NCBI GenBank assembly: GCA_944325225.1
Contig: CALUZQ010000009.1
Location: 1 to 55,981, forward strand
Source of the DNA: an uncultured Elusimicrobiales bacterium
GTDB taxonomy: Bacteria; Elusimicrobiota; Elusimicrobia; Elusimicrobiales; Elusimicrobiaceae
Direction of reading: 5' to 3'
Length of the DNA stretch: 55,981 nucleotides
In this document: positions 1-55,981 of the stretch, piece by piece
Layout of the letters: each line of letters opens with the position of its first letter
Position numbering within the stretch: position 1 is the first letter of the stretch
Translations under genes and position numbers: made by a program
The notes under the pieces: generated by a model
Seen by the model: only the letters and a program-made list of their open reading frames with translations
Databases searched by the model: none
What the model was told of the DNA's origin: nothing

Positions 1-53
1 TCTGCGGTAACGGCCCGAAAGCCGGCGGTGCTAAACTTGATATCTTCACTCAT
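1..53 (-). CDS. Phosphoglucomutase/phosphomannomutase family protein, N-terminus only (cut by window edge)
   Basis: Only the first 17 codons are inside the window, reading MSEDIKFSTAGFRAVTA. This resembles the opening of the alpha-D-phosphohexomutase family (typically IKFGTxGWRxxxAE), which interconverts hexose 1- and 6-phosphates. The substrate cannot be judged from so little. The ATG (51-53 on the reverse strand) has no Shine-Dalgarno sequence, but a perfect TATAAT (63-68, reverse strand) lies 9 nt upstream, so the transcript may be leaderless. The gene is divergent from rlmN. Confidence 0.6.
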   Translation of the reverse strand, partial: MSEDIKFSTAGFRAVTA

Positions 54-176
54 CGTGCTGGTATTATACTAAAAAACGGCTTTTTTTTCACGCTTGCGGA
101 AAATGATATATAAATAAGGAAAGAGAAGCTGTCTTAAAATGATAAAATATATACAATCTATCATAAGGGAAGAAAC

Positions 177-1199
177 ATGAATTTTGAATTTGTAAAAAAA
201 TACATTAAAGAGGCCGGGCTGCCCAATTTTCGCATTGCCCAGGTGCAGGAGGCCGTTTTTAAAAAGGCCATCTCTTCGTGGGACGAAGCCACCAACTTGC
301 CTGCCCAGCTGCGCGAACAATTAAAGAAAGACTGTCCTCTTTTAAGTTTTGAAGTAACCGAAATCACTTGTTCCAAGCGTGATAAGGTAGCCAAAGCCCT
401 GTTGACCTTAAAGGACGGCTGGCGCATTGAAACCGTTTTGTTAAAACCGCAGGATACCTGGAGCGTGTGTGTGTCCAGCCAGGTGGGCTGTCCGCTGCGC
501 TGTTCATTCTGCAGTACGGGAAAAATGGGCTTTAAGCGCGACTTGACCCAAGAAGAAATTACCGACCAAGTGCTGATGTGGGCCCAATATGTGCGCAAAG
601 AAAAACTGGGCGAACGCATTTCCAGCGTGGTGTTTATGGGAATGGGGGAGCCGCTGTTGAATTATTTGAATGTGGTTAAAGCCGCTAAAGAACTGTCGGC
701 GGCCGACTTTTTAAATATCGGGGCGCGGCATATTTCCATTTCCACTTCGGGCATTGCCGATAAATTGCATAAATTGGCAGTGGATTTGCCGCAGGCCAAT
801 TTGGCCCTTTCGTTGCATAATGCCGACAATGCCGAACGCAGCCAAATTATGCCCGTTAACCGTAAATTTGATTTAGACGATTTAAAAAAAGCGTTGGAAG
901 AATATATCGCCATGACCGGACGGCAGGTATTTTTGGAATACTCCGTGATTGAAAATGTAAACAGCCGGCCGGAACATATCCGCAAACTGGCCGATTGGAT
1001 TTACAGCATTAAAGACAATTACCTGCTGCATGTGAATTTAATTGCCTGCAACTTGGGCCGCGGCGAAAAAACCGACGACCGTGTAGTGAAAGATTTTGCC
1101 GCCGGACTCAAAGCCATGGGAATCGGCGTTACCATTCGCAAGAGCATGGGCAACGATATTTTGGCCGCTTGCGGGCAGTTGGCATCTCAAAAAAAATAG
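177..1199 (+). CDS. rlmN: 23S rRNA (adenine-C2)-methyltransferase RlmN
   Basis: Radical-SAM enzyme that methylates C2 of A2503 in 23S rRNA (and, in some bacteria, A37 of certain tRNAs), using a methyl-cysteine relay. The 340-residue length is usual for the family. The radical-SAM cluster motif CxxxCxxC is at C105, C109 and C112 (VGCPLRCSFCSTG). The C-terminal cysteine that forms the protein-RNA crosslink is C332, in ILAACG. A GGxGEP-like segment (VVFMGMGEPLLN) is also present. The ATG at 177 follows AAGGGAAG. The stop codon overlaps the Shine-Dalgarno sequence of the downstream lipoprotein, so the two genes are co-transcribed. Confidence 0.96.
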   Translation: MNFEFVKKYIKEAGLPNFRIAQVQEAVFKKAISSWDEATNLPAQLREQLKKDCPLLSFEVTEITCSKRDKVAKALLTLKDGWRIETVLLKPQDTWSVCVSSQVGCPLRCSFCSTGKMGFKRDLTQEEITDQVLMWAQYVRKEKLGERISSVVFMGMGEPLLNYLNVVKAAKELSAADFLNIGARHISISTSGIADKLHKLAVDLPQANLALSLHNADNAERSQIMPVNRKFDLDDLKKALEEYIAMTGRQVFLEYSVIENVNSRPEHIRKLADWIYSIKDNYLLHVNLIACNLGRGEKTDDRVVKDFAAGLKAMGIGVTIRKSMGNDILAACGQLASQKK

Positions 1200-1207
1200 G
1201 AGGGGTT

Positions 1208-1645
1208 ATGAAGAAATTGAAAATTTTAGCGGCGGCGGTTGTATTGCTGGCCGGCTGCGCCACGCTGGAACAGAGCAATTTGGACTGGATTCCCATCGGG
1301 CCGGATTTCCCGCCGACAAAAGCCAAAAAAGTGGAAATTTTAGGAAGCAAAGGAGAAATAACCCGCCCTTACGGGAACCTGGGGCTCCTGCGCATTAAGA
1401 ATTTAAAGCCCGACCGCGATGTGCTGAAAATGGGGGTGGAAAAGGGCCGCCGCTTTGTGGCTTCCAAAGGGGCTGATGCAATGCTGATTGGCCAATACAA
1501 CAGCGCGGAGGACGGCGCTACCGACCCGCGTGTAACGCTGATTATCTATGCCATTAAATATGTGGATAATCTGACGGAAGAAGACGAAAAAGCCATTGAA
1601 GATTTTAAAGTATTGGGGATTTTAAATGAACGTTCTGATAGCTAA
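1208..1645 (+). CDS. Small lipoprotein of unknown function
   Basis: A 145-residue protein with a clear lipoprotein signal: MKKLKILAAAVVLLAGC, with lipobox LAGC, so Cys17 would be acylated and the mature part anchored in a membrane. The start at 1208 is chosen over an upstream in-frame start at 1169 because it directly follows AGGAGGGG and gives the signal peptide. The mature part is small and alpha/beta-like, with a conserved-looking core ending GADAMLIGQY. I do not recognise the family. It overlaps the ComB-QueC gene by 20 nt, implying coupled translation. Confidence 0.8.
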   Translation: MKKLKILAAAVVLLAGCATLEQSNLDWIPIGPDFPPTKAKKVEILGSKGEITRPYGNLGLLRIKNLKPDRDVLKMGVEKGRRFVASKGADAMLIGQYNSAEDGATDPRVTLIIYAIKYVDNLTEEDEKAIEDFKVLGILNERSDS

Positions 1646-3671
1646 AACCGTTGATGAATGCAAACAATGGACCGATGTGGCCGTAGTGGTAGATGTGCTG
1701 CGGGCGTCCACCACACTGTGCTCCTTGCTGGAGCGCGGCAAAAAAGAAGTGTTGGTTTTTGACCAAGCGGACCAGGCCGAATCTTTTGTGAAGGCCCATT
1801 CGGATTTTGAGGTTTATTCCGATATGGATTTATCTGTTTCACACGAGGATAATTCGCCGTATTTGGCGTCTAAATCCAATGCCCGCCGGCCTGCTTTGCT
1901 GGTTACCGCCGAGGGAACGCCGGCAATGCTGTGCGTGCGGGAAGCATCGCTGGTATTGCTGGGTGGGTTTTGCAATTTCTATGCGTTGGCGGAGACGCTG
2001 GCCAATCAAACCAAAGATGTCCTGCTGGTGCCCAGCTCGCTGTTTGGCGTGTCGGACGATGTAGAGGACGGGCTTTGTGTGTCTGCTTTAAAGGATTATA
2101 TCCAAGGCATCGGAAGCCCACAGGAAGCGATCGTAGAATTTAACAACACCATGCGGTATGGGGAATTTATGAAACAAGGCCCCAAAACCGCCGATAAAGA
2201 CGCTAAACTGGCTTTTAAGGTAAACGGAATCCCCGTCGTGCCCCAAATTAGTTTTTCGGCTGAGGGATACGGGGTCTGCTATATGTATGGCCAGCCCGCT
2301 CCCGCCCAATGGCTGGGCCAGAAAGCGGCGCCTGCCGTTCAACAGCCGGCGGACGACCCCGAACCGGCCGTCCGGCCTGATGCCGAAATCCCGGTGCCGG
2401 CTGCTGTTACACCCGCGGAAGAACTCCCGGCTGAGCCCACTGCTCCAATCCCGGTGCAAACCGCTGAGCAAGTGGCAGAGACGCCAGCCGAAAATACCGC
2501 GCCCCGTCCGGCCGCCGCTCCCGAAACGGCTCCGGCGCAAGAGCCGAATCCGCCCCAAGAGACAAGCACTGATTCCGCCGCCCAGGTAATGGCGCAAAAG
2601 GGCAAGCAGGCGGCTGAAGCTCTTCGGAAAGAGGCCGATGCTGTCAAAGAAAGTTTAGCGTCGGCTAAAGAGTCTGCTGGTAAAAAACTCAAAGGATTTT
2701 TCAGCGGCATTATACAAGCCGTAAAAGAAGAAAAAGCAGAATTAGAGCGGGAAATTGCCCCTCAGAAGCCGGCCCCGTTGAAATCGGAAATTCCCCAATC
2801 GGACGACTTGCTGGACGCTGTTTTGAAAAAGGCCGAAAAGACTTCGGCCCCGGAACCGGCGGCGCAAACGCCTGCCCAAACGCCTGCCCAAACGCCCGAA
2901 AATCCAACCGTCCGCCAGCCGGTTCGTCCCGACGCTTCGGCTGCTGTGCCCGCCGGGGAAGTAACTTTCGCCGGACAGGCCGCCGGATTTGGCCATAAAA
3001 AACGCAAAAAAGCCATTGTGCTGTTTTCCGGCGGATTGGATTCCACTACTTGTTTGTATTGGGCGATCGCCCACGGCTACGAATGCGAAGCGCTGACCGT
3101 TTCTTACGGGCAGCGCCATGACCGCGAAGTATTGGCCGCCCAGATGATTGCCCGTAATTTGGGCGTAAAACATCATTTAATTACGCTCAATCTGCCGTGG
3201 CTCTCCTGCTGTTCGCTGGTGGATAAAAAGCAGGAACTTCCCGATGTGGCCGTGGAGGATATCCCAAAAGAGGGAATTCCTTCCACCTATGTACCGGGGC
3301 GGAATCTGATGTTTTTAGCCATAGCGGGTTCGCTATTGGACTCCGTCGGCGCAGACGCTATCATCGCCGGCCCCAACGCGGTGGATTTTTCCGGCTATCC
3401 GGACTGTACCCCGGCGTTTTTTAAGGCCGCCGCCGATGCGCTTAACCGCGGTACAAAAACCGGCGTAAGCGAAGGAATAGAAGTACTGGCGCCGCTGATG
3501 CGGCTGTCCAAAGCGCAAATTGTCAAACTGGCGGCTAACTTGAAAGTACCGTTTGAGCTGACCTGGAGCTGTTATGCCGGGGGCCAAAAGCCGTGCGGGC
3601 ATTGTGATTCCTGCAAGCTGCGCGCCAAGGGATTTGCGGAAGCCGGCGTACACGATACCTCGCTGGACTAA
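1626..3671 (+). CDS. queC: Fusion: ComB-like (2-phosphosulfolactate phosphatase family) + 7-cyano-7-deazaguanine synthase QueC
   Basis: A 681-residue two-enzyme fusion. Residues 1-230 match the ComB family: VDVLRASTTLCSLLERG near the start, then DNSP, a TAEGT segment and a VEDGLC motif. The middle (about 240-455) is a Pro/Ala-rich linker with a charged helical stretch and an AQTP repeat. Residues 458-681 are a complete QueC: PP-loop FSGGLDSTT, STYVPGRNLMF, GPNAVDFSGYPDC, and zinc cysteines in CYAGGQKPCGHCDSC. QueC converts 7-carboxy-7-deazaguanine to preQ0, the precursor of queuosine, so this half is assigned firmly. ComB hydrolyses 2-phosphosulfolactate in coenzyme M synthesis, but many bacterial homologues have no proven role. 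The joining of the two is unusual. The reading frame is continuous with no frameshift. Confidence 0.9.
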   Translation: MNVLIAKTVDECKQWTDVAVVVDVLRASTTLCSLLERGKKEVLVFDQADQAESFVKAHSDFEVYSDMDLSVSHEDNSPYLASKSNARRPALLVTAEGTPAMLCVREASLVLLGGFCNFYALAETLANQTKDVLLVPSSLFGVSDDVEDGLCVSALKDYIQGIGSPQEAIVEFNNTMRYGEFMKQGPKTADKDAKLAFKVNGIPVVPQISFSAEGYGVCYMYGQPAPAQWLGQKAAPAVQQPADDPEPAVRPDAEIPVPAAVTPAEELPAEPTAPIPVQTAEQVAETPAENTAPRPAAAPETAPAQEPNPPQETSTDSAAQVMAQKGKQAAEALRKEADAVKESLASAKESAGKKLKGFFSGIIQAVKEEKAELEREIAPQKPAPLKSEIPQSDDLLDAVLKKAEKTSAPEPAAQTPAQTPAQTPENPTVRQPVRPDASAAVPAGEVTFAGQAAGFGHKKRKKAIVLFSGGLDSTTCLYWAIAHGYECEALTVSYGQRHDREVLAAQMIARNLGVKHHLITLNLPWLSCCSLVDKKQELPDVAVEDIPKEGIPSTYVPGRNLMFLAIAGSLLDSVGADAIIAGPNAVDFSGYPDCTPAFFKAAADALNRGTKTGVSEGIEVLAPLMRLSKAQIVKLAANLKVPFELTWSCYAGGQKPCGHCDSCKLRAKGFAEAGVHDTSLD

Positions 3672-3676
3672 GCCGT

Positions 3677-4012
3677 ATGTGGAAATACTATTTATTTTTA
3701 GCGGCGGCGATTGTCTGCGAAATTACAGGCACCAGTGCGTTAAAAGCGTCGCGCGGGTTTAGCGTGCCCGGCTGGGCGGTGCTGACGGCGGCGGCTTATG
3801 CAGGTTCTTTTTGGCTGTTGGGGCTGACGCTTAAAGGTATGGCGCTGGGCGTGGCTTACGCTATTTGGGCCGGCGTCGGAACGGTGTTGACGGTGCTGGC
3901 CGGAGTGGTTATTTTTAAAGAACGCCCGGATTTGCCCGCCTTGCTGGGCATGGGGTTGATTATTGCCGGGGTGGCGGTAATGAACTTGTTTTCCAAAACG
4001 ATATCCCACTAA
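3677..4012 (+). CDS. Small multidrug resistance (SMR) family transporter
   Basis: A 111-residue protein with four hydrophobic segments, the usual SMR size. The essential membrane-embedded glutamate is present in TM1 as Glu15, within AIVCEITGTSALKAS. The GxxYAIWAGVGTVLT segment of TM3 is typical of EmrE/SugE proteins. These dimeric inner-membrane antiporters export quaternary ammonium compounds, guanidinium or similar cations in exchange for protons. Sequence alone does not separate drug-export from guanidinium-export members. It starts 6 nt after the ComB-QueC stop, in the same operon. Confidence 0.9.
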   Translation: MWKYYLFLAAAIVCEITGTSALKASRGFSVPGWAVLTAAAYAGSFWLLGLTLKGMALGVAYAIWAGVGTVLTVLAGVVIFKERPDLPALLGMGLIIAGVAVMNLFSKTISH

Positions 4013-4022
4013 AGGAGAAATT

Positions 4023-4535
4023 ATGAAAAAAATCATGCTGTCCTTGTTTGCGTTTTGTTTGTGTTCGGCTGGTTTTGCGGCTCAGCCAGCGGATACGGCG
4101 GCGTCCCAGCCGGTAAATCAAGAAGAAACTGCCGCCGCACCGGTTACACCTGCAGCTCCGCAAGCGAAGAAAGACAATTTAACGACTGCCGAACAGAAAA
4201 AGGCCTTTAAAGCCCGCCAAAAACGCATTAAAAAATTGGTAAAACAGTATCGCAAAGCGTCCGAAGCGGAAAAACCGGCCATCAAAGCCCAGTTGTCCGA
4301 AGTGGTTTCCCAAAGTGTAGATGCGGGTATGGCGTATGTAAAAGCCCGTATTGCTGCCGAACGCGCCAATTTGGATAATTGGGAAGCCAAACTGCAGGAG
4401 AACGAGCAAAATCTGGCGCAGATTAAAGCGCGCCGGGTGGAAGATTTGCTCTCCGGCGAAGCGGAACGGCGCCATAAAGCGGCCCAGAAAAAATGGAAAA
4501 AACAAATGAAAGAAGCCGAAAAAAAGATGGACTGA
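4023..4535 (+). CDS. Secreted Ala/Lys-rich helical protein, unknown function
   Basis: A 170-residue protein with an N-terminal signal peptide (MKKIMLSLFAFCLCSAGFA, probable cleavage after FAA). A Pro/Ala-rich linker follows, then a long charged region (about 55-170) predicted to be mostly alpha-helical or coiled coil, ending in EAEKKMD. No catalytic motif or known domain is apparent. The start is supported by AAAGGAG 6 nt upstream. It is the last gene of the rlmN operon and is followed at once by a strong terminator. A periplasmic or envelope location is inferred. Confidence 0.75.
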   Translation: MKKIMLSLFAFCLCSAGFAAQPADTAASQPVNQEETAAAPVTPAAPQAKKDNLTTAEQKKAFKARQKRIKKLVKQYRKASEAEKPAIKAQLSEVVSQSVDAGMAYVKARIAAERANLDNWEAKLQENEQNLAQIKARRVEDLLSGEAERRHKAAQKKWKKQMKEAEKKMD

Positions 4536-4548
4536 CCGTTTATTTTAA

Positions 4549-4578
4549 AAAACTCCGGGATTATCCCGGGGTTTTTTG
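4549..4578 (+). terminator. Intrinsic terminator of the rlmN operon
   Basis: Stem CTCCGGGA / TCCCGGGG (4553-4560 with 4564-4571, one G-U pair), loop TTA, then TTTTTT. Confidence 0.88.
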
Positions 4579-4687
4579 TATCTGTATAAACCTAAAACAG
4601 CACTTTGCTGCGTGGGAACAAAACCTTGTAGTTTGAAAAATTTATGAGAATAGAATAGGAAGAGTATCAAATTGGGCGCAACGCCGC

Positions 4688-4713
4688 AAAAACCCCACTT
4701 TTTTAGTGTGGGG
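4688..4713 (-). terminator. Intrinsic terminator of the ACT-domain gene
   Basis: On the minus strand the stem is CCCCAC / GTGGGG (4708-4713 with 4693-4698), followed by a run of T. It lies just after the stop of the minus-strand ACT gene. The remaining bases from 4579 to 4687 show no gene. Confidence 0.7.
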
Positions 4714-4728
4714 CTCTGAGTCAAAAAG

Positions 4729-5139
4729 TTATTGGAATAATCCTGAGGATTCCAAGGCGTTAAGGGCTTTGGTAATATCGTTAACTACGATAATCCATCG
4801 GGTGTCCTGCCCGGTGCCGGCAGTTCCGTAAATGGTGGTAATATTAATGCCTCTCCCGGATAATACGCTTCCGATATCGCGTATGAGCCCCATACGGTTG
4901 GGCGCGTCCAGGCAGATGGCGTCGGTCTTAACGCTGGTAAAGCCGGCTTTGGTCAGCGCGTGGCTGATTTCTTGGTCGTACTTGACGGCCAAACGCACGA
5001 CGGCCGCATCGTAGCGGACATCTTGCGAAATGGCGATAACATCCACATTTTCATGCACGAATAAATCGGCGAAATTTTTCAGCGCTCCCGGCTCGTTAAT
5101 CAGGAATACGCTATATTGTTTAACCACACTGATAGCCAT
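4729..5139 (-). CDS. Tandem ACT-domain protein
   Basis: A 136-residue protein consisting of two ACT domains (about 5-65 and 70-136). The first opens YSVFLINEPGALKNFADLF and the second contains APNRMGLIRDIGSVLSGRGINI. ACT domains bind amino acids as allosteric regulators; stand-alone double-ACT proteins of this size are common in anaerobes and mostly lack an assigned ligand. AAGGGG upstream of the ATG supports the start, and a TATAAT lies about 40 nt upstream. It may sense an amino acid. Because the aspartokinase in this window lacks its own ACT domains, a regulatory link is possible but unproven. Confidence 0.85.
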   Translation of the reverse strand: MAISVVKQYSVFLINEPGALKNFADLFVHENVDVIAISQDVRYDAAVVRLAVKYDQEISHALTKAGFTSVKTDAICLDAPNRMGLIRDIGSVLSGRGINITTIYGTAGTGQDTRWIIVVNDITKALNALESSGLFQ

Positions 5140-5203
5140 GCAAACCCCTTAGGGCTTCAACTGCCCTTATTTGCATTATATCAAACCTACGGCAAATTCG
5201 TAC

Positions 5204-5232
5204 GAAAAAAACAGCCAGGAAAGCGGCTGTTT
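5204..5232 (-). terminator. Intrinsic terminator of the nuclease-suhB operon
   Basis: Minus-strand stem AAACAGCC / GGCTGTTT (5225-5232 with 5209-5216), followed by a T-rich tract. It lies 8 nt after the suhB stop. Confidence 0.85.
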
Positions 5233-5239
5233 GGAAAAA

Positions 5240-6031
5240 TCAATGCGTTGTTTGGGTTTTACGCAGGATATCCAGCATTTGCCGGTGTATTTTGCCGTTG
5301 CTGGCTAACAAAGTAGCCCCGTAGGAGGCGACGGTCTTGTAGGTTTTGCCGGTATAGTCGGTTACCTTTCCGCCTGCTTCCTGTAAAATCAGCACGCCGG
5401 CCCCCACATCCCAGGGGTTGAGGTTATCTTCCCAGTAGCCGTCGGTACGGCCCGCGGCAAGCCAGCATAAATCCAACGCGGCCGAGCCCGTGCGGCGCAC
5501 ATCGTGGCACGCGTTTAAAAAACCTTCAAACCGGGCCAGCAGTTCCGGCATGCGGGTAAAACGGTTGTAGGGAAATCCCGTTACCAACAGGGATTGTTCC
5601 AATTTTTTTGTTTTGGAAACATGAATTTTTTTGCCGTTTAAAGTAGCGCCTTTGCCTTTTTGAGCCAGGAAAGTTTCCCCGGTTATGGGATTGGTTACCC
5701 CGGCCAGAACGGGCTTTTCTTTATAAAAAAGGGCGATGGAAATCCCGCATTGGGGGAAAGTATGGGCAAAGTTGGTGGTTCCGTCAATAGGGTCAATGAC
5801 CCAGAGATAATCCGAACCGGTATTTTGGGTGCCGTTTTCTTCGGCCAGGTAATCGTGGGTCGGAAAATTTTTGCGGATAATTTCCAAAATGGTTTTTTGG
5901 CTGGCTACATCGGCCTGGGTTACCAGGTTGGCTTTTCCCTTTAATTCATATCCCACTTTCCCAAAGCGTTTTTGCACGGCCCGGCTGGCCGCTTGCAGGC
6001 ATTGTTTTAATACGGCCAATTCTTTTTTCAT
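5240..6031 (-). CDS. suhB: Inositol-1-monophosphatase family protein (SuhB-like)
   Basis: A 263-residue, full-length Mg2+-dependent sugar phosphatase. The metal-binding motifs are intact: E64-E65 in YLAEENG, then D80 and D83 in WVIDPIDGTTNF, and the distal NLNPWDVGAG. Family members hydrolyse inositol 1-phosphate or related phosphates (fructose 1,6-bisphosphate, NADP), so substrate is uncertain. Its ATG overlaps the stop of the upstream nuclease gene by 4 nt (6028-6031), indicating translational coupling. Confidence 0.9.
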   Translation of the reverse strand: MKKELAVLKQCLQAASRAVQKRFGKVGYELKGKANLVTQADVASQKTILEIIRKNFPTHDYLAEENGTQNTGSDYLWVIDPIDGTTNFAHTFPQCGISIALFYKEKPVLAGVTNPITGETFLAQKGKGATLNGKKIHVSKTKKLEQSLLVTGFPYNRFTRMPELLARFEGFLNACHDVRRTGSAALDLCWLAAGRTDGYWEDNLNPWDVGAGVLILQEAGGKVTDYTGKTYKTVASYGATLLASNGKIHRQMLDILRKTQTTH

Positions 6032-7518
6032 TCTTTAAACTCCAGCACTTCGGCCGTTTTTAGTTTTTCTTCCAGGTCCAGCATGGCTTTGCAGTCGTCC
6101 TCGTTATACATCAGTACCTTATTAAGCAGTTCGTTGTTGCCGGTTTTGAGCCAGCTGGTAAAATAGACCATACTGTCCATGGCTCCGCAGTCGTCCTGCC
6201 GCCAGTTGAATCCAAAGGCCGGGGCTGCTGCTTTTAAGGAAAAACTGGGGGCGGGCAGGTAAAATTGTTTGTTGACCGATACTTTTAAGTCGTAGCATAA
6301 ATCGCACAGGGCTTTTAGTTTGTCGGCGTCCTGCGGGTTTTTGGCGGCCAGGTTTTTCATCTTTTTTACTTCGTATTCCGTCCAGTGATAGAGGGCGGTA
6401 TCGGAAAAATCCTTGATGTAATCGTAGAATTGCTCAAAAATTTTAATTTCTTCTGCCGGCGTTTTGGCCACAAAGCTGACATATTTGTTTTCTTCTTTGT
6501 CCCAAATGCCGATTAAATAAACGAAGGAAACATTGTCTTTGGTAAAAGTTTCCGTGGCTTCAAAATCAAAATACAGGTTGTATTTCTTGACGGGCGGCGG
6601 GAAATGGCCCGCTTCGCGCAGAACCGGTTTGTTATGCAAGTAAGCCAGGGCGTTATAATAGGAATCGGTGGCGTGGGGCTCTTCCAGAATGCCGCGCAGT
6701 TTTTCCAGCCCGGCGCGGGCGACATCGTCGGTCGTATAGATTCCGTTGATTTTTAGGCATTGACGCATTTCGGTATTTAAGCCGGGCAGCATCAGCAAAT
6801 CTTTGCTTTGCGCCACTATTTTGTTGGCGTAGATGCGCCAGGGTGCGCTGGCGGCTTTGGGCGGCTTATGAGCTTCCGGCCGGGCTTTTCCGTCCCGGAT
6901 ACTGCGCCAGAAAGCTAGCTCCCGTTCCAACCGTTCGCCGTGGTCCCGGTATTGGACATCTATCGTGCGGTCCTTTAAAAATACGCGGGTCTGGGCCGGC
7001 GTGCGCTGTTGGGTTTTGCCTAATATGCGGTTTAGCAGGCAAACCTGCAGAGCATAATGTTCTTTTAAATCATGCGCCCGTTTGAATTGGAAAATATGAT
7101 AATGATACGGGCCAAAAACGCTGGGGGCTTCATCGGACCGGACCAGTAAATTTACGCTGCCATAAGTATTTTCGGGCAGGTCCCACAGCAGGGCGTTGGC
7201 GATGGCCTGTTCGCCGCGGGCCATCGCGGACAGGGTGTTTTTAAAACGGTCGGTTTCGTTTTCCCCGGATACGAATACTACGCCCGGAAATTCATTTTTA
7301 ATCCATTGGTCGCGGGTGTTGCGGTCCGTGCGGATTTTTAGATTTTCATAACGGTTGGGTTCGGCGACGGCCTCTTCCTTAGGGGCGTGGAACGAGCACC
7401 AGATACTAAAAGGATCTTCCAATAAAGAGAACATCTTGGAAGCATTAAAATCCTGTTTGCCGGGGGTGCGGCCTGCGGAAAGTTCATCAAATAAAGCGTG
7501 TATTTCGTTGTCTGTCAT
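6028..7518 (-). CDS. TM0106-like RecB-type nuclease with C-terminal RNase H-like domain
   Basis: A 496-residue protein. The N-terminal half resembles the RecB/Cas4-like PD-(D/E)xK fold (around FVSGENETDRFKNTL, then HYHIFQFKRAHDLKEHYALQ), followed by a helix-hairpin-helix-like segment near 250-290. The C-terminal part (about 315-496) is a ribonuclease-H-like exonuclease domain with DFEATETF and a terminal YNEDDCKAM. This layout fits the TM0106 family of putative nucleases, found in many bacteria with no firm role; DNA repair or processing is a reasonable guess. No Shine-Dalgarno sequence is seen; TAAAAT (7527-7532, minus strand) lies 8 nt before the ATG, so a leaderless transcript is likely. 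Confidence 0.8.
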   Translation of the reverse strand: MTDNEIHALFDELSAGRTPGKQDFNASKMFSLLEDPFSIWCSFHAPKEEAVAEPNRYENLKIRTDRNTRDQWIKNEFPGVVFVSGENETDRFKNTLSAMARGEQAIANALLWDLPENTYGSVNLLVRSDEAPSVFGPYHYHIFQFKRAHDLKEHYALQVCLLNRILGKTQQRTPAQTRVFLKDRTIDVQYRDHGERLERELAFWRSIRDGKARPEAHKPPKAASAPWRIYANKIVAQSKDLLMLPGLNTEMRQCLKINGIYTTDDVARAGLEKLRGILEEPHATDSYYNALAYLHNKPVLREAGHFPPPVKKYNLYFDFEATETFTKDNVSFVYLIGIWDKEENKYVSFVAKTPAEEIKIFEQFYDYIKDFSDTALYHWTEYEVKKMKNLAAKNPQDADKLKALCDLCYDLKVSVNKQFYLPAPSFSLKAAAPAFGFNWRQDDCGAMDSMVYFTSWLKTGNNELLNKVLMYNEDDCKAMLDLEEKLKTAEVLEFKE

Positions 7519-7568
7519 TATAAGGTATTTTAGCTTTTTTAAAGGGAGAATAAAAGCCGTTTGGCTTC

Positions 7569-7598
7569 TTGCCAGTGCGGCGGGTTATTTGCTACCAT
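7569..7598 (+). promoter_or_regulatory. Candidate promoter for the EIIA-permease operon
   Basis: TTGCCA (7569-7574), 18-bp spacer, TACCAT (7593-7598). Transcription would start only a few bases before the ATG at 7613. It is divergent from the nuclease promoter. Confidence 0.4.
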
Positions 7599-7612
7599 AA
7601 AAACCTGAGCAT

Positions 7613-8086
7613 ATGTTATCAAATGAACAAAGTAAAATAAATCTGGGCGGTTTGATTAGCCCTGCCCGTGTGTTGTTAGCGGACAGTTGCCCGGATAAAA
7701 AAGAATTGATTCTAAAGCTTGTCCAAGCCGTTTGCCGGGACTATACCCAATTGGATCCGGCCGATGTAACGGCCCAGGTACTCAAACGCGAAGAAGGCAT
7801 CAGCACCACCTTGGATACTGGGCTCTCCATTCCGCATGCGCGGCTGGAGGAATTGACGGATTTTGCCGCGGCGGTGGCTGTGCTGCGCCAACCGCTGGGG
7901 GATCCCTCCGGCAGCGATTTGCCCATTCGGGTTATGTTTTTGTTCCTTTCCCCGGCCAAACCGGTCTTTTTCCAGAAACATTTGCAAGTGCTCTCTGCAC
8001 TGGCCGAAAAATTTAAACCCGGTTTTATTGAAGAATTGGCCGGGCTGAAAACGGTGCAAGAGATTGCCGCCCGGCTGGCAGATTAA
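7613..8086 (+). CDS. PTS EIIA-type protein (PtsN/fructose-type)
   Basis: A 157-residue single-domain EIIA of the mannitol/fructose/nitrogen-PTS fold. The phospho-accepting histidine is H75, in GLSIPHARLEEL. EIIA proteins take phosphate from HPr and either pass it to an EIIB or act as regulators. No EIIB, EIIC, HPr or EI is nearby, and the next gene (4 nt gap) is an amino-acid permease, so a regulatory role on that transporter is more likely than sugar phosphorylation. The start lacks a convincing Shine-Dalgarno sequence. Confidence 0.85.
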   Translation: MLSNEQSKINLGGLISPARVLLADSCPDKKELILKLVQAVCRDYTQLDPADVTAQVLKREEGISTTLDTGLSIPHARLEELTDFAAAVAVLRQPLGDPSGSDLPIRVMFLFLSPAKPVFFQKHLQVLSALAEKFKPGFIEELAGLKTVQEIAARLAD

Positions 8087-8089
8087 TTT

Positions 8090-10123
8090 ATGGATCCCCA
8101 TACTCCTGCAGAAACACCTTCCGGCTCGTCCCGCGTAAAAAAAGTGGTTGTGCTGACAACCGCCATGCTTACTTTTATCCCGTTTTGGAAAGCCGCCGCC
8201 GTGGTATTGTGCGATTTTGGTTCCAGCGCTTTTTACGCCGGCGGAATTGCCATGCGGGCGTTTGGGCCGGCCTTTCCGTGGTATATTTTGGCCGTGATGC
8301 TTTTTTCCGGCCTGTTGCTTATGCTGGAATTAGAGGCCTGTTCGCTGTTTGTGCGCGGCGGAGCGTACAAAATTGTGCGCGAGGGGTTGGGCGATACCGC
8401 GGCCAAGCTGGCGGCCTCGGCGTTAATTTTTGATTTTATTTTAACCGGACCCATCAGCGCAGTAACCGCCGGGCATTATTTATGCGGTTTATTAAATTCC
8501 TTTTTAGAATTGGCGGGGAGTGGCTTGCACTTGCCGGAAGCCGGTGTATCGGTGGGATTTGGGTTGTTGGTTACGGTTTATTTCTGGCGCCAAAATGTAA
8601 AAGGGATAGAAGAATCCAGTTCCAAAAGCGCTAAAATTATTGCGTTCTCGCTGGCGGTTTGTTTTTTATTGGCGATTTGGTCGTTTATTACCATGGCTTT
8701 AAAGGGCGCCCATCTGCCGCCGACAGCGTTGGAATTTTCCGCCGAATCTTTGGGCTGGGCCGGTTCTATTGACTGGATGCAAACCATTGGGCTGGTGGGT
8801 ATGTTTATGGCGTTTGGGCACAGCGTGCTGGCGCTTTCCGGCATTGAAACACTTTCGCAGGTGTACCGCGAAATTGAATATCCCAAAGCCCTCAACTTAA
8901 AGAAAGCCGCGTGGCTGATTTTTGGATTTGCCTTGCTGTTTACCGGCGGTCTGACTTTTTTATCTGCCGTCATCATCCCGCCGGAACTGATTGCCACTAA
9001 ATACAATGATAATTTGCTTTCCGGTTTGGCGATGAGTATGGCCGGGCCGAATATCTTAAAACTGCTGATGCAGGCCTTGATTGTGGTGTGCGGCGTGGCG
9101 ATGTTGTCGGGCGCGGTGAATACTTCGCTCATCGGGTCTAATGCGCTGATGAACCGCATCGCCGAGGACGGCATTTTAACCGATTGGTTTCGCAAAATCC
9201 ACCGCCGGTTTGGCACTTCCTATCACATTATTCACTTGATTGCCGGGGTGCAGCTGATTGTCATTTTATTATCGCGCGGAAATGTGTATTTGCTGGGTGA
9301 GGCGTATGCGTTTGGGGTTATGTGGTGTTTCGTGTTTGAGGTATCGGCCATCATCCGGCTGCGCTGGAAAAGGGCTGCCCAAAAACGCGATTTTATGTTC
9401 CCGCTGAATATCAAATACGAAAACTATTATATTCCTGTGGGGCTTATTTTGCTGTGCGGCGTGTTGGTAACGGTGGCGTGCGTGAATTTGTTTACGAAAC
9501 AGATAGCCACAATCGCGGGATTGGGATTTACGGCCTTTTTGTTTGCGGTGTTTTCGCTGTCGGAACGGTTAAACGCCAAACGGGCCAATACAATGTTTGA
9601 AGAAGGATACCGCGAACGAATCAACGCCGAAACGGTGGAAGATTTAAAGGACGCATTTGCCGAGTTGGACCGGCCGCACCGGATTTTGGTCGCGGTAAAA
9701 AATCCGGATAACTTATATCATTTGGAAGAAGTGCTCAGCAAAGCCGATGCCGAAGATACTGATGTGATTGTATTGTACTGCAAACCGGTGGAGAATGTGC
9801 TGTATCGCCAGGATATGCGTTCGGCGGCGGTAGATGAACACGAAGTTTTTACCGCCGTTATTTTGCTGGCCGAAAAGTACGGGCTGCCGGTAACCCCGGT
9901 GCTGGTTCATTCCAACGATGCTTTCTACGCCATTGCCCAGGCGGCTGCCGTGGCCGACGCGGAAGAAGTGGTGATGGGCGTGTCCGGCCGGCACGGGGCC
10001 AACCCCCAAATTGAACGCGCCGTGATGACTTGGGGCGCGGTAAAAGACCGGGAACTTAAACATCCCGTTACGCTGCGTATTTTGTGGGAAGGACGGGAAG
10101 TGTCCTATCGGTTCACCCGCTAG
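8090..10123 (+). CDS. APC-family amino acid permease with C-terminal USP-like domain
   Basis: A 677-residue inner-membrane protein. Residues 20-510 hold about 12 hydrophobic segments typical of the amino acid-polyamine-organocation superfamily, with an early GG-containing helix (FYAGGIAMRAFGP) and LTGPISAVTAGHY. Residues about 530-677 are soluble and contain RILVAVKNPDNLYHLEEVL and a VVMGVSGRHGANPQIERAV segment that resemble universal-stress-protein domains, though the nucleotide-binding loop cannot be confirmed by eye. USP domains fused to APC carriers are known and are thought to regulate transport. Substrate is unknown. Confidence 0.85.
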   Translation: MDPHTPAETPSGSSRVKKVVVLTTAMLTFIPFWKAAAVVLCDFGSSAFYAGGIAMRAFGPAFPWYILAVMLFSGLLLMLELEACSLFVRGGAYKIVREGLGDTAAKLAASALIFDFILTGPISAVTAGHYLCGLLNSFLELAGSGLHLPEAGVSVGFGLLVTVYFWRQNVKGIEESSSKSAKIIAFSLAVCFLLAIWSFITMALKGAHLPPTALEFSAESLGWAGSIDWMQTIGLVGMFMAFGHSVLALSGIETLSQVYREIEYPKALNLKKAAWLIFGFALLFTGGLTFLSAVIIPPELIATKYNDNLLSGLAMSMAGPNILKLLMQALIVVCGVAMLSGAVNTSLIGSNALMNRIAEDGILTDWFRKIHRRFGTSYHIIHLIAGVQLIVILLSRGNVYLLGEAYAFGVMWCFVFEVSAIIRLRWKRAAQKRDFMFPLNIKYENYYIPVGLILLCGVLVTVACVNLFTKQIATIAGLGFTAFLFAVFSLSERLNAKRANTMFEEGYRERINAETVEDLKDAFAELDRPHRILVAVKNPDNLYHLEEVLSKADAEDTDVIVLYCKPVENVLYRQDMRSAAVDEHEVFTAVILLAEKYGLPVTPVLVHSNDAFYAIAQAAAVADAEEVVMGVSGRHGANPQIERAVMTWGAVKDRELKHPVTLRILWEGREVSYRFTR

Positions 10124-10158
10124 CAGCCGGCCGGGTTTGAATATGCTAAAATAAACTT

Positions 10159-10683
10159 ATGGCTATTCTGCGTGTTACAAAATACGGCGAAAATATCCTG
10201 CGCCAAAAATTAAAACCCGTTGATTTTAAGCAACTTGAGCCGCTTCTGCCCAAGTTGCTTAAAGATATGGAAGAAACCTGTCTGGCCGTGCGCGGGGTGG
10301 GGTTGGCGGCCAACCAAATCGGGCTGGAATACCGCATGGCGGTTATTTTGATTCCCGAATCTGCCGAAGAAAACGCACCGTTAAAACGCTATGTAATTAT
10401 TAATCCGGAAATTATTTCCAAACGGGGGGAAAAGCTGGAAGAAGAAGGGTGTCTTTCCCTGCCCGGCTTATGGGCCGAAGTCAAACGCGCCACCGATGTA
10501 ACCATTAAATATATAGACGAAAACGGGCAGGAACAAGTCAAACGCGCCCGCGGCCTGTTGGCCAAAGCGTTCCAGCACGAAGTGGACCATTTGGACGGGA
10601 AATTGTTTATTGATTTAGTGGACCCTGCCTTAAAACCGGAAGTAAAAAAAGCCATTAAAAAGTTGCGGAAAGATTGGAATTAA
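10159..10683 (+). CDS. def: Peptide deformylase
   Basis: A 174-residue metalloenzyme that removes the N-formyl group from nascent proteins. All three family motifs are intact: GVGLAANQIG (46-55), EGCLSLPG with metal ligand C98, and QHEVDHLDG with ligands H140 and H144 and catalytic E141. The ATG has no Shine-Dalgarno sequence; TAAAAT (10147-10152) ends 6 nt before it, arguing for a leaderless mRNA. A strong terminator follows. Confidence 0.97.
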   Translation: MAILRVTKYGENILRQKLKPVDFKQLEPLLPKLLKDMEETCLAVRGVGLAANQIGLEYRMAVILIPESAEENAPLKRYVIINPEIISKRGEKLEEEGCLSLPGLWAEVKRATDVTIKYIDENGQEQVKRARGLLAKAFQHEVDHLDGKLFIDLVDPALKPEVKKAIKKLRKDWN

Positions 10684-10688
10684 GTTTT

Positions 10689-10722
10689 AAAATCCCCGGG
10701 TCGGCCCGGGGATTTTAGTTTA
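10689..10722 (+). terminator. Intrinsic terminator of def
   Basis: Perfect 12-bp stem AAAATCCCCGGG / CCCGGGGATTTT (10689-10700 with 10705-10716), loop TCGG, T-rich end. Confidence 0.9.
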
Positions 10723-10767
10723 TGTTGTAATTTTAAACAGGGAGCCAGCCGGCGTGGAAAATTTTTC

Positions 10768-10796
10768 TTGCGCGCTGCGTAAAATTTTTCTACACT
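10768..10796 (+). promoter_or_regulatory. Promoter of the lysA leader
   Basis: TTGCGC (10768-10773), exact 17-bp spacer, TACACT (10791-10796). The start point would fall at about 10801-10803, so the leader peptide ATG at 10803 would be at or very near the 5' end. The same TACACT -10 box is used before the F420 ligase-like gene. Confidence 0.6.
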
Positions 10797-10802
10797 AAAC
10801 AT

Positions 10803-10895
10803 ATGGCCACTATTTTATTCGTAAAGCGTGCAAGCAAACAGATCAAGAGCAAAAAAAGCTCTTGCGGTTTTGCTTACAATTTTGCGGATAATTAA
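10803..10895 (+). CDS. Lysine-rich leader peptide of the lysA attenuator
   Basis: A 30-codon ORF in the lysA leader: ATG at 10803, stop TAA at 10893-10895. It has five lysine codons (8, 12, 15, 17, 18), four of them in the run KQIKSKK, matching the end product of the downstream gene. The codons lie inside the 5' arm and loop of a hairpin (10832-10875) that competes with an antiterminator. No Shine-Dalgarno sequence; the -10 box ends 6 nt upstream, so initiation is probably leaderless. Its job would be to stall ribosomes when charged tRNA-Lys is scarce. It is too short to support by homology; the evidence is composition, position and RNA structure. Confidence 0.75.
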   Translation: MATILFVKRASKQIKSKKSSCGFAYNFADN

Positions 10896-10954
10896 CAGCC
10901 CATTTAAATCACTTTGCAACCCCTCCGCTTAATTGTAAGCGGGGGGATTTTTTA
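10832..10954 (+). promoter_or_regulatory. Transcription attenuator upstream of lysA (pause hairpin, antiterminator, terminator)
   Basis: Three mutually exclusive structures. (1) Pause/anti-antiterminator hairpin: CAAGAGC/GCTCTTG (10844-10850 with 10858-10864), extended by AAGCAAA/TTTGCTT (10832-10838 with 10869-10875). (2) Antiterminator: GCTTACAATT/AATTGTAAGC (10872-10881 with 10931-10940), extendable by G-U pairs. (3) Terminator: CCCTCCGCTTA/TAAGCGGGGGG (10921-10931 with 10936-10946), loop ATTG, then ATTTTTT. The terminator ends only 30 nt before the lysA ATG, leaving no room for a separate promoter, so lysA must be transcribed through it. Confidence 0.8.
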
Positions 10955-10984
10955 TGGGTCGTTGCAAACGAAGAGGAGAAAAAT

Positions 10985-12235
10985 ATGTGTTTTCATTATC
11001 AAGGCGGTGAACTTTTTGCGGAAGGGGTGGATTTAAAAAAGATTGCCCAACAAGTGGGTACTCCCTTTTATTGCTATTCCACCAGCAAGCTGACTCAAAA
11101 TTTCAATGCCTACCGCACGACTCTGGCCGATTTAAACGGCACGGTATGCTATTCGGTCAAAGCCAATCCCAATTTAAGCGTGGTGGCCGCTATCGCCCGG
11201 CTGGGCGGCGGGGCGGATGTTGTTTCCGGGGGGGAATTATATGTGGCGTTAAAAGCGGGAATCCCGGCGGATAAAATTGTATTTTCCGGAGTGGGAAAAA
11301 CGGTGGAAGAATTGTCGGAAGCGGTGCGGCTGGGTATTTTGCAGATTAATGCCGAATCGGCCGCCGAAGTGGAAATGATTAACCAAATAGCCGTTTCCCA
11401 GGGGAAAAAAGCCAATGTGGCGCTTCGTGTAAACCCTGATGTAGATGCGTTAACCCATGTTAAAATTACCACCGGCACCAAAGAAAATAAATTTGGCGTG
11501 CCGTGGCAGGAAGCGCACGAATTGTATTTGGCGGCTTCCAAAATGCCGGGTATTCGGATTGCCGGGATTGCGGTGCATATCGGGTCGCAGTTATTGGATT
11601 TGGAACCGTTCCGGCTGGCATTTACTAAAATAGCGTCCATGGTGCGCGCTTTAGAGGCCGACGGCATTGCCATTGAAAATGTGGATTTGGGCGGCGGTAT
11701 GGGCATTAACTACAATGTAGAGCTCCCGCCCACTTGCGAGGCCTACGCCCTGGTGGTGCGCGAAACTTTGGGCGACCTGCACAAGCATATTATTGTAGAA
11801 CCCGGCCGTTCGGTGGTGGGTAATGCAGGAATTCTGGTAACGGAAGTAATTTGTTCTAAATCCAACGGCGAGAAAAACTTTATTATTGTAGATGCCGGTA
11901 TGAACGATTTGGTCCGCCCGGCTTTGTATGATGCGTGGCATACCATTTTGCCGGTCAGCAAACAGGGGGTAGCCCCGATTATTGCCGATATCGTCGGCCC
12001 GATTTGCGAATCCGGCGATGTTTTCGCCCATGAACGCATTATTGAACCTGTCCAGCCCGGGGGACTACTTGCTATAATGTGTGCTGGGGCGTATGGGGCG
12101 GCGATGTCGTCCATTTACAATTTCCGCCCGCTGGTGCCGGAGGTGATGGTCAGCGGGGGAGAGTTTGCCGTCGTGCGCAAACGCACTTCGTATGAAGAAA
12201 TGCTCAGCGGGCATATGCTTGCCCCGTGGCTGTAA
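10985..12235 (+). CDS. lysA: Diaminopimelate decarboxylase
   Basis: A 416-residue PLP enzyme that decarboxylates meso-diaminopimelate to L-lysine, the last step of the pathway. The Schiff-base lysine is K59 in CYSVKAN. Other family motifs: HIGSQ, GGGMGINY, EPGRSVVGNAG, CESGDVFA (catalytic Cys) and CAGAYGAAMSS with the closing RPLVPEV. The start follows GAGGAG. It lies directly behind the attenuator described at 10832-10954 and is followed after 9 nt by an aspartokinase, so the lysine-pathway entry and exit steps share one transcript. Confidence 0.97.
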   Translation: MCFHYQGGELFAEGVDLKKIAQQVGTPFYCYSTSKLTQNFNAYRTTLADLNGTVCYSVKANPNLSVVAAIARLGGGADVVSGGELYVALKAGIPADKIVFSGVGKTVEELSEAVRLGILQINAESAAEVEMINQIAVSQGKKANVALRVNPDVDALTHVKITTGTKENKFGVPWQEAHELYLAASKMPGIRIAGIAVHIGSQLLDLEPFRLAFTKIASMVRALEADGIAIENVDLGGGMGINYNVELPPTCEAYALVVRETLGDLHKHIIVEPGRSVVGNAGILVTEVICSKSNGEKNFIIVDAGMNDLVRPALYDAWHTILPVSKQGVAPIIADIVGPICESGDVFAHERIIEPVQPGGLLAIMCAGAYGAAMSSIYNFRPLVPEVMVSGGEFAVVRKRTSYEEMLSGHMLAPWL

Positions 12236-12244
12236 GGAGATCGT

Positions 12245-12973
12245 ATGAGAAAAATTTGCATTATGAAATTTGGCGGCAACACGCTGGCTAATAAACAAAA
12301 ACTTTTAATGGCCGCGGAGTTGATTAAATCCCGCTACGATGATAATTTTATTCCGGTGGTGGTGGCTTCCGCCAACGGGAATTTGACCGATGTCTTGCTG
12401 GACCATGCTTTTAGCATTACGCCTTCTCCTAACAAACGCGAGCTGGATATGCTGGTTACTACGGGGGAGCGCGTGAGCGTGGCGCTGTTGTCTATCGCGC
12501 TGCGTGCGATAGGGGTGCCGTCGGTATCGCTGACGGGCTCTCAAATCGGGCTGATTACCACCTGCACCCACACGGGGGCGGATATTTTGGAATTGAAGGG
12601 GAACCGACTGGTGCGGGAAATTCAAGACGGTCATGTGCCGATAGTGGCCGGCTTTCAGGGTATTGGCGAAAATAAGGAAATCACGACTTTAAAACGCGGG
12701 GGGAGCGATGTGTCCGCCGTGTTTTTGGCGGCCCAGCTGGGGGCCGACCATGTGGAAATGGTCAAAGATGTGGACGGCGTCTATTCCGCCGACCCCAATA
12801 AAGATTTAAAGGCCCAAAAATACGAAGTGCTGGATTTTGACGAAATGTACAAGCTGGCGCTGAACGGGGCCAATGTGCTCCACCCGGACGCCGTACGGCT
12901 GGCGAAAGAGAAAGGGGTGGAGATACGCATCGTCCATTATCAAACGGGGCAGACAGGCACTGTCATTAAATAA
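12245..12973 (+). CDS. lysC: Aspartate kinase, catalytic domain only
   Basis: A 242-residue amino-acid kinase that phosphorylates aspartate, the first step toward lysine, threonine and methionine. N-terminal KFGGNT (usually KFGGTS), TTGERVSVALLS, TLKRGGSDVSA, KDVDGVYSADP and a final ANVLHPDAV are all as in aspartokinases. The usual enzyme has about 400 residues with two C-terminal ACT domains for feedback inhibition; this one stops right after the catalytic domain, at a clean stop codon, with no ACT sequence in other frames downstream. It may be insensitive to lysine or use a separate regulatory subunit. The start follows AAGGAG. Confidence 0.9.
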   Translation: MRKICIMKFGGNTLANKQKLLMAAELIKSRYDDNFIPVVVASANGNLTDVLLDHAFSITPSPNKRELDMLVTTGERVSVALLSIALRAIGVPSVSLTGSQIGLITTCTHTGADILELKGNRLVREIQDGHVPIVAGFQGIGENKEITTLKRGGSDVSAVFLAAQLGADHVEMVKDVDGVYSADPNKDLKAQKYEVLDFDEMYKLALNGANVLHPDAVRLAKEKGVEIRIVHYQTGQTGTVIK

Positions 12974-12978
12974 ACGCT

Positions 12979-13152
12979 ATGAAACCTGCATTTAAATTTA
13001 ACGCTTTTGGCGTGATTTCGTTCCTGCTTTTGTGCGGACTTTTTTACTGGCTGTGTCCGTCCATTAGCCAACCGCTGTGGCGGTGGGTGGTGTATGGGGC
13101 GTTTGGGCTGGCTGCGTTTTGTGCGTGTTTTGTGGTAGTTAGCCGAAAATAA
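12979..13152 (+). CDS. Small two-helix membrane protein, unknown
   Basis: A 57-codon ORF starting at ATG 12979, six nt after the aspartokinase stop, ending TAA at 13152. The product (MKPAFKFNAFGVISFLLLCG at the start, ...CFVVVSRK at the end) has two hydrophobic helices separated by a short polar turn with PSISQPLWR. It is followed by a perfect terminator, which places it as the last gene of the lysA operon. No family recognised; short membrane proteins of this form are hard to assign. Confidence 0.55.
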   Translation: MKPAFKFNAFGVISFLLLCGLFYWLCPSISQPLWRWVVYGAFGLAAFCACFVVVSRK

Positions 13153-13175
13153 TACCCGAACCCAATGGTGAATTA

Positions 13176-13206
13176 AAACCGGAAAGAGGAAATCTTTCCG
13201 GTTTTT
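13176..13206 (+). terminator. Intrinsic terminator of the lysA operon
   Basis: Perfect 12-bp stem AAACCGGAAAGA / TCTTTCCGGTTT (13176-13187 with 13193-13204), loop GGAAA, T-rich tail. Confidence 0.92.
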
Positions 13207-13304
13207 GTATAGTCCCCCGGCGGGGGCGGAGGTATTGAACCGGTCAAGCGTCCGTTAAATCCCCGGGCCGGTTCCGCCCCAAAGCCGGCATTCCCGCAAG
13301 ATCA

Positions 13305-13333
13305 TTGACGAGCCGTGCGTAAAAAAGTACACT
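13305..13333 (+). promoter_or_regulatory. Promoter of the F420 ligase-like gene
   Basis: TTGACG (13305-13310), 17-bp spacer, TACACT (13328-13333). The start codon at 13371 has its own Shine-Dalgarno sequence. Confidence 0.65.
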
Positions 13334-13370
13334 GTCAAACGGCAGTTTACCTTATTTGAATGGAGTTTGT

Positions 13371-14495
13371 ATGAGATACAGCGGGGTCATTTCACGCGGA
13401 ATTCGTATGCCTTTAATTAAAGAAGGAACAGATTTGGTGCCTGTTATTGCAAAAACCTTGGCCGAGGCCGCCAAAGAAGAAGGATTTTCCTTTAAAGAAC
13501 GCGCGGTGGTGGGGGTAACCGAGTCGCTGGTGGCGCGGAGCCAAGGCAATTTTGTGAAACTTTCCGATATTTCCGCGTCGGTGGCGGAGTTGTTTCCGCA
13601 GGGAGATGTCGTTATTTTTTCTCCGATTTTAAGCCGCAACCGTTTTTTGCCGATGTTAAAAGGCATTGTGGGGGGAATCCGGGGAAAAGTGCGTATTGTG
13701 CTGACGCTCCCTTCCGACGAAGTCGGCAATCCGTCCTGCCGGGATCCGTACGGTTATGCCGAAGGAGTTTTTGGCGAGGACAGTGAATACTTTAATTTTA
13801 CCCACCCTATCACAAAATCCAATTACTCCCAGCTCTATAAAGCGTTGGATCCGGAGCGCATTTCCATTTCCTATGTATGGGGCATTGATAATTTTATTAA
13901 AACGACTGCAGGCAACGGCGGACAGGTGTTGGTGTGCACGGTGCATAACCGCCAGGTATATGCCCAAAAGTTATCCCGGGCGGGTTTCAAAGTGCATACT
14001 TTGGCCGATATTTGCGCCAAGCCCATGCGGGAAGGGGCCGGGTTTAATGCCGAGTACGGGTTGTTGGGGTCCAATTATTCCAACGAGGACCGCGTGAAAC
14101 TTTTTCCGCGCGATTGCCAGCCGTTTGTGGAACGGCTGCAACAGGAGCTGACCACTTTGACCGGCGTAAAGCCCGAAGTGATGATTTACGGCGACGGCGC
14201 TTATAAAGATCCCGCCACCGGTATTTGGGAACTGGCAGATCCGATTGTTTGCCCCGCCGCGACGGACGGGCTGGGCGGTATGCCGCATGAAACAAAGCTG
14301 AAATCTTTAATAGATTCGGGCAAAGATGTAGCCAAAGAGGTGCTTTCCAATGCCGGGGGGCAGGCCTTGGGCACCACGCCGCGCCGGCTGACCGATTTGC
14401 TGGGGTCGCTGTGCGATTTGACCAGCGGATCGGGTGATAAAGGAACCCCTGTCATCTATATTACCGGATATTTTGATAATTACTACACAAAATAA
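13371..14495 (+). CDS. Coenzyme F420-0:L-glutamate ligase-like protein
   Basis: About 374 residues, resembling the CofE/F420_ligase family: an early VVGVTESLVARSQGNFV segment, then long conserved stretches including MIYGDGAYKDPATGIWELADP and the closing TDLLGSLCDLTSGSGDKGTPV. True CofE adds gamma-linked glutamates to coenzyme F420-0. Homologues of this larger type occur in fermentative gut bacteria that are not known to make F420, and no other F420 gene is in the window, so the real substrate is open. Start at 13371 (ATG, preceded by GGAG) preferred over an upstream TTG at 13356. Confidence 0.7.
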   Translation: MRYSGVISRGIRMPLIKEGTDLVPVIAKTLAEAAKEEGFSFKERAVVGVTESLVARSQGNFVKLSDISASVAELFPQGDVVIFSPILSRNRFLPMLKGIVGGIRGKVRIVLTLPSDEVGNPSCRDPYGYAEGVFGEDSEYFNFTHPITKSNYSQLYKALDPERISISYVWGIDNFIKTTAGNGGQVLVCTVHNRQVYAQKLSRAGFKVHTLADICAKPMREGAGFNAEYGLLGSNYSNEDRVKLFPRDCQPFVERLQQELTTLTGVKPEVMIYGDGAYKDPATGIWELADPIVCPAATDGLGGMPHETKLKSLIDSGKDVAKEVLSNAGGQALGTTPRRLTDLLGSLCDLTSGSGDKGTPVIYITGYFDNYYTK

Positions 14496-14520
14496 TCCGA
14501 TTATGAATTGAAAATTGATT

Positions 14521-14550
14521 GCGCCGGATTTTAAAATCCGGCGCATTTTT
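14521..14550 (+). terminator. Intrinsic terminator of the F420 ligase-like gene
   Basis: A 24-bp perfect palindrome (12-bp half GCGCCGGATTTT) at 14521-14544, then ATTTTT. Confidence 0.88.
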
Positions 14551-14647
14551 GATGTAATGGCTTGGCGAAATTTTCTTTTCAAAATTTACGGTATTTTAAA
14601 TGGGTTCTATCTCTCATGGAGAGGTGGTGCACGGGCTTGTAGAAAGA

Positions 14648-14957
14648 ATGTGGCCCAACCGAGTCGCGCTAACGGGTAATAAGTGGGGTGGCCAATCTTT
14701 GGCCTCGCGGGCTGGAAGAGGCCGTTGAGACAGAGCGCAACAGTGCGTAAATGGTGTGGCTTAAACAAGTTGCGCTAACGGGCATAGAGTAGGGAGGGGC
14801 CGCTCGCTGGTTGTTTTGTAAGAGTGCAACCTTGCATTAACAGTGTGGCTTAACCCAGTCGCATGAACGGGCCTGGAGTGGGGCTGGGCGGCTCGCCCCT
14901 TGATTTGTTTTTTTTTTTTGATACAGTGGGGATTGAACCGAGGATAATCCCCGTCGT
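14648..14957 (+). repeat. Noncoding repeat array: three copies of a 29-nt motif with trailing hairpins, T12 tract
   Basis: The 475 nt between 14551 and 15025 contain no credible gene. Copies of a 29-nt motif (GTGTGGC...GAACGGG or ATGTGGC...TAACGGG) are at 14648-14676, 14754-14782 and 14843-14871. Copies 1 and 3 are followed 13-14 nt later by a short hairpin with a 3-nt loop: GGCCAA-TCT-TTGGCC (14690-14704) and GGGCG-GCT-CGCCC (14886-14898). The segment 14802-14957 recurs at 55826-55981 with equal length. It ends with TTGATTTG, twelve T, and a GGGGATT/AATCCCC hairpin. Confidence 0.85.
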
Positions 14958-15025
14958 GTGGCCGTTTCAAAACTGCTTCTAACAGGGGATTAGCCCCGTC
15001 TATTTCCCTTTTAAAGGAGCATGCT

Positions 15026-16009
15026 ATGAAGCGGTTTTTTATTTATGCCGTATTAGTCCTTATTCCAGCCAGTATCCAGGCGGAAGATTTGCAGTTTGTA
15101 ACCACACTCTCCTCTCCGGTGGGTACTTTTGCCCAATTGGAAACGGCCGACCCAACCAGCGCGGCCGTATCGCCTGTTGTGAATTTTTGCAATACGCGCA
15201 CGAGTACGGGTCGGATAGAATTGCGCGGGGCGAATGCGTATTTGCAGAATTTAACTTTAAAGAATGGGACAACGCTGGGGGGAAGCGTACAGGAGTACCG
15301 GCTGAGCAGCAGCTTGAATGTGAACAGCGGGGGAAGTGTGAAAGGGAAGCGGCTGTTGGCGAACAATATGAGTTTATCGGGGGCGAGCAGTGTAAACAGT
15401 CAGGTAAACAATACTTTGTATGTAAGCAGTATGGGGGTAAAAGGAGCGAAAACGGGGAGTTTAACAATTCCTTCCAAAGTACAGACGAGTAATACGGGGA
15501 ATAATGATGAAATGGAATGGAGCAATATCTACTCGCGGGATTATACATCTGGCGGGAGCGCTACGGGGAGCAGTTATAGTTCTTATTTATTGAAGTCCAA
15601 GCGTTGTGAACCTCCTGCCGGAGAACCGACGAGCCAGTCGTGCCCTTCTGGCTATATCGGCACGCAGACACGGACTTGGAATTATAATACCTGCAGCTGG
15701 AATGCGTGGCAGGGAACCTGTACCTGCAATCCGCCGGCCGGGGAACCGACAACGCAGGCGTGTCCGTCCGGCTATACGGGTACAAAAACCCGCACTTGGA
15801 ATTACAGCACTTGCAGCTGGAATGCGTGGAATAGCAGCGGCTGCGAGAAAGAAGAATGTGATGATGCGGATGCAGACTTGTGCGTATCCTGCGGGGGAAC
15901 TTGGTCTTCCATAACTTGTAGTTGTGATTGTGGTTTCTATGCTGGGAACTCTTGTGTTTTTACGAGTCGTGGCTGTCGGTGTGGGAGTCTATATAAGGCG
16001 TGTCGTTAA
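15026..16009 (+). CDS. Secreted cysteine-rich protein with tandem thrombospondin-like modules
   Basis: A 327-residue protein with a signal peptide (MKRFFIYAVLVLIPASIQA). Residues 25-190 are Ser/Asn/Gly-rich with beta-helix-like repeats (for example LYVSSMGVKGAKTGSLTI). From about 195 it carries two tandem modules, each PPAGEPTxQxCPSGYxGTxT followed by RTWNYxTCSWNAW, then a Cys-rich tail ending CGSLYKACR. The spacing of Cys and Trp recalls thrombospondin type 1 repeats, and the same kind of module is in the prepilin-like gene at 38056. A surface or extracellular adhesive role is inferred. The start follows AAAGGAG. Confidence 0.75.
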   Translation: MKRFFIYAVLVLIPASIQAEDLQFVTTLSSPVGTFAQLETADPTSAAVSPVVNFCNTRTSTGRIELRGANAYLQNLTLKNGTTLGGSVQEYRLSSSLNVNSGGSVKGKRLLANNMSLSGASSVNSQVNNTLYVSSMGVKGAKTGSLTIPSKVQTSNTGNNDEMEWSNIYSRDYTSGGSATGSSYSSYLLKSKRCEPPAGEPTSQSCPSGYIGTQTRTWNYNTCSWNAWQGTCTCNPPAGEPTTQACPSGYTGTKTRTWNYSTCSWNAWNSSGCEKEECDDADADLCVSCGGTWSSITCSCDCGFYAGNSCVFTSRGCRCGSLYKACR

Positions 16010-16024
16010 TTATATCTACAGCAG

Positions 16025-16056
16025 AAATGGGGAATCCGACGGGTTCCCCATTTTTG
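16025..16056 (+). terminator. Intrinsic terminator after the secreted protein gene
   Basis: Stem AAATGGGGAA / TTCCCCATTT (16025-16034 with 16044-16053), loop of 9 nt, T run. Confidence 0.88.
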
Positions 16057-16175
16057 TATAAAATAACCAGCCCGTACAGTATGGGTGTGTCGTGTAAATA
16101 AATTGTTGCATGGGAAAGCAAATTGCCCCACGGAAACATATCCTTTTGAAAAGAAAATATGATATGATATGGACT

Positions 16176-16613
16176 ATGGAACAGATTGTCATTTTACAGC
16201 TGATCGGTTTTACCGTTTGCTTTATTTTATTATTCGTTTTTACGGCCAAATACCGTGCCGCGCTGGCGCATGAAACGGACTTTGGGCCCACAGTGGAAGA
16301 TTTAACGGTGGTTACCGTAGCACAGCCGCCGGCTTTTAAGTCGCGTGCTTCTATTTTGCATTCGCTGCAAGGGGCTTCCTCCTTGGAAGTCGCTGATTTA
16401 AAGGAAAAGGTCAAGGATTTGCACTACCGGCTGGAAGAATTGAAAGTATCGCATGATAAATCCAATGCCGAAATTTCCAAACAGCTTTCCCGCTTGGAAC
16501 AACGCTTGGGAACCTTTGAACAAGAATATGTAACCAAATTGCAGCCCACTTTGCTTAGTTTAATTGAAGAATTGGAAAATATGAAAGTGGCTGAAGCTAA
16601 ACCGGAAAAATAA
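16176..16613 (+). CDS. Membrane-anchored coiled-coil protein, unknown
   Basis: A 145-residue protein: one N-terminal transmembrane helix (about 2-25, ILQLIGFTVCFILLFVFTA), a short linker, then a charged helical region (about 70-135, DLKEKVKDLHYRLEELK and following) likely to form a coiled coil. The start is uncertain: ATG at 16176 is chosen because TATGAT (16163-16168) ends 7 nt upstream, as for other leaderless genes here; an in-frame ATG at 16164 is the alternative. No family recognised. Confidence 0.65.
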   Translation: MEQIVILQLIGFTVCFILLFVFTAKYRAALAHETDFGPTVEDLTVVTVAQPPAFKSRASILHSLQGASSLEVADLKEKVKDLHYRLEELKVSHDKSNAEISKQLSRLEQRLGTFEQEYVTKLQPTLLSLIEELENMKVAEAKPEK

Positions 16614-16631
16614 TTTGTTTTAAGGGCTCGC

Positions 16632-16662
16632 AAAACCGCCGCTGAATTTGCGGCGGTTTTTT
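16632..16662 (+). terminator. Intrinsic terminator
   Basis: Perfect 11-bp stem AAAACCGCCGC / GCGGCGGTTTT (16632-16642 with 16650-16660), loop TGAATTT, T run. Confidence 0.92.
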
Positions 16663-16852
16663 GTTTGTTCCTTTTTATAATCCTATTTTAAGGGTTGTTT
16701 TGATACTTCTATACATCTGTATAATAAAAACAAGTCTTTTCTCTTTCTTTTTAAAATGCAAAAAGGGGAATAAATTTGCAGAAAAACACCTAGCGAGCCG
16801 ATCTCCTTTCAGACGGAGAAAAGAACGGCGTTTTAAAAAACAGCCAAAAATC

Positions 16853-16877
16853 TGACAAAACAAATGAGGTTTTGTCA
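16853..16877. promoter_or_regulatory. Inverted repeat upstream of the synthase, possible operator
   Basis: TGACAAAAC (16853-16861), 7-nt spacer, GTTTTGTCA (16869-16877): perfect 9-bp arms and no T run, so more like a protein-binding site than a terminator. It lies 111 nt before the synthase ATG in an AT-rich stretch (16663-16987) with no gene. A weak promoter, TTGTTT with 18-bp spacer and TAAAAT, lies just downstream (about 16908-16938). Confidence 0.5.
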
Positions 16878-16987
16878 ACACCTGGAACCAAAAAACAGCG
16901 TGCGGATTTGTTTTGCTTCTGTAAAATTTCATAAAATATATCTATATAGCTGTTCCAAGGAAAGAGGATTTTACATTAGGAGACAAA

Positions 16988-19900
16988 ATGAAAAATAAAA
17001 ACCTTGAACCTATCGCCATCGTTGGTATTGGGGCGATTATGCCCGGAGCGTTAAATAAAGACGAGTTCTGGAGCAACATTAAAGAAGGCAAATACTGCAT
17101 TACTGAAATTCCTGCATCATACTGGGACTATAAACTTTTCTACAGTCCCGATCATAAAGCCGAAGATAAGCTGTACTCCAAAATCGGCGGTTTTATTCCC
17201 CAGTCCTTTAAATTCAATTCCTTAAAATACCGCATTCCTCCGCAAATTGCCAAGCAAATGGACACTGTTCAGCACCTGGCTATTGAAACCACGCGCATGG
17301 CGCTGGAAGATTCCGGTTATGATAAAAAAGAGTTTGACCATAACCGCACTGCGGTCATTATCGGCAACTCTATGGGCGGTATGAAAAACGAAATGTCCAA
17401 CACCCGGTTGAACCGTCCGTTTATTTACGAGATTCTTAAAAATACCCCTTCCTTTAAATCGCTGGCTCCGGCCGATGCACAGAAAATGCTGGACGAAATG
17501 GACGCCGGCGTGCGGGAAAAATTTACCCCGATTACCGAAGATTCCATGCCGGGCGAACTGGCCAATGTAATCCCCGGCCGCGTAGCCAATGTGTTTGACC
17601 TGCACGGCACCAACTTCGCGGTGGACGCGGCCTGTGCCACCTCGCTGGCTGCCATTGACCAGGCCGTCAACGGGCTGCGCATGGGTAACTTTGACATGGC
17701 CATTGCAGGCGGTGTAGATCAGATGATGTCTCCCTCTGCCTATATCAAATTCTGCAAAATTGGGGCTTTGTCCGACACGGGTTCCTATCCGTTTGATGCC
17801 CGTGCTAACGGCTTTGTAATGGCCGAAGGCGCTGGTATGGTTATTTTGAAACGCTTGTCCGACGCCGTTAAAGACGGCGACCGCGTTTATGCCGTTATTC
17901 GCGCTGTGGGTGCTTCTTCCGACGGAAAAGGAAAAGGCATTACCGCGCCTAACCCCAAAGGCCAAAAGCTGGCGGTGGAAAAAGCGTTTGAACAATTGGA
18001 CTATACGCCCGAAGCCGTTGGGCTGTTGGAAGCACACGGCACCGGTACCCGTGTGGGCGATGCGGTGGAACTGGAAGCGCTGACTGAACTTTTTGGTCCG
18101 TATGTCAAACCCGGCAGCATTGGGTTGGGCAGTGTAAAGAGCCAAATCGGCCACGCCAAAGCAGCGGCTGGGATTGCTTCGTTAATTAAAACTTCGCTGG
18201 CCTTATATAATAAGGTGTTGCCGCCCTCTGTTAATTTTGAAACGCCCAACCCGATTGTGGATTGGGCTACCTGCCCGTTCCGCGTGATTACCAAAGCGGA
18301 AGAATGGAAAGGCGATAAAATCCGCCGCGCCAATGTATCCGCCTTCGGTTTCGGCGGGACGAACTTCCATGTGGCGATGGAAGAAATGAATGACGGACTT
18401 TTGAAAAAATCCGAAGAAGCCAAACAACAAGCAACCGTTTCACCCATACAGGAGAATGTTTCTATGAACAGCCGTAATGCTTATACCCTGCATGTTCCCG
18501 GAGAAAAAATCCAAAGCGATGTGCTGACTTTTTCCGCCGCGACCAAACAGGACCTTTTTAATGTGTTGGATAAAGCGCTTGTCGCTATTGAATACGATCC
18601 CACTTACCTGCCGAGCATTTCCTATAAAAACCATATGGAAAACCCGGCCAAATTTGCGGTAACGATTAATGTGGAATCGCCGGAAAAACTCAAAGAAAAA
18701 ATTGCTTTTTTCAAGAAAACGGCTTCTTCGCAAGATGTGTGGGAACAGGAATCGCTGTACCTGCGCATGAAAGGCATTTATCCGTTTGTTCCGTCGGAAA
18801 TTAAACCCAAAGTTTGCTTTATGTTCCCGGGCCAGGGTTCGCAGTATGTGGATATGATGAAGGACCTGGCTTCCAAATATAAAGTAGTGCAGGATACCTT
18901 TGACGAGGCCGACCGCCTGCTGATGAACATCATCGGCCAGAACTTAACCGATACCTTGTGGAGCAAACCCGGCGAAACGAAAGAACAAATCGCCGTGCGC
19001 GAAGCCGCCATTAAGAAAACCGAAATGACTCAGCCCGCGGTGCTGACGGCGGATATCGCCATGATGCGGCTGTTGTCCTCGTTCGGTATTAAACCCGATG
19101 TGGTGATGGGCCATAGCTTGGGCGAATATGCGGCTGCCGTGGCTGCCGGTATTTTTGATTTTGAAAACGGGCTGAAAGCCGTTTGCACGCGCGGGAAAGT
19201 GATGTCCGAAATTAAAGTGGAGGACAACGGCAAAATGGCCTCTATCGCGGCCCCGGTGGAACGCGTGGAGCCCGAATTGGTGCGCATCAGCGGTTATGTG
19301 GCGGTAGCCAACAAGAACTGCCCGACGCAAACCGTTATTGCCGGCGCTAGCAAATCCATTGATGACGCAATTAAAATGTTTACCGATATGGGTATCCAGG
19401 CCGTACAGATTCCCGTGTCGCATGCTTTCCATTCGGCCATTGTCCGCCCAGCCATGCCGCAGTACCGCGCTTTCTTGGATACGCTGACCTTTAACGCCCC
19501 CAAGATGCCCATTACTACCAATGTAACGGCGGAATTCTATCCGAACGATCCGGAAAAAATCAAAGATTTAATGGTTACGCAGATTTCCCATTCCGTAGAA
19601 TGGATCAAACAGCTGCAAACCACCTATGATTCCGGTGTACGGTTGTTTGTGGAATGCGGCCCCAAACGCGTACTTTCGGCGTTGGCTTCCAACACCTTGT
19701 CTGATAAAAAGGATATCAAAGTGTTGGCTTCCAACCACCCCAAAAAAGGCGGCATTGTGGAATTTAACGATTTGTTTGCCAACTTGATTTCTTCCGGCAT
19801 TCACCTGGATTGGAAAGGGACCGATATGTACGGCGACAATTCCACCTTCAACCCGGCGTTTGTAAATTGGGTAACCGGCAACGCTACCCCGACGGAAAAA

Positions 19901-22900
19901 GCCGTCGGCACCGTGCAAGAAAATAAAGTTTGTGCGTGCAAAGCGGCTCCGTGCGTTTCCAACGATAACGGCGGTAAGAAAACCGTGGTTATCAGCGGTA
20001 TTGCCGCGGGCGGCCCGGGCAGCTGGGATAAGATTTTCCGCGAAGGCGTGTTGGACGAAATTCTCTCCGGGCGCAATATGATTGAACCCGTGAGCTCTGA
20101 AGTTCAGCAAAAACAAATTGATAAACATGTAGAATTTGTTATCAAATCCAAAGACGGCAACCACCGCATTGAACGCTTAACCTCGCCGATGCAGGCCATT
20201 AAACTGGCGGCCAAAGGCGGCGCGTTTGATTTGGAAAAAGAATTCGGTCTGCCGGCCAAATGGGTCCGCTCTATGGACCGCAGCTTCCAGCTGGCGATTG
20301 CCGCCGGTATTTTGGCCTTAAAAGACGCGGGTATTCCGCTGGTGCTTTACTATAAACCCACCTCTACGGGCGGCTACTTGCCGGATCGCTGGGGCCTGCC
20401 GGCTGATATGATTGACGAAACGGGCGTGATTTTCACTTCCGCTTTCCCGGTAGCCAACAGCATGATGGGGGATTTGACCAAACGCGTAACGGGGCTTCTT
20501 AATAATAAGACCGCCAAAGAAGTGCGTGCGTTCTGCGATAAATTTATTTCCCAAATTTCCGACCCGGCTTTGAAAGCGGAAATTGAAGCGTGGTATCAGG
20601 CCAACTTTAAAGACAAAGAAGTGGAGCCGGCCGCGTTTACTTCGGAATTTATTTTAAAGACGATTATCATCGCCCACTCGCACTTCTGCCAATGGATTCG
20701 CGCGCGCGGCCCGGCGACTGCGATGAGCGCCGCCTGTGCTTCTACCGCGCAGGCCGTAGCCGTGGCGCAGGACTGGATTAAACTGGGCCGCTGCAAACGC
20801 GTCATTGTCATCAGCGCCGACGATCCGACCAATGACAATATCTCCGAATGGATTTTAACGGCTTTCCTGGCCTCCGGTGCCGCTACAACGGAAGCCGATG
20901 TAACCAAGGCCGCCCTGCCCTTTGACCGCCGCAGAAACGGTATGATTGTAGGCATGGGTGCGGTATCTTTGATTGTGGAAGATGAAGCCGAAGTAGCCAA
21001 ACGCGGTATGAAACCGCTTGCCAAGCTGTTATCTACAGAGATTGCCAACAGCGGTTTCCATGTAACTCGCTTGGATGTGGCGCATGTGGCGCAAGTGATG
21101 AACCGCCTGGTAGCCACCGCCGAAAAGGAATATGGTTTGAACCGCTCTGATATTGCCAAGCAGTTGGTGTTTATCTCGCATGAAACTTATACGCCGGCGC
21201 GCGGCGGATCTGCCAGTGCGGAAGCGTATGCGTTAAAATCCACCTTTGGCAAGGATGTCAGCAGTGTAATCGTCAGCAATACCAAAGGGTTCACCGGCCA
21301 CTCCATGGGCGCCGGGTTGGAAGACGCAATCGCCGTGCGCTGCCTGAACACCGGGCTCGTGCCGCCGATTGCCAACTTCAAAGAAGCCGATCCCGAACTG
21401 GAAGGCATTACGCTTAGCAAAGGCGGGCACTACAACTTTAAATATGCCTTGCGCTTGGCGGCGGGATTTGGTTCCCAATTAGGTATGACTTTACTGGAAA
21501 AAATGTGGCAGGAAGGCGAACCTCGCATCGCCGATGAAGCCAAACACCAAGCTTGGCTGAAGGAAATCTCCGGTCAGCAAGCCCCGGTGTTGGAAGTGGT
21601 GCAGAATACGCTTCGCATTAAAGACAACTATCAGCATGGGGTAAAACCCGCGTTGGTGATGGAAGGGTCCCAGGCGTTTGTGGATAAAGTAAACGCCGCC
21701 CATATGCACGCGGTTCAGCCCGCGTCGGCCCCCGCGGTACAAGCGGCTCCGGCGGCAGTAGCCCCGGCTGTGCAACCTGCGCCTGCTCCCAAAGCCGTGG
21801 CGTTGGACGAAGCGGCAGTAACCAAAGAAGTGGTTAAAATGGTGGGCGAAAAAACCGGCTATCCGGAAGATATGCTGGATATTGACTTGGATATGGAAGC
21901 CGACCTGGGTATTGATACCGTCAAACAAGCGGAACTGTTTGCCAGCTTGCGCGAACATTACGGGATTGCCCAGCAGGACGGAATCCAACTCAAAGATTAT
22001 CCGACGATCCGCCACTGCATTAAATTTGTGTTAGCCAATGCCGGCAAACCGGCGGCGGCCCAAGCGGCGGTAGCCCCGGCTCCTGCGGCAGCAGTCCCGG
22101 CTGTGCAACCTGCGCCTGCTCCCAAAGCCGTGGCGTTGGACGAAGCGGCAGTAACCAAAGAAGTGGTGGGTATGGTCGCCGAAAAAACGGGGTACCCCGA
22201 AGATATGTTGGATATTGACCTGGATATGGAAGCCGACCTGGGTATTGATACCGTCAAACAAGCGGAACTCTTTGCCAGCTTGCGTGAACATTACGGGATT
22301 GCCCAGCAGGACGGAATCCAACTTAAAGATTATCCGACAATCCGCCACTGCATTAAATTTGTGTTAGCCAATGCCGGCAAACCGGCGGCGGCTGTCCAAG
22401 CGGCCCCGGCCGTGCAATCTGCTCCGGCGCCTGTGGCTCAGCCCGCTCCAGTAGCTGTGTCCCCAGTTGTGGCTCCGGCTCCTGCGGCCCAAGCGGCGGT
22501 TTCGTTGAATGAAGAATCCGTAACCAAAGAAGTGGTGGGTATGGTCGCCGAAAAGACGGGCTATCCGGAAGATATGCTGGAACTGGACCTGGATATGGAA
22601 GCCGACTTGGGTATTGATACGGTCAAGCAAGCGGAACTGTTTGCTGCGATGCGCGAGCATTACGGGATTGCCCAGCAGGAAGGAATCCAGCTCAAAGATT
22701 ATCCGACGATCCGCCACTGCATTAAATTTGTGTTAGCCAATGCCGGCAAACCGGCGGCGGCTGTCCAACCGGCTCCGGCCGTGCAACCTGCCCCGGCGGC
22801 AGTAACGCCTGCCCCGGCTCCTGCGGCTCAGCCCGCTCCTGCGCCGGTGGTCCAAGCGGCTCCGGCAGCGCAACCTGCGCCCGCTCTCAAAGCCGTGGCG

Positions 22901-25900
22901 TTGGACGAAGCTACCGTTACCAAAGAAATCGTAGCCATGGTGGCCGAAAAAACGGGTTATCCGGAAGATATGTTGGAACTGGACCTGGATATGGAAGCCG
23001 ACCTGGGTATTGATACGGTCAAGCAAGCCGAACTGTTTGCTGCGATGCGCGAGCATTACGGGATTGCCCAGCAGGAAGGAATCCAGCTCAAAGATTATCC
23101 GACGATCCGCCACTGCATTAAATTTGTGTTAGCCAATGCCGGCAAACCGGCGGCGGCTGTCCAACCGGCTCCGGCCGTGCAACCTGCCCCGGCGGCAGTA
23201 ACGCCTGCCCCGGCTCCTGCGGCTCAGCCCGCTCCTGCGCCGGTGGTCCAAGCGGCTCCGGCAGCGCAACCTGCGCCCGCTCTCAAAGCCGTGGCGTTGG
23301 ACGAAGCTACCGTTACCAAAGAAATCGTAGCCATGGTGGCCGAAAAAACGGGTTATCCGGAAGATATGTTGGAACTGGACCTGGATATGGAAGCCGACCT
23401 GGGTATTGATACGGTCAAGCAAGCCGAACTGTTTGCTGCGATGCGCGAGCATTACGGGATTGCCCAGCAGGAAGGAATCCAGCTCAAAGATTATCCGACG
23501 ATCCGCCACTGCATCAACTTTGCCTTAGCCAATGCGGGCGGTCAAGCCGCTCCTGTGGCTCCTGCGGCGGCAGTGGTAACGCCTGCTCCGGCCCCGGCGG
23601 CTCAGCCCGCTCCTGAGGCCCCGGCTGTGCAAGCTGCCCCGGCTCCGGTCGTTAGCGCCCCGGCGGCTCCGGCTCCGAAATTAGCCAAGAAGCCGGAACA
23701 TGTGGTGGCTGAACATATCGGCGCGCCGCAAGCAGATGCGTTGATTACGAATCCGACGGCTCCGGTTGAAAAACATTTTTCCTTGGCGGAACGCCCCGAA
23801 CGGGAAGGATACCAAGGCGAACATTGCCACGAGAAAAAGCTGCGCTATGTAACCACCGTGGCCGATGCGCCGCTGACTGAACGCGAAAACAGACGCTTGT
23901 CCAAAGACCGCACCATCCTGCTGTTTGCGGACAATTCGCAGCTCATCAAAGCGTATCAGGAAGAATTTAAAGAACTGGGTGTAAAATACCATGTATTTAC
24001 CACGCTCAAAACCCGCAGCAAAAATACGACCATCGTGAATTGGGAATCGTATGAAGAAACCGAAGCGGCGTTGAAAGACTACGCTGCCGAAGATCCGAAT
24101 ATCCAGGGTATCGTATATCTGCTGGGTGCGTCCATTAAGAAATTTGACAAGAAAGCCAGCCCGCATGCCGAGCTGACCAAATATGTCATGCCGCTGTTTA
24201 TTGCCTTGCGCGTATTTGAAAAAGGGCTTGCTAACCGCCAGGACGCCGATACCTTCTTTGCGGTCAACACCAAGATTGACGGTAACTTCGGTTATACCAC
24301 CAAAGACGAGTTCAACCCCATCGTGGGCGCGCTCACTGGCGGTACGACCTGCTACCGCAAAGATGTGTATGAACGCACGGGTGCAATTTCCAAACTGATG
24401 GACTTTGAACCGACGGCCACGCCCGATGAAATGGCCCAAAAGACCATGGACGAAGTGCTCCACGGCGATATGCGCTTGATGATTGGTACGCGCGACAATG
24501 TCCGCTCCACCATTCTCTCGCTGCCAACCCGCCTGGACAGAAGCGTCAAACACTTTGACCTGGCCGGCAAAACCATTATCTTTACCGGTTCCGGCCGTGG
24601 TATTGGAGCCATGCTCTCGCAGAAAATCGCCGCTCAGTACCACAGCAAAATCATCGTGCTGGACATCATTGAAATCCAGGAGAAAACGCCGCTGTGGGCT
24701 TCTATGAACGAAGCCGAATTGGCCGCGCTTAAAAAACAGATCTGGGAAGACCTCAAGGCCGATAAGACTCAAAAGGCCACCCCGGTCCTGTTGGAACGCG
24801 CTTTCGGCCGCGTGAAAGATTCCATTACGCTCTACAACAACCTGCAGAAACTGCGCGACTTGGGCAGCGAAGTGGAATACTACCACTGCGATGTAATGAA
24901 CTCCTCTATGATGAAAGAAGTCTGCACGAAAATCAAAGCCAAAAACGGCCGTGTGGACGGACTGATTCACTTCGCCGGGCTGGAACGCTCCAAGCTGATT
25001 TACGATAAAGATCCGGCGGAATACTACCGCATCTTTGATGTCAAAGCCACCAGCTTTGCCACCTTCCTGGCCAATAACATTGTGCGCGATGACGGCTTCT
25101 TCGCTTTTGCCTCCTCCATTGCCGGCAAATACGGCAACTTGGGCCAGAGCGACTATGCCAGCGCCAACGATTATTTGGCCAAGTCGGCCTTGTCTTTGTC
25201 CAACCAGGGATACCGCGCTATCAGTATCGCCATGAGCGCCTACAAAAATGTAGGTATGGGCGTGCGCGCCGGCGTGGAAACTTTCCTGCGCTCCAACGGA
25301 GTGGACTTTGTGGACCCCGAAGACGGTATGCAGATTTTCCTGGACGAAATCGTCTATGGACGCGTGCCGGAAATCGTGCTGACGGGTTCGCTGGGCCGCT
25401 TGGATTGGGACCATCAGCTGAAATTTGAATGGGAAGAAATCGGAGCCGATGAAGATACCGGCTCCGACGACGCCCCCAAAGGCGGTTCTGCCGCGCCCGC
25501 TGCGCCGGCCGCTCCTAAAGCTGCCGCGGCGGTGGACGCCTCCAAAGCCACCCACTTTTTGGGGAATGTAACTTCGCTCCAAAAAGGTTCGGAAATTCAT
25601 CTGGAAAAAGAATTTAACTTAAATTCCGATCCGTATCTGGCCGACCACGCCATTGAAGGAACCCCCTATGTGCCGGGTGTGATGGGCATTGAAACCTTTA
25701 TGGAAACGGCTACGGCTTTAACGGGGAATGTGCCGCAGGGTCTTAAAGATGTGCATTTCTACCTGCCGATTAAACTGTTAAGAAACCGCCCGCAAGCCGT
25801 ACGCGTAATCGGAAAAGCTTCCGGCAACGAAGCGTCTATGGAAATTGAATCCGACTTCATCAACAGCAAAGGCGTAAAAATGGGCAACACCCGCCGACAT

Positions 25901-26395
25901 TTTACCGCCAAAACGCTGGACGGATTTACTTCCAACTGGGCGTCCGTCAAGGCCGAAGCGATGACCGGGCTGACCGCTCCGATGAGCGTAAGCAAAGAAG
26001 AAATTTATCAAAAATACTTCCATGGCCCGTCTTTCCAGGTTCTTGCGGGAATTGTGCGTGTGGATAAACACGCCTCGCTGGCGGTGTACAACACCACTCC
26101 GCGTCCGCAGTGGAACGACGGCCCGCGCACCTTGCTGGCCAACCCGATGTTGATTGAAGCCGCTTTCCAATGCTGCGGTTTCCAGGATATGAGCGTGGAA
26201 CACAAAATGACGCTGCCCGACGGTATCGCCGAAGTAGCGGTGCTTAAAAACCAAGTGCCGCCGGATCAGCTGTACTTGTATGGCGTCAGCCGCGGCAATA
26301 CAGCCGACGGGAAAACCCTGCACGACGCGTATGTGTTTGACGCACAGGGCGAAGTGTGGGTGGAAATCCACGGTTACCAGGCCATCGGCCAGTAA
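16988..26395 (+). CDS. Giant PUFA-synthase-like polyketide/fatty acid synthase (KS-AT-KS-ACPx5-KR-DH)
   Basis: A 3135-residue multidomain synthase in one unbroken frame. Order: KS1 (about 8-465; triad C216 in DAACATS, H350 in EAHGTGT, H389); acyltransferase (about 608-920; FPGQGSQY, S710 in GHSLGE); KS2 (about 997-1510; C1250 in SAACAST, H1398 and H1438, so catalytic rather than a chain-length-factor decoy); five ACPs (about 1600-2190) in Ala/Pro linkers; KR (about 2300-2830; GSGRGIG, Y2723); and DH with double hotdog fold (about 2850-3135; H2887 in LADHAIEGTPYVPG). No enoyl reductase or thioesterase is seen. KS1 and the ACP array resemble PfaA of bacterial PUFA synthases. Each ACP has LGIDT where LGIDS is expected (T1644, T1755, T1878, T2010, T2142). 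The product is unknown, probably an unsaturated or hydroxylated long acyl chain. The start follows TAGGAG. Confidence 0.93.
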   Translation: MKNKNLEPIAIVGIGAIMPGALNKDEFWSNIKEGKYCITEIPASYWDYKLFYSPDHKAEDKLYSKIGGFIPQSFKFNSLKYRIPPQIAKQMDTVQHLAIETTRMALEDSGYDKKEFDHNRTAVIIGNSMGGMKNEMSNTRLNRPFIYEILKNTPSFKSLAPADAQKMLDEMDAGVREKFTPITEDSMPGELANVIPGRVANVFDLHGTNFAVDAACATSLAAIDQAVNGLRMGNFDMAIAGGVDQMMSPSAYIKFCKIGALSDTGSYPFDARANGFVMAEGAGMVILKRLSDAVKDGDRVYAVIRAVGASSDGKGKGITAPNPKGQKLAVEKAFEQLDYTPEAVGLLEAHGTGTRVGDAVELEALTELFGPYVKPGSIGLGSVKSQIGHAKAAAGIASLIKTSLALYNKVLPPSVNFETPNPIVDWATCPFRVITKAEEWKGDKIRRANVSAFGFGGTNFHVAMEEMNDGLLKKSEEAKQQATVSPIQENVSMNSRNAYTLHVPGEKIQSDVLTFSAATKQDLFNVLDKALVAIEYDPTYLPSISYKNHMENPAKFAVTINVESPEKLKEKIAFFKKTASSQDVWEQESLYLRMKGIYPFVPSEIKPKVCFMFPGQGSQYVDMMKDLASKYKVVQDTFDEADRLLMNIIGQNLTDTLWSKPGETKEQIAVREAAIKKTEMTQPAVLTADIAMMRLLSSFGIKPDVVMGHSLGEYAAAVAAGIFDFENGLKAVCTRGKVMSEIKVEDNGKMASIAAPVERVEPELVRISGYVAVANKNCPTQTVIAGASKSIDDAIKMFTDMGIQAVQIPVSHAFHSAIVRPAMPQYRAFLDTLTFNAPKMPITTNVTAEFYPNDPEKIKDLMVTQISHSVEWIKQLQTTYDSGVRLFVECGPKRVLSALASNTLSDKKDIKVLASNHPKKGGIVEFNDLFANLISSGIHLDWKGTDMYGDNSTFNPAFVNWVTGNATPTEKAVGTVQENKVCACKAAPCVSNDNGGKKTVVISGIAAGGPGSWDKIFREGVLDEILSGRNMIEPVSSEVQQKQIDKHVEFVIKSKDGNHRIERLTSPMQAIKLAAKGGAFDLEKEFGLPAKWVRSMDRSFQLAIAAGILALKDAGIPLVLYYKPTSTGGYLPDRWGLPADMIDETGVIFTSAFPVANSMMGDLTKRVTGLLNNKTAKEVRAFCDKFISQISDPALKAEIEAWYQANFKDKEVEPAAFTSEFILKTIIIAHSHFCQWIRARGPATAMSAACASTAQAVAVAQDWIKLGRCKRVIVISADDPTNDNISEWILTAFLASGAATTEADVTKAALPFDRRRNGMIVGMGAVSLIVEDEAEVAKRGMKPLAKLLSTEIANSGFHVTRLDVAHVAQVMNRLVATAEKEYGLNRSDIAKQLVFISHETYTPARGGSASAEAYALKSTFGKDVSSVIVSNTKGFTGHSMGAGLEDAIAVRCLNTGLVPPIANFKEADPELEGITLSKGGHYNFKYALRLAAGFGSQLGMTLLEKMWQEGEPRIADEAKHQAWLKEISGQQAPVLEVVQNTLRIKDNYQHGVKPALVMEGSQAFVDKVNAAHMHAVQPASAPAVQAAPAAVAPAVQPAPAPKAVALDEAAVTKEVVKMVGEKTGYPEDMLDIDLDMEADLGIDTVKQAELFASLREHYGIAQQDGIQLKDYPTIRHCIKFVLANAGKPAAAQAAVAPAPAAAVPAVQPAPAPKAVALDEAAVTKEVVGMVAEKTGYPEDMLDIDLDMEADLGIDTVKQAELFASLREHYGIAQQDGIQLKDYPTIRHCIKFVLANAGKPAAAVQAAPAVQSAPAPVAQPAPVAVSPVVAPAPAAQAAVSLNEESVTKEVVGMVAEKTGYPEDMLELDLDMEADLGIDTVKQAELFAAMREHYGIAQQEGIQLKDYPTIRHCIKFVLANAGKPAAAVQPAPAVQPAPAAVTPAPAPAAQPAPAPVVQAAPAAQPAPALKAVALDEATVTKEIVAMVAEKTGYPEDMLELDLDMEADLGIDTVKQAELFAAMREHYGIAQQEGIQLKDYPTIRHCIKFVLANAGKPAAAVQPAPAVQPAPAAVTPAPAPAAQPAPAPVVQAAPAAQPAPALKAVALDEATVTKEIVAMVAEKTGYPEDMLELDLDMEADLGIDTVKQAELFAAMREHYGIAQQEGIQLKDYPTIRHCINFALANAGGQAAPVAPAAAVVTPAPAPAAQPAPEAPAVQAAPAPVVSAPAAPAPKLAKKPEHVVAEHIGAPQADALITNPTAPVEKHFSLAERPEREGYQGEHCHEKKLRYVTTVADAPLTERENRRLSKDRTILLFADNSQLIKAYQEEFKELGVKYHVFTTLKTRSKNTTIVNWESYEETEAALKDYAAEDPNIQGIVYLLGASIKKFDKKASPHAELTKYVMPLFIALRVFEKGLANRQDADTFFAVNTKIDGNFGYTTKDEFNPIVGALTGGTTCYRKDVYERTGAISKLMDFEPTATPDEMAQKTMDEVLHGDMRLMIGTRDNVRSTILSLPTRLDRSVKHFDLAGKTIIFTGSGRGIGAMLSQKIAAQYHSKIIVLDIIEIQEKTPLWASMNEAELAALKKQIWEDLKADKTQKATPVLLERAFGRVKDSITLYNNLQKLRDLGSEVEYYHCDVMNSSMMKEVCTKIKAKNGRVDGLIHFAGLERSKLIYDKDPAEYYRIFDVKATSFATFLANNIVRDDGFFAFASSIAGKYGNLGQSDYASANDYLAKSALSLSNQGYRAISIAMSAYKNVGMGVRAGVETFLRSNGVDFVDPEDGMQIFLDEIVYGRVPEIVLTGSLGRLDWDHQLKFEWEEIGADEDTGSDDAPKGGSAAPAAPAAPKAAAAVDASKATHFLGNVTSLQKGSEIHLEKEFNLNSDPYLADHAIEGTPYVPGVMGIETFMETATALTGNVPQGLKDVHFYLPIKLLRNRPQAVRVIGKASGNEASMEIESDFINSKGVKMGNTRRHFTAKTLDGFTSNWASVKAEAMTGLTAPMSVSKEEIYQKYFHGPSFQVLAGIVRVDKHASLAVYNTTPRPQWNDGPRTLLANPMLIEAAFQCCGFQDMSVEHKMTLPDGIAEVAVLKNQVPPDQLYLYGVSRGNTADGKTLHDAYVFDAQGEVWVEIHGYQAIGQ
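22634..23510 (+). repeat. 396-bp tandem duplication of the ACP-linker unit
   Basis: The segment from about 22634 recurs at 23030 and again (in part) at 23426, with a constant 396-bp offset (132 codons). The linker and ACP4 are practically identical to the next linker and ACP5; divergence begins only at the end of ACP5 (HCINFA instead of HCIKFV). ACP1 and ACP2 have different spacing (111 and 123 codons) and more base differences. Confidence 0.9.
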
Positions 26396-26409
26396 CCGGC
26401 TGGGGCGAA

Positions 26410-27033
26410 ATGTCCTGCCAAATTAAAGAAGTTGATTTAAACCGTCTGCCTCCGGCCGACGAAATCCTGAGCGAACGGGAACAAGCGTTTTTTCAAACGC
26501 TTCGTTTTCCCAAGCGCAGGGTGGAGTGGCTCGGGGGCAGATTTGCGTTAAAAGAACTGGTGCGCGGACTAACAGGCGCCGAATACAAGGGAATTGAAGT
26601 ACTGCCGCAGCCAACCAGCGGAAAACCCCTGTTAACCGTGGGGGGGACAAACAGCCCGCTGGCCTTTAGCATTACCCACAGCCGCGGCTGGGCGGCAGCC
26701 GCCGTCAGCACGGAAGAACCGTTTCTGGGGATTGATTTGGAAAAAATAGAAATCCGTACGGACGCCTGGGCCCGTGATTTTTTTCATCCGTCCGAACTTA
26801 CCGCAGCGGGGGACGCTTTTTTAACCGCTCTCTGGACGCAAAAAGAGGCGTTGGTAAAACTCCTAGGCACGGGGCTCTCTCTCAACAGTTACGAAGTGCG
26901 CTGTATAGACGGAAAACCGCTTTTTTCCGGGCGGGCCCGGCAAGTGTATGAACAACTGGGTTCTCCGGCCATTACCCTGCAGACTGCCGAGCGAATACCC
27001 GGGTTTATGTTTACGCTGGCCTGCGGGCACTGA
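26410..27033 (+). CDS. Sfp-type 4'-phosphopantetheinyl transferase
   Basis: A 207-residue PPTase that transfers phosphopantetheine from CoA to carrier domains. Motifs: GIDLEKIE with metal ligands D109 and E111, and WTQKEALVKLLGTG (W142, K145, E146, K150). FSITHSRG near residue 87 matches the CoA-binding region. It lies 14 nt behind the synthase stop, so it most likely serves that enzyme's five carrier domains. Start at 26410, preceded by GGGG; an upstream in-frame start inside the synthase gene (26356) is less likely. Confidence 0.93.
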   Translation: MSCQIKEVDLNRLPPADEILSEREQAFFQTLRFPKRRVEWLGGRFALKELVRGLTGAEYKGIEVLPQPTSGKPLLTVGGTNSPLAFSITHSRGWAAAAVSTEEPFLGIDLEKIEIRTDAWARDFFHPSELTAAGDAFLTALWTQKEALVKLLGTGLSLNSYEVRCIDGKPLFSGRARQVYEQLGSPAITLQTAERIPGFMFTLACGH

Positions 27034-27060
27034 ACCTTATTATTTAGTAAAATATAAGGT
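27034..27060. promoter_or_regulatory. Inverted repeat around a -10 box, possible operator of the carboxyltransferase gene
   Basis: ACCTTAT (27034-27040), 13 nt, ATAAGGT (27054-27060), with TAAAAT in between. It starts right after the PPTase stop codon and 21 nt before the next ATG. Confidence 0.4.
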
Positions 27061-27080
27061 ATATAGGTTTCGGAGGGACT

Positions 27081-28685
27081 ATGATTGAACTCTTTGAAGA
27101 TCCCAGACAGGACAAGCCGTCGGACCAGCCGGCTCCGGCCAGCTTGGTAAAATTTCGGCAAGTTTCCCAGGACGCCTTAAAAGGCGCCGGCGAGCAGCGC
27201 ATCAAAGCCCAAAAAGACAAAGGCAAGATGACCGCCCGGGAACGCATTTCCTATCTGTTGGATAAAGACAGCTTTCTGGAAATCAAAAGTTTAATGGAAA
27301 GCTCTTGCAGCGATTTCGGTATTAAAGACAAACATATTAAAGGCGACGGCGTAATCACTGGGTTTGGCCGCATCAACGGCCGCGAAGTGGCGCTGTTTGC
27401 CCAGGATTTTACGCAGTTGGGCGGTTCGCTCGGTTTGGCGCACGCTAAAAAAATTGCCGCACTGATGGACCGGGCGTTGGAAGCCAAAATTCCGGTCATC
27501 GGATTGTATGATTCGGGCGGGGCGCGTATCCAGGAAGGGGTGGACAGCTTAAACGGATACGGCGAAATTTTCTACCGCAATGTAAAGGCCTCCGGCGTAA
27601 TCCCGCAGATTTCCGTTATTTTAGGCCCCTGCGCGGGTGGTGCGGCGTATTCCCCGGCGCTGACGGATTTTATTTTTATGGTGGAAGGCATCAGCCATAT
27701 GTTCATTACCGGCCCCGGTGCCGTAAAGGCCGCCACCGGCGAGGAAGTGGATTTTGACACCTTGGGAGGTTCCCGTCCGCACAGCGAAAAAAGCGGCGTG
27801 TGCCAGTTTGTAGCTAAGTCCGAGCAGGACTGCTTCCGCCAAGTGCGCGAGCTGCTTTCTTTCCTGCCGCAAAATTGTGAAGAAAGACCGCCGCTAGATA
27901 CCACCAGCGATTTAGTCGGCCGCAGCGTGCCGGTGCTGGAACGCGTGTGCGAGATGGACCCGAAAAAGGCCTTCCGCATTCATCATGTTATTTGGCGCTT
28001 GGCCGATGATTACGGATTCTTTGAAATTCACCAAAATTTTGCCAAAAATGTGGTTACGGGTTTTATCCGTTTGGGCGGGCAGGTGGTCGGCGTAGTAGCC
28101 AATAACCCGGCTTGCCTGGGCGGCGCCTTGGACAGCGACGCCAGCGATAAAGCCGCCCGTTTTATCCGCTTTTTAAACGCCTTTAATATCCCGTTATTGA
28201 CCCTGGTAGATACCGGCGGTTATTTGCCCGGCGTACAGCAGGAACACGGCGGTATTATCCGCCACGGAGCCAAACTGCTTTATGCTTATTCCGAGGCATC
28301 TATCCCCAAAGTAACGCTGGTGCTTCGCAAAGCGTACGGCGGTGCGTATATTGCGATGGGTTCCAAATACCTGCGCGGGGATTTCAATTTTGCGTTCCCC
28401 AGTGCGGAAATTGCCGTTATGGGCCCGCGCGGTGCGGTGGAAATTCTGTATTCGCGCGATTTAAAAGCCGAAACCGATGAAACCAAAAAGGAAGCGCTCA
28501 AACAGAAAATGACGCAGGAATATTCCGATAAGTTTGCTTCCCCTTATCAGGCGGCAACCAACGGATCTATTGACGAAATTATTGAGCCCGCCGAAGCGCG
28601 TACGAAAATTATCCGCGCTTTTGAGGTGCTTAAAAACAAGCGTGATCCGCGCAAGAACCCGCGCAAAGGCAATATTCCGCTGTAA
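27081..28685 (+). CDS. Acyl-CoA carboxylase carboxyltransferase subunit (PccB/MmdA family)
   Basis: A 534-residue carboxyltransferase with the full two-crotonase-domain length. Signatures: MTARERISYLLD, FAQDFTQLGGSLG, YDSGGARIQEGVDSL, GPCAGGAAYSPALTDF in the N half and NPACLGGALDSDASDKAARF, VDTGGYLPG, RKAYGGAYIAMGSK in the C half. It moves CO2 from carboxybiotin to an acyl-CoA (acetyl-, propionyl-) or, in decarboxylases, the reverse. No biotin carboxylase, biotin carrier or sodium-pump subunit is in the window. Position behind the synthase and PPTase suggests it makes malonyl- or methylmalonyl-CoA for that assembly line; this is inference. Start follows CGGAGGGA. Confidence 0.9.
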   Translation: MIELFEDPRQDKPSDQPAPASLVKFRQVSQDALKGAGEQRIKAQKDKGKMTARERISYLLDKDSFLEIKSLMESSCSDFGIKDKHIKGDGVITGFGRINGREVALFAQDFTQLGGSLGLAHAKKIAALMDRALEAKIPVIGLYDSGGARIQEGVDSLNGYGEIFYRNVKASGVIPQISVILGPCAGGAAYSPALTDFIFMVEGISHMFITGPGAVKAATGEEVDFDTLGGSRPHSEKSGVCQFVAKSEQDCFRQVRELLSFLPQNCEERPPLDTTSDLVGRSVPVLERVCEMDPKKAFRIHHVIWRLADDYGFFEIHQNFAKNVVTGFIRLGGQVVGVVANNPACLGGALDSDASDKAARFIRFLNAFNIPLLTLVDTGGYLPGVQQEHGGIIRHGAKLLYAYSEASIPKVTLVLRKAYGGAYIAMGSKYLRGDFNFAFPSAEIAVMGPRGAVEILYSRDLKAETDETKKEALKQKMTQEYSDKFASPYQAATNGSIDEIIEPAEARTKIIRAFEVLKNKRDPRKNPRKGNIPL

Positions 28686-28701
28686 GAGGCGGTTCTATTT
28701 A

Positions 28702-28731
28702 AAAACCCCGCGGTGAAAACCGCGGGGTTTT
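28702..28731 (+). terminator. Intrinsic terminator of the synthase cluster
   Basis: Perfect 13-bp stem AAAACCCCGCGGT / ACCGCGGGGTTTT (28702-28714 with 28719-28731), loop GAAA. From 28732 to 28955 no gene is supported. Confidence 0.92.
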
Positions 28732-28955
28732 GTGTTTGGGGCCGGAAATATGGCGCGGGCTTGGGGCATAGCTCTTTCCCGGCGGATAAATTTTTAGCCC
28801 GCGCCGCGGCGGGAAGTAATTCTTTGCTAGCCGGTATCCGCCAAAAAGCGGGTGTTTATCACGCAACCGCTTGGCAGAATCGGCCGGCTGCCTGGGGAAA
28901 TTTTGCGAAAAGCCAAAAGGGGCTGAGATTGCCGCATCTGCTGAAAAGGACTTGA

Positions 28956-28980
28956 AAACCCCCGCTTGAAAGCGGGGGGA
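28956..28980 (-). terminator. Intrinsic terminator of the malQ operon
   Basis: Minus-strand stem CCCCCGCTT / AAGCGGGGG (28959-28967 with 28970-28978), then TTTTC. Confidence 0.82.
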
Positions 28981-29021
28981 TAAAAACACCAGGCGCCGGC
29001 TGGCGTAGGCAGGTCGCGGAT

Positions 29022-31700
29022 TTACCGGTTGGCGTTTTGAATCATTTGCCGCACCTTTTGGTTGAAAGAGTGCTCGGTCAGCAGCTGTTCCAGCGAAAGA
29101 GGCATCCGGTAGCGCCAGTAGTGGTGCGGATTGGCGGGGATATTGATGCGTTCCTCGGCGGGATTGGCAGCCCGCAGCGATTCGTCCATAGCCGACCAAT
29201 CCTGCCAGGAAATCAACGCCAGCATGGACGGGCTTTCCAGGTGCAGCTGCAGTATTTGGGCGCAGGTTTCCGGGTCGGCCTCGGCGGGGGCTTGGCCCGG
29301 TTTTTGCAGCACTTCATTCCAAAACCGTTGGGTCAGCGCCGGCGCTTCTTGCCACCAGCCGCGCAGGACGGACATATCATGCGTGGACGGCGTTGCCACC
29401 GAAAGATAAGGATATTTTTTCGTATCGGCAAAGGTTTCGCCCAGCCGTTTAGGCATGCGCTGTATTTCTAAGGAAAGCATTTGCAGGGCTTCCAGTACGC
29501 CGGGTACGCAGGCCGGAATCATACCCAAATCCTCGGCGCACGGGAGCATGCGGGTAGCTTGCGTGAGTGCGGGGAGTTTTTTAAGGGCTTCTTCCTGCCA
29601 GAATTGGTTATGGCGGCGGTAGAAGTATTCGTTATAAAGCCGCGTGAACGCTTCTTTTTCCGGTGCGTTTAAACTGCGGAAGGCCGAATCCGCCAGCGCG
29701 CCGATGCGCGGGTGATAGCGAGCGGGATTTTGATGATCCGGCACGAATAATACATTGGCCGCCAGGGCATAGAGCCCCTCTTTTAAACGGAGCGATTTTT
29801 CGTCGGTTTTCCCGGCGAAGGCGGCTTCTATTTTGCGCTGGGTGTCATACTCCGGCTGTAAATCATATAGACCTCCGGCCGCGGGGACAAGGTATTTTTT
29901 CTTGGCGGTTTCCGCCAAATCGCCCAGTTTTTCAAATAATACCTGGTCGGAAATGTACGGACGCAAAAATTCCGTATTAAATGGGAAACCGAAATTCTCT
30001 ATTTCCTCGGCAGACAAAGGTAATCCCGGCGAAAATTGCCCCAAAATGCCTTGTACGCTGTGCAGCGGAATTTCCCAAATGCGAAAGAATCCCAGCACAT
30101 GGTCAATGCGGTAACTGTCAAAGTATTGCGCCAGGTGTGTAAAGCGCCGTTCCCACCAGCGGTAACCGTCTAATACCATAGTGTCCCAGTTATAAGTGGG
30201 GAATCCCCAGTTTTGCCCGGTTGGGGAAAAATCGTCCGGCGGGGCGCCGGCTTGGGCGCTTAAGTGAAACAGGTTCCGCTCGGCCCATGCGTCGGCGCTG
30301 TGGGGGGAAACCCCAATGGGGATATCCCCTTTCAAAATAATTCCTTGTTGCCGGGCATATTGGGCGGCCTGCAGCAGCTGGGTGTGCAGCAGGTATTGGA
30401 CATAATACCAAAAGCAAACTTCGTCATAATCGCGGTTGGCGGGCGAACAGAAGTGTTCCATATCGGTCCGCGTGTAAAAAGAAAATTGCGGCCACCTATT
30501 AAAATCGGCGGTGTGGTACCGGTCCCGCAGTACGCAGAACATAGCATAGGGCTCCAGCCAGGATTTGTTGGCTTCATAAAAATTCATAAATGCGGCCGAT
30601 TCCAACACTTTTTTGCCTTCCTGACGAAATGCGTCTTTCAACCGTTCAGTTTTAAGCTGCAGCACGGCTTCGTAATCCAGCTGAGGCAATGCATTTAATT
30701 CCTGGCGGCGTTTTTCCAGGCGTTTGGCGGTGTTTTTATCGGCGGGTTCCGGCAGGGAGCGCAAATCAGCATAGAGCGGGTGCAGGGCAAAGACGGACAC
30801 CTCATTATAGGGATAGGAATCCTGCCAGGTACGGGTAAGGGTCGTGTCGTTAACCGGCAGCAGCTGCAACACGCGCTGGCCGGTTTGTACTGCCCAGTCG
30901 GTTAGGGTTTTGAGGTCGCCGAAATCGCCTACGCCCCAGTCCTCTTGCGAGCGGAGCGCAAAAACCGGGAGCACCGTTCCGGCGGCGCGCAAAAAATCCT
31001 CTTTGCCAAATACTGGCCGCAGGTCGTTTTCGGCCCATACTTGGTTTTTTTGGATATCAGGGGCGTAAAGAAGGCGGTTGGGGCCTGTTTCCCACAGTAC
31101 GGTTTGCGGCGTTTTTACAATAAACTTATATTCCAGCGGGAAGGTCAATTCGTCGGCATTAAGCGAGAGCTGCCATTCGTTAAATTCACCCTCCGTCATC
31201 GGCAGGGCCTGCTCGGGATTCCAGCCGCCCAGCTGCGGGTCGGAACCGCATACAAACAGTTGGTTGGTGCCGGGCTGCGGCGTTTGAGCGCGCAGCAGCA
31301 AGGTGCGCGGAAATAATTTTATCGGCTGGGAAGGATTATTTTGGCGGGGCAGCAGTACATCGGTCGCGGCGGAAGAGTACAGCCAGCTGGCGGCAGGCAG
31401 GTCGCGCCATAAATCGTGGAGCCGATATTCCTCCGCCGCCGGATCGGTATATATATGCCGCGCAACGCTGTGCCATTCCCGGCGGATTACCCGGGATCCG
31501 TTTCGTACCTCGTAATGATAGCACATTTCCGCCGGCTGTTTGAGAAGGAGCTGGATTTCTCCGGTCCAATTTTCGCCGTCTTTCGTAGAAAGCGGAATGT
31601 TGATTTTCCGCTCGTTCGCCGCTGCATGAGCCCGGTACAACAGCACATGGAGAGTTTCTTCGCTGGTCGTTTTATAGGGCAGGTGGAAAATCAGTTTCAT
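29022..31700 (-). CDS. malQ: 4-alpha-glucanotransferase (GH77) with N-terminal starch-binding domains
   Basis: An 892-residue amylomaltase that disproportionates maltodextrins and releases glucose. Residues 1-235 carry two CBM20-like starch-binding modules; the second contains VCGSDPQLGGWNP. The GH77 domain (about 240-892) starts with QEDWGVGDFGDLKTL and includes SYRIDHVLGFFRIWEIP, CAEDLGMIP and TPSTHDMSVLRGWW. The long form with tandem CBM20 is the type found in Bacteroidetes and plant DPE2. Its ATG overlaps the stop of the upstream transporter gene by 4 nt, coupling sugar uptake with maltodextrin use. Confidence 0.95.
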   Translation of the reverse strand: MKLIFHLPYKTTSEETLHVLLYRAHAAANERKINIPLSTKDGENWTGEIQLLLKQPAEMCYHYEVRNGSRVIRREWHSVARHIYTDPAAEEYRLHDLWRDLPAASWLYSSAATDVLLPRQNNPSQPIKLFPRTLLLRAQTPQPGTNQLFVCGSDPQLGGWNPEQALPMTEGEFNEWQLSLNADELTFPLEYKFIVKTPQTVLWETGPNRLLYAPDIQKNQVWAENDLRPVFGKEDFLRAAGTVLPVFALRSQEDWGVGDFGDLKTLTDWAVQTGQRVLQLLPVNDTTLTRTWQDSYPYNEVSVFALHPLYADLRSLPEPADKNTAKRLEKRRQELNALPQLDYEAVLQLKTERLKDAFRQEGKKVLESAAFMNFYEANKSWLEPYAMFCVLRDRYHTADFNRWPQFSFYTRTDMEHFCSPANRDYDEVCFWYYVQYLLHTQLLQAAQYARQQGIILKGDIPIGVSPHSADAWAERNLFHLSAQAGAPPDDFSPTGQNWGFPTYNWDTMVLDGYRWWERRFTHLAQYFDSYRIDHVLGFFRIWEIPLHSVQGILGQFSPGLPLSAEEIENFGFPFNTEFLRPYISDQVLFEKLGDLAETAKKKYLVPAAGGLYDLQPEYDTQRKIEAAFAGKTDEKSLRLKEGLYALAANVLFVPDHQNPARYHPRIGALADSAFRSLNAPEKEAFTRLYNEYFYRRHNQFWQEEALKKLPALTQATRMLPCAEDLGMIPACVPGVLEALQMLSLEIQRMPKRLGETFADTKKYPYLSVATPSTHDMSVLRGWWQEAPALTQRFWNEVLQKPGQAPAEADPETCAQILQLHLESPSMLALISWQDWSAMDESLRAANPAEERINIPANPHHYWRYRMPLSLEQLLTEHSFNQKVRQMIQNANR

Positions 31701-33028
31701 ACATGACCTCCGTGCAATTTTTGGTCCTTTACCCGGCAGGTAAAAGCCGCGGCCAGGAATAAGCTAATCCCTCCTACCCCAACGGCGGCTATGGCGCTTC
31801 CGCCCAGCAGATATTTCATAAACGGGCCAAAGAACAGGTTGACGCAAATTTGCGGAATGACAATGAAGAAATTAAACACCCCCATATAAAAGCCCATCTT
31901 CTCCGCCGGAAGGGCATTGGATAATAACGCATAAGGCATAGACAAAATACTGCTCCAGGCAATGCCTACGCACACCATGGGGAAAATTAAGCCCATTTTG
32001 GTAAATTCTACGCCCAGCAGCGTCAGCCCCAGCGAACCCAAACCCAGGGCGCCTACCGTTAAGCACACGATATGAATGGCCTTGGCGGAAAATTTAGTGC
32101 TCAGCCACAATAAAGCAAAGGAAAACACAAACGCCACCCCGTTGTAGATGCCAAAGCAGGAACTGCCCCAGTTGGCGGCGGCTTCGTATTGGGGGGTACC
32201 CGGTACGGCGTGAAAAACACCTGAGGCAATCCCCGGTGTAAAATAGACCCACATCACCATAAATGCCGCCCAGGTAAAAAATTGTACCACGGCCAGCCGG
32301 CGCATAGTGGAAGGCATGTTGAGTATGGCGTGGAACATTTCCGAGAGTGTTTTTCTGATGCTGAGCGTCTGCTTTTGTAAATTTTTAAACGCTTCCATAT
32401 CGGCCGGAGGATATTCGGGCGTGGTTTTGACGGTGGCTAAAATAGCCGCCAGCAGAACGCCGGCGCCAATGTAAAAAGAATATTTAACCGTGTTGGGAAT
32501 ATGCCCCAAAGGCGCTTCGGTGCTGACTCCCAGCGAAGTTAAAATCTGCGGCAAAAACGAAGCAATCACCGCGCCGGCGCCAATCATCACGCTTTGCATG
32601 GCATAGCCGGTTTTGCGTTGTTCTTCCGGCAATAAATCGCCCACAAATGCGCGGAAAGGTTCCATGCTTACATTGACCGAAGTATCCAGCACCCACAGCG
32701 CAATAACCGCCATCCATACCGCCGAACTTTGCGGCATTAAAATAAGGGCTATGACGGAAAAAATCGCACCGCCCAAAAAATAAGGCCGTCTGCGGCCCAG
32801 CCGGCACCAGGTGCGGTCGCTGAAATAACCCACCAGCGGCTGTACTAATAATCCCGTTACCGGCGCAGCCAGCCATAACAGCGGGATTTGGTCCTCCTGC
32901 GCTCCCAACCGGGAATAAATGGCGCTCATATTGCCCATTTGCAGGGCCCAGCCAAACTGGATGCCAAAGAATCCCAGGCACATATACATAATTTGCAGAA
33001 AAGTTTTTTGTGGCTGCTGCGTGTTCAT
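31697..33028 (-). CDS. MFS sugar transporter (SLC45/GPH-like, probable maltose/maltodextrin)
   Basis: A 443-residue carrier with about 12 membrane helices. GYFSDRTWCRLGRRRPYFLGG is the MFS loop 2-3 motif, and SVNVSMEPFRAFVGDLLPEEQR is typical of the SLC45/sucrose-maltose branch. The 4-nt overlap with malQ supports maltose or maltodextrin uptake. Start ATG at 33028 follows CGGAGGCG; TATAAT (minus strand, about 33060-33065) and a 12-bp palindrome are upstream. Confidence 0.85.
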   Translation of the reverse strand: MNTQQPQKTFLQIMYMCLGFFGIQFGWALQMGNMSAIYSRLGAQEDQIPLLWLAAPVTGLLVQPLVGYFSDRTWCRLGRRRPYFLGGAIFSVIALILMPQSSAVWMAVIALWVLDTSVNVSMEPFRAFVGDLLPEEQRKTGYAMQSVMIGAGAVIASFLPQILTSLGVSTEAPLGHIPNTVKYSFYIGAGVLLAAILATVKTTPEYPPADMEAFKNLQKQTLSIRKTLSEMFHAILNMPSTMRRLAVVQFFTWAAFMVMWVYFTPGIASGVFHAVPGTPQYEAAANWGSSCFGIYNGVAFVFSFALLWLSTKFSAKAIHIVCLTVGALGLGSLGLTLLGVEFTKMGLIFPMVCVGIAWSSILSMPYALLSNALPAEKMGFYMGVFNFFIVIPQICVNLFFGPFMKYLLGGSAIAAVGVGGISLFLAAAFTCRVKDQKLHGGHV

Positions 33029-33071
33029 ATCGCCTCCGTAAATTGAGTAAACTACTTCCCATTATAACACT

Positions 33072-33083
33072 ATTTAGCTAAAT
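33072..33083. promoter_or_regulatory. Palindrome next to the MFS-malQ promoter
   Basis: ATTTAGCTAAAT, perfect 12-bp palindrome, about 6 nt upstream of the minus-strand TATAAT. Possible repressor or activator site. Confidence 0.35.
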
Positions 33084-33138
33084 CCGCGCGGGGGAAATTT
33101 TACGATAAAACGGGCTGGAGCAGAAACGAAAAGTTTGA

Positions 33139-33144
33139 TATTAT
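33139..33144 (+). promoter_or_regulatory. -10 box for leaderless transcription of the sigma-factor gene
   Basis: TATTAT ends 7 nt before the ATG at 33152; there is no Shine-Dalgarno sequence. Confidence 0.4.
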
Positions 33145-33151
33145 GTTATAT

Positions 33152-34348
33152 ATGGAAAACGATTCCTTAGACAGTGTAAACGAATATTTTAAACACCTGG
33201 GCAAAATCACACAGGAAATTGACCGGGAAGAAATGTCCCGCTTGTGGAAGTTGGCCAAAAAAGGGGATAAAGACGCTAAAAATAAAATTATGGAAATGAA
33301 CCTGCGTCTGGTAATCCCGACGGCTAAACGCTTCCAGCGGCCGGGTATGGAACTGATGGACCTGATTGAAGAAGGCAACCTGGGGCTCCTGCAGGCCATT
33401 GAAAAATTTGAGCCCGAAAAAGGATACCGTTTTTCCACTTATGCCGTTTACTGGATAGAACAATATATCCGTAAATATATAGAAGAACAATCCGGCTCTA
33501 TTAAAATTCCGTCCCATGCGTGGGGCAATTTAAAACGCTGGTTCCGCGCGTGGAATGAACTCAAAGAAGCCAACGGCAGAGATCCTTCGTTAAACGAAAT
33601 GGCCGCCGAACTGAACTTGACCGCCCGGCAGGTAAAGTCCATCATGGATACTTTAAGCGCCGCCAAAGGAGTGGATTCGCTTACCTCGCTGGTTCATGAA
33701 GAAGAAGAAACCACGCTGGAAGATTTAATCAGCGATGACGGAAAAGGCAATCCTCACGATGTCTTTTTGCAAAATGAAAACCAAAAAAGCATCAAAAAAA
33801 GCATGGAAGATTTAAATGACCGCGACCGCCAGATTATTATCATGCGTTATGGGCTGGCAGATAACGAACCCAAAACGCTGGGGGAAGTGGCCGAATTTTT
33901 GGGGCTCTCGCGCGAACGCGTGCGCCAAATTGAAGAACGGGCGGTGAATACCCTTCGCAAAGAGGCGCTGAAAGCCGGTATTTTGGAACCCTCTGTTTTG
34001 GATTTGCGTACCCGTAAATTGCACAGCGCCATGCGTCCCCGCTTAAAAACCAATATACTGGGAGAAACCGTGGATAACAGCCCGCTGGCGCGGCTGCTTA
34101 AAAAGCGCGCGGCTTTGGTGGCCGAACAGAAGAAAAAAGCGGCTCTAAAAGCCGGTAAAAAACCTGCCGCGGTTGGTGTTAAAAAAGGGACTGTTTCTAA
34201 AAAGAAGGGGCCGGCGCCCAAAAAGCCGTTTCTTAAAAAGACGCCCAAAACCGCGCCGGCTAAAAAAGCCACCCGCCAAGCCGTCTCTAAAAAAAATTCA
34301 AAAGCCGTTAAAAAAACGGCCCGGAAAACAGGCCGCACCCAAAAATAA
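33152..34348 (+). CDS. RNA polymerase sigma-70 family factor with lysine-rich C-terminal tail
   Basis: About 398 residues. Regions present: 1.2/2.1 (DSVNEYFKHLGKI...NLRLVIPTAKRF), 2.2-2.4 (LMDLIEEGNLGLLQAIEKF, FSTYAVYWIEQYIRKYI), region 3, and 4.2 with the helix-turn-helix TLGEVAEFLGLSRERVRQIEE. It lacks region 1.1, so it is more like an RpoS/group-2 factor or a short primary sigma. In region 2.4 the -10-reading Gln is kept (WIEQ) but the following Thr of E. coli RpoD is Arg. Residues about 315-398 are a Lys/Ala/Pro histone-H1-like tail. An in-frame ATG at 33143 is a possible alternative start. Confidence 0.88.
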   Translation: MENDSLDSVNEYFKHLGKITQEIDREEMSRLWKLAKKGDKDAKNKIMEMNLRLVIPTAKRFQRPGMELMDLIEEGNLGLLQAIEKFEPEKGYRFSTYAVYWIEQYIRKYIEEQSGSIKIPSHAWGNLKRWFRAWNELKEANGRDPSLNEMAAELNLTARQVKSIMDTLSAAKGVDSLTSLVHEEEETTLEDLISDDGKGNPHDVFLQNENQKSIKKSMEDLNDRDRQIIIMRYGLADNEPKTLGEVAEFLGLSRERVRQIEERAVNTLRKEALKAGILEPSVLDLRTRKLHSAMRPRLKTNILGETVDNSPLARLLKKRAALVAEQKKKAALKAGKKPAAVGVKKGTVSKKKGPAPKKPFLKKTPKTAPAKKATRQAVSKKNSKAVKKTARKTGRTQK

Positions 34349-34360
34349 ATTCGCTTTATT

Positions 34361-34434
34361 GCCCCCGTAGCTCAAATGGATAGAGCGGCTCCGTCCTAAG
34401 GAGAAGGTTGCGAGTTCAACTCCCGCCGGGGGTA
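34361..34434 (+). tRNA. tRNA-Arg (anticodon CCT)
   Basis: 74 nt folding as a cloverleaf: acceptor GCCCCCG/CGGGGGT, D stem GCTC/GAGC, anticodon loop GTCCTAA, T arm GCGAG-TTCAACT-CCCGC. It decodes AGG. CCA is not encoded. Small oddities: G at position 32, an A-C mismatch in the T stem and a G-A at 27-43. Confidence 0.9.
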
Positions 34435-34461
34435 GATTTTCTCGCCGGTATGCCGACAAAT

Positions 34462-34495
34462 TTGCTGACAATTTATTTCCTTGTCAGCAATTTTT
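34462..34495 (+). terminator. Intrinsic terminator after tRNA-Arg
   Basis: Perfect 10-bp stem TTGCTGACAA / TTGTCAGCAA (34462-34471 with 34481-34490), loop of 9 nt, TTTTT. Confidence 0.9.
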
Positions 34496-34617
34496 ATGGC
34501 TGTATTTCCGTTCCCGCGAGAATCTCTGCCGCATTCGTTGGGTGAGTAAAATAATCCAAAAAATTTTTGATTTTTATTTTCCAACTTTTTATCTTATAAA
34601 GAAAAAGGAGAAATGGT

Positions 34618-35223
34618 ATGTCCGATACGCTTTGTTTTTTGCAAGCCCTAAAAGAGCGGCGTTCTTATTACGCCTTGAGTGATAAAAGCCCGGCGGAACA
34701 AGCAGAGATTATCCAGCTAATAAAAGAAGCCGTAAAATATGCGCCCAGCGCCTTTAATTGCCAGGGTACGCGGGCTGTTGTTTTGTTCGGAGAGAGACAT
34801 CTAAAAGTATGGCAAATCGTGTGTGAAACGCTGCAGGCGCGGGTTCCGGCGGATAAATTTGCTCCTACGGCTCAGAAAATCGCTTCCTTTTCCGCCGCTT
34901 ACGGAACCGTTTTATTCTGGGAGGACTGGACGGCGGTGGAGGAACTGCAACATAAATTTCCGCTTTATAAAGAGAATTTCCCCATATGGGCTTATCAAGC
35001 CAATGCCATGGCGGAATTGGCCGTTTGGAGCGGATTGGAAACTTTGGGATTGGGCGCTAGTTTGCAGCATTATAATCCGTTAATTGATGAAGCTGTCAGA
35101 CGGGAATTTGGGTTGCCGGCGTCTTGGGAATTAATCGCCCAAATGCCTTTTGGTCAGCCGACGCAAGCCCCGTTGCCAAAGAGTTTTTCCCCGATAGAAG
35201 AACGAGTAAAAGTACTGGGATAA
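34618..35223 (+). CDS. Nitroreductase family protein (Frm2/Hbn1-like)
   Basis: A 201-residue flavin-dependent oxidoreductase of the nitroreductase fold. Typical of the Frm2-like branch: ALKERRSYYALSDKSP at the N-terminus (FMN-phosphate-binding Arg/Ser), YAPSAFNCQGTRAVVL, and AVWSGLETLGLGASLQHYNP. Yeast Frm2/Hbn1 are linked to lipid signalling and oxidative stress; bacterial members reduce nitro or quinone compounds in vitro, and physiological substrates are unknown. AAAGGAG precedes the ATG. It is a single gene between two tRNAs. Confidence 0.88.
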   Translation: MSDTLCFLQALKERRSYYALSDKSPAEQAEIIQLIKEAVKYAPSAFNCQGTRAVVLFGERHLKVWQIVCETLQARVPADKFAPTAQKIASFSAAYGTVLFWEDWTAVEELQHKFPLYKENFPIWAYQANAMAELAVWSGLETLGLGASLQHYNPLIDEAVRREFGLPASWELIAQMPFGQPTQAPLPKSFSPIEERVKVLG

Positions 35224-35393
35224 CTTGCCCCGGCGAGTTGTTGGATCGCATGGAAAAATGGGGGAAAAATAACCTGTATGCGCCGCTTTCCAAAAGGGGA
35301 AGCAAAGAATGTCCCCATAACGCTGCCGGCCAAAAACAAAGGAATTTTTTAGACCCGCTTGTTTTTATTTGATTGATCGGGTGATTTTTAGAC

Positions 35394-35421
35394 GAAAAAA
35401 GAGGGCCTTTGCAGGCCCTCT
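35394..35421 (-). terminator. Intrinsic terminator of the spoVG-tRNA-Gln transcript
   Basis: Minus-strand stem AGAGGGCC / GGCCCTCT (35414-35421 with 35400-35407), followed by TTTTTT. The stretch 35224-35393 has no supported gene. Confidence 0.88.
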
Positions 35422-35427
35422 ATATGG

Positions 35428-35498
35428 TTTCCGGACTAGGACTCGAACCTAGAATGACTGGACCAAAACCAGTAGTGATACCATTTCACCATCCGGAA
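35428..35498 (-). tRNA. tRNA-Gln (anticodon TTG)
   Basis: 71 nt, minus strand: acceptor TTCCGGA/TCCGGAA, D stem GTGA/TCAC, anticodon arm ACTGG-TTTTGGT-CCAGT, T arm CTAGG-TTCGAGT-CCTAG, discriminator A. It decodes CAA/CAG. CCA is not encoded. No terminator lies between it and spoVG, so it is probably cut from that mRNA. Confidence 0.94.
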
Positions 35499-35556
35499 GT
35501 AAATTGTTTCATCACAGCTAAAGCAAGATGAAAAACGGAAAATCTGTGCTGAACCC

Positions 35557-35895
35557 TTATTGTGCGTCTTGGCCGCTTTCGGCAGCGGCGTTGGAGTTAT
35601 AGTCGGAATTGCTGGCCTTTTCCCCGGCAGCCAAAGGATTCTTTTTTAATTCTTCCTCGTAGGCCTTTAAAACATTTTCTTCCAAGTACTCCCTAAATTC
35701 CTGATTAATGGGGTGTACCATATCTTTATGGGTCCCATCGGGTAATTTTCGGGAAGGCATACAGAGAAATACGCCCTTCGTTCCTTCTACAACTTTCATA
35801 TTACGAACTACAAAAGAATCGTCAAAGGTTACGCTTGCAAACGCTTTCAGGCGATCCTCTCCCATAAGATGTATTCGTATTTCCGTTATTTTCAT
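35557..35895 (-). CDS. spoVG: Septation/RNA-binding regulator SpoVG
   Basis: A 112-residue protein with the conserved SpoVG core (MKITEIRIHLMGEDRLKAFA, then VRNMKVVEGTKGVFLCMPSRK, and HPINQEFREYLEENVLKAYEEE). It is a small nucleic-acid-binding regulator widespread in Firmicutes, spirochaetes and others, affecting division and surface traits. The C-terminal 25 residues are a polar, low-complexity tail. An AAAGG precedes the ATG, which lies inside the ispE 3' end (74-nt overlap). Closeness of ispE and spoVG is also known from Bacillus. Confidence 0.95.
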   Translation of the reverse strand: MKITEIRIHLMGEDRLKAFASVTFDDSFVVRNMKVVEGTKGVFLCMPSRKLPDGTHKDMVHPINQEFREYLEENVLKAYEEELKKNPLAAGEKASNSDYNSNAAAESGQDAQ

Positions 35896-36787
35896 CCTTT
35901 AAGCTCCTATGAAATGTCGTAAAGAAAACTATCCGTTCCTTGTTTTGTAATTTACTTACCAAATTTTTTGCATCCTTTTCAGTTTCAACTAAAGCAAAAA
36001 CCGTGGAGCCGGAACCGGACATTAAAACTGCATCTGTATTTGTTTTTCTCAAATCGAGCAGCACATTTCGTACAGAGTTTGTAAAAGGAACAACGCACTC
36101 CTCCAGCCGGTTGAACAGCAACTGCTTCCAGCTGGCTAAAGGACTGCCACATCTTAGGTATGTTATTAATTTATCTAAATTAGAGCTATTTGTCAAGACG
36201 GCTTTTGTAGGCGGCAACTTCAGCCGGGCAAATACTCCTTTGGTCGGGACCGCCGTGTTGGGATATACCAGCACCAGCCAGGGCAGCGGTCCGGGGGCGG
36301 GAACGGGGGTTAGTTTCTCGCCGATGCCTTCTCCTTTTAAAAAAGTATCTTCATATAAGAACAGCGGAACATCTGCGCCCAGTTTCGCTGCGGCGGGCAG
36401 CAGCTCCGTCAGGTCTTTTTGGAACAACTGGCATAACGCCCGCAGCACGCCGGCCGCATCGGAAGAACCTCCGCCTAATCCGGCGCCGGTGGGGGTATGT
36501 TTTTCCAGCGTCATCTCAATACGGGCCGTTAGGTGAAAATGCTCCAGAAATACCCGGGCCGCCCGGCAGGCCAAGTTATCCGGGCCGGCGCTAAGCAACG
36601 GCGCCACCGGGCCGGTGAGCGTTAAGGATATATCCGTTTGCGAAGCGGGAACTGCTTCCAAAGTGAGGGTATCCCCCAGGTTAATTTTGGCAAACAAGGT
36701 TGCTAGTTCGTGATAGCCGTCCGGGCGTTTGCCGGTTACCTCTAAAAAGAGATTTACTTTGGCGGGACAAAAAAGCGTTGTTTTCAT
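35822..36787 (-). CDS. ispE: 4-diphosphocytidyl-2-C-methyl-D-erythritol kinase
   Basis: A 321-residue GHMP kinase of the MEP isoprenoid pathway. Motifs: CPAKVNLFLEVTGKRPDGYHEL at the N-terminus (split here as PAKVNLFL and RPDGYHEL), ATP loop PTGAGLGGGSSDAAG, and the C-terminal MSGSGSTVFAL. The last about 26 residues extend past the normal family end because the frame runs on through the start of spoVG. The ATG overlaps the stop of the MORN gene by 4 nt. Confidence 0.95.
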   Translation of the reverse strand: MKTTLFCPAKVNLFLEVTGKRPDGYHELATLFAKINLGDTLTLEAVPASQTDISLTLTGPVAPLLSAGPDNLACRAARVFLEHFHLTARIEMTLEKHTPTGAGLGGGSSDAAGVLRALCQLFQKDLTELLPAAAKLGADVPLFLYEDTFLKGEGIGEKLTPVPAPGPLPWLVLVYPNTAVPTKGVFARLKLPPTKAVLTNSSNLDKLITYLRCGSPLASWKQLLFNRLEECVVPFTNSVRNVLLDLRKTNTDAVLMSGSGSTVFALVETEKDAKNLVSKLQNKERIVFFTTFHRSLKDENNGNTNTSYGRGSPESVCKRNL

Positions 36788-37854
36788 TTCAATTTCCGGT
36801 CCGTATTATGCACTAAAGAACCCCAATGGTATTCTTCGGTAGTCAGCAGTTCTCCGTTTTCGGCATAGATATTGCGTTTACCTTCCAGTACGCCTTCGGC
36901 ATAAAATTCTTCCAGCCGTACTTTGCCGCTGGCAAAGTATCCCAGCCGTTCTCCGTCCAATCGGCCGTTGTTGTAATGTTCCCGAAACCAGATTTCTCCC
37001 GACGGAAAATACAAAAGCCGTTCCCCATGACATTTCCCGTCCAGATAATTTTCTTCGCTTTCCAGTTTTCCATTCGGATAAAAAGATTCTCGTTTTCCGT
37101 GCAGCCGGCCGTGCTTATAATACTCTTTTTGCCGCAGGGTGCCGTCTTTTTGGGTAACGGTGCGTTCCCCGTCCAAAAAAGAATTTTTATAGGTACAGCG
37201 GGCGTAGAGCATATCGTTTTTAAAAGGGGTAAAGTATTCAGCCGGCCCCTGTAAGATGCCTTCGGCGTATTCTTCCCGCGAAAGCAATGTGCCGGTTTCG
37301 GAATAGCGAAGCAGGGGGCCGTGTAATTTATTGTTTTTATAATGGGCTTCTGTTTTAATTTGTCCGTTATCGCTGAATTCTTTTACTTCACCGTCTGGAA
37401 TCGTGCCTAAAATTTCTAAAGTGGCACCGTTGGAGGAAAGGGTTTCTTCGGCGATTTCTTTTCCGTCTATATAAAAGGAATTGGTGTTTTTATTGCTTTT
37501 TAGAACCGTGCCCGGATAGGAGCGTACAGATTTTTCTTCCTTGGTTATAGCGGGGCTGCTTTTTTCTGGGTTTTGTTCCGTAATGCTGACCAGCCGTCCA
37601 TTTTCGTATTGTTCAGAGTAAGTAACGGTATTGTCCAATAAATTGATAACTTCTACTTTTCCGTTTAACTTTCCACCGGAAAAGTTTTTAACCGTAGCGG
37701 AAGAAACGGTCAATTCCGTAACTTCGCCGTCGGGCAATTCGCCGGTGGTGTTAACGATGTTTTGTTCTTTATCTAAAAATTCTTTTGCCAGCGGAATCGC
37801 CCGGTAATAGGTTCGGCCGGAGGGAGTGGCAATACAAATTAATTTTTCTTTCAT
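36784..37854 (-). CDS. MORN/YwqK-type repeat protein
   Basis: A 356-residue protein built of many short repeats of the YwqK/MORN-variant form, for example GRLHGKRESFYPNGKLESEE and NNGRLDGERLGYFASGKVRL, concentrated in the C-terminal two thirds. Such repeats form beta-hairpin arrays that mediate protein or membrane contacts; some are annotated as antitoxins, but no toxin is adjacent. Start ATG at 37854 is chosen because CAGGAG lies 7 nt upstream; an in-frame start 33 nt earlier has none. First gene of the operon with ispE and spoVG. Confidence 0.8.
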   Translation of the reverse strand: MKEKLICIATPSGRTYYRAIPLAKEFLDKEQNIVNTTGELPDGEVTELTVSSATVKNFSGGKLNGKVEVINLLDNTVTYSEQYENGRLVSITEQNPEKSSPAITKEEKSVRSYPGTVLKSNKNTNSFYIDGKEIAEETLSSNGATLEILGTIPDGEVKEFSDNGQIKTEAHYKNNKLHGPLLRYSETGTLLSREEYAEGILQGPAEYFTPFKNDMLYARCTYKNSFLDGERTVTQKDGTLRQKEYYKHGRLHGKRESFYPNGKLESEENYLDGKCHGERLLYFPSGEIWFREHYNNGRLDGERLGYFASGKVRLEEFYAEGVLEGKRNIYAENGELLTTEEYHWGSLVHNTDRKLK

Positions 37855-37946
37855 AGCGACGCTCCTGTATGTGAAGTCATTGTACAATACTTTTTAAACT
37901 TTTGTATATGGCAGGATTTTGGAAAAGAGGGGAATTCGTGCCCCCC

Positions 37947-37974
37947 TTGACTTGTTCTGTTTTTTATATAGAAT
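37947..37974 (+). promoter_or_regulatory. Promoter of the prepilin-like gene
   Basis: TTGACT (37947-37952), 16-bp spacer, TAGAAT (37969-37974). The leader downstream (about 37981-38022) can fold with outer arms GGCAGA/TCTGCC and inner ACTCT/AGAGT. Confidence 0.65.
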
Positions 37975-38055
37975 AATAAAGACGGCAGAAAATACTCTTT
38001 CAGTAGAGTCGTTATCTGCCCGAAAATCTCTATTTTGGTGTGTAGGAGGAGGAAA

Positions 38056-39459
38056 ATGAGATTTTATACCAAAAAGAAAGCGTTTACACTGACTGAACTG
38101 TTGGTGGTGGTCATTGTGATAGGGGTTCTCTCCGCGGTGGCGTTGCCTAAGTTTAGCAAAGTGATAGAAACGCGTAAAACAACAGAAGCCGAAGAAATGA
38201 TGGCGGCTGTTCGCACGGAACAGGAAAAACGCTGTACGCTGGATAAGAAATATATAACGGATATTGCAGAAATAGCGTCCACTGTTCCCTCTAAAGAAAG
38301 CAAAAACTTCAGCTACAGCTTAACGACTACCGGCATGCAGGCGCAGAGCAAAGGCAAATATGGCTATACGCTTAAAATGCCGTCGTATGCCGACGGGCGG
38401 TTGTGCTGTGAAAGCGAAGAAGAATGCGCTAAATTAAATAAAGATTATCCGCTGTGCAGCGATTTAATTGCCCGGGCGGATTATCAAAGCGGCGCCGAGT
38501 GTGAAGGGGAACCGATTGTTATAGAATGTGTAGGTTCTGCCACGCAGTCCTGCGGCTGCCAAAATAAAGGGACGCAAACGCGTGTTTGTGATACGACAAC
38601 CGGTACCTGGGGCGCCTGGGGCAGCTGCAGTATAGCAGACGACTGTGAATGTACGGGTACTAAACCGGATACTTCCCGCTCATGCAACGGCTGCGGAACC
38701 CAAACTCGTTCTGTAACTTGTAATACCAGCACCGGATCTTGGACTACCGGCTCCTGGGGATCGTGCAGTAAAACAGCAGACGAATGTTCTTCCAGCAGCG
38801 GTGGCAGCAGCGGCAGCGGCAAGGATGAAATTTGTAATGTGGATTTCAGTACTTCCGCTTATATGAACCGGTGGGATTATTGCTGTGCCAACGAGTCCAC
38901 TTCTAATACGAAGTGTTACCGAACCTGCTCTTCGTCTTCTTCTTCTCCCAACTTTGACGGCAGCAGCGGGGGATATGCGTGGGGCTCTACAGGTTCGTCT
39001 TGTTCCAGCGGCGGCAGCGGGTTTGCCAATGCTATCTCTTGTACAGGTATGACCTGTTCTTCCAGCACCGTGGGGCAGACTTGCTGTAATAATGGCAAAT
39101 TGCAAAAATGTGTAGAGAACGGAGGATCGGGTGGAAGTTCAACCACGACTACTACCACTTATTATTGTGCCAAATATGCTTCGTGCTCTACTTCCTGTAC
39201 CGGGTATAAAAAAGGCACCTCTTCTACCAGCAGCGGATCTTCCAGCAGCGGATCTTCCAGCAGCGGATCTTCCAGCAGCGGATCTTCCAGCAGCGGATCT
39301 TCCAGCAGCGGGTCGTCCGGTAGTCCGGGCGGAAGCTGGTCTTCCGGCGGCGGTACAGTTTCGCGGCCTTCCAAACCTGGGGGGACAGGCGGTGGTATCA
39401 TTTCCATTAAACCTCCGTCTGGCGGCGGTTTTGGGGGCCCCAGAAGATCTCGTTGGTAA
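38056..39459 (+). CDS. Type IV prepilin-like protein with Cys-rich modules and Ser/Gly-rich tail
   Basis: A 467-residue protein. It begins MRFYTKKKAFTLTELLVVV, a classic type III signal: short basic leader, cleavage before Phe (Ala at -1), Glu at +5, then a hydrophobic helix. Residues 30-160 look like the pilin alpha/beta head. From about 165 there are cysteine-rich thrombospondin-like modules (GTQTRVCDTTTGTWGAWGSC and similar). The C-terminal part is Ser/Gly-rich, with SSSSG repeats coded by a 15-bp tandem repeat, and ends GGPRRSRW. Far longer than a normal pilin, it is probably a minor pilin or surface adhesin. Start follows GGAGGAGG. Confidence 0.85.
   Translation: MRFYTKKKAFTLTELLVVVIVIGVLSAVALPKFSKVIETRKTTEAEEMMAAVRTEQEKRCTLDKKYITDIAEIASTVPSKESKNFSYSLTTTGMQAQSKGKYGYTLKMPSYADGRLCCESEEECAKLNKDYPLCSDLIARADYQSGAECEGEPIVIECVGSATQSCGCQNKGTQTRVCDTTTGTWGAWGSCSIADDCECTGTKPDTSRSCNGCGTQTRSVTCNTSTGSWTTGSWGSCSKTADECSSSSGGSSGSGKDEICNVDFSTSAYMNRWDYCCANESTSNTKCYRTCSSSSSSPNFDGSSGGYAWGSTGSSCSSGGSGFANAISCTGMTCSSSTVGQTCCNNGKLQKCVENGGSGGSSTTTTTTYYCAKYASCSTSCTGYKKGTSSTSSGSSSSGSSSSGSSSSGSSSSGSSSSGSSGSPGGSWSSGGGTVSRPSKPGGTGGGIISIKPPSGGGFGGPRRSRW
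39229..39318 (+). repeat. 15-bp tandem repeat in the prepilin-like gene
   Basis: Unit AGCAGCGGATCTTCC, five perfect copies (39229-39303) plus one degenerate copy (39304-39318). It encodes SSGSS and keeps frame. Confidence 0.95.
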
Positions 39460-39465
39460 GCTTTT

Positions 39466-39496
39466 ACAGGGGGCAAGAAATTGCTCCCTGTTTTTT
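39466..39496 (+). terminator. Intrinsic terminator after the prepilin-like gene
   Basis: Stem ACAGGGGGCAA / TTGCTCCCTGT (39466-39476 with 39481-39491, one G-U pair), loop GAAA, T6. Confidence 0.9.
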
Positions 39497-39587
39497 GTAT
39501 TTCTGGGGCAGTGTGAAATATGAATTGGTTTATTGTGAAAAAGTCTAGTCCGGAGGAAAGAAGCCACCGGGTCGTTGTGAAAACGGC

Positions 39588-39616
39588 TTGACAAGGGGCT
39601 TTTTGTCTGGTAGTCT
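39588..39616 (+). promoter_or_regulatory. Promoter of trxA
   Basis: Consensus TTGACA (39588-39593), 17-bp spacer, TAGTCT (39611-39616). Confidence 0.55.
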
Positions 39617-39663
39617 TACAATATAGGGGTATTTCTATTTTATATAGTATATGAGGAATTAAA

Positions 39664-39984
39664 ATGAGCGAAGTAATTTTGAACGATCACAATTTTGAAG
39701 CGGAAGTATTGAATTATAAAGGTCCGGTAATGGTGGATTTTTGGGCGTCGTGGTGCGGGCCGTGCCGTATGTTGGGACCGGTAGTGGAAGAAATTGCCAA
39801 AGAATATGCCGGCAAAGTAAAAGTATGCAAATTGAATGTGGACGAAGGCCCCGACACAAGTTCCAAATACCGCATTACCTCCATTCCCACCATTCTGTTT
39901 TTTAAAGACGGGCAAATGGCCGGCCAGACGGTGGGATTGCAATCCAAGGCGGCTTTGCAGGAAAAATTAAACGCCTTGCTGTAA
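39664..39984 (+). CDS. trxA: Thioredoxin
   Basis: A 106-residue cytoplasmic thioredoxin with redox pair C31-C34 in FWASWCGPCRM and the cis-proline loop ITSIPTILFF. It reduces protein disulfides using electrons from thioredoxin reductase, which is not in the window. It is followed 16 nt later by a periplasmic thioredoxin-like gene, so the two probably share a transcript. Confidence 0.96.
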   Translation: MSEVILNDHNFEAEVLNYKGPVMVDFWASWCGPCRMLGPVVEEIAKEYAGKVKVCKLNVDEGPDTSSKYRITSIPTILFFKDGQMAGQTVGLQSKAALQEKLNALL

Positions 39985-40000
39985 GAAAAAAGGTGTTCGT

Positions 40001-40441
40001 ATGAAAAAAATATTATTTTTTGCGTTTGTTTTGTTGGCGGTGTTTGCCGGAGTGCAGGAGGTCCGCGCCGGACAGCCGGCCCCTGTATTGCCTACACTGA
40101 CCAGTGAAGCATATGCAACGATGCAAAAAGATGAAGTATATGTGGTTATGTTTTCCGCAGTTTACTGCGGCCCTTGCCGCGTGGCCAAACAGGAGCTTTT
40201 CCCGGAGTTGATGAAGAAATACCAAGCCGATAAGAATGTGCATTTCTTTGTGTTGGATGTGGATCAAGATGTGCCGGCTCCGAACGGAACTTATTTGAAA
40301 GATGTGTGGAGCGCCGACGGGCTGCCGACTTTTGTGGTGGTTTATAACGACGCTGTGATGTATTCCAAAAAAGGGTATTCAAGCAAAATAAAAGACGACT
40401 TGAAAAAAGCCCTAGAAGCTAAAATCAATGCTTTGAAATAG
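40001..40441 (+). CDS. Exported thioredoxin-fold protein
   Basis: A 146-residue protein with a cleavable signal peptide (MKKILFFAFVLLAVFAGVQE..., probable cut after VRA) and a thioredoxin-fold domain with C56-C59 in VYCGPCR. The cis-Pro loop reads DGLPTFVVV. It is likely a periplasmic disulfide oxidoreductase or reductant carrier; the presence of several Cys-rich secreted proteins in this window makes a role in their folding possible. RBS AAAAAAGG. A terminator follows directly. Confidence 0.85.
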   Translation: MKKILFFAFVLLAVFAGVQEVRAGQPAPVLPTLTSEAYATMQKDEVYVVMFSAVYCGPCRVAKQELFPELMKKYQADKNVHFFVLDVDQDVPAPNGTYLKDVWSADGLPTFVVVYNDAVMYSKKGYSSKIKDDLKKALEAKINALK

Positions 40442-40448
40442 CCGTCAT

Positions 40449-40483
40449 CCCGCTCCCTGTGTGTTAGGGAGCGGGTTATTTTT
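40449..40483 (+). terminator. Intrinsic terminator of the trxA operon
   Basis: Perfect 10-bp stem CCCGCTCCCT / AGGGAGCGGG (40449-40458 with 40466-40475), loop GTGTGTT, then TTATTTTT. Confidence 0.9.
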
Positions 40484-40503
40484 CCAGTGTCCCGCCTTTG
40501 AGT

Positions 40504-43080
40504 ATGAAAAATTTTTCTCCCCAATTTTTTCTGATTGATGCCCACGGTTTCTTACACCGCAATTACCATGCGCTGCCCAAATTATCTACTTCTTTTGGGC
40601 AGGAAGTGGGGGCGCTGTATGGTTTTTTAAGATGGTTGATCAAAATGCTGCGGGAACAAAACCCGGCTTATGTAGCGGTGTGTTTTGATTCGCCCGGCGG
40701 CTGTGCGCGGCGCAAAACGCTGCTCCCTTCCTATAAAGCCAACCGCAAAAAACCAGACGATGCGTTAATCAGTCAACTGGATTTAGCACGGGAATTGGTG
40801 GAAACTTTGGGATTGCGCGTTGTGGCGCAGCAGGGCATAGAGGCCGACGATTTAATGGCTTTTTTGGCGCTCAATGCGGCCAAACAGCAGGTGCCCAGCG
40901 TATTGGTTACTTCGGACAAAGATGTTTATCAATTTTTAAATGAGTATATTCATATCTGGCCTTCGGGGGGGAAAGACGGTTTTAAAGGGCCGGAGGCCGC
41001 CAAGGAAAAATTTGGGGTAGAAGTTCCTTTCCTGCCGGATTATTTTGCGATTGTAGGAGACGCGGCGGACAATATCCCGGGCATTAAAGGGGTGGGCCCC
41101 AAAAGCGCCGTAGATTTAATCCAGAAATTCGGCCATTTGGAAGACATTATCCGCGCCGCCCAAAACGATAATCCGGATTTAAAGCCGGCTTTGGCTCAAA
41201 AGATTTTGACCCATGAAGGCGAGGCCCTGCTCTCCAAACAGCTGGTGGTGCTGGATCCTGATTTAAAAATGGCGTTTTCGTTAGATGATTACCGGGTCCA
41301 CTCGCCGGATAAAGAAAAGCTTTCGGCGTTATTTGCCCATTATGAATTTAAAAATTTGTTGGATTTTCTCCAAGCGCCCCGGCCGGTTGCGCCGGTCGCA
41401 GCGCCGGCGGCTCAGGCGGATTTAAAAATAAGCGAAGTGTTGGACCGGGCCCAACGGCAAGGCCGCTTGTTTGTGCATACGCAGGAAGAATTGTTGGCGC
41501 TGGGGGTAAGCGAACGCGAAGCAGCTATCGCTCCTTTGTCCGAAGTACAGCCGTGGGAATTGGAATCCCTTAAAAAATTGATACAAAATGATGCGGTAGA
41601 AAAAATCGGCTATGATTTAAAGCTGACTTTGCGTGAACTGGATATCAATGTACAGGGGCAGTTTATTACTTGTTTTGACGCCCGTTTGGCCCGTTATTTG
41701 CTTAATCCGTCGGGCGATTTGAGTTTTTCGGGCGCGTGTTTGGAGTATTTTTCAGCCACCGTCAGTGAAGAGGATCCCCTGCTGTTAATGCAGGAATATA
41801 ACCGATTTATCTGGCGTTTGAAGGAAATCCTGACGCAAAAACTGCAGGAAAGCGGCCAGTATGAACTGTATCAAACGCTGGAACTGCCGCTGATGATGGT
41901 GCTTTCGGATATGGAATTTGCCGGTTTCCGGGTGGACCCGGGCTGGCTGGAAAGTTTTAAAGCCCTGTTGGAACAGGAAATCAACCAATTACAAAAAGAT
42001 ATTGACGCCCGCGCGGGATATCCCGTGAATATTAATTCCACCAAACAGCTGGGAACTTTATTGTTTGAAGAAATGAAAATTCCGCCGGTCAAAAAAACGA
42101 AAACGGGTTATTCCACGGACGAAGAAGTGTTGGAACAAATTGCCCAAACCTATCCCGTTGCCCGTGCTATTTTGGAGTATCGCGCCAGCAATAAATTAAA
42201 AGCGACTTATGTGGATAACCTGCTTTTAATGGCCGATGAAAACGATAAAGTGCATTCCTACCTGGACCAGACGGGCACCGTTACGGGCCGGCTTTCCAGT
42301 TCCAGCCCCAATTTGCAAAATATCCCCGTCCGCACCGAAAAAGGGCGGCTCTTGCGCAAAGCGTTTTGCGCCGCGCCGGGAAAAGTGCTTTTGAGTGTGG
42401 ACTATTCCCAAATTGACCTGCGCGTGCTGGCCCACGAAAGCCAGGATCCGGTGCTTATGCAGTCGTTTTGGGACGGGGGAGACATTCACACCCAAACCGC
42501 CGCCCAAATTTTTGGGGTAATGCCGCTGATGGTTACCGATCAGATGCGCTCTAGTGCAAAAGCAATTAATTTTGGTATCATTTATGGACAGGGCCCCATG
42601 GGGCTTTCCCAATCGCTTGGCATATCGTTGCGTGAAGCAAAAGAATACATAGACAATTATTTTAAGAATTACCGTGTGGTGCGTGAATGGATTGATAAAA
42701 ATATCGCGTCCGCCCGCCAGAACGGATATGTCAAAACCATGTTGGGCCATGTGCGTTATCTGCCGGAGTTTAATATGGGAGTCGGCTCCATGGCATCTTT
42801 TGCCCAGCGGGCTGCTATTAATACCATTGTGCAGGGCGGCTCGGCCGACATTATCAAAAAAGCGATGATAGATGTATTTACCGCGTATCGCGGTACGCCT
42901 GTACAAATGACGATGCAGGTGCATGATGAACTGATTTTTGAAATTCCGCAGGACCGCGTGGGCGAAACCGCCGCCCGCATTAAAGAGTTAATGCAAAATG
43001 CGGTGCGGCTGCGGGTGCCTCTTTTGGCCAGCGCAAAAGCCGGTAAAAATTGGTATGAGCTGGAAAAACTGCCTTTATGA
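40504..43080 (+). CDS. polA: DNA polymerase I
   Basis: 858 residues, three-domain family A polymerase. The 5'-3' exonuclease (1-290) has FFLIDAHGFLHRN, QGIEADDLMA, TSDKDVYQ and GDAADNIPGIKGVGPK. The middle domain (about 310-480) has the proofreading fold but no recognisable DxE motif, so 3'-5' exonuclease activity is probably lost. The polymerase domain has GRLSSSSPNLQNIPVR, VDYSQIDLRVLAH (motif A), RSSAKAINFGIIYGQG (motif B) and VHDELIFE (motif C). Start at ATG 40504 rather than TTG 40498; neither has a good Shine-Dalgarno. The stop overlaps coaE by 4 nt. Confidence 0.96.
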   Translation: MKNFSPQFFLIDAHGFLHRNYHALPKLSTSFGQEVGALYGFLRWLIKMLREQNPAYVAVCFDSPGGCARRKTLLPSYKANRKKPDDALISQLDLARELVETLGLRVVAQQGIEADDLMAFLALNAAKQQVPSVLVTSDKDVYQFLNEYIHIWPSGGKDGFKGPEAAKEKFGVEVPFLPDYFAIVGDAADNIPGIKGVGPKSAVDLIQKFGHLEDIIRAAQNDNPDLKPALAQKILTHEGEALLSKQLVVLDPDLKMAFSLDDYRVHSPDKEKLSALFAHYEFKNLLDFLQAPRPVAPVAAPAAQADLKISEVLDRAQRQGRLFVHTQEELLALGVSEREAAIAPLSEVQPWELESLKKLIQNDAVEKIGYDLKLTLRELDINVQGQFITCFDARLARYLLNPSGDLSFSGACLEYFSATVSEEDPLLLMQEYNRFIWRLKEILTQKLQESGQYELYQTLELPLMMVLSDMEFAGFRVDPGWLESFKALLEQEINQLQKDIDARAGYPVNINSTKQLGTLLFEEMKIPPVKKTKTGYSTDEEVLEQIAQTYPVARAILEYRASNKLKATYVDNLLLMADENDKVHSYLDQTGTVTGRLSSSSPNLQNIPVRTEKGRLLRKAFCAAPGKVLLSVDYSQIDLRVLAHESQDPVLMQSFWDGGDIHTQTAAQIFGVMPLMVTDQMRSSAKAINFGIIYGQGPMGLSQSLGISLREAKEYIDNYFKNYRVVREWIDKNIASARQNGYVKTMLGHVRYLPEFNMGVGSMASFAQRAAINTIVQGGSADIIKKAMIDVFTAYRGTPVQMTMQVHDELIFEIPQDRVGETAARIKELMQNAVRLRVPLLASAKAGKNWYELEKLPL

Positions 43081-43667
43081 ATCTACGCGCTAAAGAGAAG
43101 CTGGTAGTTGGACTCACCGGAAGTATATTAAGCGGCAAGAGTACGGCGTTGTCGTACTTTGCCCGGAGCGGGGCCGAAGTGATCTCGGCCGACGAGCTTG
43201 TGCATGGCTTGTACCAAACGCCGGCTGTGCAGCAACAACTGGCAAAATGGTTCGGTTCGTGGGAACCGGCCGCGGTGGCGCGGTGCGTATTTGCACACCC
43301 GGCGCAGCGGCAGAAGCTGGAACAATACCTTCATCCCAAAGTGCTCAAACTGGCCGCCGAACGGATTAAACATACGGATAAGCAATTGGTAGTTTTTGAA
43401 GTACCTCTTTTGTTTGAAGCGGGCTGGGATCGGTTAACCGATTTAAATATCGTGGTGTTGGGGGACGAAGATTCCCTGCCGGCTCGTTTAAAACAGCGGG
43501 GGCTGACTTTGGCCGAATACAAACGCCGTTTGGCCGGGCAGTTGTCGGAGCATGAAAAAGTGCGCCGGGCAGATATTGTGCTGGCCAACCGGGGCAGCAA
43601 AACCGATTTAGGATTAAAAATCCAACGCCTTTGTAAGGGCTTAGAGTATATTTATGGAGTAAAGTAA
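43077..43667 (+). CDS. coaE: Dephospho-CoA kinase
   Basis: A 196-residue P-loop kinase that performs the final step of CoA synthesis. The Walker A is GSILSGKST (G15-T23), followed by GAEVISADELVH and FEVPLLFEAGWD. The ATGA overlap with polA is a common arrangement (polA-coaE). CoA made here is the donor for the phosphopantetheinyl transferase at 26410. Confidence 0.94.
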   Translation: MNLRAKEKLVVGLTGSILSGKSTALSYFARSGAEVISADELVHGLYQTPAVQQQLAKWFGSWEPAAVARCVFAHPAQRQKLEQYLHPKVLKLAAERIKHTDKQLVVFEVPLLFEAGWDRLTDLNIVVLGDEDSLPARLKQRGLTLAEYKRRLAGQLSEHEKVRRADIVLANRGSKTDLGLKIQRLCKGLEYIYGVK

Positions 43668-43676
43668 GGAGTTACA

Positions 43677-45110
43677 ATGCAAGAAAATATCCCGCAGGAA
43701 AAAATTGCAAAACCTGCCAAAGAAACCAAACCGTCCAGACCGGCCGCGGCGGACGAAACCAAGATCCAACGCCCGGCACGCCCGATGCGCTGTGCCCCCA
43801 AACCGGCGGGTGCCGCTGCCGTAGCGCCGCGCCAGCCGAACGGCGCCAAACCGATGGACGCCCGGGCACTTAATAAACTGAGCATGCCGGAGCTGACTAA
43901 ATTGGCCGTCAATTATAATTTGGAAGATATTTCCGGGCTGAGAAAACAGGAACTCATCGGCCGCATTATTGCCGTACAGGCCAAACAGAACGGTTCCGTT
44001 TACGGCGGCGGCGTGTTGGAGATTCTGCCCGACGGATTTGGTTTTTTGCGCTCGGAAGAAAATAATTACCTGGCCGGTGCGGAAGATATTTATGTTTCTC
44101 CTTCCCAAATTAAACGCTTTGGGCTGCGCAAAGGCGACACGATTGAAGGGTTGATTCGTCCGCCGAAAGACAATGAACGCTTTTTTGCGATGCTCCAGGT
44201 GCAGAAAGTAAACGGGCTGGATTCGGATAAAGTATATAACCGCCCGCTGTTTGAAAACTTAACCCCGCTGCACCCCAACGAACGCTTTACGCTGGAAATA
44301 GACAAATCTTCCCTTACTCAGCGCGTGATTGACTTGATTGCGCCTATCGGCAAAGGGCAGCGCGCCCTTATCGTGGCGCCGCCCAAAAGCGGTAAAACGA
44401 TGATTTTGCAGGCCATCGCCCACTCTATTGCGGAAAATCATAAGGACGCCGTCTTAATGGTGCTTTTAATTGACGAACGCCCCGAAGAAGTAACGGATAT
44501 GAGCCGCAGCGTAAAGGGCGAAGTGGTGGCTTCTACCTTTGACGAACCCGCCGACCGCCATGTGCAAGTGGCCGAAATGGTGCTGGAAAAAGCCAAACGC
44601 CTGGCCGAACAAGGCAAAGATGTGGTCATTTTGTTGGACTCTATCACCCGTTTGGCCCGTGCTTACAACACGGTGGCGCCGTCCTCCGGCCGTGTGCTGA
44701 CCGGCGGGCTGGAAGCTACTTCTTTGCAAAAACCCAAACGCTTTTTGGGGGCGGCCCGCAACATTGAAGAAGGCGGCTCGCTGACGATTATCGCCACGGC
44801 GATGATTGAAACCGGCAGCCGTATGGACGAGGTAATCTTTGAAGAATTCAAAGGAACCGGCAACAGCGAATTGTGCCTGGACCGCAAACTCTCCGAGCGG
44901 CGCATCTTCCCGGCGGTGGACATCAACCGCAGTTCCACCCGCAAAGAAAACTTGCTGCTCAGCGAGGACGAACTGAACAAAGTCTGGATTATGCGTAAAG
45001 TGCTGGCGCCGTTGAGCTCGGTGGACGCCATGACGCTTTTGCTGGAAAAATTATCTTCCACCAAGTCCAATAAAGACTTTTTTAAACAAATGGAAGTCAA
45101 CGCCTTTTAG
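43677..45110 (+). CDS. rho: Transcription termination factor Rho
   Basis: 477 residues. Residues 1-60 are a Lys/Ala/Pro-rich extension not found in E. coli Rho. Then come the Rho N-domain ([13 protein letters not shown]), the RNA-binding cold-shock-like domain ([17 protein letters not shown]), and the ATPase core with Walker A PPKSGKTM (about 235-242), [13 protein letters not shown] and [13 protein letters not shown]. It is a hexameric RNA helicase ending untranslated transcripts. The rho-rpmE-prfA-prmC-murA order is widely conserved. Confidence 0.97.
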
Positions 45111-45193
45111 CTGGGCGGCGGGAAAGAATTTGCTTTCCCAAAGCCCGCAAGATATGGTAAAATAAACTATAAGATTTTTAAAGGAAGACTAAA

Positions 45194-45541
45194 ATGAAAG
45201 AGAAAATACACCCTACTTACGAATTCGTAGAAGCCGTCTGCGCGTGCGGGAATAAATTTATGACCCGCTCTACGGCCAAAACTTTAAAGCTGGATATCTG
45301 CTCTGCCTGCCACCCCTTCTTTACCGGCAAACAAAAATTACTGGACACCGAAGGTATGGTGGAAAAATTCAATAAACGCTTTGCGAAAACCGAAGGCAAA
45401 ACTTTGGTCCGCAAACCGAAAACTGAAGTAAAAGCCAAAGCCAAGCTGGCTAAAAAACCGGCTGTTGCCAAAAAAGCCGCCGCTAAAAAGCCGGCCGCTA
45501 AAAAAGCAGCTGCCAAAAAAGCCGAAGCCGAAGCTAAATAG
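45194..45541 (+). CDS. rpmE: Ribosomal protein bL31 with lysine/alanine tail
   Basis: A 115-residue protein. The N-terminal 70 residues are bL31, with zinc-type cysteines (VCACGNKF and [13 protein letters not shown]). The remaining about 45 residues are an unusual [17 protein letters not shown] extension, making it roughly 1.6 times the normal length. A TAAAAT box lies about 35 nt upstream, with AAGGAAG before the ATG. Confidence 0.96.
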
Positions 45542-45554
45542 CAGCCGTTTTATT

Positions 45555-45592
45555 AAAGAGCAGACTGTCCGCAAGGGGGTCTGCTCTTTTTC
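45555..45592 (+). terminator. Intrinsic terminator of rpmE
   Basis: Perfect 11-bp stem AAAGAGCAGAC / GTCTGCTCTTT (45555-45565 with 45579-45589), T-rich tail. Confidence 0.88.
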
Positions 45593-45629
45593 TTTGTAGT
45601 CCGCCGAATTTTTTGCAGTAAGGATTGTT

Positions 45630-46688
45630 ATGGATACCACCAAATATGTAACCGAATTTAAACAGTTGGAAGAGGAACTTTCTTCCGGGAATCTTTCCAG
45701 CCAGGAATTGGCCGTTAAAGCCAAACGCCATGCTTTTTTAAAACCCATCATTGAGAAAGAACAAGAAATTAACGCTACTGAAAAAGCCATCGCCGACGAC
45801 CGCGCCATGATTGAAGCCGGCGAAGACAAAGAACTCGTCAAAATGGCGGCGGAAGAATTGGCCGAGCTGGAAGCCAAACTGCCTCAGCTGCAAAAAGAAC
45901 TGCGTATTTTAGTTATTCCGCCCGATCCAAACGATTCCAAGAACATTTATTTGGAAATTCGTCCCGGGGCCGGGGGGGACGAATCGGCTCTGTTCGCCGC
46001 GGAACTTTTGCGCGTGTATCAGCATTTTGCTCAAACGAAGGGCTGGACCACGGAAATTTTGGAATATACCCCTACCGGTTTAAAAGGGTGCAAATATGTG
46101 AGTATGTTTATTAAAGGGGACGGCGCCTACTCCTGGCTTCGCAACGAAGCAGGCACCCACCGGGTACAGCGCGTGCCGGATACCGAAACGGCCGGCCGCG
46201 TACATACTTCTACGGTTACCGTAGCCATTATGCCGGAGGCCGAAGAAATTGATATTGAAATCCGCCCGGAAGATTTGGAAATGGAAACCTGCCGTTCCGG
46301 CGGGGCGGGCGGCCAGAATGTCAATAAGGTGGAAACGGCCGTACGCATTATCCATAAACCCACGGGCATTGTGGTTTCCTGCCGGGAGGAACGGCATCAA
46401 GGCAAAAACCGCGAAAAAGCCATGGCCATGCTGCGCGCCAAACTCTATCAGATTGAAGAAGAAAAACGCAACAAAGAAATTTACGACGAACGCAAAGCCC
46501 AGGTAGGCACGGGGGACCGGTCGGAAAAAATCCGCACCTATAACTTTCCGCAAAGCCGCGTAACGGATCACCGTACCGACAAATCCTACCATAACCTGCT
46601 GGAAATTATGGAAGGAGCCATTGAGCCCATTTTGGAAGATTTGCGGGCGTACCGTGTGGAACAGAAATTAAAAAATCTGCAAATTTAA
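45630..46688 (+). CDS. prfA: Peptide chain release factor 1
   Basis: 352 residues, normal length. GGQ motif in [15 protein letters not shown] (about 228-230). The stop-codon-reading PxT tripeptide is PDT, in [15 protein letters not shown], which marks RF1 (UAA/UAG) rather than RF2 (SPF). It is the substrate of the adjacent methylase PrmC. Confidence 0.97.
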
Positions 46689-46707
46689 CGGATTGTTCCC
46701 ACATTCT

Positions 46708-46739
46708 GCCGGACGGTGGTTTTGCCGTCCGGCTTTTTT
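46708..46739 (+). terminator. Terminator between prfA and prmC
   Basis: Perfect 9-bp stem GCCGGACGG / CCGTCCGGC (46708-46716 with 46725-46733), loop TGGTTTTG, T6. It is only 13 nt before the prmC ATG, so prmC may be read through it or have its own start. Confidence 0.85.
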
Positions 46740-46752
46740 ACAAGGACGCGCG

Positions 46753-47589
46753 ATGTCTATTTTTCAACTTTTACAAGAAGCCGAACAACGCCTTACTGCC
46801 GCCGGATCTGATGAACCACAGGCCAACGCCCAGTGGCTTTTGGCTTATGCGTTGGGCGTCAGCCGCACTTGGGTATTGGCAAATGCCCAGGCGGCTGTTT
46901 CGCCGGAAGCACGGGAAACATTTTTGCGTATGTTGGCCCGCAAAGAAAAAGGCGAGCCGCTTTCGCATATTATAGGCGTGCAGTCATTTTGCGGGTTGGA
47001 TATCCGCGTTACGCCCGATGTGCTGACGCCCCGCCCGGAAACCGAAGAATTGGTGGAGTTGTGCGCCGCCCGTTTTGACCGCCGGAAGCGATATGAATTT
47101 TTGGATATGTGCACCGGCAGCGGCTGTATTGCGGTGGCTTTGGCGAATCAGTTTCCGCAGGCGGTGGTGCTGGCGGTGGATATTTCGCCCGCCGCTTTAC
47201 AAGTTGCGCAGGAAAACGCCCGGCTGCACCGGGTGGAACACCGCATTCAGTTCCTGCAGAGCGACTTGTGGGAACAGGTAATGGGAACTTTTGATTTAAT
47301 TGTTTCCAATCCGCCGTATATTCCAACGGCGGATTTGGCGGGGCTTACCCGCGAAGTCAAGCACGAGCCGCGGCTGGCGTTGGACGGCGGTGCGGACGGA
47401 TATGCAATTACGCGCCCGTTATGTGAAGCGGCCGACGGCTATTTGAAGCCCGGCGGGTTATTGGCACTGGAGCTTTGTAAAGGCCAACCCGCGGCCCTGG
47501 CCAGGGGGCTGGCGGAAATCGGGTGGAAGCCCGAAGTAAAAAAAGATATATTTAACATAGAGCGGTTTGTATTGGCCCGCAAAATTTAA
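46753..47589 (+). CDS. prmC: Release factor glutamine methyltransferase PrmC
   Basis: 278 residues. It methylates the GGQ glutamine of release factors. SAM-binding FLDMCTGSGCIAVALA and the catalytic NPPY (VSNPPYIPTADL) are present. The N-terminal helical domain begins SIFQLLQEAEQRL. Start at 46753, behind AAGGA; an upstream in-frame start at 46693 would read through the terminator hairpin. Confidence 0.95.
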   Translation: MSIFQLLQEAEQRLTAAGSDEPQANAQWLLAYALGVSRTWVLANAQAAVSPEARETFLRMLARKEKGEPLSHIIGVQSFCGLDIRVTPDVLTPRPETEELVELCAARFDRRKRYEFLDMCTGSGCIAVALANQFPQAVVLAVDISPAALQVAQENARLHRVEHRIQFLQSDLWEQVMGTFDLIVSNPPYIPTADLAGLTREVKHEPRLALDGGADGYAITRPLCEAADGYLKPGGLLALELCKGQPAALARGLAEIGWKPEVKKDIFNIERFVLARKI

Positions 47590-47610
47590 TCTTTCAGCTT
47601 AGGAGAACTT

Positions 47611-48882
47611 ATGGACCGATTTATGATTCACGGCGGCAGAAAATTAAAAGGAACCGTTCATATCAGCGGCAGCAAAAACGCGGCGCTTCCCATTTTGGTA
47701 GCCACCTTGCTGACCGATGAACCGTGCGTATTGCACCGCGTGCCCAACTTGCGCGATGTGCGTACAACGCTTAAAATTTTGGAATATCTGGGCAAAAAAG
47801 TGGAATACAGCAATAATACCGTTACGATTACGGCCGACGGTACCCTCAAAAATACCCTGCCTTACGAATTGGTTAAACAAATGCGCGCCAGTTTCTGGGT
47901 GGCCGGCCCCTTATTAGCCCGGTTTAAAACGGCCGAAATCCCGCTGCCCGGCGGCTGTGCTATTGGCGTGCGTCCGGTGGATATTCATTTGAAAGGATTT
48001 GAAAAATTGGGCGCCGTTTGCGAAACCAAAGCCGGAAATGTGATTCTTCACGCCAACGAATTGGTGCCGGCTAAAATTGTGCTTCGTTTCCCCAGTGTGG
48101 GGGCTACGCAGAATTTACTGATGTGCGCGTGTTTAATTCCTGGGGAGACCGTTTTGGAAAATGTGGCCAAAGAGCCGGAAGTAGATGATGTGATTGCTTT
48201 CTTAACTAAAATGGGGGCGGATATCCGCGTGGGGGAGAAAGGCCAAATTGCGGTGCACGGAAAAACGGCCCTGCACGGGGCGGAACATACCGTAGTGGCC
48301 GACCGGATAGAAACGGGTTCTTATGTGCTGGCGGCCTGTGCGACCCGCGGCGAAGTAACCGTGGCGGGGTGCGTGCCGGAGCATAACTCCATTTTGTGGG
48401 AGGACCTGCAGGAAGCCGGCTTCCCGCTGGAAATTACCGAAGATGCCGTCCGGGTGCGGGCTTATGAAGGGCCCATTCAGCCGGTGCGTATTCGCACGGC
48501 GCCGTATCCGGGTTTTGCCACCGATTTGCAGGCCCCGTGGATGACGCTGATGACTTTGTGCGAAGGAACGGCGGAAGTAGATGAAGATATTTTTGAAAAC
48601 CGTTTTATGCACGCGCCGGAATTGGTGCGCATGGGGGCGCAGATTGTAACCGAAAAGAGCGTCGCGCGCATAACGGGCGTAAAAGAACTGTCGGCTGCGC
48701 ATGTGCAGGCGTCCGACCTGCGCGGCGGAATGGCTTTGGTCATCGCCGGATTATGCGCCAAAGGCGAAACGGAAGTGGAGCGCGTTTATCACATTGACCG
48801 CGGCTATGAAAATTTAGAACAAAAATTAACCGCTTTGGGAGCGGATATAAGACGGTTCAACCCGGATAAAAATGAGTTTTGA
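47611..48882 (+). CDS. murA: UDP-N-acetylglucosamine 1-carboxyvinyltransferase
   Basis: 423 residues. First committed step of peptidoglycan synthesis. The active-site cysteine C116 is present in PLPGGCAIGVRPVD, so the enzyme should be fosfomycin-sensitive. Other motifs: SGSKNAALPILVATLL and LRGGMALVIAGLCAKG. Good RBS (TTAGGAG). Its 3' end overlaps folC by 11 nt. Confidence 0.97.
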   Translation: MDRFMIHGGRKLKGTVHISGSKNAALPILVATLLTDEPCVLHRVPNLRDVRTTLKILEYLGKKVEYSNNTVTITADGTLKNTLPYELVKQMRASFWVAGPLLARFKTAEIPLPGGCAIGVRPVDIHLKGFEKLGAVCETKAGNVILHANELVPAKIVLRFPSVGATQNLLMCACLIPGETVLENVAKEPEVDDVIAFLTKMGADIRVGEKGQIAVHGKTALHGAEHTVVADRIETGSYVLAACATRGEVTVAGCVPEHNSILWEDLQEAGFPLEITEDAVRVRAYEGPIQPVRIRTAPYPGFATDLQAPWMTLMTLCEGTAEVDEDIFENRFMHAPELVRMGAQIVTEKSVARITGVKELSAAHVQASDLRGGMALVIAGLCAKGETEVERVYHIDRGYENLEQKLTALGADIRRFNPDKNEF

Positions 48883-50107
48883 TATCGTATTTAATTACAT
48901 TCTCAAGCGTTCCGGTATTGGCTGCGGGGCCGGATTGGACGGTTTTGGCGAGTTGCTGGAACGGTTGGGAAATCCGCAGCAGCAATACAAAATAATCCAT
49001 GTGGCCGGTACGAACGGGAAAGGATCTGTCAGTGCCATGCTGGCCCGCACGCTGGAATGCGCCGGCTACAAAACGGGGCTTTTTGTTTCCCCTCATTTAG
49101 TTTCCCCGACCGAAAGAATCCAAATCAACAGCAAAGCCATCTCCAAACCGCGTTTTTCACAAGCGGTGCTGGAAGTGTTCCAAGAAGAAGAGGAGGAACT
49201 AAATTTTTTTGAAATTTTAACAGCCGCCGCTTTGTGGTATTTTGCCAAACAGCAAGTACAATATGTCGTTTTGGAAACGGGCTTAGGCGGCCGCAAAGAT
49301 CCAACCAATGTGTGCCGTCCTGTTTTAAGCGTAATTACTTCCATCGGGTTGGACCATATGCAGTATCTGGGTTCCAGTTTGGCGCAGATTGCCCGCGAAA
49401 AGGCCGGTATTATCAAACCGGGAGTGCCGGTAATAAGCGGCACGGTCAACCCGGCCGCGCGTGACGAAATCCGCCGGACCGCTAAAGAAAAAAACGCCCC
49501 GCTGTATTTTGTGAGCGAAGGTGAACCCTTTTATGAATACGCGTATGACTTTGTGAACAACCAAACCGTTTTGCATACCCGGGATCATCAGGAATGGATT
49601 TTGCACGCTCTTGGCCGGCGCCAAACAATCAATGCGTGTGTAACCTATCAGGCCGCCAAACGGCTTTCGCTGTCTGAGGAGGCCGTGCGGCGCGGTTTAG
49701 AAAGTGTATGTTTGCCCGGCCGGTTTGAAGTAATCCGAACCAGGGATAATACCCTGGTGCTGGACGGCGCCCATAACCCCCAGGCCGTGGAACTGCTGAT
49801 GGATTTTTGGCAAAAGACGCCTTTTACGCACGATACCACCCTCTTATGCGGATTTATGAAAGATAAAGATTACAAAAAAATGCTTGCTCTTTTATGTCCG
49901 CATTTTGAGCGGATTATTTTAACGGTTCCGCCGTCTGCACGAGCGGCCAACCAGGCGGATCTTTTTGCGGCGCTTCCCAAAAAAGCGAAGATTTTGTTTG
50001 AACCGGATTGGAAAAAGGCATGGGCGCTAGCTAAAAAATCGCCGCGGGTGCTGTGCACCGGTTCTTTTTACCTGGTAGGCGCGGTGCGCGGAAAACTGCG
50101 TTTGTAA
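48872..50107 (+). CDS. folC: Folylpolyglutamate synthase/dihydrofolate synthase
   Basis: 411 residues of the Mur-ligase-like FolC family. P-loop VAGTNGKGSVSAML (46-59), FVSPHLVSPTERI, LETGLGGRKDPTN and VLDGAHNPQAVELL are in order. It adds glutamate to dihydropteroate and/or folates. Translation is probably coupled to murA through the 11-nt overlap. Confidence 0.94.
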   Translation: MSFDIVFNYILKRSGIGCGAGLDGFGELLERLGNPQQQYKIIHVAGTNGKGSVSAMLARTLECAGYKTGLFVSPHLVSPTERIQINSKAISKPRFSQAVLEVFQEEEEELNFFEILTAAALWYFAKQQVQYVVLETGLGGRKDPTNVCRPVLSVITSIGLDHMQYLGSSLAQIAREKAGIIKPGVPVISGTVNPAARDEIRRTAKEKNAPLYFVSEGEPFYEYAYDFVNNQTVLHTRDHQEWILHALGRRQTINACVTYQAAKRLSLSEEAVRRGLESVCLPGRFEVIRTRDNTLVLDGAHNPQAVELLMDFWQKTPFTHDTTLLCGFMKDKDYKKMLALLCPHFERIILTVPPSARAANQADLFAALPKKAKILFEPDWKKAWALAKKSPRVLCTGSFYLVGAVRGKLRL

Positions 50108-50145
50108 TGTGCGGATACATAGGTGGTTTTCCGTCAGAAACGGGG

Positions 50146-50175
50146 TTGACAGTAGCGGGGCGTTTGTGGTTAAAT
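50146..50175 (+). promoter_or_regulatory. Promoter of the coiled-coil gene
   Basis: TTGACA (50146-50151), 18-bp spacer, TTAAAT (50170-50175). Confidence 0.5.
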
Positions 50176-50208
50176 TTAATGTAAGTATTTTTAGGACGGG
50201 GAATCATC

Positions 50209-52764
50209 ATGGCCTTAGACAACAACCAATTTGACGGACACGGGGATATCGCCCAGTTTTTAGAAAAATTTAAAGAACAAAGCTTTCCGGGAGTGAATAT
50301 TCCCGAGTCCCACTATACTCCCCGCGAGAGTTCCGTCCCGGCTAAACCCGCCCAATACGAACGGTCCTTTGAAAAATTGGAAAAGAAAATTCTGGAGCTG
50401 GAAGAACGCTTTGAAGCGTCCGCCGCGCAAAACCAGATGATTCTTTCCGAGCTGGCCCGCACCCGGGAAGCCATGGAACGCCAAAAAGATAAAGATGCGT
50501 TTTTGGAGCACCTGTCCCGTACGATTGCCAATTTAAAAGCCAGTGTAGAAAATCTCTCCCGCGCCCAGCAGGACCGAATGGCTTATCGGGAGCCCGCTAT
50601 ACAGCGCAGTTTTGACCCGGTTCCTCCGGCTTTTAAAGCTGGCGATGCCGACCATACCGCTATTTACCATTACCAGGCCGACGGCCACACCGCTGGGCAA
50701 ACAAATACCGAGCGGGAAGAAAAAGAGCGCATTATTTCCAGCTTGCGGCAAAAGGCCTCTCAGCTTAAAGCCGTCAACAGTGCGTTGGACCGCGAAATTA
50801 AAAAAGTCCAGCAGGAAAAGCTGGAAGCGCTTAAAAAATCGGCGGAGCAGGCCAAAGAAATCCTCTCCCTGCGCGACCAGCTGACCGCCGCCGAAGAACG
50901 CTTTAAATCCTTTGATTTTGAAGGGCGCATCATTTCTATTAAGCAAGAATACCAACAAAAAGTTTCCAGTTTGGAAAATCAGTTGCAGCAAATTTCCGAT
51001 ACCTGTATGAAACAGGTGGAAGAAATTGAATCGCTGAAAGCGGAAAATCTAAAACTGCATAAAGCCGCCGCCGAGAAAGAAGAGGCGCTTTCCCGCCTAG
51101 AGGCCAAAGAACGGGAATTGCTGGCACTGAAAGCGGAGATGGCCTCGCTGCAGGAAAACAATTCCAAAAGGGCTCAGAAACAGCTGGCAGTGTTCTCCGA
51201 ACGGCTGCGCGCCCTGGAGGATCAGCGCGACGGGTTGGCTGCGCAGTTGGAGCAGGCGCAGGCGTCGCTGGAAGCGGTGCGGCAGGAAAAAGAACTGCTG
51301 GAAAAGAATTTCCAAGAACTGCTGGAAAAAATTAATAGCAACGACGCCGTTATTGAGCAGCTGAAGCATAAAATTGAAGTGCTGGGCCAGCAGAATGAAG
51401 AATTAACGCATCATAACGAAGAGCTTTCCCAGCAGAATGCGTCGTTGCAGAACGCCAATGAAACGCTTTCCCGCGAGAAAGAACAAATGTATATGCGTGC
51501 CGAAGAATTGGCACAGGAGAAAGAAGGGCTGGTTTCTCAAGCGGCCCAGTGGGGAGCCCAAAACGAAGCTTTATCTGCCGAGCGGGAAAATTTAGCGCGT
51601 CAGAATGAAACATTGACCGCTCAGGCCGAACAGTTGGCGCGTGAAAAAGAGGAACTGAGCGGCCGGGCTGAGTTTTTATCGCGTGAAAAGAGCGAGCTGT
51701 CTGCCGAGCGGGAAAATTTAGCGCGCCAAAACGAAGCATTGACCGCTCAGGCCGAACAGTTGGCGCGTGAAAAAGAAGAACTGAGCGGCCGTGCCGAGTT
51801 TTTATCGCGTGAAAAAAGCGAGTTGTCCGCCGAGCGGGAAAATTTGACGCGCCAGAATGAAGAATTGGCCGCTCGGGCCGGCCATCTGGAGCAGGAAAAA
51901 GCCGCCCTGGAAGCCCGAACGGAAAATCTTACCCGCGAAAAGGAAGGGTTGGCTTCTCAAGCGGCCGAACTGAATGCCCAAAAGCAAGCGCTTTCGGCCC
52001 AAACAGAAAATTTGACGCGGGAAAAAGAATCCTTGCGTTTCCAGACGGAAAGTTTATCCCGGGAAAAAGAAGGTCTTGCTTCCCGGGTGGCGTATTTGGC
52101 CAAAGAGAAAGATTCTTTGGATATCCGCGCCCGTCAGTTGGATTCGGAAAAAGAAGCTTTATCCCAAAATATCCATGATTTAAACCAGCAAAAGGCCGCC
52201 TTGGAACGCGAAAAGGCGGAATTATCACTGGCTGGGCAAGAACTTAAAAAACGCACCGAAAAATTAGAAACCGAAACAAAGGAATTGGCCAAAGAAAACC
52301 AACAGCTGCGCAATCAAAGCGCGGCGTTGCTGGCCGCCCGGTTGGTACAGGAAAAAGAACGCGCGACGAAAGAAGAGGTCCTTCGCAAGGCCGCTCCCAA
52401 ACCGCCGCAGAAACCGGCGATGGCGGCTGAAGAAACAGCGGCCAGCCCTGCTGCATCGGTTGTTCCGGCGGTGAAAGAATCTCTTGAGCAAGAACCCTTG
52501 CCCAAGCAGCCGCTGGCGGATCCGGCCGTTGCGCCGGCTGACGCTAAGCCGCAAAACGACTCTCGGGTGCCTCTGTCGGAAAAACCTGTTGAAATAAAGG
52601 AAACGGCTCAGCCCAAAGTAATGACCGAAGCCGATTTGCCCGAAATCAAAGTGGCCGACCCCGTTCCTCAGCCGCAGCCGCTTTTTGACGGGGAAGACTT
52701 TTTGGAGAAAACAGACAGCTTTATCGGACGAATGAAATGGTCTATTTTTCGGGAAGATAGATAG
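50209..52764 (+). CDS. Long coiled-coil protein, unknown function
   Basis: 851 residues. The N-terminal 60 residues are short, Pro-containing and non-repetitive (MALDNNQFDGHGDIAQFLEK...). Residues about 60-130 and 165-720 are almost continuous heptad coiled coil; a 42-residue unit (SAERENLARQNE...FLSREKSEL) is repeated in tandem. Residues 720-825 are an Ala/Pro-rich linker. The end, FLEKTDSFIGRMKWSIFRED, is a conserved-looking amphipathic segment that could be a docking motif. No signal peptide or membrane helix. It could be a cytoskeletal or scaffold protein; no family recognised. Confidence 0.75.
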   Translation: MALDNNQFDGHGDIAQFLEKFKEQSFPGVNIPESHYTPRESSVPAKPAQYERSFEKLEKKILELEERFEASAAQNQMILSELARTREAMERQKDKDAFLEHLSRTIANLKASVENLSRAQQDRMAYREPAIQRSFDPVPPAFKAGDADHTAIYHYQADGHTAGQTNTEREEKERIISSLRQKASQLKAVNSALDREIKKVQQEKLEALKKSAEQAKEILSLRDQLTAAEERFKSFDFEGRIISIKQEYQQKVSSLENQLQQISDTCMKQVEEIESLKAENLKLHKAAAEKEEALSRLEAKERELLALKAEMASLQENNSKRAQKQLAVFSERLRALEDQRDGLAAQLEQAQASLEAVRQEKELLEKNFQELLEKINSNDAVIEQLKHKIEVLGQQNEELTHHNEELSQQNASLQNANETLSREKEQMYMRAEELAQEKEGLVSQAAQWGAQNEALSAERENLARQNETLTAQAEQLAREKEELSGRAEFLSREKSELSAERENLARQNEALTAQAEQLAREKEELSGRAEFLSREKSELSAERENLTRQNEELAARAGHLEQEKAALEARTENLTREKEGLASQAAELNAQKQALSAQTENLTREKESLRFQTESLSREKEGLASRVAYLAKEKDSLDIRARQLDSEKEALSQNIHDLNQQKAALEREKAELSLAGQELKKRTEKLETETKELAKENQQLRNQSAALLAARLVQEKERATKEEVLRKAAPKPPQKPAMAAEETAASPAASVVPAVKESLEQEPLPKQPLADPAVAPADAKPQNDSRVPLSEKPVEIKETAQPKVMTEADLPEIKVADPVPQPQPLFDGEDFLEKTDSFIGRMKWSIFREDR
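51575..51880 (+). repeat. 126-bp tandem repeat inside the coiled-coil gene
   Basis: The same codons recur at 51575, 51701 and 51827 (offset 126 bp, six heptads); the third copy is partial and more diverged. Confidence 0.88.
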
Positions 52765-52769
52765 AATTC

Positions 52770-52796
52770 GGCCTGGTGAATTTCATCAGGCCTTTT
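52770..52796 (+). terminator. Weak intrinsic terminator before ddl
   Basis: Stem GGCCTGGTGA / TCATCAGGCC (52770-52779 with 52783-52792, one G-U pair), followed by only TTTT. Confidence 0.6.
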
Positions 52797-52812
52797 ATGA
52801 AGGAATCTTAAA

Positions 52813-53886
52813 ATGGCATTGTTAAAAGTAGTTGTTTTATATGGCGGCAAGTCCACCGAGCATGAAGTATCCATTCACAGCGCGCAGACCGTTTGCCGTA
52901 TGTTGGCCGCCCAAAAGGACAAATATCAAATTTATCCCGTTTTTATCAGCAGGCAAGGGTATTGGTTTTTACAGAAAACCTGCGGCCCCCAAACCGCGCA
53001 GGATAAACCCATTACGCCGGTTTTACAGCCGGAGTTTCACTTGGCGTCATCGGACGGTTCTTTCTCCTTAAAGGCCGATGTGTTTTTCCCGGTTTTGCAC
53101 GGAACCAACTGTGAGGACGGCACCATGCAGGGATTTTTGGAAACTTTACAGGTGGCGTATGTCGGCTGTGGGGTGCTGGCCTCGGCGATGGGTATGGATA
53201 AAGAAATTTCTAAGCTAATGGCCCGCGAAGCCGGCGCACCGGTATTGCCGTATCGGGTGGTATCCAAATTTAAATCCTATGACCGCGGGGACTTAGAAAA
53301 ATGGGTGTTGGAAACGGGACTGCCGGTGTTTGTAAAACCCGTTCGGCTGGGGTCATCGGTTGGGGTTCGGAAAGTGAAAGACCTAAGCCAGCTGTACGAG
53401 GCCGTGCAGTTTGCACTGCAGTTTGATACCGATGTGATGATTGAAAAAGGCGTAGATCACGCGCGGGAAATTTTCTGTGCGATTTACGGAGATGACACGG
53501 AACTGAAAGTATCTTCCTGCGGGGAATTGCGGAGCTTGGCCGGCGAATTTTTTGATTACAATGCCAAATATATTGTAGCCGGCGGCTGTGAAACCAAAGT
53601 ACCGGCGGATATCCCGGCAACGATTGCTCAAAAAATGCAGCAGGACAGCGCGCATATCTTTCGTGCCTTGCGCGGCAGCGGGTTGGCGCGGGTAGATTTT
53701 TTGATGGATAAAGACGGCTCGTACTATTTTTCTGAAATTAACACTTTGCCCGGTATGAGCGAAACAAGTCTTTTCCCGCAGTTGTTTGAGGCCAGCGGCG
53801 AGGATTACGGGCAAATCCTAGACCGGCTGATTGAGCTGGCGCGCAAGCGGTATGCGCAAAAAGAGGCATTGGCCCTTTCCCGGTGA
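52813..53886 (+). CDS. ddl: D-alanine--D-alanine ligase
   Basis: 357 residues, ATP-grasp ligase forming the D-Ala-D-Ala end of peptidoglycan precursors. LYGGKSTEHEVSIHSA at the N-terminus, FVKPVRLGSSVGVRKV in the ATP-grasp core, and ARVDFLMDKDGSYYFSEINTLPGM with the metal-binding Glu/Asn. Length and motifs are normal. RBS AAGGAAT. It is followed after 3 nt by a membrane-protein gene. Confidence 0.96.
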   Translation: MALLKVVVLYGGKSTEHEVSIHSAQTVCRMLAAQKDKYQIYPVFISRQGYWFLQKTCGPQTAQDKPITPVLQPEFHLASSDGSFSLKADVFFPVLHGTNCEDGTMQGFLETLQVAYVGCGVLASAMGMDKEISKLMAREAGAPVLPYRVVSKFKSYDRGDLEKWVLETGLPVFVKPVRLGSSVGVRKVKDLSQLYEAVQFALQFDTDVMIEKGVDHAREIFCAIYGDDTELKVSSCGELRSLAGEFFDYNAKYIVAGGCETKVPADIPATIAQKMQQDSAHIFRALRGSGLARVDFLMDKDGSYYFSEINTLPGMSETSLFPQLFEASGEDYGQILDRLIELARKRYAQKEALALSR

Positions 53887-53889
53887 GTT

Positions 53890-54351
53890 ATGCTAGGATT
53901 ATTAAAACGCTATTTTTCGCTGAATATATGGGTGAAGATTATTTTCTTCTTCTGCCTGTTTGGCGCGCTTATCAATTTATTTTTAGTGTTTAGGGATCTA
54001 TCGTCCAACGGGATATTGCTGCGGCTGCATGGGGGATTTTTGGTGTTGTATGCTTCCCAGGTGATATTTATTTTATTGAACGAGCGGTATGTGGCGGTAT
54101 TGGCCGCTTTGCAAGGCATGCTGGCTCTGCTGACGAATGCCGATTTTACCTTTGTGCCGTTGTTGCGAATTGTCGGCCAGTTTTACTATTTAGTAGATCC
54201 GGCGCCTTCGGTAGAAACTTTAAAAGTATATAAATATGTGTTTATTTCTGCCGCATTTACTTTGCAGATGTTAAGCGCCTATGCGCTTTTTTCGCTGTTG
54301 CCGAAGTACGACCCCAAAAAGAAAGAGCCGGCGCCCGCGCAGGAATTTTAA
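53890..54351 (+). CDS. Four-helix membrane protein, unknown
   Basis: 153 residues with about four transmembrane helices (about 15-35, 45-65, 68-85, 110-135) and a short charged, Pro-rich cytoplasmic tail (PKYDPKKKEPAPAQEF). No catalytic motif. Starts 3 nt after ddl, so it is co-transcribed. Not recognised as a named family. Confidence 0.75.
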   Translation: MLGLLKRYFSLNIWVKIIFFFCLFGALINLFLVFRDLSSNGILLRLHGGFLVLYASQVIFILLNERYVAVLAALQGMLALLTNADFTFVPLLRIVGQFYYLVDPAPSVETLKVYKYVFISAAFTLQMLSAYALFSLLPKYDPKKKEPAPAQEF

Positions 54352-54362
54352 TCTCAGAATGC

Positions 54363-54394
54363 AAAAACCCCGGAACCAAGGTTCCGGGGTTTTT
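54363..54394. terminator. Bidirectional intrinsic terminator between ddl operon and tgt
   Basis: Perfect 15-bp stem AAAAACCCCGGAACC / GGTTCCGGGGTTTTT (54363-54377 with 54380-54394). It gives a T run on both strands and serves the two convergent operons. Confidence 0.93.
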
Positions 54395-54414
54395 GTATAG
54401 GGTAAATCCGGCGG

Positions 54415-55593
<1,179 letters not shown>

Positions 55594-55658
55594 TTATCAT
55601 ATCTGGGGGAAGGCCCCGGTTCGGGGTTGTTTTGATAGGGTGCGGTATGGCGGAAACA

Positions 55659-55981
55659 GTGTGGCCCAACCGAGTCGCGCGAACGGGCATAGAACAGGGC
55701 GGGGCGGCTCTCTTTTGCAGTAACATTCCTAACCTATTATTCCCGTATTGCGTAAGCACCGTAATTAGCGAAACCCTGTTCAAGGCAGAGTCCCGCTGGC
55801 TGGAAGGCCCAAACGGGCTGCCCCGGCTCGCTGGTTGTTTTGTAAGAGAGCAACCTTGCACCCGCAGTGTGGCTTAACCCAGTCGCATGAACGGGTAACA
55901 AGTTGGGAGCCCAGCCCCTGGGCTTGATTTGTTTTTTTTTTTTGATACAGTGGGGATTGAACCGAGGATAATCCCCGTCGT
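55659..55981 (+). repeat. Second noncoding repeat array, two copies of the 29-nt motif, cut by the window end
   Basis: 29-nt motif copies at 55659-55687 and 55867-55895. The second is followed after 13 nt by the hairpin GCCCAG-CCC-CTGGGC (55909-55923), TTGATTTG and twelve T (55932-55943). 55826-55981 aligns end to end with 14802-14957 (156 nt each). No gene is seen between 55597 and 55981. Confidence 0.85.

Follow-up and report, generated by a model that had tools for sequence, protein, structure and literature searches.

Known leader-peptide attenuators and the region upstream of lysA

The enteric trp, his, leu, thr, ilv and pheA attenuators combine a short ORF carrying codons for the product amino acid with competing RNA helices and an intrinsic terminator, the position of the ribosome acting as the sensor. 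RNA control of lysine genes is known in other forms: the L-box senses lysine itself, and lysine T-boxes exist as well. In the available text of the sources, amino-acid attenuator motifs are given for His, Leu, Thr and Trp, plus Ile/Val and Phe (PMC3766115), the attenuated operons named are trp, his, leu, thr, ilvGMEDA, ilvBN and pheA (PMC1183508), and the S. lividans leader peptides concern Leu, Trp, Ala, Ile, Met and Thr, several of them being leaderless (PMC8079986). Lysine is missing from the attenuator lists in the available parts of two of these papers, where lysine genes are known for L-boxes (PMC3766115, PMC8079986). Elsewhere, lysine operons are under L-boxes, and the accessible part of the same study reports no conserved RNA structure before the lysine operons of Actinobacteria (PMC1262725); in Firmicutes, leader peptides are described, in the excerpt available, in place of T-boxes (PMC2965389). 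A search of the open-licence literature (subscription papers and preprints were outside its scope) gave no lysine leader-peptide attenuator among the matches listed. In the available excerpts, Lys codons occur only as a mutant control in one paper (PMC6386406), and another deals with the speF element (PMC1273637). For attenuation in Elusimicrobia the only literature match was a paper which, in the part available, concerns the HisR repressor (PMC9413887).

The DNA analysed here (the window) is a stretch of 55,981 nt forming part of a draft genome (G000:C9) that is 92.9% complete. The original prediction placed a Lys-rich leader ORF and an attenuator in front of lysA, and the coordinates it gave for the ORF, the Lys codons, the hairpins and the terminator all hold in the sequence. 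The features are as follows.

10159-10683: def, peptide deformylase, the upstream gene, with its own terminator-like site at 10687-10718
10768..10773, + strand: predicted -35 box, TTGCGC (three of six bases match TTGACA)
10791..10796, + strand: predicted -10 box, TACACT, ending 6 nt before the leader ATG
10803..10895, + strand: Lys-rich leader ORF of 30 codons, predicted to be leaderless, conserved in 36 leaders
10832..10838, + strand: region 1, 5′ arm of the outer 1:2 hairpin, pairing with 10869-10875
10844..10864, + strand: inner 1:2 hairpin (helix 10844-10850 with 10858-10864), Lys codons 17-18 lying in the loop
10872..10888, + strand: region 2, 5′ arm of the antiterminator (10872-10881 and 10884-10888)
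10924..10940, + strand: region 3, 3′ arm of the antiterminator (10924-10928 and 10931-10940), within the terminator
10921..10953, + strand: intrinsic terminator, a stem-loop at 10921-10946 (11 pairs, loop of 4) followed by A and T6
10974..10978, + strand: lysA Shine-Dalgarno sequence, AGGAG
10985..12235, + strand: lysA, diaminopimelate decarboxylase, 416 aa (TIGR01048 above cut-off)
12245..12973, + strand: aspartokinase of 242 aa, starting 9 nt 3′ of lysA, with the catalytic domain but without an ACT domain

The leader ORF runs from the ATG at 10803 to the TAA at 10893-10895 and encodes the peptide MATILFVKRASKQIKSKKSSCGFAYNFADN, with Lys at codons 8, 12, 15, 17 and 18 (codons 15-18 correspond to 10845-10856). 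The fold of the leader region has a z-score of -4.57, none of 200 shuffled sequences being equally stable, and only 31 bases separate the end of the T run (10953) from the start of lysA (10985). At the level of sequence, the locus has an ORF with conserved Lys codons, competing pairings, a terminator with a T run and a link to lysA. It differs from the enteric attenuators in the amino acid (lysine), the phylum (Elusimicrobiota) and the predicted leaderless state of the ORF.

The conserved leader likely acts by ribosome-mediated transcription attenuation, with the availability of charged tRNA-Lys as the signal sensed. Transcription would start at the ATG, and the ORF would be translated as a leaderless message. 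When lysine is ample, the ribosome would clear the Lys codons and, from about codon 20, its leading edge would lie in region 2; with region 2 covered, the antiterminator would be blocked and transcription would stop at the terminator. Under a shortage of charged tRNA-Lys, the ribosome would stall on Lys codons no further along than codon 18, which would open the 1:2 hairpin and keep region 2 uncovered. Pairing of region 2 with region 3 would then precede synthesis of the terminator's 3′ arm, allowing read-through into lysA and the aspartokinase gene. If no ribosome is present, the terminator is predicted to form, giving a basal off state.

The principle is that of classical ribosome-mediated attenuation, and the novelty originally proposed appears to stand for the lysine specificity and for the phylum. 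It does not extend to the leaderless ORF: for S. meliloti rnTrpL and for S. lividans leuL, trpL, ilvL and thrL, the AUG is described, in the parts of the reports available, as the 5′ end of the transcript, some of them having a Rho-independent terminator (PMC10117765, PMC8079986). Those leaders serve Trp, Leu, Ile and Thr. The start proposed here is predicted from promoter spacing. The S. meliloti sORF SEP5, located in the 5′-UTR of an aspartate dehydrogenase gene and containing six Thr codons and three Lys codons, has been suggested by its authors to encode a leader peptide (PMC10117765). It resembles the present ORF in having Lys codons ahead of an aspartate-related gene, but its codons are mainly for Thr, the gene is a different one, and no antiterminator or terminator is described in the available text of that paper. 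Lysine and the phylum Elusimicrobiota would be added by this leader to the known leader-peptide attenuators.

Distribution of the leader and conservation of its ORF

lysA was found in 46 of the 90 genomes of the family that were searched. The upstream regions of 45 were read; the remaining genome (G083) was not assessable, its lysA being cut by a contig end. It had been anticipated that related genomes would keep the Lys-rich ORF, and they do so at the same position: a Lys leader with alternative antiterminator and terminator structures precedes lysA in 37 of the 45 assessable genomes, including 34 of 34 in the genus of the window. One upstream region (L006) is cut by a contig end, the rest lying on L109, and is not among the 36 leaders examined further. 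In 36 genomes, every one of them carrying lysA, a match at E < 1e-10 was obtained with a covariance model built from 34 leaders, which match it by construction; the two beyond the model rows were G067 and G012, the leader of the latter being split across two contig ends. None of the 44 family genomes lacking lysA had a match at E < 1e-10, the best (4.6e-6, in G103) being a terminator after another gene. Among the weak model matches listed, eleven regions (L103-L108 and L110-L114) were inspected and rejected, as they held unremarkable terminators, the ends of genes or short ORFs of another kind.

A strongly diverged leader (L062) was found by eye in G091; 7 of its 21 codons are for Lys, some 12 pairs of an antiterminator can be read by eye, and its fold z-score is -4.63. 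G091 is a single contig of 1,643,562 bases assigned to genus g12, and presumably represents the cultured Elusimicrobium minutum Pei191. Genus g1 we take to be Candidatus Avelusimicrobium; in the NCBI taxonomy Elusimicrobium and Candidatus Avelusimicrobium both belong to the Elusimicrobiaceae. The eight family lysA genes without this leader are those of G092 and of seven members of genus g15 (G095, G100, G101, G102, G107, G110 and G112). Two other g15 genomes, G104 and G105, have the leader together with a lysA 74% and 70% identical to that of the window, while the remaining g15 lysA genes, 49-53% identical, lack it. This split suggests that, as judged from sequence similarity, lysA and the leader travel together.

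Outside the family, 60 lysA upstream regions were sampled from 294 genomes of the phylum (231 with lysA). None was comparable and five had a weak terminator-like match; since the scan recovered eight of nine known leaders, missing L012, this zero count is not proof of absence. The scan also flagged two regions in the family. L068 (G102) has a 26-codon ORF with 5 Lys and a terminator that persisted at every ribosome position tested; it is possibly another Lys leader and was left out of the leader count. L063 (G092) has a Lys-containing ORF that is presumably the tail of the upstream gene.

All 36 leaders contain 5-7 Lys codons. Five Lys in 30 codons would by itself be weak evidence (binomial P of about 0.04, given 6.4% Lys in the long ORFs of the window), and the pattern of conservation is more specific. 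In an alignment of 35 leader peptides (L062 was excluded from the codon analysis), the only invariant residues are the start Met and K8, K17 and K18 (columns 8, 18 and 19); position K12 is Lys in 34 of the 35 and K15 in 33. When changes were inferred on the lysA tree, the K8, K17 and K18 codons had none at positions 1 and 2, and 5, 5 and 4, respectively, at position 3, all 14 being exchanges between AAA and AAG. Wobble-only change at K17 and K18 is not due to pairing, since these codons sit in the loop of the hairpin. Over the whole ORF the excess of third-base changes is moderate (134, compared with 78 at the first base and 93 at the second), as might be expected of a reading frame that is also under pairing constraint. 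Programmed frameshifting at codons 17-18 was considered and is unsupported, AAA AAA, AAA AAG and AAG AAA all being found there.

A strong conserved fold in front of lysA, a type of gene that the available text of PMC3766115 places under L-box control elsewhere, might also be a riboswitch, in which the RNA binds lysine or another small molecule and the ORF is incidental. The leader would share with the L-box (RF00168) the RNA control of lysine genes, but it has no RF00168 match. As originally stated, no L-box was found: RF00168 matched in none of the 90 family genomes, and in 4 of 14 well-known genomes used as a positive control. No Rfam family reached its cut-off at the locus; the 21 sub-threshold matches up to E 10 between 10600 and 11100 included neither a riboswitch nor a T-box, and the highest-scoring one over the leader was SprX, whose 25 bits fall short of its cut-off of 80; the T-box covariance model had no match in the window at its gathering score. 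In addition, the wobble-only change in the loop codons 17 and 18 points to selection on coding, and the G091 leader retains Lys codons and the switch logic despite little sequence in common. A riboswitch is therefore considered quite unlikely.

The coding constraint could instead reflect arrest by the nascent peptide, the basic segment around KRVSKQNKSKK itself stalling the ribosome, with some signal unrelated to the charging of tRNA-Lys as the trigger. This segment is indeed basic and strongly conserved in the genus. However, the peptides of L055, L058 and L062 are largely rewritten while their Lys codons are kept, the C-terminal frame of L012 is shifted, and the L060 ORF stops at codon 21, which leaves peptide arrest with little probability.

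The leader ORF had been supposed to be leaderless, and the conservation of its surroundings agrees with this. Of the 36 leaders, 33 have 6 nt between the -10 box and the leader ATG and the other 3 have 7 nt (4-8 nt were allowed in the search), and TTG[C/A] lies 17-18 nt 5′ of the -10 box in 35, the exception being L058. A Shine-Dalgarno-like motif precedes lysA in 36 of 36 cases and the leader ATG in none. Given this spacing and the lack of such a motif, the transcript probably begins at the ATG. In the window's genome as a whole (G000), TATACT-N3-10-ATG has 44 matches, 20 of them with a spacing of 6 or 7, against 81 for the reversed pattern; among 30 sites inspected, some start long ORFs and many do not, and a genome-wide excess of leaderless starts is suggestive only.

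Other short ORFs with this arrangement were noticed. L113 (G000:C26) and L114 (G021:C10) have a short ORF that starts 6 nt downstream of a -10-like CATAAT box and is followed by a terminator, upstream of a 16S rRNA gene whose start was judged by eye (about 1.3 kb away in L113). On the reverse strand of L106 (G009:C42), just before the model hit, an apparently leaderless short ORF (TATACT, 6 nt, ATG) with four consecutive Ile codons and a terminator lies ahead of what by eye is a small exported-looking protein.

Competing helices and ribosome position

The antiterminator of the original prediction, 10872-10881 with 10931-10940, was confirmed with its 10 pairs, but the structure is longer than claimed by up to five pairs (10884-10888 with 10924-10928), the last of which is kept in only 10 of the 33 distinct rows. 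Covariation was analysed on these 33 rows, leaving out L044 (a near-duplicate of L005) and L062 (too diverged). Against shuffled and slid controls, which flatter the structure because it was read from the first row and the other rows are relatives of that one, the antiterminator was paired in 93.3% of cells (at most 40.7% in slid versions) and doubly changed at 7 pairs and in 25 cells (3.1 and 7.0 in shuffles); the terminator was paired in 91.6% (at most 61.9%) and doubly changed at 7 pairs and in 25 cells (2.8 and 8.7); and the 1:2 hairpin was paired in 88.8% (at most 44.6%) and doubly changed at 4 pairs and in 16 cells (1.8 and 2.9), with one slid version having 5 doubly changed pairs. Further pair types exceeded the shuffles slightly or not at all for the antiterminator and the terminator (the observed value was reached in 9 and 131 of 500 shuffles, respectively), and did not do so for the 1:2 hairpin (421 of 500). 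Covariation of all three helices, which had been anticipated, is therefore well seen for the antiterminator and the terminator, whereas the alignment supports the 1:2 hairpin weakly.

One base, in alignment column 78, is common to all three helices. In the antiterminator, columns 78 and 151 form a standard pair in 34 of 34 rows (A-U in 12, G-C in 21, G-U in 1). Column 78 pairs with column 29 of the 1:2 hairpin in 31 of 33 rows, and column 151 with column 146 of the terminator in 23 of 34. Having bases in common while both covary, the antiterminator and the terminator are, by their predicted pairings, mutually exclusive.

The effect of a translating ribosome was modelled by blocking all bases up to its leading edge, assumed to lie 12 nt past the first base of the A-site codon. 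A leader was counted as switching at equilibrium if the probability of the terminator was above 0.8 for the free RNA, below 0.5 with the ribosome at codon 8, 12, 15, 17 or 18 (one such position sufficed), and above 0.8 with the ribosome at the stop codon. This was the case for 25 of the 36 leaders, against 4 of 720 controls made by shuffling. In the free RNA, the terminator probability was 0.84-1.0 in all 36. Not every Lys codon switches in every leader (codon 12 of L012 or L071, for example). In 23 of the 25, at the codons sampled, the terminator was restored by codon 19-22, just beyond the last Lys of the cluster; in L060 and L062 this occurred at codons 17-18. The expectation that a stalled ribosome frees the antiterminator, and that one finishing the ORF lets the terminator form, is thus borne out at equilibrium by these 25 leaders. 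It is not borne out by the leader of the window (L001), whose terminator is stable at equilibrium for any ribosome position; the other ten leaders that do not switch are L046, L011, L048, L049, L050, L051, L015, L016, L056 and L057. Since the terminator wins at equilibrium, a switch in the window would have to act during transcription.

In a second model the transcript was cut 5 nt into the 3′ arm of the terminator. With the ribosome at codons 8-18, the antiterminator formed in 36 of 36 leaders, with 12-18 expected pairs (14.5-14.9 in the window); with the ribosome at the stop codon, these fell to 0-8.5 (1.6 in the window). The antiterminator also formed with the ribosome at codon 4 in 35 of the 36 leaders (10.7-16.9 expected pairs), the 1:2 hairpin failing to hold it off, and without any ribosome in L043, L058, L059 and L062. 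As it appears at codon 4 too, the truncated model is not specific for Lys codons, and all it shows is that region 2 stays available as long as no ribosome covers it; for the 11 leaders that do not switch at equilibrium, this is the only point that the modelling would support. The result at codon 4 slightly lowers the confidence in attenuation.

The stability of the window's terminator at any ribosome position would also suit a plain terminator of the upstream transcript, with lysA expressed from its own promoter. A promoter scan gave no site between the terminator and lysA, a weak result since the scan was also blind to the leader's own boxes (TTGCGC was absent from its output). This explanation is nevertheless highly improbable: def already has a terminator-like site at 10687-10718, 35 of the 36 leader ORFs have promoter boxes ahead of them, only 31 nt lie between the T run and lysA, and the antiterminator covaries.

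A further pairing, TTTGCAAC with GTTGCAAA (10913-10920 with 10962-10969), flanks the terminator beside the lysA Shine-Dalgarno sequence. Exact complementarity of 6-10 bases is seen in several close relatives, and in L008 the sequences are altered yet complementary. A 5′ element controlling the stability or translation of the lysA mRNA rather than termination could make use of this pairing in the window and some relatives, but it has hardly any probability, the pairing being absent or of at most 5 bases in most leaders and all 36 leaders having a stable hairpin with a T run at its end (the T run was required by the search).

Downstream aspartokinase and proposed lysine control

An aspartokinase ORF follows lysA within about 35 nt in all 30 loci with flanking sequence (29 of the genus plus L055), and in the window, where the gap is 9 nt, the two genes are likely to be co-transcribed; in the stretches from G091, G092 and G110, no aspartokinase was found after lysA. 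In the 26 loci that do not run off the stretch, the protein ends 240-242 residues from the first aligned residue, the length of the catalytic domain, and that of G089 does likewise. In the window it has only the AA_kinase domain of Pfam and is the sole aspartokinase match in the genome. ACT domains are the route by which lysine commonly inhibits aspartokinase, and an enzyme lacking them would be expected, judging from its domain content, to escape lysine feedback. Since this aspartokinase without ACT domains is in the same probable operon, we infer that the leader would be the main lysine control of the pathway, whose lysine sensor may then sit in RNA. meso-Diaminopimelate doubles as a precursor of the cell wall, which makes it reasonable for lysine to control the decarboxylase.

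With moderate confidence, lower than for attenuation itself, we propose a broader reading in which the leader would add to the L-box and the lysine T-boxes a third way of sensing lysine through RNA, namely a leaderless, lysine-specific attenuator serving as the pathway's main lysine control. It would have been kept through deep divergence, including in the single-contig genome that is probably E. minutum, and the orphan copy in G076 could act as a small RNA.

This orphan, a second Lys leader with 27 codons, 5 Lys and an altered terminator, lies at positions 580-738 of L102 (G076:C23), where the next genes appear by eye to be on the opposite strand; it may be a remnant or a free-standing small RNA. 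About half of family f1 (44 of 90 genomes) has no lysA match, some of these genomes being incomplete, and this suggests lysine auxotrophy in many lineages of the family. Finally, positions 16988-26395 of the window contain a 3135-aa ORF that by eye resembles a ketosynthase/multi-ACP lipid megasynthase; a pfaA-type (type R) cluster is described for E. minutum in the available text of PMC3098273.
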